A program made the translations under genes and the position numbers. This document shows, piece by piece, positions 1-50,810 of a stretch of DNA of 50,810 bases. The DNA lies in NCBI GenBank assembly GCA_003584005.1, contig QXHL01000021.1:1-50810 (forward strand), given 5' to 3'. Source of the stretch: Alicyclobacillaceae bacterium I2511 (GTDB lineage Bacteria; Bacillota; Bacilli; Alicyclobacillales; Alicyclobacillaceae). The notes below the pieces were generated by a model, which searched no databases, was not told the DNA's origin, and worked only from the letters and a program-made list of their open reading frames with translations. Every line of letters begins with the position of its first letter. Positions within the stretch are counted from its first letter, which is position 1.

Positions 1-1
1 G

Positions 2-181
2 GTTTTGGGGGTGGGTGCCGCCATCGCCATCCGCTGGGTCAGTGGCTTTCCCGCCAGCGTTTCCTGGCAGGCCGCAGCTGTAGGATTCCTGTTTTCCATG
101 GGGATTGGCGTCGCCTGTGGCTTGTACCCAGCAAACAAAGCCTCCCAGTTAAATCCTATTGATGCGCTACGTTATGAATAG
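2..181 (+). CDS. ABC transporter permease, MacB/FtsX type (C-terminal fragment)
   Basis: This is the last 59 codons of a gene that begins before the window, ending at TAG 179-181. The visible part holds a hydrophobic stretch, a short loop, another membrane segment (GFLFSMGIGVACGLYP) and the tail NPIDALRYE. The signature GLYPANKAS followed by (D/N)PIDALRYE is typical of the C-terminus of MacB-like permeases, whose FtsX domain works with an ATPase to move peptides or act on envelope substrates. It converges with htpX, with 43 bases between them. The family call is good; the substrate cannot be judged from this fragment. Confidence 0.8.
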   Translation, partial: VLGVGAAIAIRWVSGFPASVSWQAAAVGFLFSMGIGVACGLYPANKASQLNPIDALRYE

Positions 182-224
182 GATTCGGATTAATCTTTAT
201 GGCGTAGTTACACCTGTTTTCGGT

Positions 225-1067
225 TCAGCGAATTCGCATGGCCCGCAGGCGGCGCACCCGCTCTTGGGTGGATGGGTGGGTACTAAACAGCTTCATTAAG
301 GACTGTCCCTTGAATGGATTGACAATGAACAGATGGGATGTTGCCGGGTTTGCCTGCATGGGTCCAATTTGGGTGGAAGATTCTAATTGTTCCAAGGCAT
401 CTGCCAAGGGGGCTGAATCACCCAACAGGCGCGCCCCAGAGGCATCCGCCTTAAACTCACGAGAACGGGAGATGGCCATTTGCACCAAAGTGGCCGCAAT
501 GGGAGCTAAAATCATCATGGCTATTTCAGCAAACACATTATTATCCCGCTCATCGCGGCCACCAAATCCAAATAGGACCGCCCACTGCAGAGCGTTGGCG
601 ATGTAGGTGATGATTCCGGCCATCATGGCCGCCATGGACCCAATGAGAATATCATGATTTTTAATGTGGGAGAGCTCATGTGCCAAGACGCCAGACAGTT
701 CCCGAGTGGATAGGTAGCGCAAAATTCCGTCTGTGACTGCTACTTTGGCATGTGCAGCATTGCGGCCTGTGGCAAACGCGTTGGGCTGTGCAGAAGGGGT
801 CAGATAAATTTCTGGCATGGGCAGGTGAGCTTTTTGCGATAATTGGCGGACAATCCGGTAAACTTCAGGGACTTCTGCCTCGGTTACGGGTCTGGACCTT
901 GTCATGGCAATGGCCATGGTGCCGCTACCCCAATAGCCAAAAAAGTTCATGGCAATACCAATAATGAGAAACACTAGCATTCCCCTGGGACCGCCCACAA
1001 ACTGCCCGATGATAACCAGGATTACCGTCAAAAACCCCATTAGTATCCAGGTTTTTAGTGTGTTCAT
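225..1067 (-). CDS. htpX: HtpX-like membrane zinc metalloprotease (M48)
   Basis: This 280-residue protein has the family's usual length and layout. Two N-terminal membrane segments (about residues 5-25 and 29-48) are followed by a cytoplasmic protease domain with the zinc motif HELSH (H130, E131, H134) and a third ligand expected in SREFKADA near residue 205. Two further hydrophobic stretches lie at about 143-165 and 180-200. HtpX degrades damaged or misassembled membrane proteins. The ATG at 1065-1067 is preceded by AAGGAG on the minus strand, so the start is secure. A perfect 10-bp inverted repeat at 1128-1153 lies upstream and is a candidate operator. The gene appears monocistronic. Confidence 0.93.
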   Translation of the reverse strand: MNTLKTWILMGFLTVILVIIGQFVGGPRGMLVFLIIGIAMNFFGYWGSGTMAIAMTRSRPVTEAEVPEVYRIVRQLSQKAHLPMPEIYLTPSAQPNAFATGRNAAHAKVAVTDGILRYLSTRELSGVLAHELSHIKNHDILIGSMAAMMAGIITYIANALQWAVLFGFGGRDERDNNVFAEIAMMILAPIAATLVQMAISRSREFKADASGARLLGDSAPLADALEQLESSTQIGPMQANPATSHLFIVNPFKGQSLMKLFSTHPSTQERVRRLRAMRIR

Positions 1068-1127
1068 TGAGACACTCCTTATGTGCTTGAGATGTTGCGG
1101 TGGGTTTGTTTCACCGTTTTAGATCCG

Positions 1128-1153
1128 CTATACTGTGATGGACCACAGTATAG
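1128..1153. promoter_or_regulatory. Perfect inverted repeat upstream of htpX (candidate operator)
   Basis: CTATACTGTG (1128-1137) and CACAGTATAG (1144-1153) are exact reverse complements separated by 6 bases. Two half-sites spaced in this way are typical of a dimeric repressor site. It lies about 60 bases upstream of the htpX start and about 200 bases upstream of the plus-strand gene at 1351, so it could serve either. The regulator is unknown. Confidence 0.45.
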
Positions 1154-1350
1154 GATTTTCTGTTATTCTGTGCTCAGTCTTGCTGCAATGGGGATATTTC
1201 CAAATTGTCTCTGAAAATCACATAATGAATATATTTCCATTACTAAAGTAAAACAGACCACTCAGCATATGACATTAATCGAGTACTCTTAATATCATAT
1301 TAGGACAGAAATGGAATTGCAAGCGACCTACATGGGAGGATGTGAACACT

Positions 1351-1662
1351 ATGCGACTAGGTCTTAATATTGAATACGAAGGTAGAAACTACGATATTCT
1401 TGAACTTCCTGAAGAGGCTTTTGTACATATGATTCCGGGGTTGACTGAAGAACAGTTTCAGGACGTGGACCTGTATTTTCAGCCTTATTGGGCGGATGCA
1501 ACCCGTCGACGGCAACATCTACTGCAGTTTGCGGCACAACGGATGGGGGCCTCCTTGGATTATCTGATGTTAAACCGTGCAGAGATTGTTTTCACAGTTC
1601 AGGATCTTGCTGAGTACGCCCAGGAGCATGCACATGCCAACTTAGGCGGCCAACTGTCTTGA
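1351..1662 (+). CDS. Small protein of unknown function next to a glycosyltransferase
   Basis: This 103-residue acidic soluble protein has no signal peptide or membrane segment. I do not recognise the family. It carries a tyrosine/aromatic-rich front half and a predicted helical tail (QDLAEYAQEHAHANLGG). GGGAGGA at 1334-1340 is well spaced for the ATG at 1351; the GTG at 1342 is too close to that site. Its stop codon overlaps the start of the glycosyltransferase by four bases (1659-1662), so the two are translationally coupled and may act together. Confidence 0.65.
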   Translation: MRLGLNIEYEGRNYDILELPEEAFVHMIPGLTEEQFQDVDLYFQPYWADATRRRQHLLQFAAQRMGASLDYLMLNRAEIVFTVQDLAEYAQEHAHANLGGQLS

Positions 1663-2783
1663 TTCCCAGTGTATATCATGTGGTTCCCGGCAATGAACAG
1701 GGTGGGGGTGCCACACATATTGTGGCGCTCGCTCGAGCCGTGCGAGGCACAAAGCTCGCAGCGCGGTTTCACTTTTTGACGGTTGGCGAAGGCCCCTTGG
1801 CTACTTCATTACGTCACGAGGGAATTGTTGTGGAGCCAATCTCCGGACATCCAGGACAGGCCGTACGGACACTGTACAGAGAGATGGTTCAAACAGACAA
1901 GTGGGCTATATGGCATGCACACGGTCCGCGCATGAATGTATGGACATGTCTGGCCGCGGGGGCCTCTAGAAGAAGGTGGACATCCACAGTTCACAGCGAT
2001 ATCTTTGGCGATTTCTTATCACATTCTTGGAAAAATCGGGTGTTACCACAGGTGAATCGCCTTTGCCTGCAGCGGTGTGACGGACTGTTCACAGGTAACA
2101 AAACGTTTTTGAAGCCTTTCCCAAGCAAGCCTGGTTTCTGGGTACCGAACGCTTTAATCACGGTTGCATTACCAGATTCTGAAATCGCTTATCGGATCCA
2201 ACTGCGTCAGCGATTGGGCTTATCGGCGTCTGCTCAGGTCATCGGTGCTGTGGCAAGGTTGGACCCGGTGAAGGATTTGGAGACCCTGTTAAGGGCCATG
2301 GTGTATCTGCCAGATGTTCATGTGGTACTCGTCGGTGACGGACCGGACAGGCAGGCTTTGGAGAACCTAGCGCAGGAACTGGGTATCCGTGCGAGAACCT
2401 CCTTTCTCGGATTCTTGCAGGATGTCAGCCTCATTTATGCAGGGTTAGATGTGCATGTCTTGCCATCTCGAAGTGAAGGTGGGTCACCGTACGCTTTGCT
2501 GGAGGCGGGTTTTTACGGGGTCGCCAACGTTGGGTCCGATGTTCCTGGAATTCGCAATCTGCTTGAGGATGAGGGGACTGGCTTACTATTTAGCCAAGGA
2601 GACCCCCCCGCGTTAGCCGCCGCAATTCAGAGATTATTAGTGGATACCAGTTTGCGGAAACGGTTGATTCGCGAGTTTCATCAACGGATTTTACCGAAAT
2701 ATACGCCAGCGGCGATGCTTAGTGCCTATCAGCAGGGTTATGAACAACTCGCCAAGTTCGTGGAACGCGGCAAGCACAGGTAA
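1659..2783 (+). CDS. Glycosyltransferase, GT4-like (GT-B fold)
   Basis: A 374-residue protein whose features are those of GT-B glycosyltransferases of the GT4 class. The N-terminal domain starts with a glycine-rich acceptor loop (PGNEQGGGATHI). The C-terminal domain has GAVARLDPVKDLETLLRAM, VVLVGDGPDRQ, FLGFLQDV and the nucleotide-sugar site LPSRSEGGSPYALLEAG, with the expected E-x7-E spacing. It probably transfers a sugar to a lipid or glycan at the inner face of the membrane; donor and acceptor are unknown. TTG at 1659 overlaps the previous stop codon (TTGA), so it is coupled to the 103-residue protein. Confidence 0.88.
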   Translation: MIPSVYHVVPGNEQGGGATHIVALARAVRGTKLAARFHFLTVGEGPLATSLRHEGIVVEPISGHPGQAVRTLYREMVQTDKWAIWHAHGPRMNVWTCLAAGASRRRWTSTVHSDIFGDFLSHSWKNRVLPQVNRLCLQRCDGLFTGNKTFLKPFPSKPGFWVPNALITVALPDSEIAYRIQLRQRLGLSASAQVIGAVARLDPVKDLETLLRAMVYLPDVHVVLVGDGPDRQALENLAQELGIRARTSFLGFLQDVSLIYAGLDVHVLPSRSEGGSPYALLEAGFYGVANVGSDVPGIRNLLEDEGTGLLFSQGDPPALAAAIQRLLVDTSLRKRLIREFHQRILPKYTPAAMLSAYQQGYEQLAKFVERGKHR

Positions 2784-2865
2784 CGGATGAGCACAGGTAA
2801 GTGTTGCGTCAAGAAGGATACCGAGCATGGCAGGTTCTTAGTCCTTTGTCATTGCTGCATACAGG

Positions 2866-3585
2866 GTGGGAGAAGCGATAGAACAGAAAACAGACTTGAG
2901 TCAGCCACATTTAAACAGTCAAAACCAAGGGAGAGTTGGAAGATCTCGTAGGCTAACGTGGAAACGCCCGGTGACCTGGTGGATTGTAGGAATTAACGTG
3001 TTTTGGCTTGTATTTATTGAAATACCTCATGGACTGGGTGTGCAAGGAATTGTGCAGACGGGTGCATTAGATTGGCCCAATGTAGCCATGGGGCAGTGGT
3101 ACCGCCTTGTTTCAGCCATGTTTGTGCATATGAGTCTGACTCACATTGGTGTAAACATGTTCTCGTTGATTTCTTTGAGCATCATGGAACCCTTGTTAGG
3201 CAGCTCGGCATTTACTGTAACTTACTTTGTTTCCGGGTTGGTTGGAAACTTGTTGATGTTATGGACTGGACCTGTAAACGCTGTTTCCGCCGGAGCTTCG
3301 GGAGCCATATTTGGCATTTTTGGGGCCGCCTTGGCGTTTTCTTTGCGGGGAATTCTCACCAAGGGAACGCGTAATCAACTTTTGGTGGTACTGATTTTAA
3401 ATCTGATTTTCGATGTAATGGACCCAGCGATTGGATTGGCAGCACACTTGGGGGGGCTTTTTGCGGGAATCCTTTTAGGCTGGCTGTTTGGACTTACAAC
3501 TCGTGGCCGACGTATACAATACGTGGCCATTTTGTGTGCTGTTGTAACGGTGTTTGGGCTTGTCTGGGCGTTATTTGCAGTGTGA
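2866..3585 (+). CDS. Rhomboid-family intramembrane serine protease
   Basis: A 239-residue polytopic membrane protein with a basic cytoplasmic N-terminus of about 30 residues and six or seven membrane segments. The catalytic serine lies in GASG (about S145) and the histidine in AAHLGG (about H194), the usual Ser-His dyad. The conserved HMSLTHIGVNMFSL loop (about 88-102) is also present. Rhomboids cut transmembrane substrates within the bilayer. The GTG at 2866 has no clear ribosome site, and a later start within the first 10 codons is possible without loss of the domain. It follows the glycosyltransferase by 82 bases. Confidence 0.92.
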   Translation: MGEAIEQKTDLSQPHLNSQNQGRVGRSRRLTWKRPVTWWIVGINVFWLVFIEIPHGLGVQGIVQTGALDWPNVAMGQWYRLVSAMFVHMSLTHIGVNMFSLISLSIMEPLLGSSAFTVTYFVSGLVGNLLMLWTGPVNAVSAGASGAIFGIFGAALAFSLRGILTKGTRNQLLVVLILNLIFDVMDPAIGLAAHLGGLFAGILLGWLFGLTTRGRRIQYVAILCAVVTVFGLVWALFAV

Positions 3586-3865
3586 GCCAAACGGTTACAT
3601 AACTTGGGCATTTTGTGTATGATGAAAGAAAAACGAGGAGTTTGGGCGAATTTCCTGTTGCAAATTATGAAGGCTGGTCTTATACTAGCTGTCGTAATGT
3701 TTTCCCTTCGGGGTGTAAGAGAAAATTTCTGCAGATTTCTTAGGAATTCGACGTCACTTAAAGGGTTAGGACCTCGACTGGACTAACTTTCCCCCGTGGT
3801 GACGAGGAGAATTCCACGTGTCCGGGAGGGGCACGGCTATTTTCTGCAAAGGGGGATTTTTTGTT

Positions 3866-4282
3866 ATGGACACAATGGGTCGTCACGTGATCGCAGAGTT
3901 GTGGGGATGCCCGGCCGATAAACTCAACGATTTGCAAAGCATTGAACAGATTATGGTAAATGCAGCCTTGGAAGCAGGTGCCGAGGTTCGCGAAGTGGCT
4001 TTTCACAAGTTTGCGCCCCAAGGGGTCAGTGGTGTCGTAATTATTTCCGAGTCCCATCTGACCATCCACAGCTTTCCGGAGCACGGGTACGCAAGTATTG
4101 ATGTGTACACATGTGGGGATCGCATTGATCCAAATGTGGCCTGTGACTATATTACAGACCATCTGTTGGCAACCCGCTTGGACGCGATTGAAGTACCACG
4201 GGGTGTGGGTCCTATTCTTGCTGAAGATATTAAGGTGCGTGCGGTGAATGAGCACAGAAATTTGGCTGTTGCCGAGGCGTAA
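3866..4282 (+). CDS. speH: S-adenosylmethionine decarboxylase proenzyme
   Basis: A 138-residue class 1B AdoMet decarboxylase, which provides the aminopropyl donor for spermidine synthesis. The protein self-cleaves between E62 and S63, and the serine becomes the pyruvoyl cofactor. H68 and C83 match the residues known to assist processing and catalysis. The start is the ATG at 3866 (MDTMGRHVI), which matches the usual N-terminus and is preceded by AAAGGGGGA at 3848-3856. A longer reading frame from 3818 exists but adds 16 unconserved residues. The gene stands alone; no spermidine synthase is adjacent. A 16-bp hairpin follows. Confidence 0.95.
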
Positions 4283-4337
4283 ACCTTCTCAGTATAGCCT
4301 GCGCAAGCGTTGTGAGCAACCCTCAATGAAAACGTAA

Positions 4338-4372
4338 AAAGAGGTAGTGAGAGACGCTCTCACTACCTCTTT
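4338..4372 (+). terminator. Perfect 16-bp hairpin after speH
   Basis: AAAGAGGTAGTGAGAG (4338-4353) pairs exactly with 4357-4372 around the triloop ACG. The tail is only weakly T-rich. Its position 55 bases after the speH stop favours transcription termination. Confidence 0.6.
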
Positions 4373-4697
4373 AGGTTTAATGTAAATATTATGAGGTTGT
4401 CCGAAACTTCCATGGCCGATTGGACCCCACCAAAAGCAAAAATGTGCATCCTTTATTTTACATCAAACCCTCGATGCCGCACCTTTTTTAACAGGAACAT
4501 GCGGATCAGAGGCCAGATTTGATTGACTGGATGCTATTGCAGCCCTATCTTCGGGGGAGTGCAGGCAGGCAACTCGGAACTAGACACTACAATCGTCTCT
4601 ATTCGGCTTTTTCGGCCCATGTCCAGGCCCCATAAGACCCATGTTGAGACAGGCGATTCACTGGGTTTCGTAGCACATTCACATCCCATATAGAAGT

Positions 4698-4735
4698 TGT
4701 CCGGAAAGGGGTCTGACCAGACCCCTTTCCGGACA
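4698..4735. repeat. Perfect 17-bp inverted repeat (REP-like hairpin)
   Basis: The 17-base arms 4698-4714 and 4719-4735 are exact reverse complements around a GACC loop. The arms contain GGGGTCT/AGACCCC, a motif reminiscent of REP-type hairpins mobilised by Y1 (IS200-like) transposases; this link is from memory and is an inference. It lies in gene-free DNA with no T-tract, so it is not an ordinary terminator. A partial echo of its left arm, GTTGTCCG, occurs near 4395. Confidence 0.5.
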
Positions 4736-4779
4736 CGCACATATAGGGGTATCTTCTGCAAATTATATCCCCCCATCTA

Positions 4780-4975
4780 GGATTTTCTTGGCGATTGATT
4801 CGCCGGGCTCAAATAAGGGACCACAGGTCGCTTATGGGCCATTTCAAGCCACTTTTCGCATAAATAAGCGTTCGCCAGGCCCTTATTTCAACAAAATCGG
4901 TGCAAACACGGTAGGAAAACGTGCAATAGGCGACTTTCACGCCCTTATTTGTGTTTCATCCCTCGATATTTGATG
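4780..4975. repeat. Gene-free segment with repeated CTTATTT/AAATAAG motifs
   Basis: Within about 200 bases CCCTTATTT occurs twice (near 4882 and 4951). Its complement AAATAAGGG occurs near 4811, and the variants AAATAAGCG near 4862 and CGCTTATGGG near 4830 are also present. Short dispersed repeats of this look are common in non-coding DNA of Bacillota. No coding potential or clear RNA fold was recognised here. The rest of 4373-5025 also shows no gene. Confidence 0.35.
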
Positions 4976-5023
4976 ATTTAGCGACTGAGGGACGCTTAAT
5001 TCCAGAACCGTAAAAATTAATCC

Positions 5024-5400
5024 TCTGCACACGAAGGAGGGACTCCCCAATCCTTCGGGCAGGTGGGGGCACGCTCTTGCTCTTACCTGAAAAACCCAAC
5101 CTCCCCGCAGAGCGAGTCTAGGTCCTGAAGAAGCTGAGTGAATCGACGGTCACAAACTGGTGCTTAACCTTGCGGTTTGGGCAACCAACGAGATGTGCAA
5201 ACAGGAGTCAGGGCCGCCTATACTAGCTTGGCAGGTGAGTTAATATATGCGTTTTGCGGAGCCCTACCTTTACGCACCGGAAACGTTCGGCACAGGGCCC
5301 AAGCGTAGTCTAAACGCTCTCCATCGGGGAGCAAATCCCGCGTGCGTATCTTAGGTTTGCCTTTATGCGTTGCTTAGATCTTACCTGACCCCTTTTCGCA
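5024..5400 (+). ncRNA. Candidate HEARO/omega-RNA-like structured RNA, without nuclease gene
   Basis: This gene-free block has the look of a long structured RNA. Possible helices include GGAGG 5036-5040 with CCTCC 5100-5104, CAGGT 5060-5064 with ACCTG 5085-5089, CGCTCT 5072-5077 with AGAGCG 5109-5114 (crossing, pseudoknot-like), a CC-TTCG-GG mini-hairpin at 5052-5059, and GCTCTCC 5316-5322 with GGGGAGC 5326-5332. The segments CTCTTACCTGAAAA..CCCAACCT and GGGCCGCC..GCTTGGCAGGT resemble what I recall of the HEARO class, the guide-like RNA of IscB/IsrB elements. No HNH/RuvC protein gene is adjacent; the next gene is a PepSY protein on the other strand. The ends are approximate. Confidence 0.45.
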
Positions 5401-5421
5401 TACATACTTGCGGCTATTTAA

Positions 5422-5910
5422 CTAATGGTCGGCAAATACGCGCTCGTGGTGTGTTGGCAATGGGCGGTCAAGCAAGACCTTGCCGGTGCCAGCGTCCACA
5501 ATGGTTAGGTATCGGTCCTCATCTCCCTCAGCAACGCCGATGTATACCAAACTGGTTCGGATGTTTCGCAATTGTACCTGTGAAACCTTCATTCCTGGGT
5601 GTGCGGAAGTGACCGCTTTCTGAGCCTCGGTTGGGGTGCATTTCGCATACTTTTGGAGTTTTCTTGTGTATGCATCACGACTGGCGATGTAAGCTTCTCG
5701 CAGGGCTTCAGGAGTGACCTGGATGCTGGACTTGACCTGCCACCCAGGTCCAGGCCTTGCATCGTCCAAATGGGAGACGGGATGCCAATCGCTGCTGAAG
5801 TGTTGTACGGGTGGTATACTCGTTCGTTGAAGGTCATCAGCTGCCAGGACGGTGTAACTCGCCATGGTAAACATCACTGCCGCAGACCAACCAAGTAACC
5901 AAGTTTTCAT
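5422..5910 (-). CDS. Secreted PepSY-domain protein
   Basis: A 162-residue protein beginning MKTWLLGWSAAVMFTMASYTVLAAD, a standard signal peptide with a likely cut after the VLA-A stretch. The mature part ends in a PepSY domain (about residues 87-150: CTPTEAQKAVTSAHPG.., then YLTIVDAGTGKVL), a small fold found in protease propeptides and envelope proteins that often modulates peptidases. The start is the ATG at 5908-5910, preceded by AAAGGGGG on the minus strand. A longer frame reaches 6003 but has no ribosome site and would bury the signal peptide. Monocistronic; the partner is unknown. Confidence 0.82.
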   Translation of the reverse strand: MKTWLLGWSAAVMFTMASYTVLAADDLQRTSIPPVQHFSSDWHPVSHLDDARPGPGWQVKSSIQVTPEALREAYIASRDAYTRKLQKYAKCTPTEAQKAVTSAHPGMKVSQVQLRNIRTSLVYIGVAEGDEDRYLTIVDAGTGKVLLDRPLPTHHERVFADH

Positions 5911-6192
5911 TACAGATGCCCCCTTTAACAAACCACGCCAAAATGGCACGTTACAATTTACTTTGTCCGCTGGACCGCAAAAGTATGCGCAAAAGTTGTC
6001 CATGGTTGAATGGAACGAATGAAGTCAATGGGCCGTGGTTCTGTCGATTCATCGGCTTGACCTGGATGCGCCATGCGTAGTATAATCACAAACGTTGACG
6101 CGGTGGAAAATTTACGGGACCGTAGGTCAATAGGAGAGCATTTTGGCTGAATGCACTAATCTGGAGGAAAAACTATTAGACTGCTTTTACGA

Positions 6193-6267
6193 GGGGAATT
6201 AGCTCAGCGGGAGAGCACCGCGCTGGCAGCGCGGGGGTCAGGGGTTCAAATCCCCTATTCTCCACCA
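6193..6267 (+). tRNA. tRNA-Ala (GGC)
   Basis: The cloverleaf is complete. Acceptor GGGGAAT pairs with ATTCTCC (one G-U), D-arm GCTC..GAGC, anticodon loop CTGGCAG with anticodon GGC, T-arm GGGG-TTCAAAT-CCCC and encoded CCA at 6265-6267. The last 61 bases recur at 7017-7077. Confidence 0.96.
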
Positions 6268-6270
6268 AAT

Positions 6271-6315
6271 AGAGAGCCTTTGAACATCACATCGATGTTT
6301 GGAGGCTCTTTTTTA
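6271..6315 (+). terminator. Rho-independent terminator after tRNA-Ala
   Basis: AGAGCC.. at 6273 pairs with ..GGCTCT at 6304-6309, with inner pairing GAACATC/GATGTT, followed by a run of T. A closely related hairpin follows the truncated tRNA-Ala copy at 7083-7122. Confidence 0.85.
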
Positions 6316-6356
6316 TTATTCAATTTCGGGTTGTGTCTGACGCAATGACGGTTGGA

Positions 6357-6397
6357 TTGATGATATATCTATATATTGATATAATAGTGATATATCA
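6357..6397 (+). promoter_or_regulatory. Promoter and operator of the toxin-antitoxin operon
   Basis: TTGATG (6357-6362) and TATAAT (6380-6385) are separated by 17 bases and form a good sigma-A promoter. It is embedded in an exact inverted repeat, TGATATATC (6361-6369) and GATATATCA (6389-6397). An operator overlapping the promoter fits autorepression by the Phd/YefM antitoxin with its toxin. Confidence 0.72.
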
Positions 6398-6415
6398 TGA
6401 TTGGGAGTGATGAAA

Positions 6416-6679
6416 ATGCCCAATATCAGACCTAGTTCAGATCTGAGGAACAAATATGTCGAGATTTCCGAATGGTGCCATGAGTACAAGGAGCCTGTCT
6501 ACATCACCAAGAACGGTCAAGGCGATTTGGTGGTCATGAGTATCGAGGCCTACGAGGGACTTGTTGGAAAATTCGAATTGCGCAAGCTTCTTGATGATGG
6601 GATGGAGGCCGTAAAACAGGGTAAGGTAAGACCCTTTCGCGACGCATTACGCGATATTGACGAGGAATTCATGAAGTGA
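6416..6679 (+). CDS. Type II antitoxin, Phd/YefM family
   Basis: An 87-residue protein. The N-terminal DNA-binding half (MPNIRPSSDLRNKYVEIS..) has the Phd/YefM pattern, in which EPVYITKNGQGDLVVMSIEAYEGL forms the dimer core. The C-terminal part (KLLDDGMEAVKQGKVRPFRDALRDI) is the flexible toxin-neutralising tail. The ATG at 6416 is 8 bases after GGGAG (6403-6407); TTG 6401 and ATG 6410 are poorer choices. It is transcribed from the promoter at 6357-6385 and overlaps the toxin gene by four bases, so the pair is coupled. It should repress its own promoter through the flanking inverted repeat. Confidence 0.92.
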   Translation: MPNIRPSSDLRNKYVEISEWCHEYKEPVYITKNGQGDLVVMSIEAYEGLVGKFELRKLLDDGMEAVKQGKVRPFRDALRDIDEEFMK

Positions 6680-6990
6680 AGACTTATAACGTCGTCATTT
6701 CTGAAATTGCTGAAACCGATTTGCGCGAAATGGTCCAATATATCGCGCTTGAACGGATGGAACCGTTCAACGCGCGGCATTTGTTGTCCAGAATTCAAGA
6801 AGCGATTTTGGAGCTGGAGAAAATGCCGTATAGATATGCCCTCGTGCGAGATGAACGGCTAGCTTCCCAAGGAATCCGCATGTTGCCTGTGGACAATCAT
6901 ATCGTGTTCTACATCGTTTCAGAGAGGAACAACTCGGTGACTATTGTCCGGATTTTGTATGGTAAGCGGGAGTGGAGACAGTTGTTGTAG
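6676..6990 (+). CDS. Type II toxin, RelE/ParE superfamily
   Basis: A 104-residue protein with the RelE/ParE fold pattern. It has an N-terminal strand (YNVVISEIAETDLREMVQYIA), two central helices (ARHLLSRIQEAILELEKMPYRYALV) and the C-terminal hairpin (RMLPVDNHIVFYIVSERNNSVTIVRILYGKREWRQLL) carrying the usual final R-I-L-YGKREW motif. Members are either ribosome-dependent mRNA endonucleases (RelE) or gyrase poisons (ParE); sequence alone does not decide. It starts at GTG 6676 inside the antitoxin stop region (GTGA overlap). The pair lies between an intact tRNA-Ala and a truncated copy of it. Confidence 0.9.
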   Translation: MKTYNVVISEIAETDLREMVQYIALERMEPFNARHLLSRIQEAILELEKMPYRYALVRDERLASQGIRMLPVDNHIVFYIVSERNNSVTIVRILYGKREWRQLL

Positions 6991-7016
6991 GGATGTGGAC
7001 AGTGAAACTAACTACT

Positions 7017-7077
7017 GCGGGAGAGCACCGTGCTGGCAGCGCGGGGGTCAGGGGTTCAAATCCCCTATTCTCCACCA
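7017..7077 (+). pseudogene. Truncated tRNA-Ala copy
   Basis: These 61 bases repeat 6207-6267 of the intact tRNA-Ala with a single change (C6221 to T7031). The first 14 bases (acceptor 5' strand and start of the D-arm) are missing, so it cannot fold into a tRNA. Homology continues into the downstream terminator, pointing to an old tandem duplication of tRNA plus terminator that was later split by, or before, arrival of the toxin-antitoxin pair. Confidence 0.88.
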
Positions 7078-7082
7078 CTGTG

Positions 7083-7122
7083 AGAGTCTTTGAACATCCC
7101 ATTGGTGTTCAAAGGCTCTTTT
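7083..7122 (+). terminator. Terminator after the truncated tRNA-Ala
   Basis: A 16-bp stem (7083-7098 with 7104-7119, G-U pairs included) ends in CTCTTTT. It is homologous to the terminator at 6271-6315. The stretch from here to 7409 has no supported gene. A piece at 7206-7234 (GGGTTTGAGTCCC and then ..CCACCA) looks like a decayed tRNA 3' half. Confidence 0.75.
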
Positions 7123-7409
7123 ACCGTTTGATTCTGTGCTTGGATGGCGACTTGAAAGTTATTGATAATCAAATGGAGCAAAGGAGCCATGCCAGATAGA
7201 GTGAATTCGGGTTTGAGTCCCATCGATTCCACCATGGTTTGAGTGATGAAGATATCTGGAGTGCTGCTCTGGATGCCCTTTTTGAACTGCATCGGGTCGA
7301 GTGAAGGGAAGATGGTCGAATCCATGTTGAACCGCAGCAGTTGACACCCTCCATGGAAATTCGGTATAGTGAGGAATGTTCCTGCTGAAATCCATGGGGG
7401 AATGAATCA

Positions 7410-7485
<76 letters not shown>

Positions 7486-7557
7486 AAATTGGATGGATGA
7501 TATCGAAAAGTGCGTGTGAGTAGATTGAGCAAACTCATTTCGTGGGATATCCAGTGT

Positions 7558-7632
7558 GCGGAAGTGGCTCAGGGGTAGAGCATCGCCTTGCCAAGGCGAG
7601 GGTCGCGGGTTCGAATCCCGTCTTCCGCTCCA
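7558..7632 (+). tRNA. tRNA-Gly (GCC)
   Basis: Acceptor GCGGAAG pairs with CTTCCGC. The anticodon loop TTGCCAA has anticodon GCC, the T-arm is CGGG-TTCGAAT-CCCG and CCA is encoded at 7630-7632. Confidence 0.96.
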
Positions 7633-7636
7633 ATGT

Positions 7637-7710
7637 GGCGCCATAGCCAAGTGGCAAGGCAGAGGTCTGCAAAACCTTTAACCCCGGTTCGAATCCGGGT
7701 GGCGCCTCCA
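7637..7710 (+). tRNA. tRNA-Cys (GCA)
   Basis: Acceptor GGCGCCA pairs with TGGCGCC. The anticodon loop CTGCAAA has anticodon GCA, the T-arm is CCCGG-TTCGAAT-CCGGG and CCA is encoded at 7708-7710. It is 4 bases after tRNA-Gly, so the two are processed from one transcript. Confidence 0.95.
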
Positions 7711-7716
7711 AAGATG

Positions 7717-7760
7717 TAAAATGCCGCAGAGTTCTAGGACGCTGCGGTTTTGTTTTGTTT
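7717..7760 (+). terminator. Terminator of the tRNA cluster
   Basis: CCGCAG (7724-7729) pairs with CTGCGG (7742-7747), followed by TTTTGTTTTGTTT. This is a standard intrinsic terminator. Confidence 0.85.
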
Positions 7761-7778
7761 CCAGGGCTGAGTCGTAGA

Positions 7779-7810
7779 AGCAGAGGTTTCAAAACATTGA
7801 AACCTCTGCT
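7779..7810. repeat. Perfect 14-bp hairpin
   Basis: AGCAGAGGTTTCAA (7779-7792) and TTGAAACCTCTGCT (7797-7810) are exact reverse complements around AACA. There is no T-tract. It lies between the tRNA cluster terminator and the next plus-strand frame. Its left arm resembles the anticodon arm of the tRNA-Cys just upstream, perhaps by chance. Confidence 0.5.
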
Positions 7811-7943
7811 AAGGATTTGACGACCACGTGAGTGAATAACTGTTTCCGCTAAGGCAGAATGCTCGGAAGCTGACGAAGTTACCTGACCCACTTCTGAAGC
7901 GTATGATATCGCTAAATTCGTAGAATTTGGGAAAAGGAAAAGG

Positions 7944-8426
7944 ATGTCCCTTTGTATAGGTGGTATTACGAGTACCACCGGGAATATCCTCCACACTATG
8001 ATCATCCTATCAGAGTTTGAGCTGGTTGGGGCCCCCTCTCTTCTTGTTTTTTTCATACTCCGGAAATTCTCGCTTGCCTTTTTTGTTAGTAAAATCTTGG
8101 GTTCCTCGGGAGTCGACGGCGGTCCTATCGTGATAGCTCTGGAGAATCAACCCCATGGGTCATGCGCTGAATGCGTTGTGAAGTTTGTCAAAGAATCCAT
8201 CATGAGTTCCCCACTTGCTGATTATTTTAGATTGGTTCTTTTTGTACAAACATACGGATTCCCTGATTCGTATCTAGAAGGGAAAGAATACGGTCGTGTT
8301 ACTGCCATGTATTTTGATCACGGACTCATTGCTGAGGGTATGCGCTTAGCTATTTATTTCGAGCGGACCAGTGTAATTTCGAATGAAATTTTGGACGGTT
8401 TTAATGCCGGTATTGGCTCCAGATGA
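7944..8426 (+). CDS. Hypothetical protein, possibly frameshifted
   Basis: A 160-residue frame that I do not recognise. ATG 7944 has AAAGGAAAAGG directly upstream. The first 50 residues are hydrophobic and low in conviction, while the later part (from about residue 70) reads like a normal soluble protein (SPLADYFRLVLFVQTYGFPDSYLEGKEYGRV is a continuous amphipathic stretch). Near its 3' end a second frame opens at 8405 and runs 27 codons to 8487 with protein-like content. A frameshift around 8400 may therefore have broken a longer gene. Whether it is expressed is unclear. Confidence 0.35.
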   Translation: MSLCIGGITSTTGNILHTMIILSEFELVGAPSLLVFFILRKFSLAFFVSKILGSSGVDGGPIVIALENQPHGSCAECVVKFVKESIMSSPLADYFRLVLFVQTYGFPDSYLEGKEYGRVTAMYFDHGLIAEGMRLAIYFERTSVISNEILDGFNAGIGSR

Positions 8427-8487
8427 AATGGAGCAAACAGAACAAAATGTGCTTTCACTATTTCAAAAAATCCAGGATAACCGTTAA

Positions 8488-9003
8488 TTGGACCAATTTG
8501 GACTGTGTAGGAAATACTGGGTTCAATCTATGGGACAAGTCCTCTTCTACACTAAAGACGATAACGTCAGAAATTATATTCTAGAAATGCTGAAGGATTC
8601 TGCTAATAATGTGCGGAGAACGACAGCTTTTAGTAGCGCTTTGTGGGATTTGTTTGAAAAGCCATTGGATATCTCCGGTGAATTGGCAGGTCAACTGCTC
8701 AGCAATAATTTTGGGGGTTATATATTCGATGCTTTCCTTACTTGGCTGCAGGTGTTTGCGGAACCGAATTACACGTGGGGGCCCGAACGTAGCAACTTGA
8801 ATCGTGCTCTGATTGCCGCTGCACAAGCGGAGGTCCCGGCCATTGCCCACGAATTCGAAGACCGACGCTTGAACGCCAAAATTGAGATGTTAAAAGCGCT
8901 GACCGAGGAGCTGGGCTATAAGGTGGTGCCGAAAGACGCGGATGAAGACGCGACAGAAGCAGCGTTGTACAGGGTGGAGGACAGTGGGCAATTAAAACTG
9001 TAA
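8488..9003 (+). CDS. Hypothetical protein
   Basis: A 171-residue acidic, mostly helical soluble protein of unknown family. It starts with TTG 8488 (a weak AGGA lies 12 bases upstream) or with ATG 8530. The C-terminus (ALTEELGYKVVPKDADEDATEAALYRVEDSGQLKL) is charged. It follows the possibly broken frame 7944-8487 and precedes the Rpn-family gene, so the three may be remnants or parts of one accessory island. No function is assigned. Confidence 0.45.
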   Translation: MDQFGLCRKYWVQSMGQVLFYTKDDNVRNYILEMLKDSANNVRRTTAFSSALWDLFEKPLDISGELAGQLLSNNFGGYIFDAFLTWLQVFAEPNYTWGPERSNLNRALIAAAQAEVPAIAHEFEDRRLNAKIEMLKALTEELGYKVVPKDADEDATEAALYRVEDSGQLKL

Positions 9004-9076
9004 GGATGAAGTTCTTGATCAAGGCGTATTGTGAACAGAAGTAAACCCCCCTATACTAGGATTCAGAGGTGTTCCC

Positions 9077-9883
9077 ATGGCTGGACAGGATACAATAATG
9101 AAAGCTCTCACCCGTTCACTATCCGATGGGGCTTTAGACGTTTTAGGAGTATTTAATGTCGAGTTGGCGGAACCAATGCCTACCGAGTTGCCCGCAAACA
9201 CGCTGCGAATTGATAAAGCGTGGCGAATGCAAGATGGTCGAGTATTCCACCTGGAGTTTCAGAGCTCGCGCGAAACGACCTTGCATCGCTTTTTAGAGTA
9301 TGATGCCCGCTTGGCACGGCAACACTTAACCCAGATACGGACTGTAGTTTTGTATCACGCCGAGACTTCAAACGCTCCCAGCGAACTGGACATTGGCACC
9401 GCGATCTATCGAGTGGAAAATGTATTTTTATCCCAAATGGATGGGGATAGGGCGTTAGACGAAGTTTCACAACACCTAAAAATGAGACAATGGGAACCGA
9501 AAGATCGATTGCGATTAGCTCTAGCATTAAATATGAGGGTACAGGATATGTCTGTAACATTAAATCGAGTCCTTGAACTGGTATCCGTAGTTCCGGATGA
9601 AACCGAAAAGGACCTCGTTGTGAGTGCAATTGCAGCGCTTGGAGACCATTCGTTTAGTGACCAGCAAAGAGCCCATTTGCGAAGGGAGTTGAGAAAAATG
9701 TCGAAGATTGCGGAGGAATTATACCAGGAAGGTCGTCAAGAAGGTCGACAGGAAGGCGAACATATCCGAGCCGTGACCATGGCGCGGAAAATGTTGTTGG
9801 CGGGTGTGCCTGTCCCAAAAGTGGTAGAGTTCACGGACTTGCCGCTGGAGGAAGTCCAGAAACTTAAAGAAGATCTACATTAG
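9077..9883 (+). CDS. Rpn-family recombination-promoting nuclease / putative transposase
   Basis: A 268-residue protein with the marks of the Rpn (YhgA-like) PD-(D/E)XK family. An N-terminal nuclease-like core contains HLEFQSS (the E-x-Q catalytic-type strand) and LEYDARLARQH. A helical middle follows, then a repeated QEGRQEGRQEG linker and a C-terminal helix-turn-helix-like tail (ARKMLLAGVPVPKVVEFTDLPLEEVQKLK) common in these proteins. Family members cut DNA and stimulate RecA-independent recombination. The ATG at 9077 is preceded by AGAGGT. A strong terminator follows. The upstream frames (7944-9003) may belong to the same accessory segment. Confidence 0.8.
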   Translation: MAGQDTIMKALTRSLSDGALDVLGVFNVELAEPMPTELPANTLRIDKAWRMQDGRVFHLEFQSSRETTLHRFLEYDARLARQHLTQIRTVVLYHAETSNAPSELDIGTAIYRVENVFLSQMDGDRALDEVSQHLKMRQWEPKDRLRLALALNMRVQDMSVTLNRVLELVSVVPDETEKDLVVSAIAALGDHSFSDQQRAHLRRELRKMSKIAEELYQEGRQEGRQEGEHIRAVTMARKMLLAGVPVPKVVEFTDLPLEEVQKLKEDLH

Positions 9884-9901
9884 TCTATCCAACAAGACAA
9901 A

Positions 9902-9935
9902 GTCAGGTCCTGCATGGACCTGGCTTTTTTTTTTT
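9902..9935 (+). terminator. Strong intrinsic terminator after the Rpn gene
   Basis: GTCAGGTCC (9902-9910) pairs with GGACCTGGC (9916-9924), loop TGCAT, followed by 11 T. The 320 bases from here to 10257 carry no gene. TATATT near 10182 could be a -10 box for the CoA-transferase, but no convincing -35 was seen. Confidence 0.92.
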
Positions 9936-10257
9936 GATCTATATTCGGTACAACCTTGCTAGAACTTTCTCATTGCATATGCCCCCTCCTAAAGTACAAA
10001 GGGATGTAGATCACTAGTCCTTCTACGCTGAATTCGGTTCTAATTTGCCACGATAGTGTGTTTAAATCAGAATATTTAGGTAAACAAGTCGAATGACAAT
10101 CGGCTTATTTATCTGACAGTAACCGCGTTCATGACCCTCAGACACGTTCTATCCGCCATACCCCAATAGGTAAATTAAGCGTGCTATATTGTAAGCGCAA
10201 TCAATCAGGCGTTCTTCTCAGGTGTTTCACACTTTAAATTGATGGAGATGACGAGAA

Positions 10258-11778
10258 ATGTACGAGGACCGTATTCGACATGCTGGGTTACGCGGACGAG
10301 TGGTGACGGCTGAGGAAGCGCAGGCTTGGATTCAAAATGGCATGACAGTGGGAGTGAGTGGCTTCACTCGTGCCGGAGATGTGAAGGCTGTGCCAAAGGC
10401 ACTGGCAGCACAGGTAAAAAAAACAGGAGAGGTCCGCAAAATTAATTTATACTCTGGAGCGTCCTTAGGCGAATCGGATCCAATTCTGAGTGAGTCGGGT
10501 GTAATAAATTCACGGTTACCTTTTATTGCTGATGCTGTGACACGAAAGGCCATCAATCGCGGGGATATTCGCTATATGGATCAACACTTAAGCCATACGG
10601 TTGAAATTTTGCGCACAGGTGTATTGGGTCACATGGATTTGGCGATTATTGAAGCCACCGCCATCACTGAAAACGGGGGGATTATTCCCACGACTGCGGT
10701 GGGCAATTCACCGGTATTTGTGGAGAAGGCTGATAAAATAATTATAGAAGTCAATTTGGCCATGCCTTTGAACTTTGAGGGACTGCATGACATTTACATT
10801 CCTCAAGATAGACCTTCTCGGCAACCTATACCGATTATGAACGTATCTGATCGCATTGGAGTACCTTATATCACCTGCGATCCGGATAAAATTCTTGGCA
10901 TTGTGATATCCAATGAATCGGACTCTCCTTCTGATTTACCTCCCGCAGATGCGGAAACAGAGCGAATGGCGGGGCACATTTTGGAATTGCTCAGTCATGA
11001 GGTTCGCCGTGGACGACTGCCAGCTACACTTGGACCTTTGCAAAGCGGTGTGGGGCAGGTAGCAAATGCGGTGCTCAGCGGCCTGCGCAATGGACCCTTT
11101 GAAGGGCTTACGGTGTACACCGAAGTGGCCCAGGATGCGGTGTTTGAACTGATGGATGCGGGAAAGGTTGCTTTTGCATCGGCCAATTCCCTGACACTTT
11201 CACAAAGCATGCAAGAACGAGTTTTAACGCAATTGGATGCATACCGAGACAAAATGGTTCTGCGGCCGCAGGAGCTTACAAACCATCCTGAAGTGATACG
11301 TCGGCTGGGCGTCATTGCAATTAATACAGCTTTGGAAGTAGACGTATATGGGAATGTAAACTCCACTCATGTGGGGGGGACGCACATGATGAACGGAATT
11401 GGCGGCTCAGGAGATTTTGCCCGCAATGCGGCATTAACCATTTTCGTCACCAAGTCTTTAGCTAAAGACGGGAAAATCTCCAGTATTATTCCGTTTACTC
11501 CTCATGTGGATCACACTGAACATGATGTCGACATCATTGTCACAGAACAAGGAATTGCAGATCTGCGCGGGTTAACACCGAGAGAACGTAGCAAGGAAAT
11601 TTTGGCACACGTTGTCCATCCCATGTATCGAGAGGCATTGGCAGATTACGTACAACGCGCCACGGCCAGAGGGGGGCAGACCCCGCATCTGTTGTCTGAG
11701 GCTTTATCATGGCATACGCGTTTTGAACAAACGGGAGATATGCGTCTAGCCGAACTTGTTGGAACCGTTAATAAATAA
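10258..11778 (+). CDS. Acetyl-CoA hydrolase/CoA-transferase, succinyl-CoA:acetate type
   Basis: A 506-residue class I CoA-transferase resembling AarC/Cat1 enzymes, which move CoA between succinyl-CoA and acetate or related short acids. The N-terminal domain carries GVSGFTRAGDVKAVPKAL. The middle has the segment YTEVAQD, expected to hold the catalytic glutamate that forms the glutamyl-CoA thioester (about E285). The C-terminal domain has VNSTHVGGTHMMNGIGGSGDFARNA and VTEQGIADLRGL. ATG 10258 follows GGAG. The neighbours (a LytTR regulator and an acetate transporter) point to acetate or propionate handling. Confidence 0.9.
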   Translation: MYEDRIRHAGLRGRVVTAEEAQAWIQNGMTVGVSGFTRAGDVKAVPKALAAQVKKTGEVRKINLYSGASLGESDPILSESGVINSRLPFIADAVTRKAINRGDIRYMDQHLSHTVEILRTGVLGHMDLAIIEATAITENGGIIPTTAVGNSPVFVEKADKIIIEVNLAMPLNFEGLHDIYIPQDRPSRQPIPIMNVSDRIGVPYITCDPDKILGIVISNESDSPSDLPPADAETERMAGHILELLSHEVRRGRLPATLGPLQSGVGQVANAVLSGLRNGPFEGLTVYTEVAQDAVFELMDAGKVAFASANSLTLSQSMQERVLTQLDAYRDKMVLRPQELTNHPEVIRRLGVIAINTALEVDVYGNVNSTHVGGTHMMNGIGGSGDFARNAALTIFVTKSLAKDGKISSIIPFTPHVDHTEHDVDIIVTEQGIADLRGLTPRERSKEILAHVVHPMYREALADYVQRATARGGQTPHLLSEALSWHTRFEQTGDMRLAELVGTVNK

Positions 11779-11833
11779 GGAATTGTTGTACCTACCGTTG
11801 ACCTTACGGTAATTTCCCACTTCATGGGGAAGT

Positions 11834-11868
11834 GTTCTTGGTTCACAATCGAATGGTGAGCCAAGAAC
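11834..11868 (+). terminator. Hairpin after the CoA-transferase
   Basis: GTTCTTGGTTCAC (11834-11846) pairs with GTGAGCCAAGAAC (11856-11868) with one G-U. There is no T-tract. It probably ends or attenuates transcription from the CoA-transferase gene. Confidence 0.5.
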
Positions 11869-11930
11869 ACAATTGTGGGGGCGTGCTGGAATAGTCATTT
11901 TAAACCTAAGTAAAAATAAGGAGTACACCA

Positions 11931-12443
11931 TTGAATGGAGGGAAGGGCATGTATTGGGATAAATGGATTGGCTATTTTTCCGGTGTCAGCCAGCCTGAGA
12001 CTCATCATATGGGAATTGGAGCGTTTTTATTAAATCCCGCAGGTGAGGTTGTCTGGCAGGCCCATCAAACCACAGGAAAAGGAACAAAGGAATTGGCGAA
12101 TTATCTGGCACTGCTTATGGTTGTCTCTGAGGCAGCAACACACCACCAGGCACGACGGTTGACTCTGCTAGGGGATTTTGGACCCGTGATTGCACAGGTG
12201 AACGGGGAACAAGTACTCGAAAACCAGAGTGAAATTGAAGTTGCTAAACAGGTATGGACAATTATGCATAATTTCGACATTTGTAGTGTGAAGCGTGTAA
12301 GTTTGAATGAAAACCGGGATGCTATCGAACTTGCAAAATCCTCATTTGCAAAGGTAAATTCAGAATTTGAACTGCAAAAGTCGGCGGTACAAGCATTGCA
12401 AGAGGTAAATTTTGCGGGTTCCTTGCAATTGAACTCAAAATGA
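11931..12443 (+). CDS. RNase H-like fold protein, probably lacking one catalytic Asp
   Basis: A 170-residue protein that follows the RNase HI layout. It has a first strand WIGYFSGVSQ.. MGIGAFLLNPAGEVVWQ, the helix KELANYLALLMVVSEAA (position of the catalytic Glu), LTLLGDFGPVIAQVNGE (the catalytic Asp of the G-D-S/F motif) and NENRDAIELAKSS (the fourth acidic position). The first Asp, normally in YTDG, is replaced by Ser in YFSG. Nuclease activity is therefore doubtful. Two starts are plausible: TTG 11931 with AAGGAG 7 bases before, or ATG 11949 with GGAGGGAAGG. Its role beside acetate genes is unknown. Confidence 0.7.
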   Translation: MNGGKGMYWDKWIGYFSGVSQPETHHMGIGAFLLNPAGEVVWQAHQTTGKGTKELANYLALLMVVSEAATHHQARRLTLLGDFGPVIAQVNGEQVLENQSEIEVAKQVWTIMHNFDICSVKRVSLNENRDAIELAKSSFAKVNSEFELQKSAVQALQEVNFAGSLQLNSK

Positions 12444-12506
12444 GTTGCAATTCCGTGTGCAATGTAAACGAATTCAAAGAAGTACTGGGGAGATGGGGAG
12501 TTCCAA

Positions 12507-13181
12507 ATGCGTGCTGGAATCCTGCTTGAATTGGTGGAAATATTAAACGATTGGCTTCCGCCAGAGGCTTCCATTGCTATCGCAGACATGGACGTATATA
12601 CGCTGTATCGCCAGCGCGGTTATGGACTTCCAATTCACCCAGGAATGAGTATTCCAAAAGACAGTATTGCAAAACAGGTTCTTGATAAGCAGGCGGACAT
12701 CTCTTCTTATGTCGATGCCTCAATCTTTGGCCAGGCCTATTATGGCATGGGGTATTTCATACAGCTTGAAGAGAGACCCAATGTAATTGAAGTCATTTTA
12801 CCACCGAATTTTTCCTCATTGGCTTTATCAACAAAGAAAAAAGATAATTTTCCGTCGTTTCTAGTGGGATTCAAAGATGAAGTATGGCAACCTTTACCTG
12901 TCGGGGAAATTGCCTACATTGAGAGTTATTTAAAAAAAACGTGGGTTTACACAAACTTTGGGGCTTATACAGTGGCTCGGCAGATTTATCAATTGGAAAG
13001 TATGCTTCCTACAAATTTTATACGTATCCATCGTTCTATTTTGGTGAATTTGCATTTTGTTCATTCCATCACGCGAAGCGCACATGGACGCTATGCAATT
13101 AAATTAAAGTTACTGACTGAAAAGGTCTTACCAGTAGGTCAAACTTTTGCACAACATATCCGTGAAGTACTCCAGTTCTAA
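12507..13181 (+). CDS. LytTR-family transcriptional regulator, probably of acetate genes
   Basis: A 224-residue protein. The C-terminal 100 residues form a LytTR DNA-binding domain, as shown by EIAYIESYLKKTWVYTNFGAY, ARQIYQLESMLP and the hallmark NFIRIHRSILVNLHFV. The N-terminal about 115 residues (with IPKDSIAKQVLDKQADISSYVDASIFGQAYYG) are PAS/GAF-like in length but not recognised, and probably sense a small ligand; there is no receiver domain. It stands between the RNase H-like gene and the acetate transporter gene, 33 bases before the latter, so control of acetate uptake and activation is a reasonable inference. ATG 12507 has GGGGAG upstream. Confidence 0.85.
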   Translation: MRAGILLELVEILNDWLPPEASIAIADMDVYTLYRQRGYGLPIHPGMSIPKDSIAKQVLDKQADISSYVDASIFGQAYYGMGYFIQLEERPNVIEVILPPNFSSLALSTKKKDNFPSFLVGFKDEVWQPLPVGEIAYIESYLKKTWVYTNFGAYTVARQIYQLESMLPTNFIRIHRSILVNLHFVHSITRSAHGRYAIKLKLLTEKVLPVGQTFAQHIREVLQF

Positions 13182-13220
13182 AGGGATATCAATAAGACTC
13201 GATGGTGGAGGTCTATGTAT

Positions 13221-13856
13221 ATGGAGAATGAAGTGAAAATTATAGGTGTAAATGTTTCAGACCCTGGTCCTCTTGGGTTGGCTGGTTTCGCGCTTACAAC
13301 TTTTGTTTTGAGTACAGTAAATGCGGGCTTATTTCCTGGAACCGTTTTAGGAACATTTCTTCCCTTGGCATTGTTTTATGGAGGACTTGCCCAGCTTTTA
13401 GCAGGAATGTGGGAATTTCGAACCGGGAACACCTTTGGTGCAACGGCGTTCACATCTTATGGGGCATTTTGGATGTCCTTAGGGACTCTTGTATATTTGG
13501 AGTTGAATGGTACTTTGAAATTTGGTCCAGATGCCAATATTGCCTTGGGGTTGTTCTTGATTGCATGGACCATTTTTACTTTTTATATGTGGATAGGGTC
13601 TTTTGGCACAAACAAGGCATTGATTAGCGTTTTCACATTACTTTTGTTGACCTTTATCTTTTTGGATTTTGGTGCTTTTGGTTCCGCAAACATGACAAAA
13701 ATCGGTGGTTGGCTGGGTATCCTGACGGGAATTGCTGCTTGGTATGCTTCTGCTGCAGGCGTCATTAATAGCACGTTTGGGAAAACAGTTTTGTCTGTGG
13801 GGACCCATCGCAGGTTAGAGGGTGTGGAAAACCGTCTACGCACGAGTAAGGGATAA
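13221..13856 (+). CDS. Acetate uptake transporter, GPR1/FUN34/YaaH (SatP) family
   Basis: A 211-residue membrane protein with six hydrophobic segments. It carries the family signature DPGPLGLAGFALTTF near the N-terminus (usually NPAPLGL) and GGLAQLLAGMWEFRTGNTFGATAFTSYGAFW, the conserved pore region. These proteins take up acetate or succinate with protons. ATG 13221 is 9 bases after GGAGG (13207-13211); ATG 13215 is too close. With the CoA-transferase and LytTR regulator it forms an acetate-use module. The first position of the signature is D rather than N. Confidence 0.92.
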   Translation: MENEVKIIGVNVSDPGPLGLAGFALTTFVLSTVNAGLFPGTVLGTFLPLALFYGGLAQLLAGMWEFRTGNTFGATAFTSYGAFWMSLGTLVYLELNGTLKFGPDANIALGLFLIAWTIFTFYMWIGSFGTNKALISVFTLLLLTFIFLDFGAFGSANMTKIGGWLGILTGIAAWYASAAGVINSTFGKTVLSVGTHRRLEGVENRLRTSKG

Positions 13857-13936
13857 CTGAAAGAGTGCAATTCTTTTCAGCATCAAAAATTCTGAATACA
13901 GGGAATCTACTTTGGTCTTAAGAAGGAGGGAGCATT

Positions 13937-14140
13937 TTGAGCACACTGATAAAATCGCCAAGTTCAGAGTCCGTATTTTCTATTGAAACAGGAATTAGAC
14001 AATGGACCTGTTATGCTGAAGAGGTAGAAAAATATCGACGTGTTTTGGCACAAGGAGGGTATGCAACCAAAGTTATTTATCAATGGGAAGACCCACGTGG
14101 GAAATGGGCTAAAATTGCCGCTGTTTGGCCCATTATGTGA
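13937..14140 (+). CDS. Small soluble protein of unknown function
   Basis: A 67-residue frame starting with TTG 13937 behind an excellent ribosome site (AGAAGGAGGG, 13921-13930), which argues that it is real. It is tryptophan-rich at the C-terminal half (YQWEDPRGKWAKIAAVWPIM) and has no signal or membrane segment. The family is not recognised. A 20-bp hairpin directly after the stop codon closes the acetate-related gene set, so it may be cotranscribed with the transporter. Confidence 0.7.
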   Translation: MSTLIKSPSSESVFSIETGIRQWTCYAEEVEKYRRVLAQGGYATKVIYQWEDPRGKWAKIAAVWPIM

Positions 14141-14141
14141 G

Positions 14142-14187
14142 ACAAATTTGGCCCTCCATTCATTTAAGAATGGGGGGCCAAATTTGT
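14142..14187 (+). terminator. Strong 20-bp hairpin terminator
   Basis: ACAAATTTGGCCCTCCATTC (14142-14161) pairs with 14168-14187 with one G-U; the loop is 6 bases. It begins at the stop codon of the 67-residue protein. The tail is TCTGTG, so release may need help. The 14188-14471 stretch has no gene I support. Confidence 0.65.
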
Positions 14188-14471
14188 TCTGTGATTGCAC
14201 AGTTGAAGGCCGCAGGAATTGAGGTGTCCTTGTTTCCTGCTATTCAGCGAATGCCAACACTAAAGGACGCAAACCAGCTCAGAACTGCCAGTAACAAGAT
14301 GATTACCGTCACGAGGTGGCGGAGCTTGAAACGCTGAGCGGGCTTTGGGTGGAAGTCTCTGTTTTGATGTGAGACTCTTTTGTTTGGCTTGTTGCGTTTA
14401 TGCTGTACTCTCATATGTTCATTGTAATACAATCACGACGAATCGAACATGGGGGGGAATGTTTGCCCCAT

Positions 14472-15056
14472 TCAGTTGTTCTGGGAATGGGTGTAGCCAT
14501 CAATAACTACATCTATTTTGCCAGTTGTCGGATGAATGACCAACCCGTGCACGGGAATCTCATGCGGCAGCAAGGGGTGGGACTTGATGATGCCAACACT
14601 TTGAGCAACGCTTGTTTCAACAGTTTCAAAACCTTCCAACCACAATTTCAAGTCAATTCCTGCCCCGGCTAGCGTAGAGAACACATCAGGGTGTACACCC
14701 CGTTGGAGCATCTTCTCCACCATGTGTTCAGGGTTAACTGTCGACATGCCGCAGTCGTGGTGTCCTACCACGTAGACTTCATTAGCGGAAAGTTCATACA
14801 CAGCCACAAGGATACTTCGCATGACACTACCAAATGGATGTGAGAGGACGGCACCCGCATTTTTGATGATTTTTGCATCTCCATTGCGGAGATTCATCGC
14901 CCGCGGAAGTAACTCCAGTAGCCGGGTATCCATGCAAGATAGAATGACCATGCCCTTTTTGGGGAACTTGGATGTTTCATAAGGTTCATAACTCTTTTTT
15001 TCGACGAAGGATTCATTGTAGGTCAAAATATCATACAGTAAGGCCAACTGGTTCAC
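14472..15056 (-). CDS. Beta-class carbonic anhydrase
   Basis: A 194-residue protein with the zinc ligands in the usual order: C41 in SCMDTR (with D43 and R45), then H99 and C102 in GHHDCGM. It converts CO2 and water to bicarbonate, which supplies carboxylases and pH balance in the cytoplasm. The reading frame begins with GTG 15054-15056, but AAGGGAG overlaps that codon. TTG three codons later is better spaced from the ribosome site, so the true start may be about 15047. It is divergent from the MFS transporter gene. Confidence 0.93.
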   Translation of the reverse strand: MNQLALLYDILTYNESFVEKKSYEPYETSKFPKKGMVILSCMDTRLLELLPRAMNLRNGDAKIIKNAGAVLSHPFGSVMRSILVAVYELSANEVYVVGHHDCGMSTVNPEHMVEKMLQRGVHPDVFSTLAGAGIDLKLWLEGFETVETSVAQSVGIIKSHPLLPHEIPVHGLVIHPTTGKIDVVIDGYTHSQNN

Positions 15057-15181
15057 TCCCTTGTAGTCCTTGCTTCACACGAGTTTTTTTCTTAATCATG
15101 GTATCATATTTATGGAAGTAGACCATGATCGGTTCCAATAACTGTAAAAAACGTACCACAACCGGTCGCAAGGGAGCCCAC

Positions 15182-16432
15182 ATGAATTTTACTTATCGAC
15201 ACATGCGCACGGGTTGGCAGTCTTATCCACGAGAGTCCTATATGTTTGTCACAGCCAGCCTCGTCAATTCTGTAGGCAGTTCTTTGATGTGGCCACTGAT
15301 TACTATTTATGTACACAACGTGCTGGGCCGATCTTACGGTGAGGCCGGATTCGTACTATTTTGCCAATCCTTTGCGGCTATTTTGGGTCAGTTCATTGGT
15401 GGGTCCTTGTTTCATAAATTGGGGCCCAAGCGGTTAATTGTGGGTTCTCTGTTGTTGACAGGGGGAGCGCAAATCAGTCTGGTTTTTGCAAAGGCGTGGG
15501 TGCCCTATATTATTGCCATGAGCATGGTTGGATTTCTTAACTCTGTGACGATGCCAGCCATCAGCGCCTTTATTGGCTTTCGTTGGCCTAAATATCGTTA
15601 CCGTCTGTTTAACCTGGTGTATGTGAGTAACAATGCGGGTGTCGCGCTGGGCACCACCCTTGCCGGTGTTTTGGCTGCAGTATCGTTTAACTTAACTTTT
15701 TGGTTCAACGGGCTGTCTACACTGCTGTTTGGGTCATTTTTCTACTTGTTTTTGCGGAAGACTGCTATGGAGGACATATCGGAGCTTCCTACAGGGAGTG
15801 TCGGTAGTCCTCGTTCGGAGGGTTCCGTAAGATTATTGGTCAACTATCGCAACTACCTGTTTATGGGGCTCGGGTCCCTGTTGATTACTTTGTCCACCTC
15901 AGCGTGGATTTCGGGTGTGGCCCCATTTCTCAATCAGCAGGGTCTGCCTCTTACAAGCTATAGTTTTTTGTGGACGGTCAATGGCGTCGTCATCCTGGTG
16001 GGACAGCCTCTTACCACCTTGCTCAATCGTTTCGTGACCCAATCCCTGTATGCTAGGCTCGTAGCCAGTGGGTCCTTTTACGCAGTCGGATTTGCTTTAA
16101 TGTTATTTTGGCATGGGAGTTATATTGATTTCGTCGTAGGGATGGTGATTACCACCTTTGGCGAGATGATGATTGCTCCCACCACACCAGCACTCATCAC
16201 ACAGACAACGGGTCGTGATGCCCCGTTTTATCTAGGAGCTGTAGGGGGGCTTGGAAGTGCCGGACGTTTGCTGGGCCCGTTGGTATTTGGTAACTTGTTT
16301 GACGGGTTTGGGTTGGAACCCATTTTGTGGATTACATCAGCCAGCACTTGCGGCGCGGTCGTCTTCTTTTTCTTTCATCGGCAGGTTCGTCCCCAGCGCT
16401 ATGTAAGAGGTTCCGCATCTTGTCAGTCTTAG
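15182..16432 (+). CDS. MFS transporter (12 transmembrane segments)
   Basis: A 416-residue major facilitator protein. The loop 2-3 motif appears as GGSLFHKLGPKRLIVG, and GPLVFGNLFDGFG lies near segment 11. Twelve hydrophobic segments fall in two halves around a central cytoplasmic loop (about residues 190-215). The pattern is of drug or small-molecule efflux carriers, but the substrate is unknown. ATG 15182 has AAGGGAG 5 bases upstream and is preferred over the frame start at 15125. It is divergent from the carbonic anhydrase gene with 125 bases between. Confidence 0.88.
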   Translation: MNFTYRHMRTGWQSYPRESYMFVTASLVNSVGSSLMWPLITIYVHNVLGRSYGEAGFVLFCQSFAAILGQFIGGSLFHKLGPKRLIVGSLLLTGGAQISLVFAKAWVPYIIAMSMVGFLNSVTMPAISAFIGFRWPKYRYRLFNLVYVSNNAGVALGTTLAGVLAAVSFNLTFWFNGLSTLLFGSFFYLFLRKTAMEDISELPTGSVGSPRSEGSVRLLVNYRNYLFMGLGSLLITLSTSAWISGVAPFLNQQGLPLTSYSFLWTVNGVVILVGQPLTTLLNRFVTQSLYARLVASGSFYAVGFALMLFWHGSYIDFVVGMVITTFGEMMIAPTTPALITQTTGRDAPFYLGAVGGLGSAGRLLGPLVFGNLFDGFGLEPILWITSASTCGAVVFFFFHRQVRPQRYVRGSASCQS

Positions 16433-16682
16433 TGACATTTACACTGATTGTCTCGGAAAATGTGTCTTGGCTTCTATGATTCAGCGCAAACATCATGCAT
16501 GAGGGGGCCCATCACCACACTTTCATCAAAGGTTCCGTATACTTTACCCACACTTCCGCGATACCATGACACTATGAAAGTTGAGGTGGATTGTCAGGGA
16601 TAGTGAGGCCGTCCGGCAATGCAATACGCACGGATGGATTCCTGAACATCTGCTGAAGACTTACGGAAAGAGGGTTGTGAGT

Positions 16683-16919
16683 ATGATGTTTGGTTGGTAT
16701 CACCCGTGGGGATTTTGGATGGGGGGAACTGTAATGATGGGCATTGGGCTGATTGTAATGATTGCGTTTTTGTATTTTATGTTTCGGGCCTTTCGCGGAT
16801 TCGGTCCAATGAATGGAAATAACAGTTTCCACAATTCCTTAGAAATTCTTAAAGAGCGCTATGCTAGAGGGGAAATTGACCAGGAAACGTATAATAGGAT
16901 GAAAAACGAACTTAAGTGA
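16683..16919 (+). CDS. Small SHOCT-domain membrane protein
   Basis: A 78-residue protein. One membrane segment (about residues 12-34, GGTVMMGIGLIVMIAFLYFMF) follows a tryptophan-rich start, and the C-terminus is a SHOCT motif (LEILKERYARGEIDQETYNRMKNELK). Short proteins of this type are common in Gram-positives and are thought to oligomerise; function is unknown. ATG 16683 is 8 bases after GGAAAGAGGG, which fixes the start. A longer frame to 16581 lacks a ribosome site. Confidence 0.82.
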   Translation: MMFGWYHPWGFWMGGTVMMGIGLIVMIAFLYFMFRAFRGFGPMNGNNSFHNSLEILKERYARGEIDQETYNRMKNELK

Positions 16920-16929
16920 TAGAACTGAG

Positions 16930-16962
16930 CCAGGCGGCAGACTAATTTTGTTTGCCGCCTGG
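16930..16962. terminator. Hairpin between convergent SHOCT and prpB genes
   Basis: CCAGGCGGCA (16930-16939) pairs exactly with TGCCGCCTGG (16953-16962). It covers the end of prpB and follows the SHOCT gene, so it may stop transcription from both sides, although no T-tract is present. Confidence 0.55.
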
Positions 16963-17856
16963 TAACGTGGAACGCAGAATGTGTGAATCAAGGGATTCGT
17001 AATCAAAGTAACGTAAAGTATCATATAATTCTTGGCGGGTTTGCATCTGGTCTAGAAAACCTTGTTGTGTGCCTGTAGCTTGCAGTTGCTCATAAACCAT
17101 GCGTATCGCCTTTGCTGCTGCACGTAGTGCGGTGACTGGGAAAATCACTGCGTTGTAACCCCATGCTTGAAACTGGGACGTGGTGTAATAGGGCGTTTGT
17201 CCAAAATCTGTCATGTTGGCCAACAGCGGAACATTCACTTGTTCGCGGAAAACTTGAAACTCTTCTTCACTGTGCAGAGCTTCCGGGAAAATAACATCCG
17301 CACCAGCTTTCACGTATGCCTTTGCCCGGGTAACTGCTGCTTGCAGGCCTTCTACGCCAGCGGCATCTGTGCGGGCCACCACCACAAGAGTGGGGGACGC
17401 CTGCTTGAGCGCAAACACTTTTTGCTCCATGTCGGCAATGGATGCCAGTTGTTTTCCAGACAAATGGCCACATTTTTTAGGAAGTATCTGGTCTTCCATT
17501 TGTACGCCTGCTGCGCCTGCTGCTGTCATTTCCATGGCGGCTCGTGTAACGTTGAGCACTCCCCCGTACCCTGTGTCGATGTCCACCAAGACTGGCAGAC
17601 CTGTGGATTGGGTTAAGTCGCGTAGACGCTCCACTACATCGGGCGGGGTGAGTAGACCCAAATCAGGCCAGCCGCGACTGGCGGACAGTGCCGCCCCGGA
17701 CAGATACAATGCTTGAAAACCCGCCTGACGAGCGAGCAAGGCAGACAGTCCGTCATAGGCGCCAGGGAGAGACACAATTTTGGGTGCACGAATTTGCGTC
17801 CATAAGGACTCGGCCAAATCCCGTTGGGTGGGATGCTGTTCAATCAACCAGGTCAT
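16942..17856 (-). CDS. prpB: Methylisocitrate lyase
   Basis: A 304-residue protein of the isocitrate lyase/PEP mutase family. It has the catalytic KKCGH segment, the metal-binding VDIDTGYGG and VQMEDQ motifs, and VVARTDA. It splits 2-methylisocitrate into pyruvate and succinate, the last step of the methylcitrate cycle for propionate. The start is ATG 17854-17856 with AAGGGAG upstream; the frame extends seven codons further without support. It lies 65 bases downstream of prpD on the same strand, so the two form an operon. No methylcitrate synthase is seen in the window. Confidence 0.93.
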   Translation of the reverse strand: MTWLIEQHPTQRDLAESLWTQIRAPKIVSLPGAYDGLSALLARQAGFQALYLSGAALSASRGWPDLGLLTPPDVVERLRDLTQSTGLPVLVDIDTGYGGVLNVTRAAMEMTAAGAAGVQMEDQILPKKCGHLSGKQLASIADMEQKVFALKQASPTLVVVARTDAAGVEGLQAAVTRAKAYVKAGADVIFPEALHSEEEFQVFREQVNVPLLANMTDFGQTPYYTTSQFQAWGYNAVIFPVTALRAAAKAIRMVYEQLQATGTQQGFLDQMQTRQELYDTLRYFDYESLDSHILRSTLPGGKQN

Positions 17857-17921
17857 GAAATTACTCCCTTCCGTCACAATCTATTTTTACAAACTGAATT
17901 TGTGGGAGTCAAGGCAAAAAG

Positions 17922-19391
17922 TTACATGTGTCCGGGCAAAAATAAGGATACAAACTGATCCACAGGCATGTCCTCAAGCTGTGGATGATGCCAAGTCTGG
18001 GCTAAGATGGCCTCAGATCGCTGGGGAGTGTAGCGGCTGAGTAGGTGGGTGTGGAATTTTTCCAGAAGTTTTGGCAACGCCTCCTGTCGTCTCCGGGGAT
18101 GGCCTAAGGGATATTCTACCCTCACCTCGGCAGACTGGCTACCATCGGCGAAGGTTACTTGGACGGAATTGGTTACCGAGCGTTTATGCGGATGAATATA
18201 ATCCTCGCTGAATTGGATATTCTCCACAACCATCATTTTATCCCTGAGCCAGTCAATTCGAAAATCAGCAGCAACCGCGTCTTCATACATCTCACTGGTT
18301 ACAGTGCCAAAAAGCAGACCCAGAGCAACAATGTATTGTAGGCTGTGATCCCGATCCGCAGGGTTTCGCAAGGGCCCCTTTTTGTCGATGATGCGCAGGG
18401 CCGATTCGTGTGTGACAATGTCAATTCTAGATATCTCGCGCCAGCGAGGGGCTACCAAAGGGTGTAACTGGATGGCGGCTTCCAGTGCGGTCTGGGCGTG
18501 AAACTCGGCTGGATAAGCGGCTTTAAACAGCACATTTTCCATCACATAGGTACCCAGGGGCCGTGTCAGGGTGACAGGGGTGCCGCTGAAAATCACATCA
18601 TTTACACCCCAGCGGGGCGCCGACAAGGCGGTGGGATAGCCTTGTTCTCCTCGCTGTGCCAGCCACGCAAATTCAACCCCCCGACGGCCAGCGTCCGCAG
18701 CTGCCCAGGATTTGCGCCAGCCGACGTTGGGTGCATGGCGGTAGGTGCGCAGACTGACATTGTCCACCCAGGCCAGGCTGAGGGCAGTGCAGATTTGGCG
18801 GGAATCGCCTCCCAAAAGGGCCGCGACCACTGCCGCTGTGGCCACTTTCACAAAGAGGACATGGTCTAGGCCATGACGATTGAGGGAGTTGCTCAGGGCC
18901 AACACACCTTGAATTTCATACGCCTTTACAAGCCCCTGCAATACCTGTTTCATGAAAATGGGGGACTCTCCCTGTAGCCTATGCAACTGGCTGAGGTGGT
19001 CTGCAGTCATCAGCAAACCAGCCAGGTTGTCCGAGGGATGTGACCACTCCTGTGCTAACCAGGTGTCGTTGAAATCTTGCCAACGAATCATGGCACCCAA
19101 GTTGAAGGTGGCCATAGCTGGATCCAAAACGTAACTGGTGCCGGGGACTCGGGACCCATGGGGGACCAGTGTTCCCGGCACCATGGGACCCAATACCTGC
19201 AGGCAAGCGGGTTGACGCAGGGCGGCCAAGCCACAACCTAAAGCGTCCAATAGAGCGTAGCGGGCGGTATCCATCACCACAAGAGAGTCACTGGTTGGCT
19301 GGAGCACATAATCGCAGATCTGGGCCAGTACTTCATCTATGGGTTGGAGGATCTGTGCATCATGGTCTGGGTCTATTTGTGATGGATCCAT
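17922..19391 (-). CDS. prpD: 2-methylcitrate dehydratase (MmgE/PrpD family)
   Basis: A 489-residue MmgE/PrpD-family protein. It has RYALLDALGCGLAAL near the N-terminus, IRWQDFNDTWLAQEWSHPSDNLAG (the family's F-N/D-D-T and H-P-S-D segment) and KAAYPAEFHAQTALEAA in the second half. It removes water from 2-methylcitrate on the propionate route. With prpB downstream it forms a two-gene operon. The ATG at 19389-19391 begins MDPSQIDPDHD. A tandem 26-bp duplication at 19480-19531 lies about 90-140 bases upstream, in the promoter region. The neighbouring acetate genes suggest a shared short-chain acid theme. Confidence 0.92.
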   Translation of the reverse strand: MDPSQIDPDHDAQILQPIDEVLAQICDYVLQPTSDSLVVMDTARYALLDALGCGLAALRQPACLQVLGPMVPGTLVPHGSRVPGTSYVLDPAMATFNLGAMIRWQDFNDTWLAQEWSHPSDNLAGLLMTADHLSQLHRLQGESPIFMKQVLQGLVKAYEIQGVLALSNSLNRHGLDHVLFVKVATAAVVAALLGGDSRQICTALSLAWVDNVSLRTYRHAPNVGWRKSWAAADAGRRGVEFAWLAQRGEQGYPTALSAPRWGVNDVIFSGTPVTLTRPLGTYVMENVLFKAAYPAEFHAQTALEAAIQLHPLVAPRWREISRIDIVTHESALRIIDKKGPLRNPADRDHSLQYIVALGLLFGTVTSEMYEDAVAADFRIDWLRDKMMVVENIQFSEDYIHPHKRSVTNSVQVTFADGSQSAEVRVEYPLGHPRRRQEALPKLLEKFHTHLLSRYTPQRSEAILAQTWHHPQLEDMPVDQFVSLFLPGHM

Positions 19392-19422
19392 TGTTGGCGT
19401 TCACTGTCCTTTCATTTTTAGG

Positions 19423-19531
19423 TAGGGCTGATTTAGGTAGGGCTGAATTTATAAAAGAGTTGGAAGTAGAGTTGCCCAATTTAAGAATCAAAGGAATCAA
19501 ATCTATTTAAGAATCAAAGGAATCAAATCTA
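19423..19531. repeat. Two tandem duplications upstream of prpD
   Basis: A 26-base unit (TTTAAGAATCAAAGGAATCA..) occurs twice without gap at 19480-19505 and 19506-19531, exact. Within each unit GAATCAAA repeats, giving four GATTC boxes on the minus strand. A shorter duplication, TAGGTAGGGCTGA, lies at about 19420-19450. Their place in the prpD promoter region suggests binding sites, but chance duplication is possible. Confidence 0.7.
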
Positions 19532-19684
19532 TAGTAACCCAACGATTGTGAAATTTGAAATTGTCACAGACCCGCTGGAAATCTTGTCAGCAGGATGGGG
19601 TCAGATGACCAACGCCATTCGCCCGCGAGGCTTTCGCACAGGTGCATAGGGTATAACAGGATCCATGGAAAGGAGGAATACTCG

Positions 19685-19975
19685 ATGTATCATCCACTTT
19701 ATTACCAGGCCGTGCGTTTGAGGGGCCAGCCAGTGTATGTCCAACACGTCAATGGTCGTGTGTATCGTGGTACCCTGATGTCCGTTTTGCCCCATGGGGT
19801 CTATCTCATGCCTCGACCCACCCAAGCAGCCCTGATGTCCGATTTCTCACAGAGCGATGTTTTTAAAACTCATCCGGGAGACGTGGAACTGATTTACTCC
19901 CCAGTGTCGTACTTTGCCTTTGGCGCTTTGGCCGGGTTAGGAGTTGCTGCGCTGGCGGCACCGCTGTGGTGGTAA
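19685..19975 (+). CDS. Small protein with an LSm-like segment and a C-terminal membrane anchor
   Basis: A 96-residue protein. Residues 8-42 (VRLRGQPVYVQHVNGRVYRGTL..) read like the strand pattern of Sm/LSm or other small beta-barrel folds (G-x-x-V-x-V followed by N-G-x-V-Y-x-G-x-L). This is a weak similarity judged by eye. The C-terminus (SYFAFGALAGLGVAALAAPLWW) is a single membrane segment. ATG 19685 follows AAAGGAGG closely and is preferred over the frame start at 19595. Many Bacillota carry short proteins of this general type, some in spores. No function is assigned. Confidence 0.7.
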   Translation: MYHPLYYQAVRLRGQPVYVQHVNGRVYRGTLMSVLPHGVYLMPRPTQAALMSDFSQSDVFKTHPGDVELIYSPVSYFAFGALAGLGVAALAAPLWW

Positions 19976-20037
19976 TCGTGTCCATGGAGTGCCAACAAGG
20001 GCCAGTCTCCATTCTGTTTGAGTTTCTGCATGAACCC

Positions 20038-20081
20038 TACAGCCCCGTTCTGTCCATCGTCTGCGACAGGACGGGGCTGTA
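20038..20081 (+). terminator. 17-bp hairpin after the small membrane protein
   Basis: TACAGCCCCGTTCTGTC (20038-20054) pairs with 20065-20081 with one G-U. It lacks a T-tract. It may end the gene at 19685-19975 or the minus-strand gene ending at 20213. Confidence 0.5.
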
Positions 20082-20104
20082 ACCCCAGATGTGGACATGA
20101 ACGC

Positions 20105-20163
20105 GTGAAGGTGTACGTGAAGATGTGGCAGTGTAAGGGTGTGAAGGTGCACGTGAAGATGTG
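20105..20163. repeat. Direct repeat of 23 bases rich in GTGAAG
   Basis: GTGAAGGTGTACGTGAAGAT.. at 20105-20127 recurs at 20141-20163 with one change (T to C); a partial third copy starts at 20161. The unit itself is two GTGAAG half-units. It lies between convergent genes. Function is unknown; slipped-strand growth is likely. Confidence 0.65.
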
Positions 20164-20212
20164 AAGGCGTGTGTGAGTATAATGGCGCGTTTTATGACCC
20201 TTCCAAGTGACT

Positions 20213-20734
20213 TCACATATTCTTTTGCTGTTGCCACCATTGTTCCACTTCATCTTGAAAGCCGCGGGTACCCCGAGCAAAGTCTGTTGCTAAAACATTT
20301 TTTAGGTGCTTTGCTGCGGCTGGGTCTTGTCCCTGGGTGGACACTGCAATTTGCAGGCCATCTTTTATATACTGTGCGGGGACCATGAAGGAACACTGTG
20401 CCGGGTCATCCACCACATTGACTAACTTTCCTAAAGTGTCCGCCTCGTCTGCAACTGTTTGGTTCACCTGGCGTTGGTTTGTGGCTGCAATCACCAGAAA
20501 TCCCTGTGCAGCATCCCCCGGCAGGTATACGCGGGGCAGATATTCAATACAACCTTCGCGGGCATATGCTGCAATCTCCGGGACTATGTGTGGACTGATG
20601 ACGCGAATCTTTGCCCCAGCTGCCAGTAGATTTTTAACTTTACGCAAGGCTACCTCCCCCCCTCCCACTACCACGCACAGCCGTTCCGACAGTCGTAACA
20701 TGGCTGGATATAGCGGTGTTGGTTTGTCCGACAT
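20213..20734 (-). CDS. Precorrin-2 dehydrogenase (SirC/CysG N-terminal type)
   Basis: A 173-residue protein with a Rossmann NAD site near the N-terminus (YPAMLRLSERLCVVVGGGEVALRKV), then AAGAKIRVISP, VIAATNQRQVN and the family hallmark NVVDDPAQCSFMVPA. It oxidises precorrin-2 to sirohydrochlorin on the way to siroheme, cobalamin or alternative heme. It has the short form without the methyltransferase half of CysG. The start is ATG 20732-20734 with AAGGAG upstream; the frame continues 73 codons without support. An AhbD/NirJ-like radical SAM gene lies 3 kb away, consistent with siroheme-based chemistry but not proof of it. Confidence 0.9.
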   Translation of the reverse strand: MSDKPTPLYPAMLRLSERLCVVVGGGEVALRKVKNLLAAGAKIRVISPHIVPEIAAYAREGCIEYLPRVYLPGDAAQGFLVIAATNQRQVNQTVADEADTLGKLVNVVDDPAQCSFMVPAQYIKDGLQIAVSTQGQDPAAAKHLKNVLATDFARGTRGFQDEVEQWWQQQKNM

Positions 20735-20944
20735 GGCATGCACTCCTTTCCAACTTGCCCATCTACTGTAGTTTGTATCTTGCTTTCCATCATAACAGAG
20801 AAAAAGTGTAGAGATTTGATGAATCGTGAAGCCTATCACACCCTGTCGTATTTTATGTGGCACAATCATGAAGGAAATGAGTGCTCTGACGGTGTCTGGG
20901 GTACAAATAAACGTAAAAAATTCTTTTGAAATGTAGGGGGACGG

Positions 20945-21565
20945 ATGATGCACAAAAGAGTGTTCTTGGTGGGGGCATTCAGTCTGCTAGTGGTGGGTGC
21001 AATGGCAGGCTGTGGAAACAGTTCTAGTAGTGGGAATGGCAGTGCTCCAGGGCAACCGCCTGCGGCTGTATCGAATGGGGCGAGTCACGTAACGGGATCG
21101 CATGAATCGGGGCAGGTATCTGCACAATCTGTCAATTTGAACCTGAAGGTGCTCACAGGGACCATGGCTGGAAAGCCAGGTTGGCCAAAGATTGAACCTG
21201 CGGATGTCACACTGAAGGCGAATTCGCTCGTGCATGTTACCATTCAGAATTACGACGATGGTGCGGCTCCAGTTCCCGGTAACGACAACCAGGTTCAGGG
21301 AACGGTGGGGGGAACTATTACGGTCGACGGGAAACAGGTGAGTTCGATATCCTTTGACAATGTGGCCCATACTATCACAATTCCCGCCATTCGTTTAAAT
21401 GTGCCCATTCCGGCCCGTACTGCCGGGGAGCCCTATAATACGGTCCGCTTCAGTTTCAAAACGCCGTCTACTCCACAAAAACTTAACTGGCAATGTATGG
21501 CGGCGTGTGGGCCAGGTGCCATGACTACAGACGGTTGGATGAAAGGTGTCTGGACGATTCAGTGA
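20945..21565 (+). CDS. Lipoprotein with a cupredoxin-like domain
   Basis: A 206-residue protein with a lipoprotein signal (MMHKRVFLVGAFSLLVVGAMAGC; lipobox MAGC), then a low-complexity linker and a beta-rich domain of about 140 residues. Likely copper ligands are H in NVAHTITIP and C, C and M in WQCMAACGPGAMTTDGWMKG, a spacing close to cupredoxins related to cytochrome oxidase subunit II or sulfocyanin. It would be anchored outside the membrane and carry electrons or bind copper. This is family-level inference. The next gene, 193 bases downstream, encodes a sodium:solute symporter. Confidence 0.72.
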   Translation: MMHKRVFLVGAFSLLVVGAMAGCGNSSSSGNGSAPGQPPAAVSNGASHVTGSHESGQVSAQSVNLNLKVLTGTMAGKPGWPKIEPADVTLKANSLVHVTIQNYDDGAAPVPGNDNQVQGTVGGTITVDGKQVSSISFDNVAHTITIPAIRLNVPIPARTAGEPYNTVRFSFKTPSTPQKLNWQCMAACGPGAMTTDGWMKGVWTIQ

Positions 21566-21590
21566 GTACTCATCCTGATTTGAGTGTGGC

Positions 21591-21617
21591 CGCAGCCGCC
21601 CGAGTGTGGCGGCTGCG
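21591..21617 (+). terminator. 10-bp G+C-rich hairpin after the lipoprotein gene
   Basis: CGCAGCCGCC (21591-21600) pairs exactly with GGCGGCTGCG (21608-21617) around CGAGTGT. It lies 25 bases after the stop codon and has no T-tract. Confidence 0.55.
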
Positions 21618-21758
21618 ATGCGTGCGAAATGGAAGCGTGGGTATTTGTACAATGCAAAACATCCTTGTCATAAATCCTAGTTTTTTTATTGACTAAATCA
21701 ACATTGAGGAGTAAATTCACCTTAACCCATTAACTATAGGGGTTTAGGGGGGATTGGG

Positions 21759-23408
21759 TTGGCAATTCAGTTTAGCGTACTACTGCTCGGGTATACGGGG
21801 TTATTACTGCTGTTAAGCCAGCGGGCAAAGCAGAAAGCTGCGACGGCAGGCCATTTTTTTGACGGCGGCAGGGGATTTGGCACATGGCGGGTGTTTGTGT
21901 TGATGACTGCCATGTGGGGGGCATCCATGTTTTCTGTGGAACTCGATACCGGGTTTTCGCAAGGAATGTCTGCCGTTTGGTTCGGAATTTCGACCATCGT
22001 TGCCTCGCTCTTTATAGCCTGTTTTTTGTTGGCTCCTTTTCGAAAAATTCAGTACCTGACTAATTCTAACCTCATCGGTCAACGTTATGGTACGCGGGCC
22101 AGAGATTTTGCTGCCTTGGTGATTGGTCTAACATTTCCAATATTTGCAATGAAAAATGTGCTGGCCGCAGCCTCGTTTTTGCATGTCATTTTGGGCTGGA
22201 GTTTGCCATTGGTTTTGATTGCAACCACTGTGTTGGTGATTGCCTATGTTTCTTTAGGCGGAATGTGGTCTCTGGCTTATGTGCAGGTGGCAAATTTGGC
22301 TGTTTTTAGCCTCGGGTTGGGGGTGGCCGCCTATTTTGTTTTGAGAAATCATCCTGTCTTTAACCCAGCCTTGTTGCCCAACGCACAGTTCTCAAGCTGG
22401 TTTGGTGTAGGTCCAGCCACCATTTTAGTGTGGTTTGGCATGAGTCTGCTGAACTCCGTCAGCGCTCAGGCGGAGTTTCAAACGATTGCTGCAGCCAAAA
22501 GTGTTCGCCAGGGACGGTTGGGAGTTTTGCTATCTTCGTTAGTCCTAGTTGGCTTTGCTGTACTTCCTGTACTCATGGGGATGGCTGCACGTGAGGGTGT
22601 ACATTCTGGAAAAGCTGGGCTATTGGCCTTTCCTGTCTATTTGACCGAGGTGGCGCCCCACTGGGCAGTCGTTTTGACAGGGTTAGGATTTTGGTCTGCT
22701 GCTTTGATTTGGTGTGCCCCGTTGCTATTTTCTGGGGCTTCCAGTTTTGGGTTAGATCTGTTCAACCGTCGCGGAAGTTCTCACCACGCCATTTCTGTTC
22801 GCCGTCTCACTCGCTGGTCCATGGTTTTGCAAGGTGCAATGATTGTCCTATATGCCTTGGCCCGTCCCGGACAGTTGGCATGGTGGGCGGTATTTGGGTT
22901 GACCCTGCGCAACGCGGCCATTGTAGGACCAACGGTGGCCTTCTTGCTGTGGCCTTTGGTGCGTGAAAAGACCGTATTGGTTTCCATGGTCCTTGGGGTG
23001 GGGATGGGTTTTACGTGGAATGCAGTCACTGGATTTTCTGCATTGGTGTTTCCCTTCGGGATTAATCCCATGTGGGTGGGAACTGGAACGGCGATGCTAG
23101 TTCTAATAGGAGGAACATTTTTGCAAAACTGGGGGGTGATGCGCTGGGCCAAGCCAGGCTTGAGGCGCTATTTGGGCGGGGGATTTGCCCTATTCGGAGG
23201 GGTGTCGCTAGTCCTCACACCCTGGATTGGACATTCGAGTCTCCATTCCTTGTTGGGATGTGAATTATTTCTAGCGGTGATGGGGGAATTTTTTGCCGCC
23301 ATCTTTTTGACTGAACCCGCGCAGCTCAACAATATATCTGAACAAGGCCCAATCAGTGTTACAGAGACAATGGCTGTGCAAAACGAATCATACCTTTCTC
23401 CCCTGTAG
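21759..23408 (+). CDS. Sodium:solute symporter family transporter
   Basis: A 549-residue membrane protein with about 13 hydrophobic segments and the organisation of the SSS/LeuT-fold family. Helix 1 region is GYTGLLLLLSQRAKQKA, then FFDGGRGFGTWRVFVLMTAMWGASMFSV, and the central SVSAQAEFQTIAAAKSVRQGRLG segment resembles the family signature. The substrate is unknown. TTG 21759 follows AGGGGGGA at 21746-21753. A hairpin at 23449-23484 follows. It shares orientation with the cupredoxin-like lipoprotein and the radical SAM gene, but spacing does not prove one operon. Confidence 0.85.
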   Translation: MAIQFSVLLLGYTGLLLLLSQRAKQKAATAGHFFDGGRGFGTWRVFVLMTAMWGASMFSVELDTGFSQGMSAVWFGISTIVASLFIACFLLAPFRKIQYLTNSNLIGQRYGTRARDFAALVIGLTFPIFAMKNVLAAASFLHVILGWSLPLVLIATTVLVIAYVSLGGMWSLAYVQVANLAVFSLGLGVAAYFVLRNHPVFNPALLPNAQFSSWFGVGPATILVWFGMSLLNSVSAQAEFQTIAAAKSVRQGRLGVLLSSLVLVGFAVLPVLMGMAAREGVHSGKAGLLAFPVYLTEVAPHWAVVLTGLGFWSAALIWCAPLLFSGASSFGLDLFNRRGSSHHAISVRRLTRWSMVLQGAMIVLYALARPGQLAWWAVFGLTLRNAAIVGPTVAFLLWPLVREKTVLVSMVLGVGMGFTWNAVTGFSALVFPFGINPMWVGTGTAMLVLIGGTFLQNWGVMRWAKPGLRRYLGGGFALFGGVSLVLTPWIGHSSLHSLLGCELFLAVMGEFFAAIFLTEPAQLNNISEQGPISVTETMAVQNESYLSPL

Positions 23409-23448
23409 AAGTGGGGGTCTCATGTGTGGACAAGTTTCAATATAGGAC

Positions 23449-23484
23449 AAATGGACCAGAGGAAATCATCCCTTTGGTCCATTT
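23449..23484 (+). terminator. 14-bp hairpin after the symporter gene
   Basis: AAATGGACCAGAGG (23449-23462) pairs with CCTTTGGTCCATTT (23471-23484) with one G-U. It may terminate the symporter transcript or control the radical SAM gene that starts 98 bases later. Confidence 0.6.
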
Positions 23485-23581
23485 TCGTTTCAGCGATTGG
23501 CGTTAACTTTAAAAGAAGAGAAGTAACTGCAAAGCGACATAAAATGAACCGGGTGCCGCAGCGAAAATTCAGGGGGAGTAG

Positions 23582-24727
23582 ATGCATACCATGGACTTCA
23601 ACCAACGGCCGATTCTTGTCTTTTGGGAAACCACCCGGGCTTGCCTGCTTGCCTGCAAACACTGTCGGGCAGAGGCTCAACCTAACCCGGCACCAGGGGA
23701 ACTGACCACGTCAGAGGGAATGGCCTTCGTGCGCAGTTTAGCTGGGTTTGGTCGACCAGCTCCCGTGTTGATTATGACCGGTGGGGACGTTCTCATGCGG
23801 CCAGATGTATTTGAGTTGGTTACAGAAGCACGCCGGTTAGGAATTCCAGTGGGATTGGCTCCCAGTGTTACACCACGGCTCACCGCAGAGAGCATTGAGC
23901 ACATGGTCAGCCTTGGGGTGAAGGTTGCGTCCATTAGCCTGGATGGAGCCACACCTGCCACCCATGAGGGGGTTCGAGGTGTGGAACATCACTTCGCAGA
24001 TACCTTGGTGGCTTTGCAATCCATGGTAGATCACGGCATGAGTGTGCAAGTCAACACAGCAGTGATGCGGGACAATGCCGAGGAATTGCCAGGCATTGTC
24101 CGTCATATGAAGAAGATCGGTGTCCGTATCTGGGAGGTGTTTTTTCTGGTCCCCGTGGGTCGGGGAAAGCAGGACCAAAGTTTGAACCCTGAAGAGACGG
24201 AGGCGGTGGCTCACTTTTTGTATGATGCCTCCGGTTACGACTTGACGGTTCGTACTGTGGAGGGTCCGTTCTTCCGTCGTGTTGCGGCATGGCGGAACAA
24301 GGCTGGCCTGCTACCGTCCGCGAACCCAGAGCTGGTGGCTGCAACCTATCACCTGCATCCCCTGTACCTACAACTCACTCGGGAATTACGTGAGGCATTG
24401 GGAGACCCTGGGCCTTCCCAAGCGCAAACCACGGGTACGCGAGATGGTAAGGGAATCATTTTTGTCGGTCATGATGGGACTGTATATCCAGCCGGGTTTC
24501 TACCGCTGGCATTAGGCAATGTTCGGGAGCAGAGCCTGGCTTCTATTTATAGGGAAAATCCGGTGTTGAAATCTATTCGGTCTGCCGAGTTCCATGGCCG
24601 CTGCGGGACGTGTGAGTATCGTGACAGTTGTGGGGGTTCAAGGGCCCGTGCGTATGCTGTCTATGGAGATCCACTAGGGGAAGACCCTGCTTGTGCCCAC
24701 TTGGCGACCGTAGGGATGCCAGGCTGA
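23582..24727 (+). CDS. Radical SAM/SPASM protein, AhbD/NirJ-like
   Basis: A 381-residue radical SAM enzyme. The iron-sulfur motif is C21-x3-C25-x2-C28 in ACLLACKHC, with GGD at about residue 67 for the SAM methionine pocket. The C-terminal SPASM region has CGTCEYRDSCGGSRARAYAVYGDPLGEDPAC, ligands for a second cluster. The overall pattern, including RAEAQPNP after the first cluster and the SRARA..GDPLGEDP tail, is that of enzymes near AhbC/AhbD and NirJ, which modify heme precursors, and of the TIGR04053 group. ATG 23582 follows GGGGGAG. The exact reaction is unknown; the precorrin-2 dehydrogenase nearby is suggestive only. Confidence 0.85.
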   Translation: MHTMDFNQRPILVFWETTRACLLACKHCRAEAQPNPAPGELTTSEGMAFVRSLAGFGRPAPVLIMTGGDVLMRPDVFELVTEARRLGIPVGLAPSVTPRLTAESIEHMVSLGVKVASISLDGATPATHEGVRGVEHHFADTLVALQSMVDHGMSVQVNTAVMRDNAEELPGIVRHMKKIGVRIWEVFFLVPVGRGKQDQSLNPEETEAVAHFLYDASGYDLTVRTVEGPFFRRVAAWRNKAGLLPSANPELVAATYHLHPLYLQLTRELREALGDPGPSQAQTTGTRDGKGIIFVGHDGTVYPAGFLPLALGNVREQSLASIYRENPVLKSIRSAEFHGRCGTCEYRDSCGGSRARAYAVYGDPLGEDPACAHLATVGMPG

Positions 24728-24859
24728 TTCCTGGCCCAAGGCCCCAAGGTCCTTTTTCGACAAGACAATGGGTGTCTGGGCCCTTGCATGAGGCTCTGAA
24801 ATAATGGTAAACTTTCATTGGTAACAGGGGACCGTGATGGGATCCCATGAAAGCTTTAA

Positions 24860-24948
24860 GCCGGGGTGGCGGAATCGGCAGACGCAGCGGACTTAAAATC
24901 CGCTGAACCGTAAGGTTCGTACGGGTTCAAGTCCCGTCTCCGGCACCA
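24860..24948 (+). tRNA. tRNA-Leu (TAA)
   Basis: A class II tRNA of 89 bases. Acceptor GCCGGGG pairs with TCTCCGGC, the anticodon loop CTTAAAA has anticodon TAA, there is a long variable arm (GAACCGTAAGGTTC), the T-arm is CGGG-TTCAAGT-CCCG and CCA is encoded at 24946-24948. Confidence 0.96.
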
Positions 24949-24963
24949 AAAAAACCTACAGTG

Positions 24964-24999
24964 GCGCGGTTTTTCTGGGGACCGCGCTCTTTTGTTTTT
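24964..24999 (+). terminator. Terminator after tRNA-Leu
   Basis: GCGCGGT (24964-24970) pairs with ACCGCGC (24981-24987), followed by TCTTTTGTTTTT. Confidence 0.85.
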
Positions 25000-25176
25000 A
25001 TCCCCGTTGTCTACCCAGACCCAGCATAATGGGTGCTGGACATGCAATTCCTGCGATTTCGTGTCGACACCCTTTCCGTGCAATGCGAGAATTTCATCAC
25101 AAATTCCCCGGGCTTTTCTTTCCTGATAGAATGTGAAATACTGGCTGAGAAGAATTCTAGAGGGTGTGGGTTCTGA

Positions 25177-28035
25177 ATGAACCGCAAGGAACGGGTACTG
25201 GCCGCGCTCGAATCGTTATGTCAACGCTGTGATAATAGTTCCCACGGAACAGAGAATTTCCCTTCGGTACTGCTGGGGTTTACAGCGGATGAGATAGCCG
25301 ATGCCTTAGGAATTTGGCGTAGCAACTGTAGCGCAGACTTGAACGCCTTAGTTCGGGAGGGCCTGGTTCGCAAGTTGGACAAACGACCTGCGCGTTTTGT
25401 GCCGGTGTCATGGTTGCCACAGGGCCATGAGGCATCGGTGTGTAGTACCTTCAGCGTCCAAATGGCGTCCCCTCCTGGCCAGAAAGCTATCACTTCACTT
25501 GTTCAGCCACCTGTCGATTTCCAACACGCTACCCCCCATGCTCCAACCTACCCGGAGGATGCCCTGACTGTGTTAAATGGGGCTCAACGTAGCCTACGGG
25601 ACGCAATCGCGCAGGCCAAAGCGGCCCTGCAATACCCACCTCGGGGCATGAATGTTCTATTATTGGGTGAAAGCGGAGTGGGTAAGTCCACGTTTGCCCG
25701 CCACATGTACCTATTTTCCATTCAAAGGGGCTCGCTTCCGAAAGACGCACCTTTTGTTACATTCAATTGTGCTGAGTATGCTAACAATCCGCAGATCTTG
25801 TTAGATCACTTGTTTGGGCATGTGCGAGGGGCGTTCACCGGAGCAAATGAAAACAAACTAGGATTGGTGGAAGCGGCCAGCCAAGGGGTATTATTCCTGG
25901 ATGAGGTACATCGACTTCCTCCAGAAGGCCAGGAGATGCTGTTTCAGATTCTCGATCACGGTGAATTTAGGCGAATGGGTGAATCCGGAAAGATTAGGCG
26001 AGTCGAGGTGTTGGTATTTGCGGCAACCACAGAACGCCCGGAATCGGTTCTGCTGGACACCTTCCGTCGACGCATTCCAATGGCAATACGGTTGCCCGCC
26101 CTGCGGGACTGGTTTATTCAGGACCGCTTTACTCTAATATACAAGCTGTTTCACAGTGAGGCACAAACCTTGGGTCGCCCCATCCACGTGACTCGAGTGG
26201 CATTAATGCGGCTCCTTTATGCCCGCTTTCCTGCCAACATAGGGGACTTGGAGAACGCTGTGCGAATTGCCTGTGCTCGCGCCTATGCCGAACGGGGACC
26301 TGCTGGGGAACTGGCAATATCGCTAAGAGATGTGAATGTACCGAGCATAGATCGACAGGGGCTGCAATTAGTTGAACAACTCCCAGACATTGGCGAAATG
26401 ATGGTGCATCCAAATCAGCAGACACCTTTGGTGCCCCCGGAACTGAACGAAGACTCTTTATATGTGAAATTGGACCAATTAGCACAGGCCTTGCTCGATT
26501 TAGGGTTTCACAGCGATGAAATCGGTTACGCCTTAGAGCGAGAATTGGTTCGTCGCTATGCAGAGGTGCCAGACCACTCCCTTGCTGAACTACGTCGATT
26601 TGTTGGAGATTCCTTTTACGAATGGGTGTACCGTGCGTGGGACACGGTGAAGACAGAGGTTGATCCCGAACAGTCGGATTCTACATTCATCCGAATTGCC
26701 ATGCATCTGTTTGGCATGACTCGCGACTTTGGTTCCCCTAACGTCTACCCACAGTCCCCTATGTTACAGCGAGTTCAAATGATGTACCCGAAATTCTATG
26801 CCATTTCACAGCGCTTGCTGGATGTTTTTGGACGCGAAAGTGGTGTCTCCGTCCCTTTACTGGAAGTGGCCGTGGTGGCCCTCATGCTTCAGGAAGTTCC
26901 CCTTCACAGTTCCACTACCCTCGGGATTCTGTTGATGATGCGGGGGAACTCAGTCGCGGATGCGATGGCAGAAACCGCTCTCTCTTTGGCTGGAGGGACC
27001 CCCTTGGTGGTGGCCAATGTGCCTGTGCTGGAAGAATGGAGTTTGATGGAACAGCGATTGATACAATCTCTCCAAGACATGAATAAGAAAAGTGGGGTAC
27101 TCTTGCTGACCGACATTCCAGAGGTCGCCCACTACATCCTACAAAAAAATGGGCGAGTAGGCCCTATGGAGGTCCGCGTAGTTTATCGACCCGATACCAC
27201 CACCACGATTCAGGCACTGTTGTCGTTGAATGCTGAGAACACACTGGATAACCTGGCTGTGGGGTTGAGTTCCCGTAATGAAGCGGCAGTTGGATCGGTG
27301 AGGAATGTGCAACCTGTGGTCATCCTGGCCACTTGCTTGACGGGCAAGGGGACCGCCAGTGCAGTCAAGCGATTAATTGAATCTGCCCTGCCTGAGGAAC
27401 TTCGCAACAAGGTTCTGGTGCAGCCCATGGAGGTGGGATTAAACGGGCTTTCACCCGATGAAAAGGAGCTGGATTCGACAGTTCTTGCTGCGGTGGGTTC
27501 AGTCAATCCAAAATTACCGGGAGTCCCCTTCATCTCTGTGGAAGAGGTCCTGCAACCTAACGGTGTTCGCCGGCTGCTGAGCATGGTCCTCTGTTCGACT
27601 TCGTTGGTGAGCGTCCCCACGGATGCATTCAGCCCGCCCCAACGGGGCACACAAAGTCCCGACCCTTATGAGGCCTATGTGTTGCAGTTGTTGGAGCGGG
27701 ACTTGGTGTATGCGAATCCCCGCCCTGTGGGGCAGGTGGCCAAGCGAATGCTACACGCTTTGGAGGAAGCGAGTGGGCGGACGTACAGCCTTGAATTTGC
27801 GGCGCGATACGCCTTGCACCTAGGGTACGTGATTGAGCGAGGTGTCCGAGATGATTCGTTGAATCACCCCTATGTGTCTTCCATTCAAAGCCAGTTTCCT
27901 GACCAATGGAATCTACTGGTTCGCACTTGGAGGTTTGTGGAGGAGACCTTCCGAATTCCTCCAGAAGCAAGCGAACTGGCCTATTTATTCGACTTACTAT
28001 TTCCTGACCTTGCGGCGGAGGTGACTAATGAATGA
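25177..28035 (+). CDS. levR: LevR-family sigma-54 activator with PRD and PTS domains
   Basis: A 952-residue regulator. In order it has an N-terminal winged-helix region (1-90), a sigma-54-interacting AAA+ domain (Walker A GESGVGKS at 164-171; GAFTGA at 218-223; Walker B LFLDEVH), a first PRD (about 425-560), a IIA-Man-like domain, a GatB-type IIB-like domain with C720 in ATCLTGKG, and a second PRD at the C-terminus with ALHLGYVIER. In LevR proteins phosphorylation of these domains by PTS components tunes activity. The position of the IIA histidine appears to be R589 (MMRGNS). It overlaps the IIB gene by four bases. The sigma-54 promoter at 30724-30739 is its likely target. Confidence 0.93.
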   Translation: MNRKERVLAALESLCQRCDNSSHGTENFPSVLLGFTADEIADALGIWRSNCSADLNALVREGLVRKLDKRPARFVPVSWLPQGHEASVCSTFSVQMASPPGQKAITSLVQPPVDFQHATPHAPTYPEDALTVLNGAQRSLRDAIAQAKAALQYPPRGMNVLLLGESGVGKSTFARHMYLFSIQRGSLPKDAPFVTFNCAEYANNPQILLDHLFGHVRGAFTGANENKLGLVEAASQGVLFLDEVHRLPPEGQEMLFQILDHGEFRRMGESGKIRRVEVLVFAATTERPESVLLDTFRRRIPMAIRLPALRDWFIQDRFTLIYKLFHSEAQTLGRPIHVTRVALMRLLYARFPANIGDLENAVRIACARAYAERGPAGELAISLRDVNVPSIDRQGLQLVEQLPDIGEMMVHPNQQTPLVPPELNEDSLYVKLDQLAQALLDLGFHSDEIGYALERELVRRYAEVPDHSLAELRRFVGDSFYEWVYRAWDTVKTEVDPEQSDSTFIRIAMHLFGMTRDFGSPNVYPQSPMLQRVQMMYPKFYAISQRLLDVFGRESGVSVPLLEVAVVALMLQEVPLHSSTTLGILLMMRGNSVADAMAETALSLAGGTPLVVANVPVLEEWSLMEQRLIQSLQDMNKKSGVLLLTDIPEVAHYILQKNGRVGPMEVRVVYRPDTTTTIQALLSLNAENTLDNLAVGLSSRNEAAVGSVRNVQPVVILATCLTGKGTASAVKRLIESALPEELRNKVLVQPMEVGLNGLSPDEKELDSTVLAAVGSVNPKLPGVPFISVEEVLQPNGVRRLLSMVLCSTSLVSVPTDAFSPPQRGTQSPDPYEAYVLQLLERDLVYANPRPVGQVAKRMLHALEEASGRTYSLEFAARYALHLGYVIERGVRDDSLNHPYVSSIQSQFPDQWNLLVRTWRFVEETFRIPPEASELAYLFDLLFPDLAAEVTNE

Positions 28036-28529
28036 CCCCCACGTTCACAACCTTGCCCTTCATTCGCGTGGATGACCGATTGATTCACGGACAAGTAGTC
28101 ACGGCATGGGTGAGAGCCTTGCGCTCTAAAACTATCTGGGTGGTGAGTGACCGGGCAGCCGCTGAGCCGATTGAGGTGACGCTGTTGAAAAATTCCATTT
28201 CATCTCAACTGTCCTTGGAGATTTTTAGGGTGGCGGAGGCTCTGGCAACCTGGCGTGAATCACCGGTGGACAAGCTGTTTGTACTGACTGAAGGACTCAA
28301 GGAAATTATTGATTTGTTTGATGGGGGATTTCCCATCGGTGAGATAAACATCGGGGGTATCCGCTATCGTCCTGGTTATGTGGGATTGAACCGTGCCGTG
28401 TATATTGGTTCGCAAGAAGCTGCCTTGTTGTCGGACATGCAGTCTCGCCACCTACCAGCCTTCATCCGAATTATGCCAAACGACGGGAAAATAGACGTCT
28501 ATGAGAGAACTAAGCGGAAATGGGGGTAG
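28032..28529 (+). CDS. PTS mannose-class IIB component
   Basis: A 165-residue IIB-Man/Lev-type protein. The phosphorylated histidine is in the conserved VDDRLIHGQV (about H19), and the C-terminal part has INIGGIRYRPG and RIMPNDGK as in the family. It carries phosphate from IIA to the incoming sugar. ATG 28032 overlaps the levR stop codon (ATGA). The product works with the IIC-IID fusion and IIA encoded downstream. The exact sugar (mannose, fructose or other) is unknown. Confidence 0.93.
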   Translation: MTPTFTTLPFIRVDDRLIHGQVVTAWVRALRSKTIWVVSDRAAAEPIEVTLLKNSISSQLSLEIFRVAEALATWRESPVDKLFVLTEGLKEIIDLFDGGFPIGEINIGGIRYRPGYVGLNRAVYIGSQEAALLSDMQSRHLPAFIRIMPNDGKIDVYERTKRKWG

Positions 28530-28533
28530 GTGA

Positions 28534-30129
28534 TTGCAACCCTGGCAGATAGTCCTGGTGACGCTGATTGGTGGACTCACTGGCATTGAAAGTGTGCTTG
28601 ACGAGTGGCAGTGGCACCGCCCCATTCTAGCTTGTACCTTAATCGGGTTGGCCCTCGGAAATATTTCTATTGGGCTACACGTTGGGGCTGTGCTGGAACT
28701 GGTGGCGCTCGGTTGGATGAATATTGGGGCGTCGCAGTCCCCAGATACTGCGTTGGCCAGCATGATTGCGACCATTCTTGCCATTGAGGGGGGGCACGAT
28801 ATTAACGAAGCCATTGCCCTCGCCATTCCTGTGGCGGTGGCGGGTAACCTGACTACCGTCGTGGTTCGTACCCTCACGGTTTACTTTCAACACCAAGCGG
28901 ACCGGATTGTGCCCACATCCTCCCGATTCTACTTGTCTTTTTTACATTTTACGGCTTTGACGCTGCAAGCCTTGCGTGTGGCCATACCGACATTTTTGTT
29001 TGCGATGTTCATCAACCGGGAAATGATTTTGCACCTATTTCACATTCTTCCCGCCACTCTAATGAATGGTTTCACCGCAGCCAGTGGATTTATTGTGGTG
29101 GTGGGTTATGCCATGGTAATTCAATTATTGCAGGCGGGTAAACTCATGCCCTACTTTTTTCTCGGTTTTCTTGTGGCAGATTTCAGCAAAATCACCCTTG
29201 TCGGTAGTGGCCTGCTGGCTGTGTGTCTTGCCATCCTGCACGTCTGGGTCTGGCGCTCTCCTCCTGTTCCGGTTGGGGACAAAAACTTTACTACTCCTGT
29301 CGAAGAAACAAAGGCACCTGTAAGGTTCCTGCCCAGATCTATCCTCTGGCGAACCTTCCTGCGCAGTCAGTTTCAACAGGGGTCTTGGAATTATGAGCGG
29401 ATGCAAAGTCTTGGCTACGTCTATATTCTGGAACCCACACTTGACTTTCTTTACCAGAATCCTGTCAATAAAACGCTTCGTAAGCAACGACACTTGGAGT
29501 TTTACAACACCAATCCCTACATATCAAATGTCGTCACAGGCATCAACATGGCCTTGGAGGAAAGACTGGAGACGACCCATCAGGACAGTTTTGATCGCCT
29601 CATCACGTCGATTAAACTGGGCATGATGGGCCCCATGGCAGGTGTGGGAGACTCAATATTTTGGGGCACGCTACGCCCCTTGCTTGGATCGGTTGCGGCC
29701 ACACTTGCTTTGCGCGGTAGCCTCCTGGGTCCAATTTTTTTCTTTGTAGCTTGGAACGTCACACGCTTGGTCACCCTCGGGGGACTCTTGTTATACGGGT
29801 ATCAACTGGGGGTTCGTACGGTTCGAGTGATTGCCTCGGGGGTACTTAGACAAGTAACTGAGGCCGCCACCGTGGTCGGATTGGTGGTAATGGGTGGACT
29901 GGTGGCCGACTGGGTGGAAGTGAAATTTGCGGTGCAGTGGTCCACAGGTGCTGGCCACGTGATGACACTTCAACATGTCTTAGATATGCTCATGCCAGGG
30001 TTGCCCAAACTGGCTCTGGTTTTCTTTACACTATGGCTCTTGCGACGTGGTTTTGGGAGTGTTCAAGTCATTCTCCTCCTCTTTGTGTTTGCTATTGTGG
30101 GGGTATGGGTCCACCTGTTAGCGCCTTGA
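28534..30129 (+). CDS. PTS mannose-class IIC-IID fusion protein
   Basis: A 531-residue membrane protein combining two normally separate subunits. Residues 1-250 match IIC-Man (GGLTGIESVLDEWQWHRPI, GLHVGAVLELVALGWMNIGASQSPD). After a linker of about 20 residues, residues 270-531 match IID-Man (RTFLRSQFQQGSWNYERMQSLGY, EFYNTNPYISNVVTGI, GMMGPMAGVGDSIFWGTLRP). In most known operons these are two genes. TTG 28534 is 4 bases after the IIB stop codon, with GGGGGTAGG just upstream. The fused form would fix a 1:1 ratio in the channel. Confidence 0.92.
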   Translation: MQPWQIVLVTLIGGLTGIESVLDEWQWHRPILACTLIGLALGNISIGLHVGAVLELVALGWMNIGASQSPDTALASMIATILAIEGGHDINEAIALAIPVAVAGNLTTVVVRTLTVYFQHQADRIVPTSSRFYLSFLHFTALTLQALRVAIPTFLFAMFINREMILHLFHILPATLMNGFTAASGFIVVVGYAMVIQLLQAGKLMPYFFLGFLVADFSKITLVGSGLLAVCLAILHVWVWRSPPVPVGDKNFTTPVEETKAPVRFLPRSILWRTFLRSQFQQGSWNYERMQSLGYVYILEPTLDFLYQNPVNKTLRKQRHLEFYNTNPYISNVVTGINMALEERLETTHQDSFDRLITSIKLGMMGPMAGVGDSIFWGTLRPLLGSVAATLALRGSLLGPIFFFVAWNVTRLVTLGGLLLYGYQLGVRTVRVIASGVLRQVTEAATVVGLVVMGGLVADWVEVKFAVQWSTGAGHVMTLQHVLDMLMPGLPKLALVFFTLWLLRRGFGSVQVILLLFVFAIVGVWVHLLAP

Positions 30130-30194
30130 GGACGTTTCATCGTACCAAGGGAAAAATAAATTTAGTGAATCGTTTATATTCGGGGTGGTAGGTA

Positions 30195-30581
30195 ATGATT
30201 GGAATAATTGTTGCAGCACATGAGGCATACGCCTTGGAGCTCGTTAAAGCAGCTGAACTGATTGCTGGTGCACAACCCCAGGTTATACCTATATCGTTTG
30301 TGCCCGGAGAGAATCAAAAAAACCTGTTTGAAAAGTACAATGCCGCGTTGAACAGCTTTACAGATGTCACGGGTGTTTTGTTCCTCTGTGACCTGTTTGG
30401 GGGTAGCCCGTTTAACGCCGCCGGTCTTTTGGCTGCCCAGCGAGTCGATATGGATGTTGTGACCGGCTTAAACCTGCCAATGCTTTTGGGAGTTTACGAG
30501 GTTCGTTCAAATAGACAATTGCAAGAGGTGGTGAAAGCAGCTATCTTAGCGGGAATAGCCGGGGTACGTTCATTGAAGTAG
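30195..30581 (+). CDS. PTS mannose-class IIA component
   Basis: A 128-residue IIA-Man protein. The phosphorylated histidine is H9 in IIVAAHEAYA (usually H-G), and LFLCDLFGGSPFNAAG and VVTGLNLPMLL are the family's conserved loops. It receives phosphate from HPr and passes it to IIB; it may also signal to the LevR-type regulator. ATG 30195 follows GGGTGGTAGGTA. The replacement of Gly after the active histidine by Glu is unusual. It lies 65 bases after the IIC-IID gene and ends the PTS gene run. Confidence 0.92.
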   Translation: MIGIIVAAHEAYALELVKAAELIAGAQPQVIPISFVPGENQKNLFEKYNAALNSFTDVTGVLFLCDLFGGSPFNAAGLLAAQRVDMDVVTGLNLPMLLGVYEVRSNRQLQEVVKAAILAGIAGVRSLK

Positions 30582-30643
30582 AAGAGCCAAAAGGGTCACA
30601 TCGATAAAACAGTTATTTTATGTAAATTTCCGTCATACTCGAA

Positions 30644-30724
30644 GTGTATTGTGTATTACTAGTGTATCCGCAGTTGTGTATTACGTTGCCCTTCTTCCCC
30701 CAAGGTAAACCAACCTTGTGTATT
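30644..30724 (+). promoter_or_regulatory. Repeated GTGTAT boxes upstream of the sigma-54 promoter
   Basis: GTGTAT occurs at 30644, 30651, 30662, 30676 and 30718. The longer TTGTGTATTAC is exact at 30649-30659 and 30674-30684, and TTGTGTATT recurs at 30716-30724. The array lies just upstream of the -24/-12 element, where a sigma-54 activator such as LevR would bind. Confidence 0.6.
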
Positions 30725-30739
30725 GGCATGAAAGTTGCT
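30724..30739 (+). promoter_or_regulatory. Sigma-54 (-24/-12) promoter of the sugar ABC importer operon
   Basis: TTGGCATG-AAAG-TTGCT matches the consensus YTGGCACG-N4-TTGCW except for one base, with GG at 30725-30726 and GC at 30737-30738 exactly 10 bases apart. It lies 77 bases before the binding-protein gene. Confidence 0.85.
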
Positions 30740-30815
30740 GTATATGAGGTGAAAAGACGTGAAAGCGGAATTATTTCACGTGCGTGCAAAAGACGCAGAA
30801 GAGGGGGAACGTTAG

Positions 30816-32144
30816 ATGTTGAAAAGATGGGGTTCAACGTTGGGAGTTGCCATCGGTGTAACCGTTTTTCTAGCGGGATGTGGAAGCGGCGGTGCAGCTC
30901 CTAGTTCAGGAAGTAATCATACCACGGGGGCCAGTGGCAACGGCCCAATCACGCTAAATGTTTTATACATGAACCAGGCAGGGTATACCGACACGGTGCT
31001 TCAAGACATGGCAAAACAATTTGAAACCAAGTACCCTAATGTAAAAATTGACTTCACATTTTTGCCATATTCACAAATGCACTCTGCTATTTTAACTTCA
31101 TCTGCAGCCCCAACGGCACAATACGATGTCGTCTTATCCGACCTAATTTGGACGGGAGAGTTTGCGGGTAAGGGCTATACCATTCCTTTAAATACCTATG
31201 TTAACAAGGACATTCCCAATCCCCAAGACATCCCTCAATCAATTTGGGGTGGTTTTACTGTTAAAGGGAATATTATGGCAATGCCCTTTTTAGCTAACTT
31301 CCAAAACTTCTATTACAACAAGAAAATGTTAGCTGAAGCTGGGTTCACAACAGGTCCTCGAACGATGAGTGAATGGTTGCATCAGATGCAGGTTCTTAAA
31401 GCGAAACATATCGTTCAATATCCATACGAAGATTCTTGGACACAGGCTGAAGGTTTGGTCTGCGACTATGTGCGCACTGCTGGTGAGTTTGGCAATGGCA
31501 ACTTATTCAATGCTCAAGGACAGCCGGTTATGAACCAGGGTCCTGCTCTCAAAGCACTGAATTGGATGCATGAACTGTATGTCGACGGACTGGTTAATCC
31601 CAATTCTTTAACGGCAGATGAGCCTACTGCAGCGGATGCCTTTGCATCCGGTCAGGTTGCATACAACACGAACTGGACTTTTGTGACAGGTATCATGAAC
31701 ACCAAAAGTACATCAAAAATTGTCGGGGATGGGGTGGTTGCTCCATTTCCTGTTTCTCAGGGAACAAACCAGTCTACCGGATCTGCCAGCATTTCCGGAT
31801 TCCAAGGTTTAGCGATTCCGGCAAATACGCCGCAAGATCTAAGGTCATGGGCGTGGAAATGGATCCAGTTTGCGACTTCGCCGGAAATTCAGGCACAACA
31901 CTTACAAAGTCAGTGGCCTGTTTGGTCGACAGTTGCCAATTCACCGCAGGAAGCCAAAATCAATCCCGCCTACAAAGTGTATGAGACAAATTTAAATGCC
32001 GTCTATAATCGACCCACCATCAGCAACTACCTGAGTGTAAGTAGCATCATTCAACAGTACACCCACGAGGCAATTGCAGGAACGGTACCCGTGCAACAAG
32101 CCGCAGATCAGATGGTAAAACAAATTGAAGCCTTAGGACAGTAA
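30816..32144 (+). CDS. Sugar ABC importer, solute-binding lipoprotein (family 1)
   Basis: A 442-residue lipoprotein with lipobox FLAGC (Cys about 22) and a serine/glycine-rich linker, then a two-lobe binding fold typical of carbohydrate importers. Visible features include DMAKQFETKYPNVKIDFTFLPYSQM near the start, YDVVLSDLIW, AMPFLANFQNFYYNKKMLAEAGF and AWKWIQFATSPEIQAQ. It would capture a sugar or oligosaccharide outside the membrane. ATG 30816 follows AGAGGGGGAA. It is the first gene behind the sigma-54 promoter and is followed by two permease genes. Confidence 0.92.
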   Translation: MLKRWGSTLGVAIGVTVFLAGCGSGGAAPSSGSNHTTGASGNGPITLNVLYMNQAGYTDTVLQDMAKQFETKYPNVKIDFTFLPYSQMHSAILTSSAAPTAQYDVVLSDLIWTGEFAGKGYTIPLNTYVNKDIPNPQDIPQSIWGGFTVKGNIMAMPFLANFQNFYYNKKMLAEAGFTTGPRTMSEWLHQMQVLKAKHIVQYPYEDSWTQAEGLVCDYVRTAGEFGNGNLFNAQGQPVMNQGPALKALNWMHELYVDGLVNPNSLTADEPTAADAFASGQVAYNTNWTFVTGIMNTKSTSKIVGDGVVAPFPVSQGTNQSTGSASISGFQGLAIPANTPQDLRSWAWKWIQFATSPEIQAQHLQSQWPVWSTVANSPQEAKINPAYKVYETNLNAVYNRPTISNYLSVSSIIQQYTHEAIAGTVPVQQAADQMVKQIEALGQ

Positions 32145-32227
32145 CAGTCTGCTTCAGTTCCTGGGGGTGGCATTTGCCACCCTTTCAGATATTGTTCCAT
32201 TTAAAGTATCCAATTGGGGAGGACGCC

Positions 32228-33229
32228 ATGAATTCATTGTCAGTTTCCGAGCCCAATCCGTTGCCAAATTCCTTGCTACGGAAGTTGTTTCACGCCTTCA
32301 CAGGGGAATATTTTTGGTTTTATATTTTACTGCTACCTTCTATTCTAATACTTGTTGGTTTAGTTATTATACCCATGTTGTTTACTCTTCGCATGAGTTT
32401 GGCTAACACCAGTGTCACTGTAATTGGGGGCCACGGAAGTTTGTCGATGCCCTGGTCTGGCATAAACAATTACATTCATCTATTCCAGAGTCCTGACTTT
32501 TGGCAGTCTTTCCGAGAAACACTCTTTTTTTGGCTTGCATCCATTTTAATTGAAGTCACTGTCGGTGTTGCAATTGCCGTGTTGATGAATCAACAATTCT
32601 TAGGGCAACGTGTTTTTCGAATTATTGTGTTTATTCCATGGGCAATCCCCACAGTAGTCAATTCTATGATGTGGGGAATGATTATGGATGGAAACAACTA
32701 CGGGGCGCTTAATGATTTACTCTTACGAATGCACGTAATTAAGAACGCCATTGTTTGGCTTAACCCATCTGCGCTCTTTCCACATTTTTCATGGTTGTCA
32801 CACGTTCTATCATCCCTTGGAATGAATACCGCCATTCTTTCCATCATTGTGGGGGACGAATGGCATACGCTACCGATTGTGGTGGTGTTGGTATTGGCAG
32901 GGTTGCAAACAATTCCGGTGGAATATTACGAAGCTGCGCGAGTCGAGGGGGCTACGGGGTGGCGAAAATTTCGTAGTATTACGCTGCCTTTATTGGGTCC
33001 GATTTTGTCGGTTGTTTTGATTTTACGTACCATGCAATTGCTGAGGGCATTTACGATGATCTACACTTTGGAACAATTCGGCCTGCCAGTACTCTCCATT
33101 CAAGCATATCAACAGGCGTTTTCTTTTGGCTCCTTTGGGTTAGGTGCTGCCACCTCGTTTATCATCGGTCTTGTGGCGCTGTTCATTTCTTACATTTATA
33201 TCAAACGCCTTTACAAGGAGGAACTTTAA
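32228..33229 (+). CDS. Sugar ABC importer permease 1 (MalF/UgpA type)
   Basis: A 333-residue membrane protein with six main hydrophobic segments and the inner-membrane coupling motif EAARVEGATGWRKFRSITLPLLGP, which docks the ATPase. The insertion around 200-230 between segments is longer than usual. ATG 32228 is preceded by GGGGAGGA; the frame start at 32174 has no ribosome site. It ends directly at the start of the second permease gene. No ATPase gene is present in the operon, so a shared MsmK/MsiK-type ATPase encoded elsewhere is expected. Confidence 0.92.
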   Translation: MNSLSVSEPNPLPNSLLRKLFHAFTGEYFWFYILLLPSILILVGLVIIPMLFTLRMSLANTSVTVIGGHGSLSMPWSGINNYIHLFQSPDFWQSFRETLFFWLASILIEVTVGVAIAVLMNQQFLGQRVFRIIVFIPWAIPTVVNSMMWGMIMDGNNYGALNDLLLRMHVIKNAIVWLNPSALFPHFSWLSHVLSSLGMNTAILSIIVGDEWHTLPIVVVLVLAGLQTIPVEYYEAARVEGATGWRKFRSITLPLLGPILSVVLILRTMQLLRAFTMIYTLEQFGLPVLSIQAYQQAFSFGSFGLGAATSFIIGLVALFISYIYIKRLYKEEL

Positions 33230-34129
33230 TTGAGTAGCATGGCACAGGGAGCAGGTGGAAAACAGCGATTCCGGGTGCGCTGGACAAGGCTAGGGATGTA
33301 TCTGTTGTTGCTTCTCGTGGCAGTATGGACGTTGGCACCTCTTTATTTTTTAATTATCACGAGTTTAAAACAGTATGTAGGAACCATTACCTTCCCTTTG
33401 CCATGGCTTCCACATCCGTTTACCTGGAAAAATTACGGAATGATGTTTTCTGGTTACCAATCGGGGAGTACGAGTTATCGCTTTCTTCACGCCTTGCGCA
33501 ACTCCTTAATTACATCCACAGCAACGACGGTACTCAATTTGATTTTTGGTTCTGCAGCCGCCTACGTGTTGGCACGCTCGCGCATCCGGGGCAAAAATGC
33601 AATTTCAATGGCCTTTTTAGCGTCTAACTTGTTGCCAACGGTGGCTTTGGTCGTACCATTTTACGTATTTACAGTGACATATTTCAGTTCTCTTGGCCTG
33701 TATGATACAGACACATTACTTGTCATTCTTTATACATCCTTTTCACTTGGGCTTGTGATATGGATTATGCGTGATTATTTTAATACGATTCCCATTGACT
33801 TAGAGGAAGCGGCTCGTGTAGACGGTGCCAGTCGATTGGTTTCACTGGTACGCATTCTCTTGCCCCTCACAACGCCGGGATTAATGGCGACAGGCCTTTT
33901 AACTTTTCTGTTGTCTTGGGATAACTTTATTTTACCCTTGATTTTGGCACCCAATGCCAGTGCTTATAATCTTCCGTTTTTTATTTATTCATTAAGCGGA
34001 CAATATCTGCATATGAACAACGAGATCGCGGCTGGAGGTATTTTAGCCGCAATTCCGCCAGTGCTTATCATTGTATTTTTCGGTAAATATATTATTAGTG
34101 GGTTGACTGCGGGGAGTGTGAAGGGTTAG
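33230..34129 (+). CDS. Sugar ABC importer permease 2 (MalG/UgpE type)
   Basis: A 299-residue permease with six segments and the coupling motif EAARVDGASRLVSLVRILLPLTTPG near residue 190. TTG 33230 follows the preceding TAA without a gap and has AAGGAGG 8 bases upstream, inside the first permease gene, so the two are tightly coupled. With the first permease it forms the channel. No sugar hydrolase or kinase follows; the next gene, 262 bases on, opens an unrelated defence-like cassette. Confidence 0.92.
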   Translation: MSSMAQGAGGKQRFRVRWTRLGMYLLLLLVAVWTLAPLYFLIITSLKQYVGTITFPLPWLPHPFTWKNYGMMFSGYQSGSTSYRFLHALRNSLITSTATTVLNLIFGSAAAYVLARSRIRGKNAISMAFLASNLLPTVALVVPFYVFTVTYFSSLGLYDTDTLLVILYTSFSLGLVIWIMRDYFNTIPIDLEEAARVDGASRLVSLVRILLPLTTPGLMATGLLTFLLSWDNFILPLILAPNASAYNLPFFIYSLSGQYLHMNNEIAAGGILAAIPPVLIIVFFGKYIISGLTAGSVKG

Positions 34130-34257
34130 AACCTACGTTTCCACCCCACAGTCACAATCCCACTTGGGGTTCATCTGGTGGATCTATCTGGACAGGACCA
34201 GGCACCCCTCCCCTTTTTCCCCCTTCCCGTAACATCCAACAGTAGGGTTGCGAATAG

Positions 34258-34286
34258 TTGCGAGTTCTGTCGAAATTACGGATAAT
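34258..34286 (+). promoter_or_regulatory. Candidate sigma-A promoter of the BREX-like cassette
   Basis: TTGCGA (34258-34263), a 17-base spacer, then GATAAT (34281-34286). It lies about 105 bases before the first gene. Nothing else was seen in 34130-34391 apart from a doubled GTTGCGA around the -35 box. Confidence 0.5.
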
Positions 34287-34391
34287 GTCTATGACGTATG
34301 AGAAATTCCAGATGGTGCGGTGTAGCTCAGTCCTGACCCATCGTATCTGGGTTTTAGGGTAAAGAGTTGCAGGTTTTAAGGAGGAGCAGTA

Positions 34392-35363
34392 TTGGCTGAG
34401 GATGGGGAACGGATGGAAGGCGTGCGTGAGTCTGTGATAGGAATAGAGGCCAAGCCAGGGGACACCCCAATAGACGCGAATGGGGTGCAGGGGAATTCCT
34501 TGCAGGACGTGTTACAGGATGAGTCGCTTGTGGACTCTGGGGTGCATTTTTCAGGGGTGGCGGCATACGAGGAGCGTGTGTCCCCCAAACTTCAGGCGTT
34601 GGGGAAGGCAATTGCCAGGTTTGGTCGTCTCAAAGTGGTAGCCAAACAGGCGGAGCAACTGAATCGTGGCGAATTGAGTAAACTTTTGCAGGAAATCAGC
34701 TTGGGAACCGATGCCCTTCGCGAACAGGCGGGGAGTGCGTTGGGGGAACTTGAAGTGTTTCAGATTGCGGAAAGCGAAGCTGACCAAGTGGAATGGACAA
34801 GGCGGTTTATAAAAGAATGCGCAGCATTGGGACGGACGGTGGAAGGCGAATATCCACAATTCAGGATATTTCCTGTCGATATAAAAGTAGATTTGACGGC
34901 AGAGACCGCGCAAATGGGTCGGTCCACGGTGCGTGCGATGCATCCGAAGGCTTTGGCCAGTTTGGTGGACAGTGCGGTGCAAAAACTTGAGCGAGAGCGG
35001 TTTAATGGGCCACAATTTCTGCGTGCGATGATGCGCGCTTATGAGGTCCTGCGTGCAGAAATGAGCACGCAGGAAGCCGTAAATGCCAACAGGAACCGCC
35101 CAACCGACGTTCCCCTGCGACAGATTCACGCGCTTCTTGCATTGCGGGTGGGGACAACGGCAAACGGCTACCCGCTAAGTCAATTCGCATTTGATATCTA
35201 TCGCTTGCGCCGCGATATGGATCTTGTGATTGAAGGCAACCGTGTGGTGTTCTTAGAGACGCGCAAACCGAGTCTGGCCATTATACTGCCATTACCGGGT
35301 GGACAAAAACAAATTCTTGGCTCTGTGGACGTTGTTCCACTAGGAGATGAAAGGAATGTGTGA
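34392..35363 (+). CDS. Unrecognised first gene of a BREX-like cassette
   Basis: A 323-residue soluble protein that I do not recognise. The N-terminal 60 residues are acidic and probably flexible. The middle (about 65-135) is helical, possibly coiled coil (KVVAKQAEQLNRGELSKLLQEISLG). The C-terminal 150 residues contain a compact pattern (PLSQFAFDIYRLRRDMDLVIEGNRVVFLET) that looks like a winged-helix or wHTH-type domain. TTG 34392 has AAGGAGGAG 6-7 bases upstream. Its end overlaps the next gene, so it is coupled to the ATPase genes. It may supply target recognition or act as an adaptor; this is inference. Confidence 0.75.
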   Translation: MAEDGERMEGVRESVIGIEAKPGDTPIDANGVQGNSLQDVLQDESLVDSGVHFSGVAAYEERVSPKLQALGKAIARFGRLKVVAKQAEQLNRGELSKLLQEISLGTDALREQAGSALGELEVFQIAESEADQVEWTRRFIKECAALGRTVEGEYPQFRIFPVDIKVDLTAETAQMGRSTVRAMHPKALASLVDSAVQKLERERFNGPQFLRAMMRAYEVLRAEMSTQEAVNANRNRPTDVPLRQIHALLALRVGTTANGYPLSQFAFDIYRLRRDMDLVIEGNRVVFLETRKPSLAIILPLPGGQKQILGSVDVVPLGDERNV

Positions 35364-36585
35364 TAATCGGGCGGGATTTTATCGTTGCCCGGACGCTACC
35401 TTGTTGACGGATGAGTCTGTTCGGGAGACATATGTCGATGTAGGTGGGATGGAAGAGTTTTGGCTGAAATGGTATTTGCGTGGATTTGTGGACCGTGGGG
35501 CGGGAAAAATTAAGTTTGTGCAGGCGCGGGTGGGGGCAGGGAAAACACATCTTTTACGTCACTTTGTAAGCACGGCTAGTGACGAAGGGTATGCAACCGT
35601 GTTTGTGGACGCAACAGCGCAGCGGATGGGTGCAATTGATGAACTGTATCGGGCCGTTGCTGTTCAGGCTCCATGGGAGAAAATCCTGGATGGTTGTGCC
35701 ACCTCGATTGTTCACAACGACCTTGGGTATAACGATTTCAACGGTGAACCCGCGGATTTCCGTCGTTGGGCGGAAACAACGCGCGGTCGCAGTGGACCCT
35801 CATTGACGGCTGATTTGCGCGACGCGACCGACAAGTGGGTGCGTGCAATGGACATTCACTCAAACTGGCGAGAGCCATTGCGGACGTGGGTTTTGCGTCA
35901 CATCACAGGCGAAGCTACAGATGTGGCCATGATTCGGAACTGGTTCTGCGGGGAACGAATGTCTGTGCGGGAGCGCAAGACATTCGGTGCGGGGACAAAA
36001 TTGGATCGACGAAACGGACGTGCTTGGCTGTTGTCATTGGTGACGCTGCTGCGGGCCACAGGGTACAAGGGACTGGTCCTGGCGCTGGACAATGCAGATG
36101 TGTGGGCGCGCTCCACACGGGTGGAAGGAATTCCTTATTATACACGGTCCGCGCGAGACTACACCTACGAAATGCTGCGGGAACTGATTGACGAAAGTCA
36201 TCACGCCCCACACCTGTTCGCACTGATTGCGGGAGATGTCAACCTGTTTGAAAATCAAAAGACGGGTGTGCCGTCCTATCCGGCATTATGGCAACGCATT
36301 GGGTCTGAAATTGCGTTGGCACAGGTCAATCGATTTGCAGACCTGCTGGATTTGGATGCACTGTGGCGATCCGATGGTAGGGGTGGGGCACAAGTCGCGT
36401 CCCGTTGGACCGAGCTATGTGATGGAATTGGGTTACGTGAGAATCACTTTGTACATGAAGATGTTTTCAGTCATGTGGAGGGTGCTGCACGCGAAGATAG
36501 CCTTGGGCTGGATTGGGGTCTGGCCCGTCGGACTGTGCACCATGTTTTGACAGGGTCTCAGATGGGGGGGAATGAACATGCCTGA
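35356..36585 (+). CDS. P-loop ATPase of a BREX-like cassette (BrxC/BrxD-related)
   Basis: A 409-residue ATPase. The Walker A motif is VGAGKTHLL at about residues 60-68 in the context KIKFVQARVGAGKTHLLRHF, and Walker B is probably LVLALDNADVWAR near residue 240, with Asp-Asn in place of Asp-Glu. The layout of a short N-terminal lead, an immediate P-loop and then long helical regions resembles the ATP-binding proteins of BREX clusters, though similarity to BrxC or BrxD is partial. ATG 35356 is 9 bases after AGGAG; ATG 35347 directly abuts it. It overlaps both the previous and the next gene by a few bases. Confidence 0.72.
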   Translation: MCDNRAGFYRCPDATLLTDESVRETYVDVGGMEEFWLKWYLRGFVDRGAGKIKFVQARVGAGKTHLLRHFVSTASDEGYATVFVDATAQRMGAIDELYRAVAVQAPWEKILDGCATSIVHNDLGYNDFNGEPADFRRWAETTRGRSGPSLTADLRDATDKWVRAMDIHSNWREPLRTWVLRHITGEATDVAMIRNWFCGERMSVRERKTFGAGTKLDRRNGRAWLLSLVTLLRATGYKGLVLALDNADVWARSTRVEGIPYYTRSARDYTYEMLRELIDESHHAPHLFALIAGDVNLFENQKTGVPSYPALWQRIGSEIALAQVNRFADLLDLDALWRSDGRGGAQVASRWTELCDGIGLRENHFVHEDVFSHVEGAAREDSLGLDWGLARRTVHHVLTGSQMGGNEHA

Positions 36586-37807
36586 GGCGCGGATGGTCAT
36601 CGAAGGGTTGCGTTCTGGGGTGCCATACCGCGAATTGGCAAAAACGGTCGCGTTTGGCCGGGGACGGTACATCGAAGTTGTCGAACACTTGTTGGAAGGG
36701 GCGGCACAAGGACGCCATGGGAAAGAACGCTATTATTTGGTGCGGGCCAACTATGGGGAGGGAAAGACGCATTTCTTGCATTCACTATGGGGTCGGGCTG
36801 AAGACCGAAACTTCGTCGTAACTATGGCTGCCATCAGCCGTGAAACGCCGCTCGACCGATTGGATTACCTTTATCCCAAGTTGATGGAAAATACGTTTGT
36901 TCCAGGTAGCTCTCTCGCCGGATTGGATGCCATTGTTGGACGGGCTTTTGCAGAACCAGGAATCCTTGCGGAGACGAGAATGCTGGAATTGTCCCCGCGA
37001 GTCATGACGGTGGTAGAAAACATTGTGGCACAAAATGAAGGTTATGAGGAGTTGCTTGCAGATCTCTCGGGCTCATTTCTCTCATTGTCAGATCTGAAAC
37101 GAGTTCATCGACTAAACTATGGTAAACCCTTGAAACTTGAGCGCAGTTCGCTTCGCGACGAGGGGATGCAGTATGTTCGACTCTTAGATTATTTGATTCA
37201 CAAGGCGGGTTATGCGGGCTGGTTAATCTTATTTGATGAGGTTGAATTAATTGGAAAACTGGGGAAGGGGCAGCGGAGCCGAGCCTATGCCAACATTGGC
37301 CAATTTTTGACGGCGAACTTGGAACACACGGTGACGGTGTGGGCGCTGGCTGCTAATTTTCATGCGGACGTCTTAAATGCCCGTCAAGATAGGGAAGTAG
37401 CTCCCCTTTGGCTGCAATCTCGACCGAAAGAAGCGGAATTGGCCCCCTTGTGTGTGCAGGGCATTGATGCCTTAATGGAAGCAAAACGGCTCAATCCGCT
37501 GAGTGAAGCAGATATTCGCGAGTTGATTGCGCAGATGTATTTGCTTCATCAAGAGGCCTATGCGTGGCACGCACCCTTCTCGGCAGCGGAACTTTACGAG
37601 AAGGTGTGGAAGTTTTCACCGCTGCGTGACACCAAGTTGCGGACCTGGGTTCGCTTGACGCTTACGGTGCTCGATGTGTGGTTTCAGTATAACTGTGACC
37701 CTGTCATTTCACAGGTGGACGCATTGCTGGAAGCCAATCTGGAAGAGGACGACTTAGGGGCAACGATGACAGAACCGCCGCTCATTGTGAGAAGTCCCTT
37801 GTTCTAG
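36578..37807 (+). CDS. BrxD-like P-loop ATPase (DUF2791 family)
   Basis: A 409-residue protein with the order typical of BrxD/DUF2791. It begins with an N-terminal RSGVPYRELAKTVAFGRGRYIEVVEHLLEGA, then Walker A in VRANYGEGKTHFLHSL, then a stretch like FVVTMAAISRETPLDRLDYLYPKLM and Walker B in GWLILFDEVELI (Asp-Glu intact). In BREX and Pgl systems this family is an essential accessory ATPase of unknown mechanism. ATG 36578 is about 8 bases after a G-run; ATG 36572 is the alternative. It overlaps the upstream ATPase gene and precedes the BrxL-like gene by 52 bases. Confidence 0.85.
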   Translation: MPEARMVIEGLRSGVPYRELAKTVAFGRGRYIEVVEHLLEGAAQGRHGKERYYLVRANYGEGKTHFLHSLWGRAEDRNFVVTMAAISRETPLDRLDYLYPKLMENTFVPGSSLAGLDAIVGRAFAEPGILAETRMLELSPRVMTVVENIVAQNEGYEELLADLSGSFLSLSDLKRVHRLNYGKPLKLERSSLRDEGMQYVRLLDYLIHKAGYAGWLILFDEVELIGKLGKGQRSRAYANIGQFLTANLEHTVTVWALAANFHADVLNARQDREVAPLWLQSRPKEAELAPLCVQGIDALMEAKRLNPLSEADIRELIAQMYLLHQEAYAWHAPFSAAELYEKVWKFSPLRDTKLRTWVRLTLTVLDVWFQYNCDPVISQVDALLEANLEEDDLGATMTEPPLIVRSPLF

Positions 37808-37859
37808 AAGTCGCCTGCAGTGGCACTTGCGACGGTGTGAGAAGGGAGGAATTGCGGCC

Positions 37860-39932
37860 ATGTCTCAGCCGGGTGGGGATGTGAGGGACCGAGTTCGAGA
37901 AGCTTTTGAGGGGGTGTATGTCGAACAGGAAAATTGCTCAGCGGATAACTTTGGCAGTCAATTGCCGCGGTTTCTTGTGGATTCCCTGGTGGGTGCCTAT
38001 GGATCGGCCAGAGCAGAAAAATTGATTTTTAAACAGTTTCCATCTAATCGCAATCGCCAGCTGCTGCGCCACCAACTGATGCATGTGGGACAACTCGACA
38101 TCCTTGATTTTCTTGAAGTCACCATCAATCTTGAACAGGGGCGTGAAGTGGCCCACTTGGTTGCTTTTCAAGTGGAATCGGCTGAGCTGAATCCTGAATT
38201 GCTCGTAAAGTATCCCAATTTATTGCAAGGGGGACTGTGGGGGCGAGTCACCTTGCTATATGACCGCAATGCGGTACAAGACATGGACAATGAGCCCACA
38301 TCGCGAGTGTGGATTGACAATTTCGTGCCCCATCAGGCAACCATAGATCTGCCGTCCTGGGTTGCCCGCCGGGAACAGTTTTCTACAAATGAGTGGATTG
38401 AACTTCTGCTTCGTTCGGCAGGCTATCATCCCGAGCGGATTCTTGGGGACCAACCGCGGCGGCGTCGGTGGCTGTATCTTGCGCGACTGTTACCGTTAGT
38501 GGAGCGCAATCTCAACATGGTTGAACTCGGTCCTAAAAATACCGGCAAGACCTATCTGCTACGCAACCTATCCCCCCATGCCTTTTCCCTTGCTGGTGGA
38601 CTTGCGACAGCCGCGAATCTCTTTGTGAATCTGAATACCCTGCGCCCCGGGCTTGTTGCAAGTCGCAAAGTTATCATTTTTGATGAAGTGGCACATGTCC
38701 GTTTCAGCTCGGATTCGGGAGCAGTTTCGCTGTTAAAGGACTTCATGGAAAGTGGCCAGTTCAGCCGTGGTAGGGCTGCACACAGTGCCGATGCTTCCCT
38801 CGTCTTTCTCGGGAACCTTGAGGTGTTGGGTGCGCAACCGAGTTCTCGCTATGCGCACTTATTTGAACCATTTCCGCCGGAACTGCGCGATGCGGCGTTG
38901 CTGGACCGCATGCATGCGTTTATTCCGGGATGGGAAATGAAAAAACTGTCTGCTGCGGATCTGGAGCCGGATTATTCGCTGGCGACAGATTATTTTGGGG
39001 AGATACTGCTTTCCTTGCGCGACTTGCCCTATGGGCCGCATTGGCGGCAGGTACTAAAAAGCCATCCGTATCAATCGGAGATGACACAGCGCGATCAGAC
39101 GGCGGTGGAAAGAGTGGCGCGGGCTTTCTTTAAACTGGTGTTTCCCAATGGCCACGTGACAGAGCCAGAGGCAAGCGAAATCTTGGCGTTTGCGGGGGAA
39201 CTTCGGCAGCGCGTACAAAGGCAGTTAGAGCAGATGGAGCCGGGGGAATTTGTGCCGCATGCCATCGGATTTTCGAATTTGGCGACGAACGCGGTGGCGC
39301 GGCCCATCGATTTTGCTGGCCGGCCGGGGCTTGATGCCATCGATAATCGTCTCAACTCACACCCTTCGGTGGGAGAGGTCACAGCACTTACGGCGCTGTC
39401 TGCGGGGGATAGAATAGTCGGTGGGGATGTGCAGGTTATCCAAGCTACGGTCATTGACGGGGGCCGTGGCCGCGTACGTTTAACGGGGCAGCATGGTTCC
39501 AGCATGCGCCACTCTCTGGATGCGGCCCACGATTACCTGCTGAAAAATGCGGTGCCGCTGGGAATTGAAGTGGATAGAGTGCGCGCTGCGGATCTTGCCG
39601 TTCATCTCCTGTGGATTCAACGCGGGCGTGAAGGGGCGTCGGCGGGACTCGCCTTTTTGCTCGCGATGGCCTCAGCCTTGGTCAATCGTCCATTGCGACC
39701 AGCACTGGCAGTGACGGGAGAGGTTTCGCTGCACGGGGACGTATCCGCTGTTGGGGGTGTGGCACAGATGTTGATTGCCGCACACCGCCACGGGAGGCGG
39801 GTGATTCTGCTGTCGGACGAAAATCTGAGTGAGGTAACGGAAAAACATTTGCCAAAGCTTGTACTGGCGGACTTAAAAATTATACCTGTCAGAACGGTCA
39901 GGGATGCTTTGAAGCTCGCGTTTGAGGATTGA
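37860..39932 (+). CDS. brxL: BrxL-like AAA+ protein with Lon-like C-terminal domain
   Basis: A 690-residue protein with the BrxL plan. The N-terminal half carries FLEVTINLEQGREVAHLVAFQ. The AAA+ domain has Walker A GPKNTGKT (224-231) and Walker B KVIIFDEVAHVRF, with FMESGQFSRG following. The C-terminal domain resembles Lon protease, with the serine at S594 in GASAG and GEVSLHGDVSAVGGV. The Lon catalytic lysine, expected 43 residues later, is M637. BrxL proteins act in phage restriction as DNA-binding ring ATPases. ATG 37860 follows GGGAGGA. It is the last gene of the four-gene cassette. An 8-bp tandem repeat starts at its stop codon. Confidence 0.9.
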   Translation: MSQPGGDVRDRVREAFEGVYVEQENCSADNFGSQLPRFLVDSLVGAYGSARAEKLIFKQFPSNRNRQLLRHQLMHVGQLDILDFLEVTINLEQGREVAHLVAFQVESAELNPELLVKYPNLLQGGLWGRVTLLYDRNAVQDMDNEPTSRVWIDNFVPHQATIDLPSWVARREQFSTNEWIELLLRSAGYHPERILGDQPRRRRWLYLARLLPLVERNLNMVELGPKNTGKTYLLRNLSPHAFSLAGGLATAANLFVNLNTLRPGLVASRKVIIFDEVAHVRFSSDSGAVSLLKDFMESGQFSRGRAAHSADASLVFLGNLEVLGAQPSSRYAHLFEPFPPELRDAALLDRMHAFIPGWEMKKLSAADLEPDYSLATDYFGEILLSLRDLPYGPHWRQVLKSHPYQSEMTQRDQTAVERVARAFFKLVFPNGHVTEPEASEILAFAGELRQRVQRQLEQMEPGEFVPHAIGFSNLATNAVARPIDFAGRPGLDAIDNRLNSHPSVGEVTALTALSAGDRIVGGDVQVIQATVIDGGRGRVRLTGQHGSSMRHSLDAAHDYLLKNAVPLGIEVDRVRAADLAVHLLWIQRGREGASAGLAFLLAMASALVNRPLRPALAVTGEVSLHGDVSAVGGVAQMLIAAHRHGRRVILLSDENLSEVTEKHLPKLVLADLKIIPVRTVRDALKLAFED

Positions 39933-39954
39933 GGTATTGAGGTATTGAGGTAAT
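39922..39954. repeat. Tandem 8-bp repeat (TGAGGTAT) at the end of brxL
   Basis: TGAGGATT, TGAGGTAT, TGAGGTAT and TGAGGTAA follow each other from within the last codons of the BrxL-like gene. Repeat slippage here could alter the C-terminus by a frame change, though only the last one or two residues are involved. Confidence 0.6.
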
Positions 39955-39960
39955 CGTTAA

Positions 39961-40501
<541 letters not shown>

Positions 40502-40622
40502 GCGCGGAATGAATTCATAGTAGATCAAGCACTCGCAGTACAAAGTGAGTGGGTTTTAATTACACACTTATAAATAGTTCAAAATTTTAAATTTAATTTG
40601 ATATACATCATAGTTGATGGGC

Positions 40623-40653
40623 GATTGACATTATTCAATCAAAATGATTTAAT
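40623..40653 (+). promoter_or_regulatory. Sigma-A promoter with overlapping inverted repeat before the sugar operon
   Basis: TTGACA (40625-40630), 17 bases, TTTAAT (40648-40653). GATTGA (40623-40628) and TCAATC (40635-40640) form an inverted repeat across the -35 box, a possible ROK-repressor site. The start codon is 109 bases downstream of the -10. The surrounding 40502-40761 is very A+T-rich and otherwise empty. Confidence 0.65.
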
Positions 40654-40761
40654 AATAGCATGAAAATAATGGGCGTGTCGTGTCTTCATTCAGGGTCCGT
40701 GTTATAAGCATGAAAGGATTATATGTATAATTTTATATTTTGATATTGAGGAGGATTGTTC

Positions 40762-41742
40762 ATGCATACACGATTTGAGCAACTCTCTTTTGATTTCATA
40801 CACACGTCTAGTGTTTATTCCAGGAAAAATTTGGTAAATATAGAAAACATGGCTAGCCCAAGTATAGAAACGAATTCGGACTGGAGTCAAGACGGGTTTA
40901 ACGAACTTATTGATGCAATTAGGACGGCTAGAAAAAATAATAGACCTGTGATTTGGTCTATGGGAGCCCATGTTATCAAAAATGGTATGTCGCGATATAT
41001 TATTGACCTCGTGCGAAATGACATTGTGACACACGTAGCTGGTAATGGTGCGTCAAGCATCCATGACTTTGAATTAGCTTTATTAGGTGCAACTTCAGAG
41101 GATGTCGCAGGGTCTATTGAGGATGGGTCATTCGGAATGTGGGAAGAAACAGGCCGATATATGAACGAAGCTATTCAATTAGGGGTTGCGCGAGGACTTG
41201 GATATGGTGCCGGGTTGGCTTCGTATGTTTCCGAAAATGAATCAAGGTTTCCATATCGGAATGATTGCGTCTTTTATCAAACCATGCAGTTAAATGTACC
41301 ATACACCTGTCACATTTCCATTGGCACTGATATCATTCATCAACATCCTAGTGTGAATTTTGAGGCCTTAGGTGCTGCGAGTGGAAAGGATTTCGAACTG
41401 TTTTGTGCAAGCGTAGCACAACTTGAAGGGGGCGTATTACTTAATTTTGGGTCCTCCGTGTCAGGACCCCTGTTGTTTATTCGTGCGCTTTCCGTGGCTC
41501 ATAATCTTGGGCACTCAGTTCAAAATTTTGTGGCAGCAAACTTTGATATTCGCCCTTTTTCTCCAACAGCGGTCTTTCAAACCGGAGACGTTCCATCATG
41601 GCTGGAGCTGGCGTTTGCACGTTTGCCTGCCTCGTTAAATGCTCAGGGATATTCGTTTAATGGGTTACATCAGGATACGATTCCTGCATTGTATTCTCAG
41701 TTAAAAAAGGGTTTTAAGGAGATGTCCGTAAATGAAAAGTGA
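40762..41742 (+). CDS. Deoxyhypusine-synthase-like protein, paralogue 1
   Basis: A 326-residue protein whose core resembles the deoxyhypusine synthase/NAD-binding fold, judged by eye. It has PVIWSMGAHVIKNGMSRYIIDLVR, THVAGNGASSIHDFELALLGATSEDV, FGMWEETGRYMNEAI and LLNFGSSVSGPLLFIRALSVAHNLG. True deoxyhypusine synthase acts on eIF5A, absent from bacteria, so the substrate must differ. The eukaryotic catalytic-lysine region (around EAVSWGKI) is not recognisable. ATG 40762 is 7 bases after GAGGAGG. It overlaps a second copy by 11 bases. The cluster context suggests a step in sugar metabolism, perhaps NAD-dependent; this is inference. Confidence 0.65.
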   Translation: MHTRFEQLSFDFIHTSSVYSRKNLVNIENMASPSIETNSDWSQDGFNELIDAIRTARKNNRPVIWSMGAHVIKNGMSRYIIDLVRNDIVTHVAGNGASSIHDFELALLGATSEDVAGSIEDGSFGMWEETGRYMNEAIQLGVARGLGYGAGLASYVSENESRFPYRNDCVFYQTMQLNVPYTCHISIGTDIIHQHPSVNFEALGAASGKDFELFCASVAQLEGGVLLNFGSSVSGPLLFIRALSVAHNLGHSVQNFVAANFDIRPFSPTAVFQTGDVPSWLELAFARLPASLNAQGYSFNGLHQDTIPALYSQLKKGFKEMSVNEK

Positions 41743-42694
41743 TTTCTTTGCTAAGGTTCAAGTGTATCCGGTTGCAGGACGCCTTCATTACACTCAGGTG
41801 TCTGCGCAACCTACACCACCATCAGTGGACTGGCAACCGGATGGGTTTGAAGATTTTATTGATAGAATGGTTCAAGCGAGAAAATTGAATGCACCTGTTA
41901 TTGTATTTCTTGGTTCCCGGGTGTTACAAGTCGGATTGCAACCTTATCTCATTGATCTGGTTGAGCAAGGCTGGGTTACACACGTCGCGACAACTGGTGC
42001 GGCGAATGAGTATGACATCGACGTGGCGATGCGCGGTGTGACAGATCTGAGTGAGTCTTTTTCTGACGACCTATCTCATTTTGGAATGTGGAAAGAGACA
42101 GGGGACGTTGTTCATAAGGCACTTGCTTTGGGGTTTCACGAGGGAAAGGGGTATGGTGAGAGTATTGGGGAGTATATTACTCTACATCAAGAACAATTCC
42201 CACATCGAGAAAAATGTTTGATTTATCATACATATTTAAAAAATATTCCCTATACATGTCATATCACGATCGGTCTGGATGAGGTTCACGTGCACCCTGA
42301 GGTCGACTTTGCCGTCTTAGGGGGGAGTAGCGGCATTGATTTTAAAATATTTTGTAAAGGAATTACTCGACTGGAAGAAGGCATTTTTTTAAACTTTGGA
42401 TCCACTGTAACGGGTGTCGAAGTATTTTTGAAAGCGCTATCGATTGCAAGGAATTTGGGGTATACGGTTAAACACATTACCACTGCAAATTTTGACGTGG
42501 TTCGGTTGGGAGATTATCACCAAAAGGTCGGATATGAGGATTGGGAGTACTACTACCGTCCAAGGAAAAATGTGGTACACAGGCCAACAAGCTTGGGTGG
42601 TAAAGGATTTCATTTTGAGGCGGAACATCAACTTTCAATACCCACAATTTGGAGGGAGTTAACCTCAAGAGGAGGCGAACTTCGTGGATCATAA
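41732..42694 (+). CDS. Deoxyhypusine-synthase-like protein, paralogue 2
   Basis: A 320-residue protein clearly related to the preceding one. APVIVFLGSRVLQVGLQPYLIDLV, THVATTGAANEYDIDVAMRGVTD, FGMWKETGDVVHKAL, IPYTCHITIGLDEVHVHP and FLNFGSTVTGVEVFLKALSIARNLG all align segment by segment. The shared YTCHI-IG and HP residues are candidates for catalysis. It differs at the HDFE position of paralogue 1 (here EYDID), so the two may form a heteromer with separate roles. ATG 41732 has AAGGAG 9 bases upstream and overlaps paralogue 1. It overlaps the kinase gene downstream by 11 bases. Confidence 0.65.
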   Translation: MKSDFFAKVQVYPVAGRLHYTQVSAQPTPPSVDWQPDGFEDFIDRMVQARKLNAPVIVFLGSRVLQVGLQPYLIDLVEQGWVTHVATTGAANEYDIDVAMRGVTDLSESFSDDLSHFGMWKETGDVVHKALALGFHEGKGYGESIGEYITLHQEQFPHREKCLIYHTYLKNIPYTCHITIGLDEVHVHPEVDFAVLGGSSGIDFKIFCKGITRLEEGIFLNFGSTVTGVEVFLKALSIARNLGYTVKHITTANFDVVRLGDYHQKVGYEDWEYYYRPRKNVVHRPTSLGGKGFHFEAEHQLSIPTIWRELTSRGGELRGS

Positions 42695-43679
42695 AAGGTT
42701 GCTAGACTTGTTGAATGACATCAAAGATGTTCACATAGGCGTTGTTGGGGATGCCTGCCTAGACGTATATTGGCATGCCGATATGAAGCAGAGTGAGTTG
42801 TCTCGGGAAACACCACACTTTCCATTACCTGTGGTGGAAGAACTGCACTTCCTCGGGGCTGGAGGAAACGTTGCCGCCAATGTGGTTGGACTTGGTTGTA
42901 AAAATGTTGATTTATTAACTGTAATCGGTCTTGATTGGCGCGCATATGAACTACATCGGCTTCTACTTAAAACAGGCATGGCTACTAATTTTGTCGTTGA
43001 AGATATAAATAGAATTACACCAGCTTATTGTAAGCCCTTTCGCCATGGGGTTTCCGAAGTAGTCTACGAGGATCCTCGCATTGATTTCGTTAACCGCTCC
43101 CCACTCCCAAATGATGTGGAAGAAAAGGTATTGTCGGTTTTAGATCGTTTGTCACAACAAACAGATGGAATTCTTATTTCTGACCAATTTTATAACGGTG
43201 TGATTACCAATCAGGTGCGAGAGGCGATCAATGAACTTGCTCTGGGCCGAAAGATTTTTGTGGACAGCCGAAATTGTATTGGGAAATTCAAAAATGCAAT
43301 AGTCAAACCTAATGAAATTGAATTGTTTGCGGCTGTGGGACAGGAATTAGATCGTAGACCTGAAGCCGTATTTCATGCAGCGCAACTTCTAGTTCGGCAG
43401 AACCAACAATCAGTGTGTGTTACGCTTGGCGAAAAAGGATGCATGTGGGTGAATGAAGTGGGGTACAAAGAATACCCAGCTGTTTCTGTATTTTCACCTG
43501 TAGATATCGTGGGTGCAGGAGATGCATTTATGGCAGCTTTCGCTACAGCACTTACTGTGGGTGCGAATCAAGATGAGGCAGTTGCCTTGGGTAGCCTTGC
43601 AGCCAGTATAACTATCAAAAAAATTGGTATGGCCGGAGTTGTCTCTGTCCAAGAATTGCTACAGCAAAGTGAAAATTAA
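42684..43679 (+). CDS. PfkB-type sugar kinase, HldE/RfaE N-terminal-like
   Basis: A 331-residue ribokinase-family protein. It has the N-terminal HIGVVGDACLDVYWHAD, GAGGNVAANVVGLGC for sugar binding, and the PfkB signature DIVGAGDAFMAAF with catalytic Asp near the C-terminus. Among PfkB kinases it is most like the heptose-7-phosphate kinase domain of HldE (RfaE), including the early LxxDxxxxxY pattern and the length; no nucleotidyltransferase half is attached. The expected reaction is phosphorylation of a sugar phosphate at C1. GTG 42684 is 7 bases after AGAGGAGG and overlaps the preceding gene. Confidence 0.85.
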   Translation: MDHKRLLDLLNDIKDVHIGVVGDACLDVYWHADMKQSELSRETPHFPLPVVEELHFLGAGGNVAANVVGLGCKNVDLLTVIGLDWRAYELHRLLLKTGMATNFVVEDINRITPAYCKPFRHGVSEVVYEDPRIDFVNRSPLPNDVEEKVLSVLDRLSQQTDGILISDQFYNGVITNQVREAINELALGRKIFVDSRNCIGKFKNAIVKPNEIELFAAVGQELDRRPEAVFHAAQLLVRQNQQSVCVTLGEKGCMWVNEVGYKEYPAVSVFSPVDIVGAGDAFMAAFATALTVGANQDEAVALGSLAASITIKKIGMAGVVSVQELLQQSEN

Positions 43680-43729
43680 ATTTATTTTAAATTAAGTGAA
43701 AATATTGACTGTTAGGAGGGACCGTGACG

Positions 43730-44404
43730 ATGGAGTCATCAAGTTTGAAATACACGGTTTTAAGAGATCTGTTGCGCAGGTATCCAAAACTGCAGACTTG
43801 TTCTGACTCAATTTTCAACGCCTTTAAGTTATTATACACAGTTTTCAAAGAAAAAAATAAAATTTTGGTTTGTGGTAATGGAGGTAGCGCAGCGGATGCC
43901 GAGCACATTGTCGGAGAGCTCATGAAAGGTTTTTCAAAACGTCGTGTTCTTACAGATCAACAGCAACGTAGCTTATATCGTGTAGCACCACCCCAAGTTG
44001 CAGAGTATTTGGCGTCAAATATGGACGAAGCCTTACCTGCAATTTCTCTGGTTAGTCAAACTTCTCTTTTATCGGCTATTGCAAATGACTTGAGTGCTGA
44101 CGTGATGTTTGCACAGCAGGTCCTTGGGTATGGAGAAAAGGGGGATATCTTGCTTGGAATTTCAACTTCAGGCAATTCAAAAGACGTAGTTTTAGCCGCC
44201 TATACTGCCAAAGCACGCGGCATGAAAGTGATTGCGCTCACAGGGCAAGAGGGGGGGACGCTGGCATCCATTGCAGATGTTGCAATTCAAGTGCCAGAAA
44301 CGGAAGTATATCAGATTCAAGAGTTACATCTTCCAGTGTATCACGCGTTATGTAGGATGCTTGAGAATGAGTTATTTCTAAAGAATTCCGCAGCTATAAC
44401 GTAG
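43730..44404 (+). CDS. SIS-domain isomerase, GmhA-like
   Basis: A 224-residue protein of the phosphoheptose isomerase type. It has CGNGGSAADAEHIVGELMKGF near residue 46-66, GDILLGISTSGNSKDVVLAA and VIALTGQEGGTLASIADVAIQVPE, as in GmhA. GmhA interconverts sedoheptulose 7-phosphate and D-glycero-D-manno-heptose 7-phosphate. A stretch of about 40 residues after KGFSKRR (with QQRSLYRVAPPQVAEYL) is longer than in the enterobacterial form but is found in many Gram-positive relatives. ATG 43730 is 9 bases after TAGGAGGG; GTG 43724 is too near. It is followed within 13 bases by the HAD phosphatase gene. Confidence 0.88.
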   Translation: MESSSLKYTVLRDLLRRYPKLQTCSDSIFNAFKLLYTVFKEKNKILVCGNGGSAADAEHIVGELMKGFSKRRVLTDQQQRSLYRVAPPQVAEYLASNMDEALPAISLVSQTSLLSAIANDLSADVMFAQQVLGYGEKGDILLGISTSGNSKDVVLAAYTAKARGMKVIALTGQEGGTLASIADVAIQVPETEVYQIQELHLPVYHALCRMLENELFLKNSAAIT

Positions 44405-44417
44405 GAGGTATTTATTA

Positions 44418-45227
44418 ATGTTCGTTATTAAAAAGCACAGGCTAGCCCCAAAGGTGCGTATTCAAGCGGCTGTTTTCGATTTTGACGGTACATTATCCAC
44501 ATTTCGTACTGGTTGGGAACAGGTGATGCGAATCATGATGCTGGAGTTCATCTGCGACGGGAAACAACCGGATATGGAAATTCTACATGAAGTAGATTTT
44601 TACATTGAACAGTCCACGGGCCAACAAACAATTCATCAAATGCAGTGGCTCGTTAATGCCATTGAACAGCACCAGGGAAAGACCATTGCCCATGACGCTT
44701 GGTGGTATAAACACGAATATACGAGACGCCTTAAAGAGACCATCAAGGACCGCATTACTGCGGTGGCAACAGGTCAGGCGTTTCCTTCAGAGTATTTAAT
44801 TAGCGGTGCAACGGCCTTTCTTCACGATTTATCTGGGGCGGGAGTTCAACTGTTTCTGGTTAGTGGCACAGATCATCCTGATGTGGTGTATGAAGCAAGC
44901 TTATTAAAAATTGACAAACTTTTTGCCGATATTAAGGGTGCGCCTGTGGATCGGGCTGCATTTTCAAAAGAAGCTGTAATTCAGATGTTTGTGGACGAGC
45001 TGGGTATCAGAGGCCGTGAATTGTTGGTTGTTGGCGATGGACCAGTTGAAATTGAATTGGGTGCAAATTACGGAGCCGTTGTACTTGGCGTTGCGAGTGA
45101 TGAGAGTAAACGCCGAGGTGTCAGTGAAGTAAAAAAAACGAGATTAATAAATGCAGGTGCCCAAGCCATCGTCGGTGACTATGAACAATCTGGATTGATT
45201 TTTCAGTGGCTGCAAGTAGAAATGTAA
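44418..45227 (+). CDS. HAD-superfamily phosphatase
   Basis: A 269-residue HAD hydrolase. Motif I is FDFDGTLS (nucleophile and acid/base Asp, about 20-27), motif II is LVSGTD, the motif III Lys is in AFSKEAV, and motif IV is VVGDGPVEIE, where Glu takes the place of the usual second Asp. A helical cap of about 100 residues sits between motifs I and II. It probably removes phosphate from a sugar bisphosphate or sugar phosphate, the step GmhB performs in heptose synthesis, though this is a different HAD subclass. ATG 44418 follows GTAGGAGGT. Confidence 0.85.
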   Translation: MFVIKKHRLAPKVRIQAAVFDFDGTLSTFRTGWEQVMRIMMLEFICDGKQPDMEILHEVDFYIEQSTGQQTIHQMQWLVNAIEQHQGKTIAHDAWWYKHEYTRRLKETIKDRITAVATGQAFPSEYLISGATAFLHDLSGAGVQLFLVSGTDHPDVVYEASLLKIDKLFADIKGAPVDRAAFSKEAVIQMFVDELGIRGRELLVVGDGPVEIELGANYGAVVLGVASDESKRRGVSEVKKTRLINAGAQAIVGDYEQSGLIFQWLQVEM

Positions 45228-45281
45228 TGATTCAATGAACTAACAGAATTCTAACTAAATATAGTTCAAGGAGGGGTTCAT

Positions 45282-46043
45282 TTGGAACCTACGTTACAGG
45301 CAACAGGAATCGCTAAATATTTTGGTAGTATTCGTGCACTCGAGCATGTGGATTTTGAAATTTATCCAGGTGAAGTTGTTGCGGTTCTTGGAGATAACGG
45401 TGCTGGGAAATCCACGTTTATCAAAATTTTATCTGGTGTTTATCATCCAGATCAAGGAGAAATTCGTTTAAACGGAGAACTGGTGCGATTAAATAGTCCT
45501 ATGGATGCTCGTAAAAAGGGGATTGAAACGGTATATCAGGATTTGGCGCTGGCGCCTCAAGTGGATGTCACTTCAAATATTTTTTTGGGTAGAGAGATGA
45601 TGCGTAAAGGATTACTTGGGAAAATTGGCTTTCTTGATAGAAAAGCGATGCGGGATCAAGTAAAAAATATGTTAGGGCAACTTAAGGCTTCTGTCAAATC
45701 TGTAAATCAAGTCGTTGACGAATTGTCTGGTGGACAACGTCAGGCGGTCGCCATTGTACGAGCGGTTTCCTGGGGCACGAATTTGGTGATTATGGATGAG
45801 CCAACGGCAGCCTTGGGTGTTGAAGAAAGTGCAAAAACACTGGAATTGATAAAAGAAGTCAAATCAAAGGGTATTCCAGTTATTTTTATAACCCATACAA
45901 TTCCGTTTGCGTTTGATGTGGCAGACCGAATTGTAGTCTTGCGGCTTGGAAAATCAGTAGTCAATTTAATGACCCATGACACCCATATGGATGAGGTTGT
46001 GCAGTGGATTACTGGTTCCAAGTCCGTGGAGAATAATTATTGA
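45282..46043 (+). CDS. Sugar ABC importer ATPase, single-domain FrcA type
   Basis: A 253-residue ATPase with Walker A GDNGAGKS (about 37-44), a Q-loop in TVYQDLALA, signature LSGGQRQAVAI and Walker B LVIMDEPTAALG. It is related to the N-terminal half of RbsA-like importers but has only one ATPase domain, as in the fructose importer FrcA. TTG 45282 has AAGGAGGGG 6-7 bases upstream. Together with the permease and binding-protein genes that follow it builds a pentose/hexose-type importer. It follows the HAD gene by 54 bases. Confidence 0.93.
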   Translation: MEPTLQATGIAKYFGSIRALEHVDFEIYPGEVVAVLGDNGAGKSTFIKILSGVYHPDQGEIRLNGELVRLNSPMDARKKGIETVYQDLALAPQVDVTSNIFLGREMMRKGLLGKIGFLDRKAMRDQVKNMLGQLKASVKSVNQVVDELSGGQRQAVAIVRAVSWGTNLVIMDEPTAALGVEESAKTLELIKEVKSKGIPVIFITHTIPFAFDVADRIVVLRLGKSVVNLMTHDTHMDEVVQWITGSKSVENNY

Positions 46044-46090
46044 ATTGCAGTGCCATCGACGGGAACCAATAAAAGAGGGGTATCTACATT

Positions 46091-47098
46091 ATGTCTAATC
46101 GAGCTGTGACCAAAGAAACTACACATCAGGTTAATTTAACAAGTAACCGTATACGGAAAGGCTTATCGAATTATTGGACTCTTAGCATTTTGGTATTGAT
46201 TATTGCTATTTTTGGTGTTATTGAACCGCGTTTTCTTTCAAGGTCAAATTGGTTAAGCACAACCACATATATGACCGAGACCATGCTTTTGGGTATCAGT
46301 GAAACGTTTGTCATCATCACAGCAGGAATTGATTTATCTGTGGGGGCCATTGAAGGACTCGCTGGCGTGGTTGCTGCACTGGTCATATTAAAAACACTTG
46401 CATTTGGAACCACTTTATCTCTTATTTTTGGAGTTGTTTTTGGGCTAGTAGTTGGAATGTTGGTAGGACTAGTCAATGGATTGGTTATAACGAAAATGAA
46501 AATTACCCCATTCATTACTACGTTAGGGACAATGGGGGTGGCAACTGGGTTAACATTCATTTTTTCCGGAGGAACAGATGTGGTTGGGTTGCCGGCATCT
46601 CTAAACGTAATTGGAAATTTGGTTGTTGCAAGTTGGTTTAATTTTACTGTGATTATTACGATGATTGTCTTAGCTTTAGCTGGAATCTGGTTGTCCAAAA
46701 CTCGGTTTGGTCAATACACCTATGCCATTGGAAGTAATGCAGAAGCGTCCAGACGTGCAGGGATTCGTGTGGATAATCACCTCATTAAGGTTTACATGTT
46801 AAGCGGTCTGATTGCCTCACTGTCAGGGATTTTGTTGTTGACTCGCTTTGCGACTGCCTCCCCATTAACTGGGGCCAACTCAGAGCTAAACGCTATTGCG
46901 GCTGTGGTAATTGGCGGTGCCAGTCTCTTTGGTGGGCGTGGCACGATGTTTGGTACTTTGGTGGGTGCAGGAATTATATCTGTGCTGGTTACAGGGTTAG
47001 TGATAGTCAATGTTCAACCATATTGGCAGGTTGTGGCTATTGGTGTCATTATCATTCTTGCTGTATGGTTTGACCAATTAAATCATCGCCCTAGTTAA
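46091..47098 (+). CDS. Sugar ABC importer permease, RbsC/FrcC type
   Basis: A 335-residue membrane protein of the ribose/xylose/fructose permease family. It has about ten hydrophobic segments and the family signatures ETFVIITAGIDLSVGAIEGLAG, GLVNGLVITKMKITPFITTLG, YAIGSNAEASRRAGIRVD and ELNAIAAVVIGGASLFGGRGT. It forms the membrane channel with the ATPase encoded just upstream. ATG 46091 follows AAGAGGGG. The specific sugar cannot be read from the sequence. Confidence 0.94.
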   Translation: MSNRAVTKETTHQVNLTSNRIRKGLSNYWTLSILVLIIAIFGVIEPRFLSRSNWLSTTTYMTETMLLGISETFVIITAGIDLSVGAIEGLAGVVAALVILKTLAFGTTLSLIFGVVFGLVVGMLVGLVNGLVITKMKITPFITTLGTMGVATGLTFIFSGGTDVVGLPASLNVIGNLVVASWFNFTVIITMIVLALAGIWLSKTRFGQYTYAIGSNAEASRRAGIRVDNHLIKVYMLSGLIASLSGILLLTRFATASPLTGANSELNAIAAVVIGGASLFGGRGTMFGTLVGAGIISVLVTGLVIVNVQPYWQVVAIGVIIILAVWFDQLNHRPS

Positions 47099-47121
47099 CC
47101 ACAGTAAAAACTAGGTTTCAT

Positions 47122-47141
47122 CTTGTTCGAAAATGAACAAG
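47122..47141 (+). promoter_or_regulatory. Small hairpin between permease and binding-protein genes
   Basis: CTTGTTC (47122-47128) pairs with GAACAAG (47135-47141). In such operons a hairpin here often raises expression of the binding protein by mRNA stabilisation or processing; that role is inferred. Confidence 0.4.
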
Positions 47142-47197
47142 TTGAGCATAGCAAGGTGTATTAATAAATTATTAAAAAATTTAAGGGGGAACGAAGT

Positions 47198-48217
47198 ATG
47201 AGCAAGTCAATGACAGTGTTTGGAACGGTAACGATTGCTGCACTACTCTTGGCTGGCTGTGGTAATGGAGGAGGTGCTTCAAGCAACAGTGTCAGCTCCA
47301 ATAGTTCAGGGAATGCGACGGCTCCTGCCAAATCCAATGGACAGTATACTATTGGATTTATTCCAGGTATCACAACGGACGCATTTTACATTAGCATGCT
47401 AAAGGGGGCCAAGGCAGAAGCGACAAAATTGGGAGTAACTCTGGATATTCAAGGCGCAGCCCAATGGAACTATACATTGCAAACGCCTATCGTACAAAGC
47501 ATGATTTCAAAAAAGGTAAACCTGTTGATTATTGCTCCCAACGATGCCAATGCTATGTACTCTCCGTTGGATCAAGCCGTTCAGGCTAATATCCCAGTCA
47601 TTACAGTAGATACTACGATTAATAATGCCAGTATATTGACTAGTAAAATCACCTCTAACAATCAACAAGGCGGTACAGTAGCTGCAGACACCTTGGCAAA
47701 AATGATTGGGGATGCTGGTGATGTTGCGGTGATAAATACAGTGCCAGGTGTATCTACGACAGACGCTCGGCAGTCCGCGTTTATCAATGAAATGAAAAAA
47801 TATCCCAACATTCACGTTGTTGCAACTGAATACACGAATGACCAGCAAAATGCGGCAGCTGTAGATATTGAGAATATCTTACTATCACATCCACATTTGA
47901 AAGGTGTTTTTGCCACTAATGTCGTGAATGCTGCGGGTGTTGCATCCGGGTTACAAGCGAAGAATGCTCAGAGTAAGGTAAAGTTGATTGCGTATGATGC
48001 CGAACCTGAAGAAGTAACAGATCTCAAAAACGGAAGCATTCAAGCTCTGGTGGTTCAAAAGCCTTATCTTGAAGGGCAAATGGCAGTGGATTATGCATAC
48101 GACTACTTAACTGGAAAAAAATCTGAAATTCAGAAAAGTGTAGTTCTATCCAATGTGATTGCGACGCCACAAAATGTGAATGTTCCGAATGTGAGTAAGT
48201 GGTTTTACACTAATTAA
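47198..48217 (+). CDS. Sugar-binding lipoprotein, RbsB-like (family 2/4)
   Basis: A 339-residue lipoprotein with lipobox LLAGC (Cys about 21) and a serine/asparagine-rich linker, then a periplasmic-binding-protein fold like RbsB. It has YTIGFIPGITTDAFYISMLKGAKAEA, NLLIIAPNDANAMYSPLDQAVQANIPVITVDT, GDVAVINTVPGVSTTDAR and KLIAYDAEPEEV. It captures the sugar for the ATPase and permease encoded upstream. ATG 47198 follows AAGGGGGAA. A 9-bp hairpin at 48284-48316 follows the gene. Confidence 0.94.
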   Translation: MSKSMTVFGTVTIAALLLAGCGNGGGASSNSVSSNSSGNATAPAKSNGQYTIGFIPGITTDAFYISMLKGAKAEATKLGVTLDIQGAAQWNYTLQTPIVQSMISKKVNLLIIAPNDANAMYSPLDQAVQANIPVITVDTTINNASILTSKITSNNQQGGTVAADTLAKMIGDAGDVAVINTVPGVSTTDARQSAFINEMKKYPNIHVVATEYTNDQQNAAAVDIENILLSHPHLKGVFATNVVNAAGVASGLQAKNAQSKVKLIAYDAEPEEVTDLKNGSIQALVVQKPYLEGQMAVDYAYDYLTGKKSEIQKSVVLSNVIATPQNVNVPNVSKWFYTN

Positions 48218-48283
48218 TATAGCAAGAGTAGTAAAATCAAAGTTTGTCTTTAGATCTGTAAAAGACTGCATGATGAAACTTGA

Positions 48284-48316
48284 GTGAGGCCGTCACGAAC
48301 ATTGCGGCGGCCTCAC
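48284..48316 (+). terminator. Hairpin after the binding-protein gene
   Basis: GTGAGGCCG (48284-48292) pairs exactly with CGGCCTCAC (48308-48316). There is no T-tract. It lies 67 bases after the stop codon, between the importer genes and the ROK kinase-like gene. Confidence 0.55.
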
Positions 48317-48419
48317 AAATGTCAACTATTTTGAGGGACTGGGTTTGACTTATTGCTCAACGTCTCATTTTTAGGATGAGGACGACGCCTATCATATTTG
48401 AACTTGAAGGTGGAAGAGA

Positions 48420-49361
48420 ATGTTGAATATTATAGGGATTGATATTGGAGGGACAAAATGCATTGTTTCCTTGGCGGAATGGGTAGACAATAAATTGCAA
48501 TTTAAAAAGGTCCAGCGCTTTCTGACGATGCCTCAGCGCGGACCAGAAGCAATTCTCGGGCATATTGAAAGTATTGTGAAAGACATGATGAAAGTTGAAG
48601 CGAATATAGCGGCTATTGGAATCAGTTGTGGGGGTCCTTTAGATAGTTTGAAAGGTATCATTATGTCTCCACCAAATCTTCCTGGATGGGAAAGTGTTAG
48701 AATTGTTGAAAGGATGGCCGCACGTTTTGATATACCAATTTATTTAGAAAATGATGCGAACGCAGATGCTTTGGCAGAGTGGTTATTTGGTGCAGGACGA
48801 GGAGCAAATAATTTAGTTTTTATGACTTTCGGAACCGGGCTGGGTGCTGGTTTAATTATGAATGGACACCTTTATACGGGGGCACATGGAATGGCCGGGG
48901 AACTTGGCCATTGGCGTCTTTCTGAAGAATTTGGGCCGATAAATTACGGGAAAACAGGAAGCTTTCAGGGATATTGTAGTGGTAATGGAATTGTCATGTG
49001 GTATCATCATCTGTTGGGACAACAGGATGCTATGTTAACTGCAGAGGAAATTGCAATTCTAGCTCGCAAAGGGGATGAACTGGCACAACGGGTATATCGT
49101 CAGTCTGGGGAAGTTCTAGGACAAGGGTTAGCCTTGCTGATTGATTTGTTAGCGCCGGATATAATTATAATTGGCGGAATTTTCTCATATTCCTATGACT
49201 TGATTGGGACCTATGTAGAAAAGGTCATCGATAATGAATCTTTGAAAGTGCTCCGGCAGTCCTGTACCATCAAGCCTTCTGTATTAGGGCAGGATATCGG
49301 TAATTATGCAGGTTGCATTGTGGCGGTAAATAAAATTTTAGAAATAAAAAACGATTTTTAA
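48420..49361 (+). CDS. ROK-family sugar kinase-like protein
   Basis: A 313-residue ROK protein with the N-terminal phosphate loop IGIDIGGTKCIVSLAEW, then GISCGGPLDSLKGII, ENDANADALAEWLFGAG, a glycine-rich FMTFGTGLGAGLI and ELGHWRLS. No N-terminal DNA-binding domain is present, so it is a kinase rather than a repressor. The zinc motif CxCGxxGCxE usual in the family is replaced by GKTGSFQGYCSG, which leaves one cysteine. ATG 48420 follows GAAGGTGGAAG. It may phosphorylate the imported sugar. Confidence 0.87.
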   Translation: MLNIIGIDIGGTKCIVSLAEWVDNKLQFKKVQRFLTMPQRGPEAILGHIESIVKDMMKVEANIAAIGISCGGPLDSLKGIIMSPPNLPGWESVRIVERMAARFDIPIYLENDANADALAEWLFGAGRGANNLVFMTFGTGLGAGLIMNGHLYTGAHGMAGELGHWRLSEEFGPINYGKTGSFQGYCSGNGIVMWYHHLLGQQDAMLTAEEIAILARKGDELAQRVYRQSGEVLGQGLALLIDLLAPDIIIIGGIFSYSYDLIGTYVEKVIDNESLKVLRQSCTIKPSVLGQDIGNYAGCIVAVNKILEIKNDF

Positions 49362-49383
49362 AGATTTAAAAGGAGTTAGTGAC

Positions 49384-50577
49384 ATGCATGGTGTGACACC
49401 ACAGGAGGAATTGAAACGCCACAATGAAACATTCATTCTAGATTTAATTAGAGAGTACGGTCCGGTTTCTAGGGCTCAATTAACTTTGAAAACAGGGTTA
49501 AGTGCCCAAACGATTACGAATGTAGTGCGTCGTTTTCTGGATAATGGATTGGTGATTGAAACGGGTGTCTTAAGAAACGGAAATATTGGTAGACAACCAA
49601 TTAACTTAGATATTGCTGCGGATGGAGCCTATGCCATCGGAATCAGCATTGAGCGGGATCGGTTAATTGAGGGAGTTGTGAATTTAAAAGGTGAAGTGGT
49701 CCACCAGGGGGTTGAAGTGTTATCTGGTGGAGAAACCCCAGAGATCATGTCACAAAAAATTGTGAAGTATATCACATCAACGATGGAAAACGAACATTTT
49801 GTGAAAGTGCGCGATAAAATCGCAGGGGTTGGAATTGGGGTACCTGGACCCCTTCATTATACATCGGGTGAGGTGGTCTCCCCCCCTAATCTGCCTAACT
49901 GGTCAAGAGTTCCTTTTCGCGACTACATTCAATCGAAAATTGGAAAACCTGTTGTGATAGAAAACAACGCTACTGCCTCTGCAATTGGTGAACACTGGAG
50001 AGGGAAATGGCTCTCTAGTTCATTTTTATACTGTTATTGGGGAATTGGAATTGGTGGAGGACTTATCACAAACGGGGAGGTTTATCGCGGTGTAAGCGGG
50101 AACGCGGTTGAATTTGGACACCTTGTTGTAGAGCCACATGGTCGCAAGTGTGATTGTGGGGGGGAAGGATGTCTTGAGAGGTATGCCTCTATTCCAGCCA
50201 TTTTGCATGATATCTCTCAGTTTGGACAATTCAAGAGTCTGGAGGAAGTTGTGACCGCAGCAGCAACTCGCCCAGAATTATTACAAGTCTTGAAACAGGC
50301 TGGAGAATATTTTGCACAAGCTTTGATTTCAGCTATTAATTTATTTGATGTCGATCTTGTGATTATTGGTGGATATCGTTTTCCGTTGGTTCAAAGTATT
50401 TTTCTGCCCATTTTATCTGCCAATGTTCGCAGTAAGACAATTCGGTCAAGGGTTGCAGACCTATCCATTAAAGTATCTTCGATTGGGGAAGAATCGACTG
50501 CAATTGGTGCTGCATCCCTTGTATTTCACGAACTTCTTCTTAGCCACACACGAGAGAGGAATGCGAAAACCTGGTAA
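49384..50577 (+). CDS. ROK-family transcriptional repressor (NagC/XylR type)
   Basis: A 397-residue protein. The first 75 residues are a winged helix-turn-helix (EYGPVSRAQLTLKTGLSAQTITNVVRRFLDNGLVIETG). The rest is a ROK sugar-binding domain with GIGVPGPLHY, ENNATASAIGEHWRGK, GIGIGGGLITNG and the zinc site CDCGGEGCLERYAS. It probably represses the sugar operon and is released by a sugar or sugar phosphate. The inverted repeat on the -35 box at 40623-40640 is a candidate site. It is 22 bases after the ROK kinase-like gene, so the two are cotranscribed. Confidence 0.92.
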   Translation: MHGVTPQEELKRHNETFILDLIREYGPVSRAQLTLKTGLSAQTITNVVRRFLDNGLVIETGVLRNGNIGRQPINLDIAADGAYAIGISIERDRLIEGVVNLKGEVVHQGVEVLSGGETPEIMSQKIVKYITSTMENEHFVKVRDKIAGVGIGVPGPLHYTSGEVVSPPNLPNWSRVPFRDYIQSKIGKPVVIENNATASAIGEHWRGKWLSSSFLYCYWGIGIGGGLITNGEVYRGVSGNAVEFGHLVVEPHGRKCDCGGEGCLERYASIPAILHDISQFGQFKSLEEVVTAAATRPELLQVLKQAGEYFAQALISAINLFDVDLVIIGGYRFPLVQSIFLPILSANVRSKTIRSRVADLSIKVSSIGEESTAIGAASLVFHELLLSHTRERNAKTW

Positions 50578-50793
50578 ACATTAATAGGGTTCTATATACA
50601 CTCTACAACAGATTGCTGCCGTCCCATAAAAGTATGTAAATGTAGATTGGAGTTGAAGTGTTTTCACAGAAATCACTGTTTAAGAGCCATTCCTGTAATG
50701 AATTAATTTCGGGCTTGAAACAAAAAGAGCGCCTCCTGTATGCTGGGTTCCGAATGCAGGACATTCATTCCCTGATTGAGGAGGACGCTCAAC

Positions 50794-50810
50794 GTGAAGT
50801 ATAAGATGCA
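50794..50810 (+). CDS. Start of a gene cut by the window end
   Basis: GTG 50794 begins the peptide MKYKM and is preceded by GAGGAGGA, so it is a likely start. Upstream, GAGCGCCTCCT near 50728 and AGGAGGACGCTC near 50780 form an inverted repeat around the start region. This arrangement would fit the left part of an insertion sequence, but nothing beyond five codons can be read. The 50578-50727 stretch shows no gene. Confidence 0.4.

What the first reader, a model, noticed from the sequence alone, without database searches (positions are those of the whole stretch)
34392..39932. Four-gene BREX-like cassette without methyltransferase, PglZ or helicase
Seen: four overlapping or closely spaced genes encode an unrecognised 323-residue protein, a P-loop ATPase with BrxC/BrxD-like layout, a BrxD/DUF2791-like ATPase and a BrxL-like AAA+/Lon-like protein. 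Known: described BREX types carry PglX and PglZ together with BrxC, and types 1 and 4 end with BrxL, while BrxD goes with BrxHI in types 2 and 6. A set of BrxD-like plus BrxL-like genes with no modification gene fits none of the types I know. Inference: a minimal defence system that does not need DNA methylation, or one that relies on a modification enzyme encoded elsewhere.
Basis: partly seen in the sequence, partly recalled or inferred. Interest (0 to 1): 0.88.

Follow-up and report, generated by a model that had tools for sequence, protein, structure and literature searches.

The report
Loader-and-ring operon built from BREX-like parts
Four genes that travel together in many bacteria appear to encode a small machine, probably anti-viral, in which a pair of DNA-loading ATPases and a helper protein place a ring-shaped motor on DNA; sister versions sit next to other DNA motors and some lie inside CRISPR loci.

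Summary
At 34392-39932 four co-directional genes encode A (323 aa, no known family), B and C (BrxC/BrxD-type ATPases) and D (BrxL). It is not a BREX fragment: A-B-C recurs in order in 79 of 91 A-bearing loci, and BrxL follows C by -74 to +25 nt in 23 of those 79. The window genome has no PglZ match and no type 1 PglX above cut-off. C keeps Walker A (78/79) and the Walker B glutamate (76/76 resolved); B lacks that glutamate in 83/84 resolved loci. Sister ABC lineages lie beside other DNA motors: an SF1 helicase, an XPB-like helicase, a BrxD-like ATPase plus Lhr-like helicase, or type I-A, I-B and I-D CRISPR-Cas genes; 30 of 91 loci show no recognised motor. In the window the cassette adjoins a 0.14-kb remnant of an oxidoreductase gene that is whole in a congener, so it was probably inserted there. 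Best reading: an undescribed system in which A/B/C loads a motor, here the MCM-like ring BrxL, onto invading DNA. Defence is inferred; DNA repair is the main rival.

The parts
34392..35363 (+). Gene A: 323-aa protein of no known family, signature of the module; over 18 aligned homologues invariant at G152, P161, P185, F204, L242, L249, Y260, R271, G304
   Evidence: ORF; no family above cut-off; homologues aligned; AAGGAGG just upstream of the TTG start (sequence printed)
35347..36585 (+). Gene B: BrxD-like ATPase with Walker A GAGKTH but Walker B D-N instead of D-E (predicted non-hydrolysing partner)
   Evidence: PF10923 3.8e-24; Walker survey
36572..37807 (+). Gene C: BrxD-like ATPase with intact Walker A GEGKTH and Walker B ILFDE (predicted active loader subunit)
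   Evidence: PF10923 9.1e-25; Walker survey
37827..39932 (+). Gene D: BrxL, MCM-like AAA+ ring motor with C-terminal Lon-like domain; Lon Ser kept, Lys position of the dyad is Met. Probable start 37860
   Evidence: match to solved BrxL 8EMC 9.9e-73; dyad
39982..40120 (+). Remnant (about 139 bp) of a Gfo/Idh/MocA oxidoreductase gene that is whole in the congener G001; right edge of the inserted cassette. A further deletion of about 0.18 kb follows it
   Evidence: family of the whole gene (PF01408 1.3e-12)

Best explanation
The cassette is a stand-alone, probably horizontally acquired operon in which A, B and C form a DNA-bound ATPase loader and D (BrxL) is the motor it loads. C hydrolyses ATP; B binds ATP but cannot hydrolyse it, as in asymmetric ORC/Cdc6- or clamp-loader-like assemblies (comparison recalled); A is the adaptor that holds B/C together and/or recognises the substrate. 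The loader opens or positions the MCM-like BrxL ring on foreign DNA, where BrxL translocates and blocks replication, without methylation, PglZ or a nuclease. Shown: gene order and co-occurrence, motif pattern, no PglZ match and no type 1 PglX above cut-off in the genome, an interrupted neighbour gene, ABC lineages tied to particular motors. Inferred: complex formation, loading, DNA as target, anti-phage or anti-plasmid role, how self DNA is spared.
For: A-B-C in order in 79 of 91 A-bearing loci, A-B gap under 60 nt in 76 of 79, B-C in 78 of 79. BrxL next in 23 of 79, in 22 genomes of 8 families, at -74 to +25 nt (the -74 is a contig-end piece, L044), 35-57% identical to the window's D over the 21 other copies long enough to compare. 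The 23 all lie on one side of a 42-row branch of the ABC tree (SH-aLRT 99); six of the seven ABC-linked BrxLs first sampled group together (98/99). BrxL Walker A GKT/S and Walker B DE kept in 22 of 22. B Walker B Glu missing in 83 of 84 resolved, C Walker B DE in 76 of 76 resolved. Sister ABC lineages lie beside other DNA motors: SF1 AAA_11/12, XPB-like SF2, cas operons with Cas3, C ending 5 nt (L120) and 11 nt (L121) before cas1 on the same strand, a BrxD-like ATPase plus Lhr-like helicase just upstream of A. BrxL's ATPase site is needed for phage restriction in BREX, it is a DNA-dependent ATPase and resembles MCM (PMC10164562 abstract and passages); BrxD has been proposed to load or activate BrxHI (PMC12839542 section 24). 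Probable insertion.
Against: No assay. The window's neighbours scanned are metabolic, not defence, and the unscanned neighbours of many SF1/SF2 loci look metabolic too by their first residues (recalled). 30 of 91 loci show no recognised motor by the automatic rule: some at contig ends, but several with kilobases of flank (L014, L055, L194, L196-L198, L200, L201). Labels are not clean on the 75-row tree: BrxL needs 9 changes, CRISPR 3, SNF2 3, SF1 2. The cassette's G+C (0.537) stands out only locally: 0.446 and 0.429 beside it, but 0.52 at 20-28 kb. No A or C relative found in viral contigs (B not searched there) and none of A in plasmids. AlphaFold models of A and C were poor (pLDDT 43 and 45), so neither the fold of A nor an ORC-like fold of B/C was tested here.
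Confidence: 0.5

Rival explanations
1. A-B-C plus motor is an accessory DNA-repair or replication-restart module (loader plus helicase), with CRISPR and BREX having borrowed it or its relatives; defence is not its main role.
For: Some SF1-linked loci share flanking genes with each other (clusters c9, c10, c12, c23) and many flanks look metabolic (recalled, unscanned); frequent in some classes (30/113; 42/154); partners are generic helicases.
Against: Patchy elsewhere (6/59 in the order; 14/398 in the phylum draw); same-strand position inside type I-A, I-B and I-D cas operons; BrxL partner known from phage restriction; interrupted gene at the window's cassette edge.
Confidence: 0.25
2. The cassette is a decayed remnant or moved piece of a BREX locus, or shares a BREX modification enzyme encoded elsewhere.
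For: D passes the BrxL equivalog cut-off; carriers G046, G571 and G217 hold PglX and/or PglZ on other contigs; the motor-less L057 lies beside BrxC and PglX.
Against: Same four genes in 23 loci; no PglZ/PglX/BrxC in the flanks except L057 (single-sequence searches); no PglZ match in the window genome and no type 1 PglX above cut-off; the BrxLs next to PglZ (L068, L069) and L078 stand apart from the window's group in the tree (100/100).
Confidence: 0.04
3. A/B/C feeds protein substrates to BrxL as a Lon-type protease.
For: Ser and Lys of the dyad both present in D of L011, L012, L015 and L213, and in the non-BREX BrxLs L018 and L019.
Against: Window D has Met at the Lys position; both residues are kept in 3 of the 22 ABC-linked long Ds aligned (L075 included; 4 of 23 with L011), while the ATPase motifs are kept in 22 of 22; sister modules lie beside helicases, not proteases.
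Confidence: 0.06
4. A/B/C is a shared sensor or switch (STAND-like signalling) that activates a neighbouring effector, rather than a loader.
For: Neighbouring effectors vary while A/B/C stays, a pattern also seen for sensors (recalled); B and C have sub-cut-off AAA_16 and nSTAND similarity.
Against: The recognised partners are DNA motors, not stand-alone nucleases or toxins; best family for B and C is BrxC/BrxD, and BrxD is classed in print as ORC-Cdc6 AAA+.
Confidence: 0.15

Closest known systems
BREX types 1 and 4 (BrxL-bearing)
   Same: BrxL with BrxL_N, AAA+ and Lon-like C-terminal domain; no separate helicase in the cassette.
   Different: No PglZ match and no type 1 PglX above cut-off in the window genome; no BrxC, PglX or PglZ found in the flanks; adds A and a B/C pair instead.
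BREX type 2 BrxD-BrxHI dyad
   Same: BrxD-family ATPase coupled to a DNA motor; loader role proposed in PMC12839542 section 24.
   Different: Two unequal ATPases, one without the catalytic Glu, plus A; BrxL in place of BrxHI. B and C are far below the BrxD equivalog cut-off.
Shango (SngABC)
   Same: SngB-type similarity in B and C and the ATPase-plus-helicase logic (gene content of Shango recalled).
   Different: No TerB match in A and no relation of A to the one TerB protein compared; BrxL instead of helicase; two ATPases.
Type I CRISPR-Cas loci with an embedded A-B-C triad (L046, L048, L049, L120, L121; L047 beside cas6)
   Same: Homologous A-B-C, same order, same strand as the cas genes.
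   Different: B has lost Walker A as well; motor there would be Cas3; no BrxL.

Membership tests
BREX | PglZ gene | tested here: not met
   PF08665: 0 matches in G000; found in 7 of 23 genomes searched
BREX | PglX/BrxX methyltransferase | tested here: not met
   Type 1 model NF033452: only an 18.2-bit, sub-cut-off match in G000; over cut-off in 2 of 9 genomes. PglX of other BREX types was not sought genome-wide; three PglX proteins found none in the flanks but L057's own
BREX | BrxC/PglY large ATPase | tested here: inconclusive
   PF10923 (BrxC_BrxD) in G000 finds only B and C; one BrxC query found none in the flanks except its own locus; DUF6079/DUF499 models not run
BREX | BrxA and BrxB | not tested
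   no family search made; the window cassette has no further genes
BREX | BrxL (types 1 and 4) | tested here: met
   TIGR02688 371.6 bits over cut-off 329.3; PF13337 1.3e-95
BREX | phage exclusion and host methylation | not testable with these tools
   needs plaque assays and methylome
Shango | SngA with TerB domain | tested here: not met
   A: no TerB in Pfam at E<=1 and no PADLOC family; hhalign to one TerB protein 0.6%
Shango | SngB ATPase | tested here: inconclusive
   B and C match SngB weakly (2.7e-8, 1.2e-9), behind BrxD
Shango | SngC helicase | tested here: not met
   no helicase family among the window neighbours scanned
BREX type 2 / BrxD-BrxHI | BrxD equivalog score | tested here: not met
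   74.5 and 64.1 bits against a cut-off of 350

The most novel reading that the evidence does not exclude
A-B-C is a general motor-loading module of prokaryotic immunity: an active/inactive ATPase pair plus adaptor that has been paired with at least five kinds of DNA motor (MCM-like BrxL ring, SF1, XPB-like SF2, Lhr-like helicase with a BrxD-like ATPase, and Cas3 of three type I CRISPR subtypes; SNF2 less surely), so that innate and RNA-guided immunity share one DNA-loading step that has not been recognised.
Probability: 0.3. Interest if true: 0.92.

Novelty: new variant of a known kind. Interest (0 to 1): 0.76.

Why it matters
If right, it describes a defence machine of BREX-like parts that needs no DNA methylation, and offers a small four-protein system for testing how BrxL reaches its DNA. 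The same loader inside type I CRISPR operons would point to an unrecognised step between target recognition and motor action. The PMC12839542 survey was anchored on BrxC and PglZ (section 12), so a system lacking both would escape it.

Tried and rejected
PDB profile search with A gave mostly designed helical bundles (best E 0.0023) and nothing convincing; with C nothing at E<=0.1. A versus one TerB protein: no relation. A in viral contigs and plasmids: none; C in viral contigs: none; C in plasmids: 4 weak BrxD-type matches. Consensus promoters were at shuffle level (3 against a mean of 4.1) and terminators somewhat above it (10 against 6.5, sd 2.3), no clear operon terminator. Terminal repeats at the cassette's edges: none convincing. 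G+C as a mark of foreign origin: only local, since 20-28 kb of the window has 0.52, so I rest the insertion on the interrupted gene. I first took the Lys of the Lon dyad to be lost in every D; counting 43 residues on from the Ser corrected this. I first read the oxidoreductase remnant as 0.23 kb; the alignment shortens it to about 139 bp.

Paper searches for the idea. Seen: outline, passages and sections 12 and 24 of PMC12839542; passages of PMC10164562 (its abstract among them); passages of PMC12458937, PMC12669027 and PMC7988955; search listings only of the rest. None of what I saw describes the triad; supplements were not seen, and hardly any preprints are held.
Full report
1. What is there. 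Four ORFs on the + strand overlap or nearly touch: A 34392-35363, B 35347-36585, C 36572-37807, D 37827-39932. B and C match PF10923 BrxC_BrxD at 3.8e-24 and 9.1e-25; D matches BrxL_ATPase (1.3e-95), Lon_C and BrxL_N; A matches nothing above a cut-off. B and C are BrxD-sized and related to each other but score only 74.5 and 64.1 bits against the BrxD equivalog cut-off of 350. A canonical BrxD-type protein, from a Deinococcus plasmid, covers the PF10923 model almost end to end at 3.3e-95.

2. A probable insertion. The only congener in the order search, G001 (82% complete), has no match to A. Its contig C162 matches the window from 39982 rightwards at 80-84% and, to the left of that point, carries a 396-codon open frame of the Gfo/Idh/MocA oxidoreductase family. 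The window keeps about 139 bp of that gene (39982-40120), followed by a further loss of about 0.18 kb; the rest of the gene is found nowhere in the window. So the cassette, or an event with it, replaced most of the gene. G+C is 0.537 in the cassette against 0.446 and 0.429 beside it, but 0.52 at 20-28 kb, so composition is weak evidence. The scanned neighbours are metabolic: sugar-binding protein, PTS, SIS and ROK proteins. PADLOC was run on only three downstream ORFs (no match).

3. The unit is A-B-C. A search with C matched 6 of 61 genomes, own included; these led to A. Profiles of A matched 14 of 398 genomes drawn from the phylum, 6 of 59 of the order, and 4 of 20, 5 of 63, 30 of 113 and 42 of 154 genomes of four other classes; the sets overlap. 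I examined 96 regions (56, 40 more); three places (in G725, G743 and G640) were not fetched. Of 91 A-bearing loci, 85 have B next and 79 have B and C in order. The other 12 are cut by contig ends, broken, or lost to over-long or mislabelled ORFs (L136, L214, L217, L223). A-B gaps are under 60 nt in 76 of 79, B-C in 78 of 79. Identity to the window falls to 17% (A), 23% (B) and 25% (C) over the 74 other loci aligned, so the order has survived great divergence.

4. BrxL as fourth gene. D lies -74 to +25 nt after C in 23 of the 79 (the -74 is a contig-end piece, L044), in 22 genomes of eight families by handle code (f1, f2, f95, f110, f143, f151, f180, f188). Three more cases show D with part of the cassette called: G046 on two contigs (L011, L058), L212 and L217. 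The 23 lie on one side of a 42-row branch of the ABC tree (SH-aLRT 99, quick method, 75 rows), inside which several lineages lack D (9 changes against a shuffled mean of 20). In the tree of BrxL itself the window groups with five other ABC-linked BrxLs (98/99); the seventh, L045, is a long branch of unsure place. The BrxLs of G193 and G508 that lie next to PglZ (L069, L068) stand apart with L078 (100/100).

5. Motif pattern. C has GKT/GKS in 78 of 79 (one reads GEQ) and DE in 76 of 76 resolved. B lacks the Walker B glutamate in 83 of 84 resolved (only L050 has DE), while Walker A stays GK or GR in 76 of 85; the nine without it are the eight rows of the CRISPR clade and L144. BrxL keeps Walker A and B in 22 of 22. 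This unequal pair is the main ground for the loader reading. Lon dyad of D: Ser and Lys both present in L011, L012, L015 and L213, that is 4 of 23 ABC-linked long Ds, and in two non-BREX Gemmataceae BrxLs (L018, L019); Ser with Met in the window; one or both changed in the rest; both changed in L068 and L069. The ruler is the E. coli Lon row; which residues form the dyad is recalled. PMC12839542 says that the BrxL LonP domain lacks the dyad (passage); these few copies differ.

6. Other motors nearby. SF1 helicases with AAA_11/AAA_12 and a Zn ribbon (two scanned by Pfam) form a cluster of 15 loci: after C on the same strand in 14, before A in L137; two more by HMM lie before A (L205, L222). XPB-like SF2 helicases lie divergently upstream of A in 8 loci (two scanned). 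A BrxD-like ATPase plus an Lhr-like helicase (29-32% identical to the Deinococcus helicase scanned) precede A in 5 loci, L214, L216, L219, L220, L221. SNF2 proteins lie near L124 (convergent), L144 and L195, in separate parts of the tree. The automatic rule gave BrxL 23, SF1 17, SF2 8, CRISPR 7, SNF2 3, BrxHI-like 3 and none recognised 30, of 91; three of the five BrxD-like-plus-helicase loci count among its 30, and one of its three BrxHI-like (L223) rests on a 120-aa piece. In the 44-row tree SF1, SF2 and a group with an HTH-protein neighbour were each one clade (100), while CRISPR needed 4 changes; in the 75-row tree SF1 needs 2, CRISPR 3 and SNF2 3.

7. CRISPR. Seven loci have cas genes by the rule: L046 type I-D (Cas10d, Csa1, Cas1; array of at least 44 repeats), L120 I-D (Cas10d, Cas7d, Cas3), L048 I-B (Cas3b, Cas7b), L121 I-B (Cas8b; at least 46 repeats), L049 I-A (Cas8a), L047 (Cas6 only, then the contig ends), L133 (only A whole). 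By ORF calls C ends 5 nt before cas1 in L120 and 11 nt in L121; in L046, L048 and L120 the triad lies between effector and adaptation genes on the same strand. Their clade has 8 rows (100): six with cas genes, L118 on a 3.1-kb contig, and L124 with an SNF2 gene and no cas gene on a 5.4-kb contig. L010, in the window's own clade, also lies near Cas6 and Cas8 (TM1802) genes and a Cas3-cluster gene, with about 1.1 kb of unscanned sequence between.

8. Against BREX. PglZ: no match in G000. Type 1 PglX: none above cut-off in G000. In the flanks held, the BREX query proteins matched only L057. Other carriers hold BREX genes on other contigs: G046 PglX and PglZ together, G571 PglX, G217 PglZ, so the systems can coexist.

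9. Mechanism. BrxL is a DNA-dependent ATPase ring with MCM likeness whose ATPase site is needed for restriction in BREX (PMC10164562, abstract and passages); BrxD is classed as ORC-Cdc6 AAA+ and was proposed to load BrxHI (PMC12839542 section 24). Joining these with the B/C asymmetry and the change of motors gives the loader-and-ring model. It is inference. The alternative that the module serves DNA repair remains serious, because many non-CRISPR flanks look metabolic (recalled from first residues, unscanned), although L052 lies beside type III restriction genes and L057 beside BREX genes.

10. Novelty. In the papers searched and passages read (listed in Tried and rejected) I found no description of the triad or of the A-B-C-BrxL cassette. 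I file it as a new variant, not as BREX, since PglZ and type 1 PglX were tested and not met.

Noticed in passing
L046:6893-7249, L049:9783-10148, L120:9773-10174: Small DUF4282 proteins (by Pfam in L049 and L120, by similarity in L046) lie next to the ABC triad in CRISPR loci; the one paper search for DUF4282 found none.
   Followed up: partly
L018:6644-11935, L019:1073-6378: Gemmataceae BrxLs with intact Ser-Lys dyad sit beside a large TerB protein (L018) or a HerA/AAA protein (L019), with no PglZ among the seven neighbours scanned: BrxL apparently outside BREX again.
   Followed up: partly
L214, L216, L219, L220, L221: Five-gene arrangement BrxD-like ATPase, Lhr-like helicase, A, B, C: three BrxD-family ATPases with one helicase.
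   Followed up: partly
window 40756-42694: Two tandem, non-identical GSU2086-family proteins (351 and 296 bits), then a gene that resembles a carbohydrate kinase (recalled, not scanned) and a SIS protein: perhaps a sugar pathway.
   Followed up: no
L048:3651-4356: A small two-gene pair, one matching candidate defence family PDC-S09, lies between C and cas1.
   Followed up: no
L208-L210: An SNF2-like helicase (by HMM) and an unscanned 643-aa protein lie upstream of the ABC-BrxL cassette, possibly a second defence system.
   Followed up: no
L057:12828-19000: BrxC-PglY and PglXI genes lie divergently upstream of a motor-less ABC triad; a PglZ match lies about 6 kb beyond the fetched region on the same contig.
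   Followed up: no
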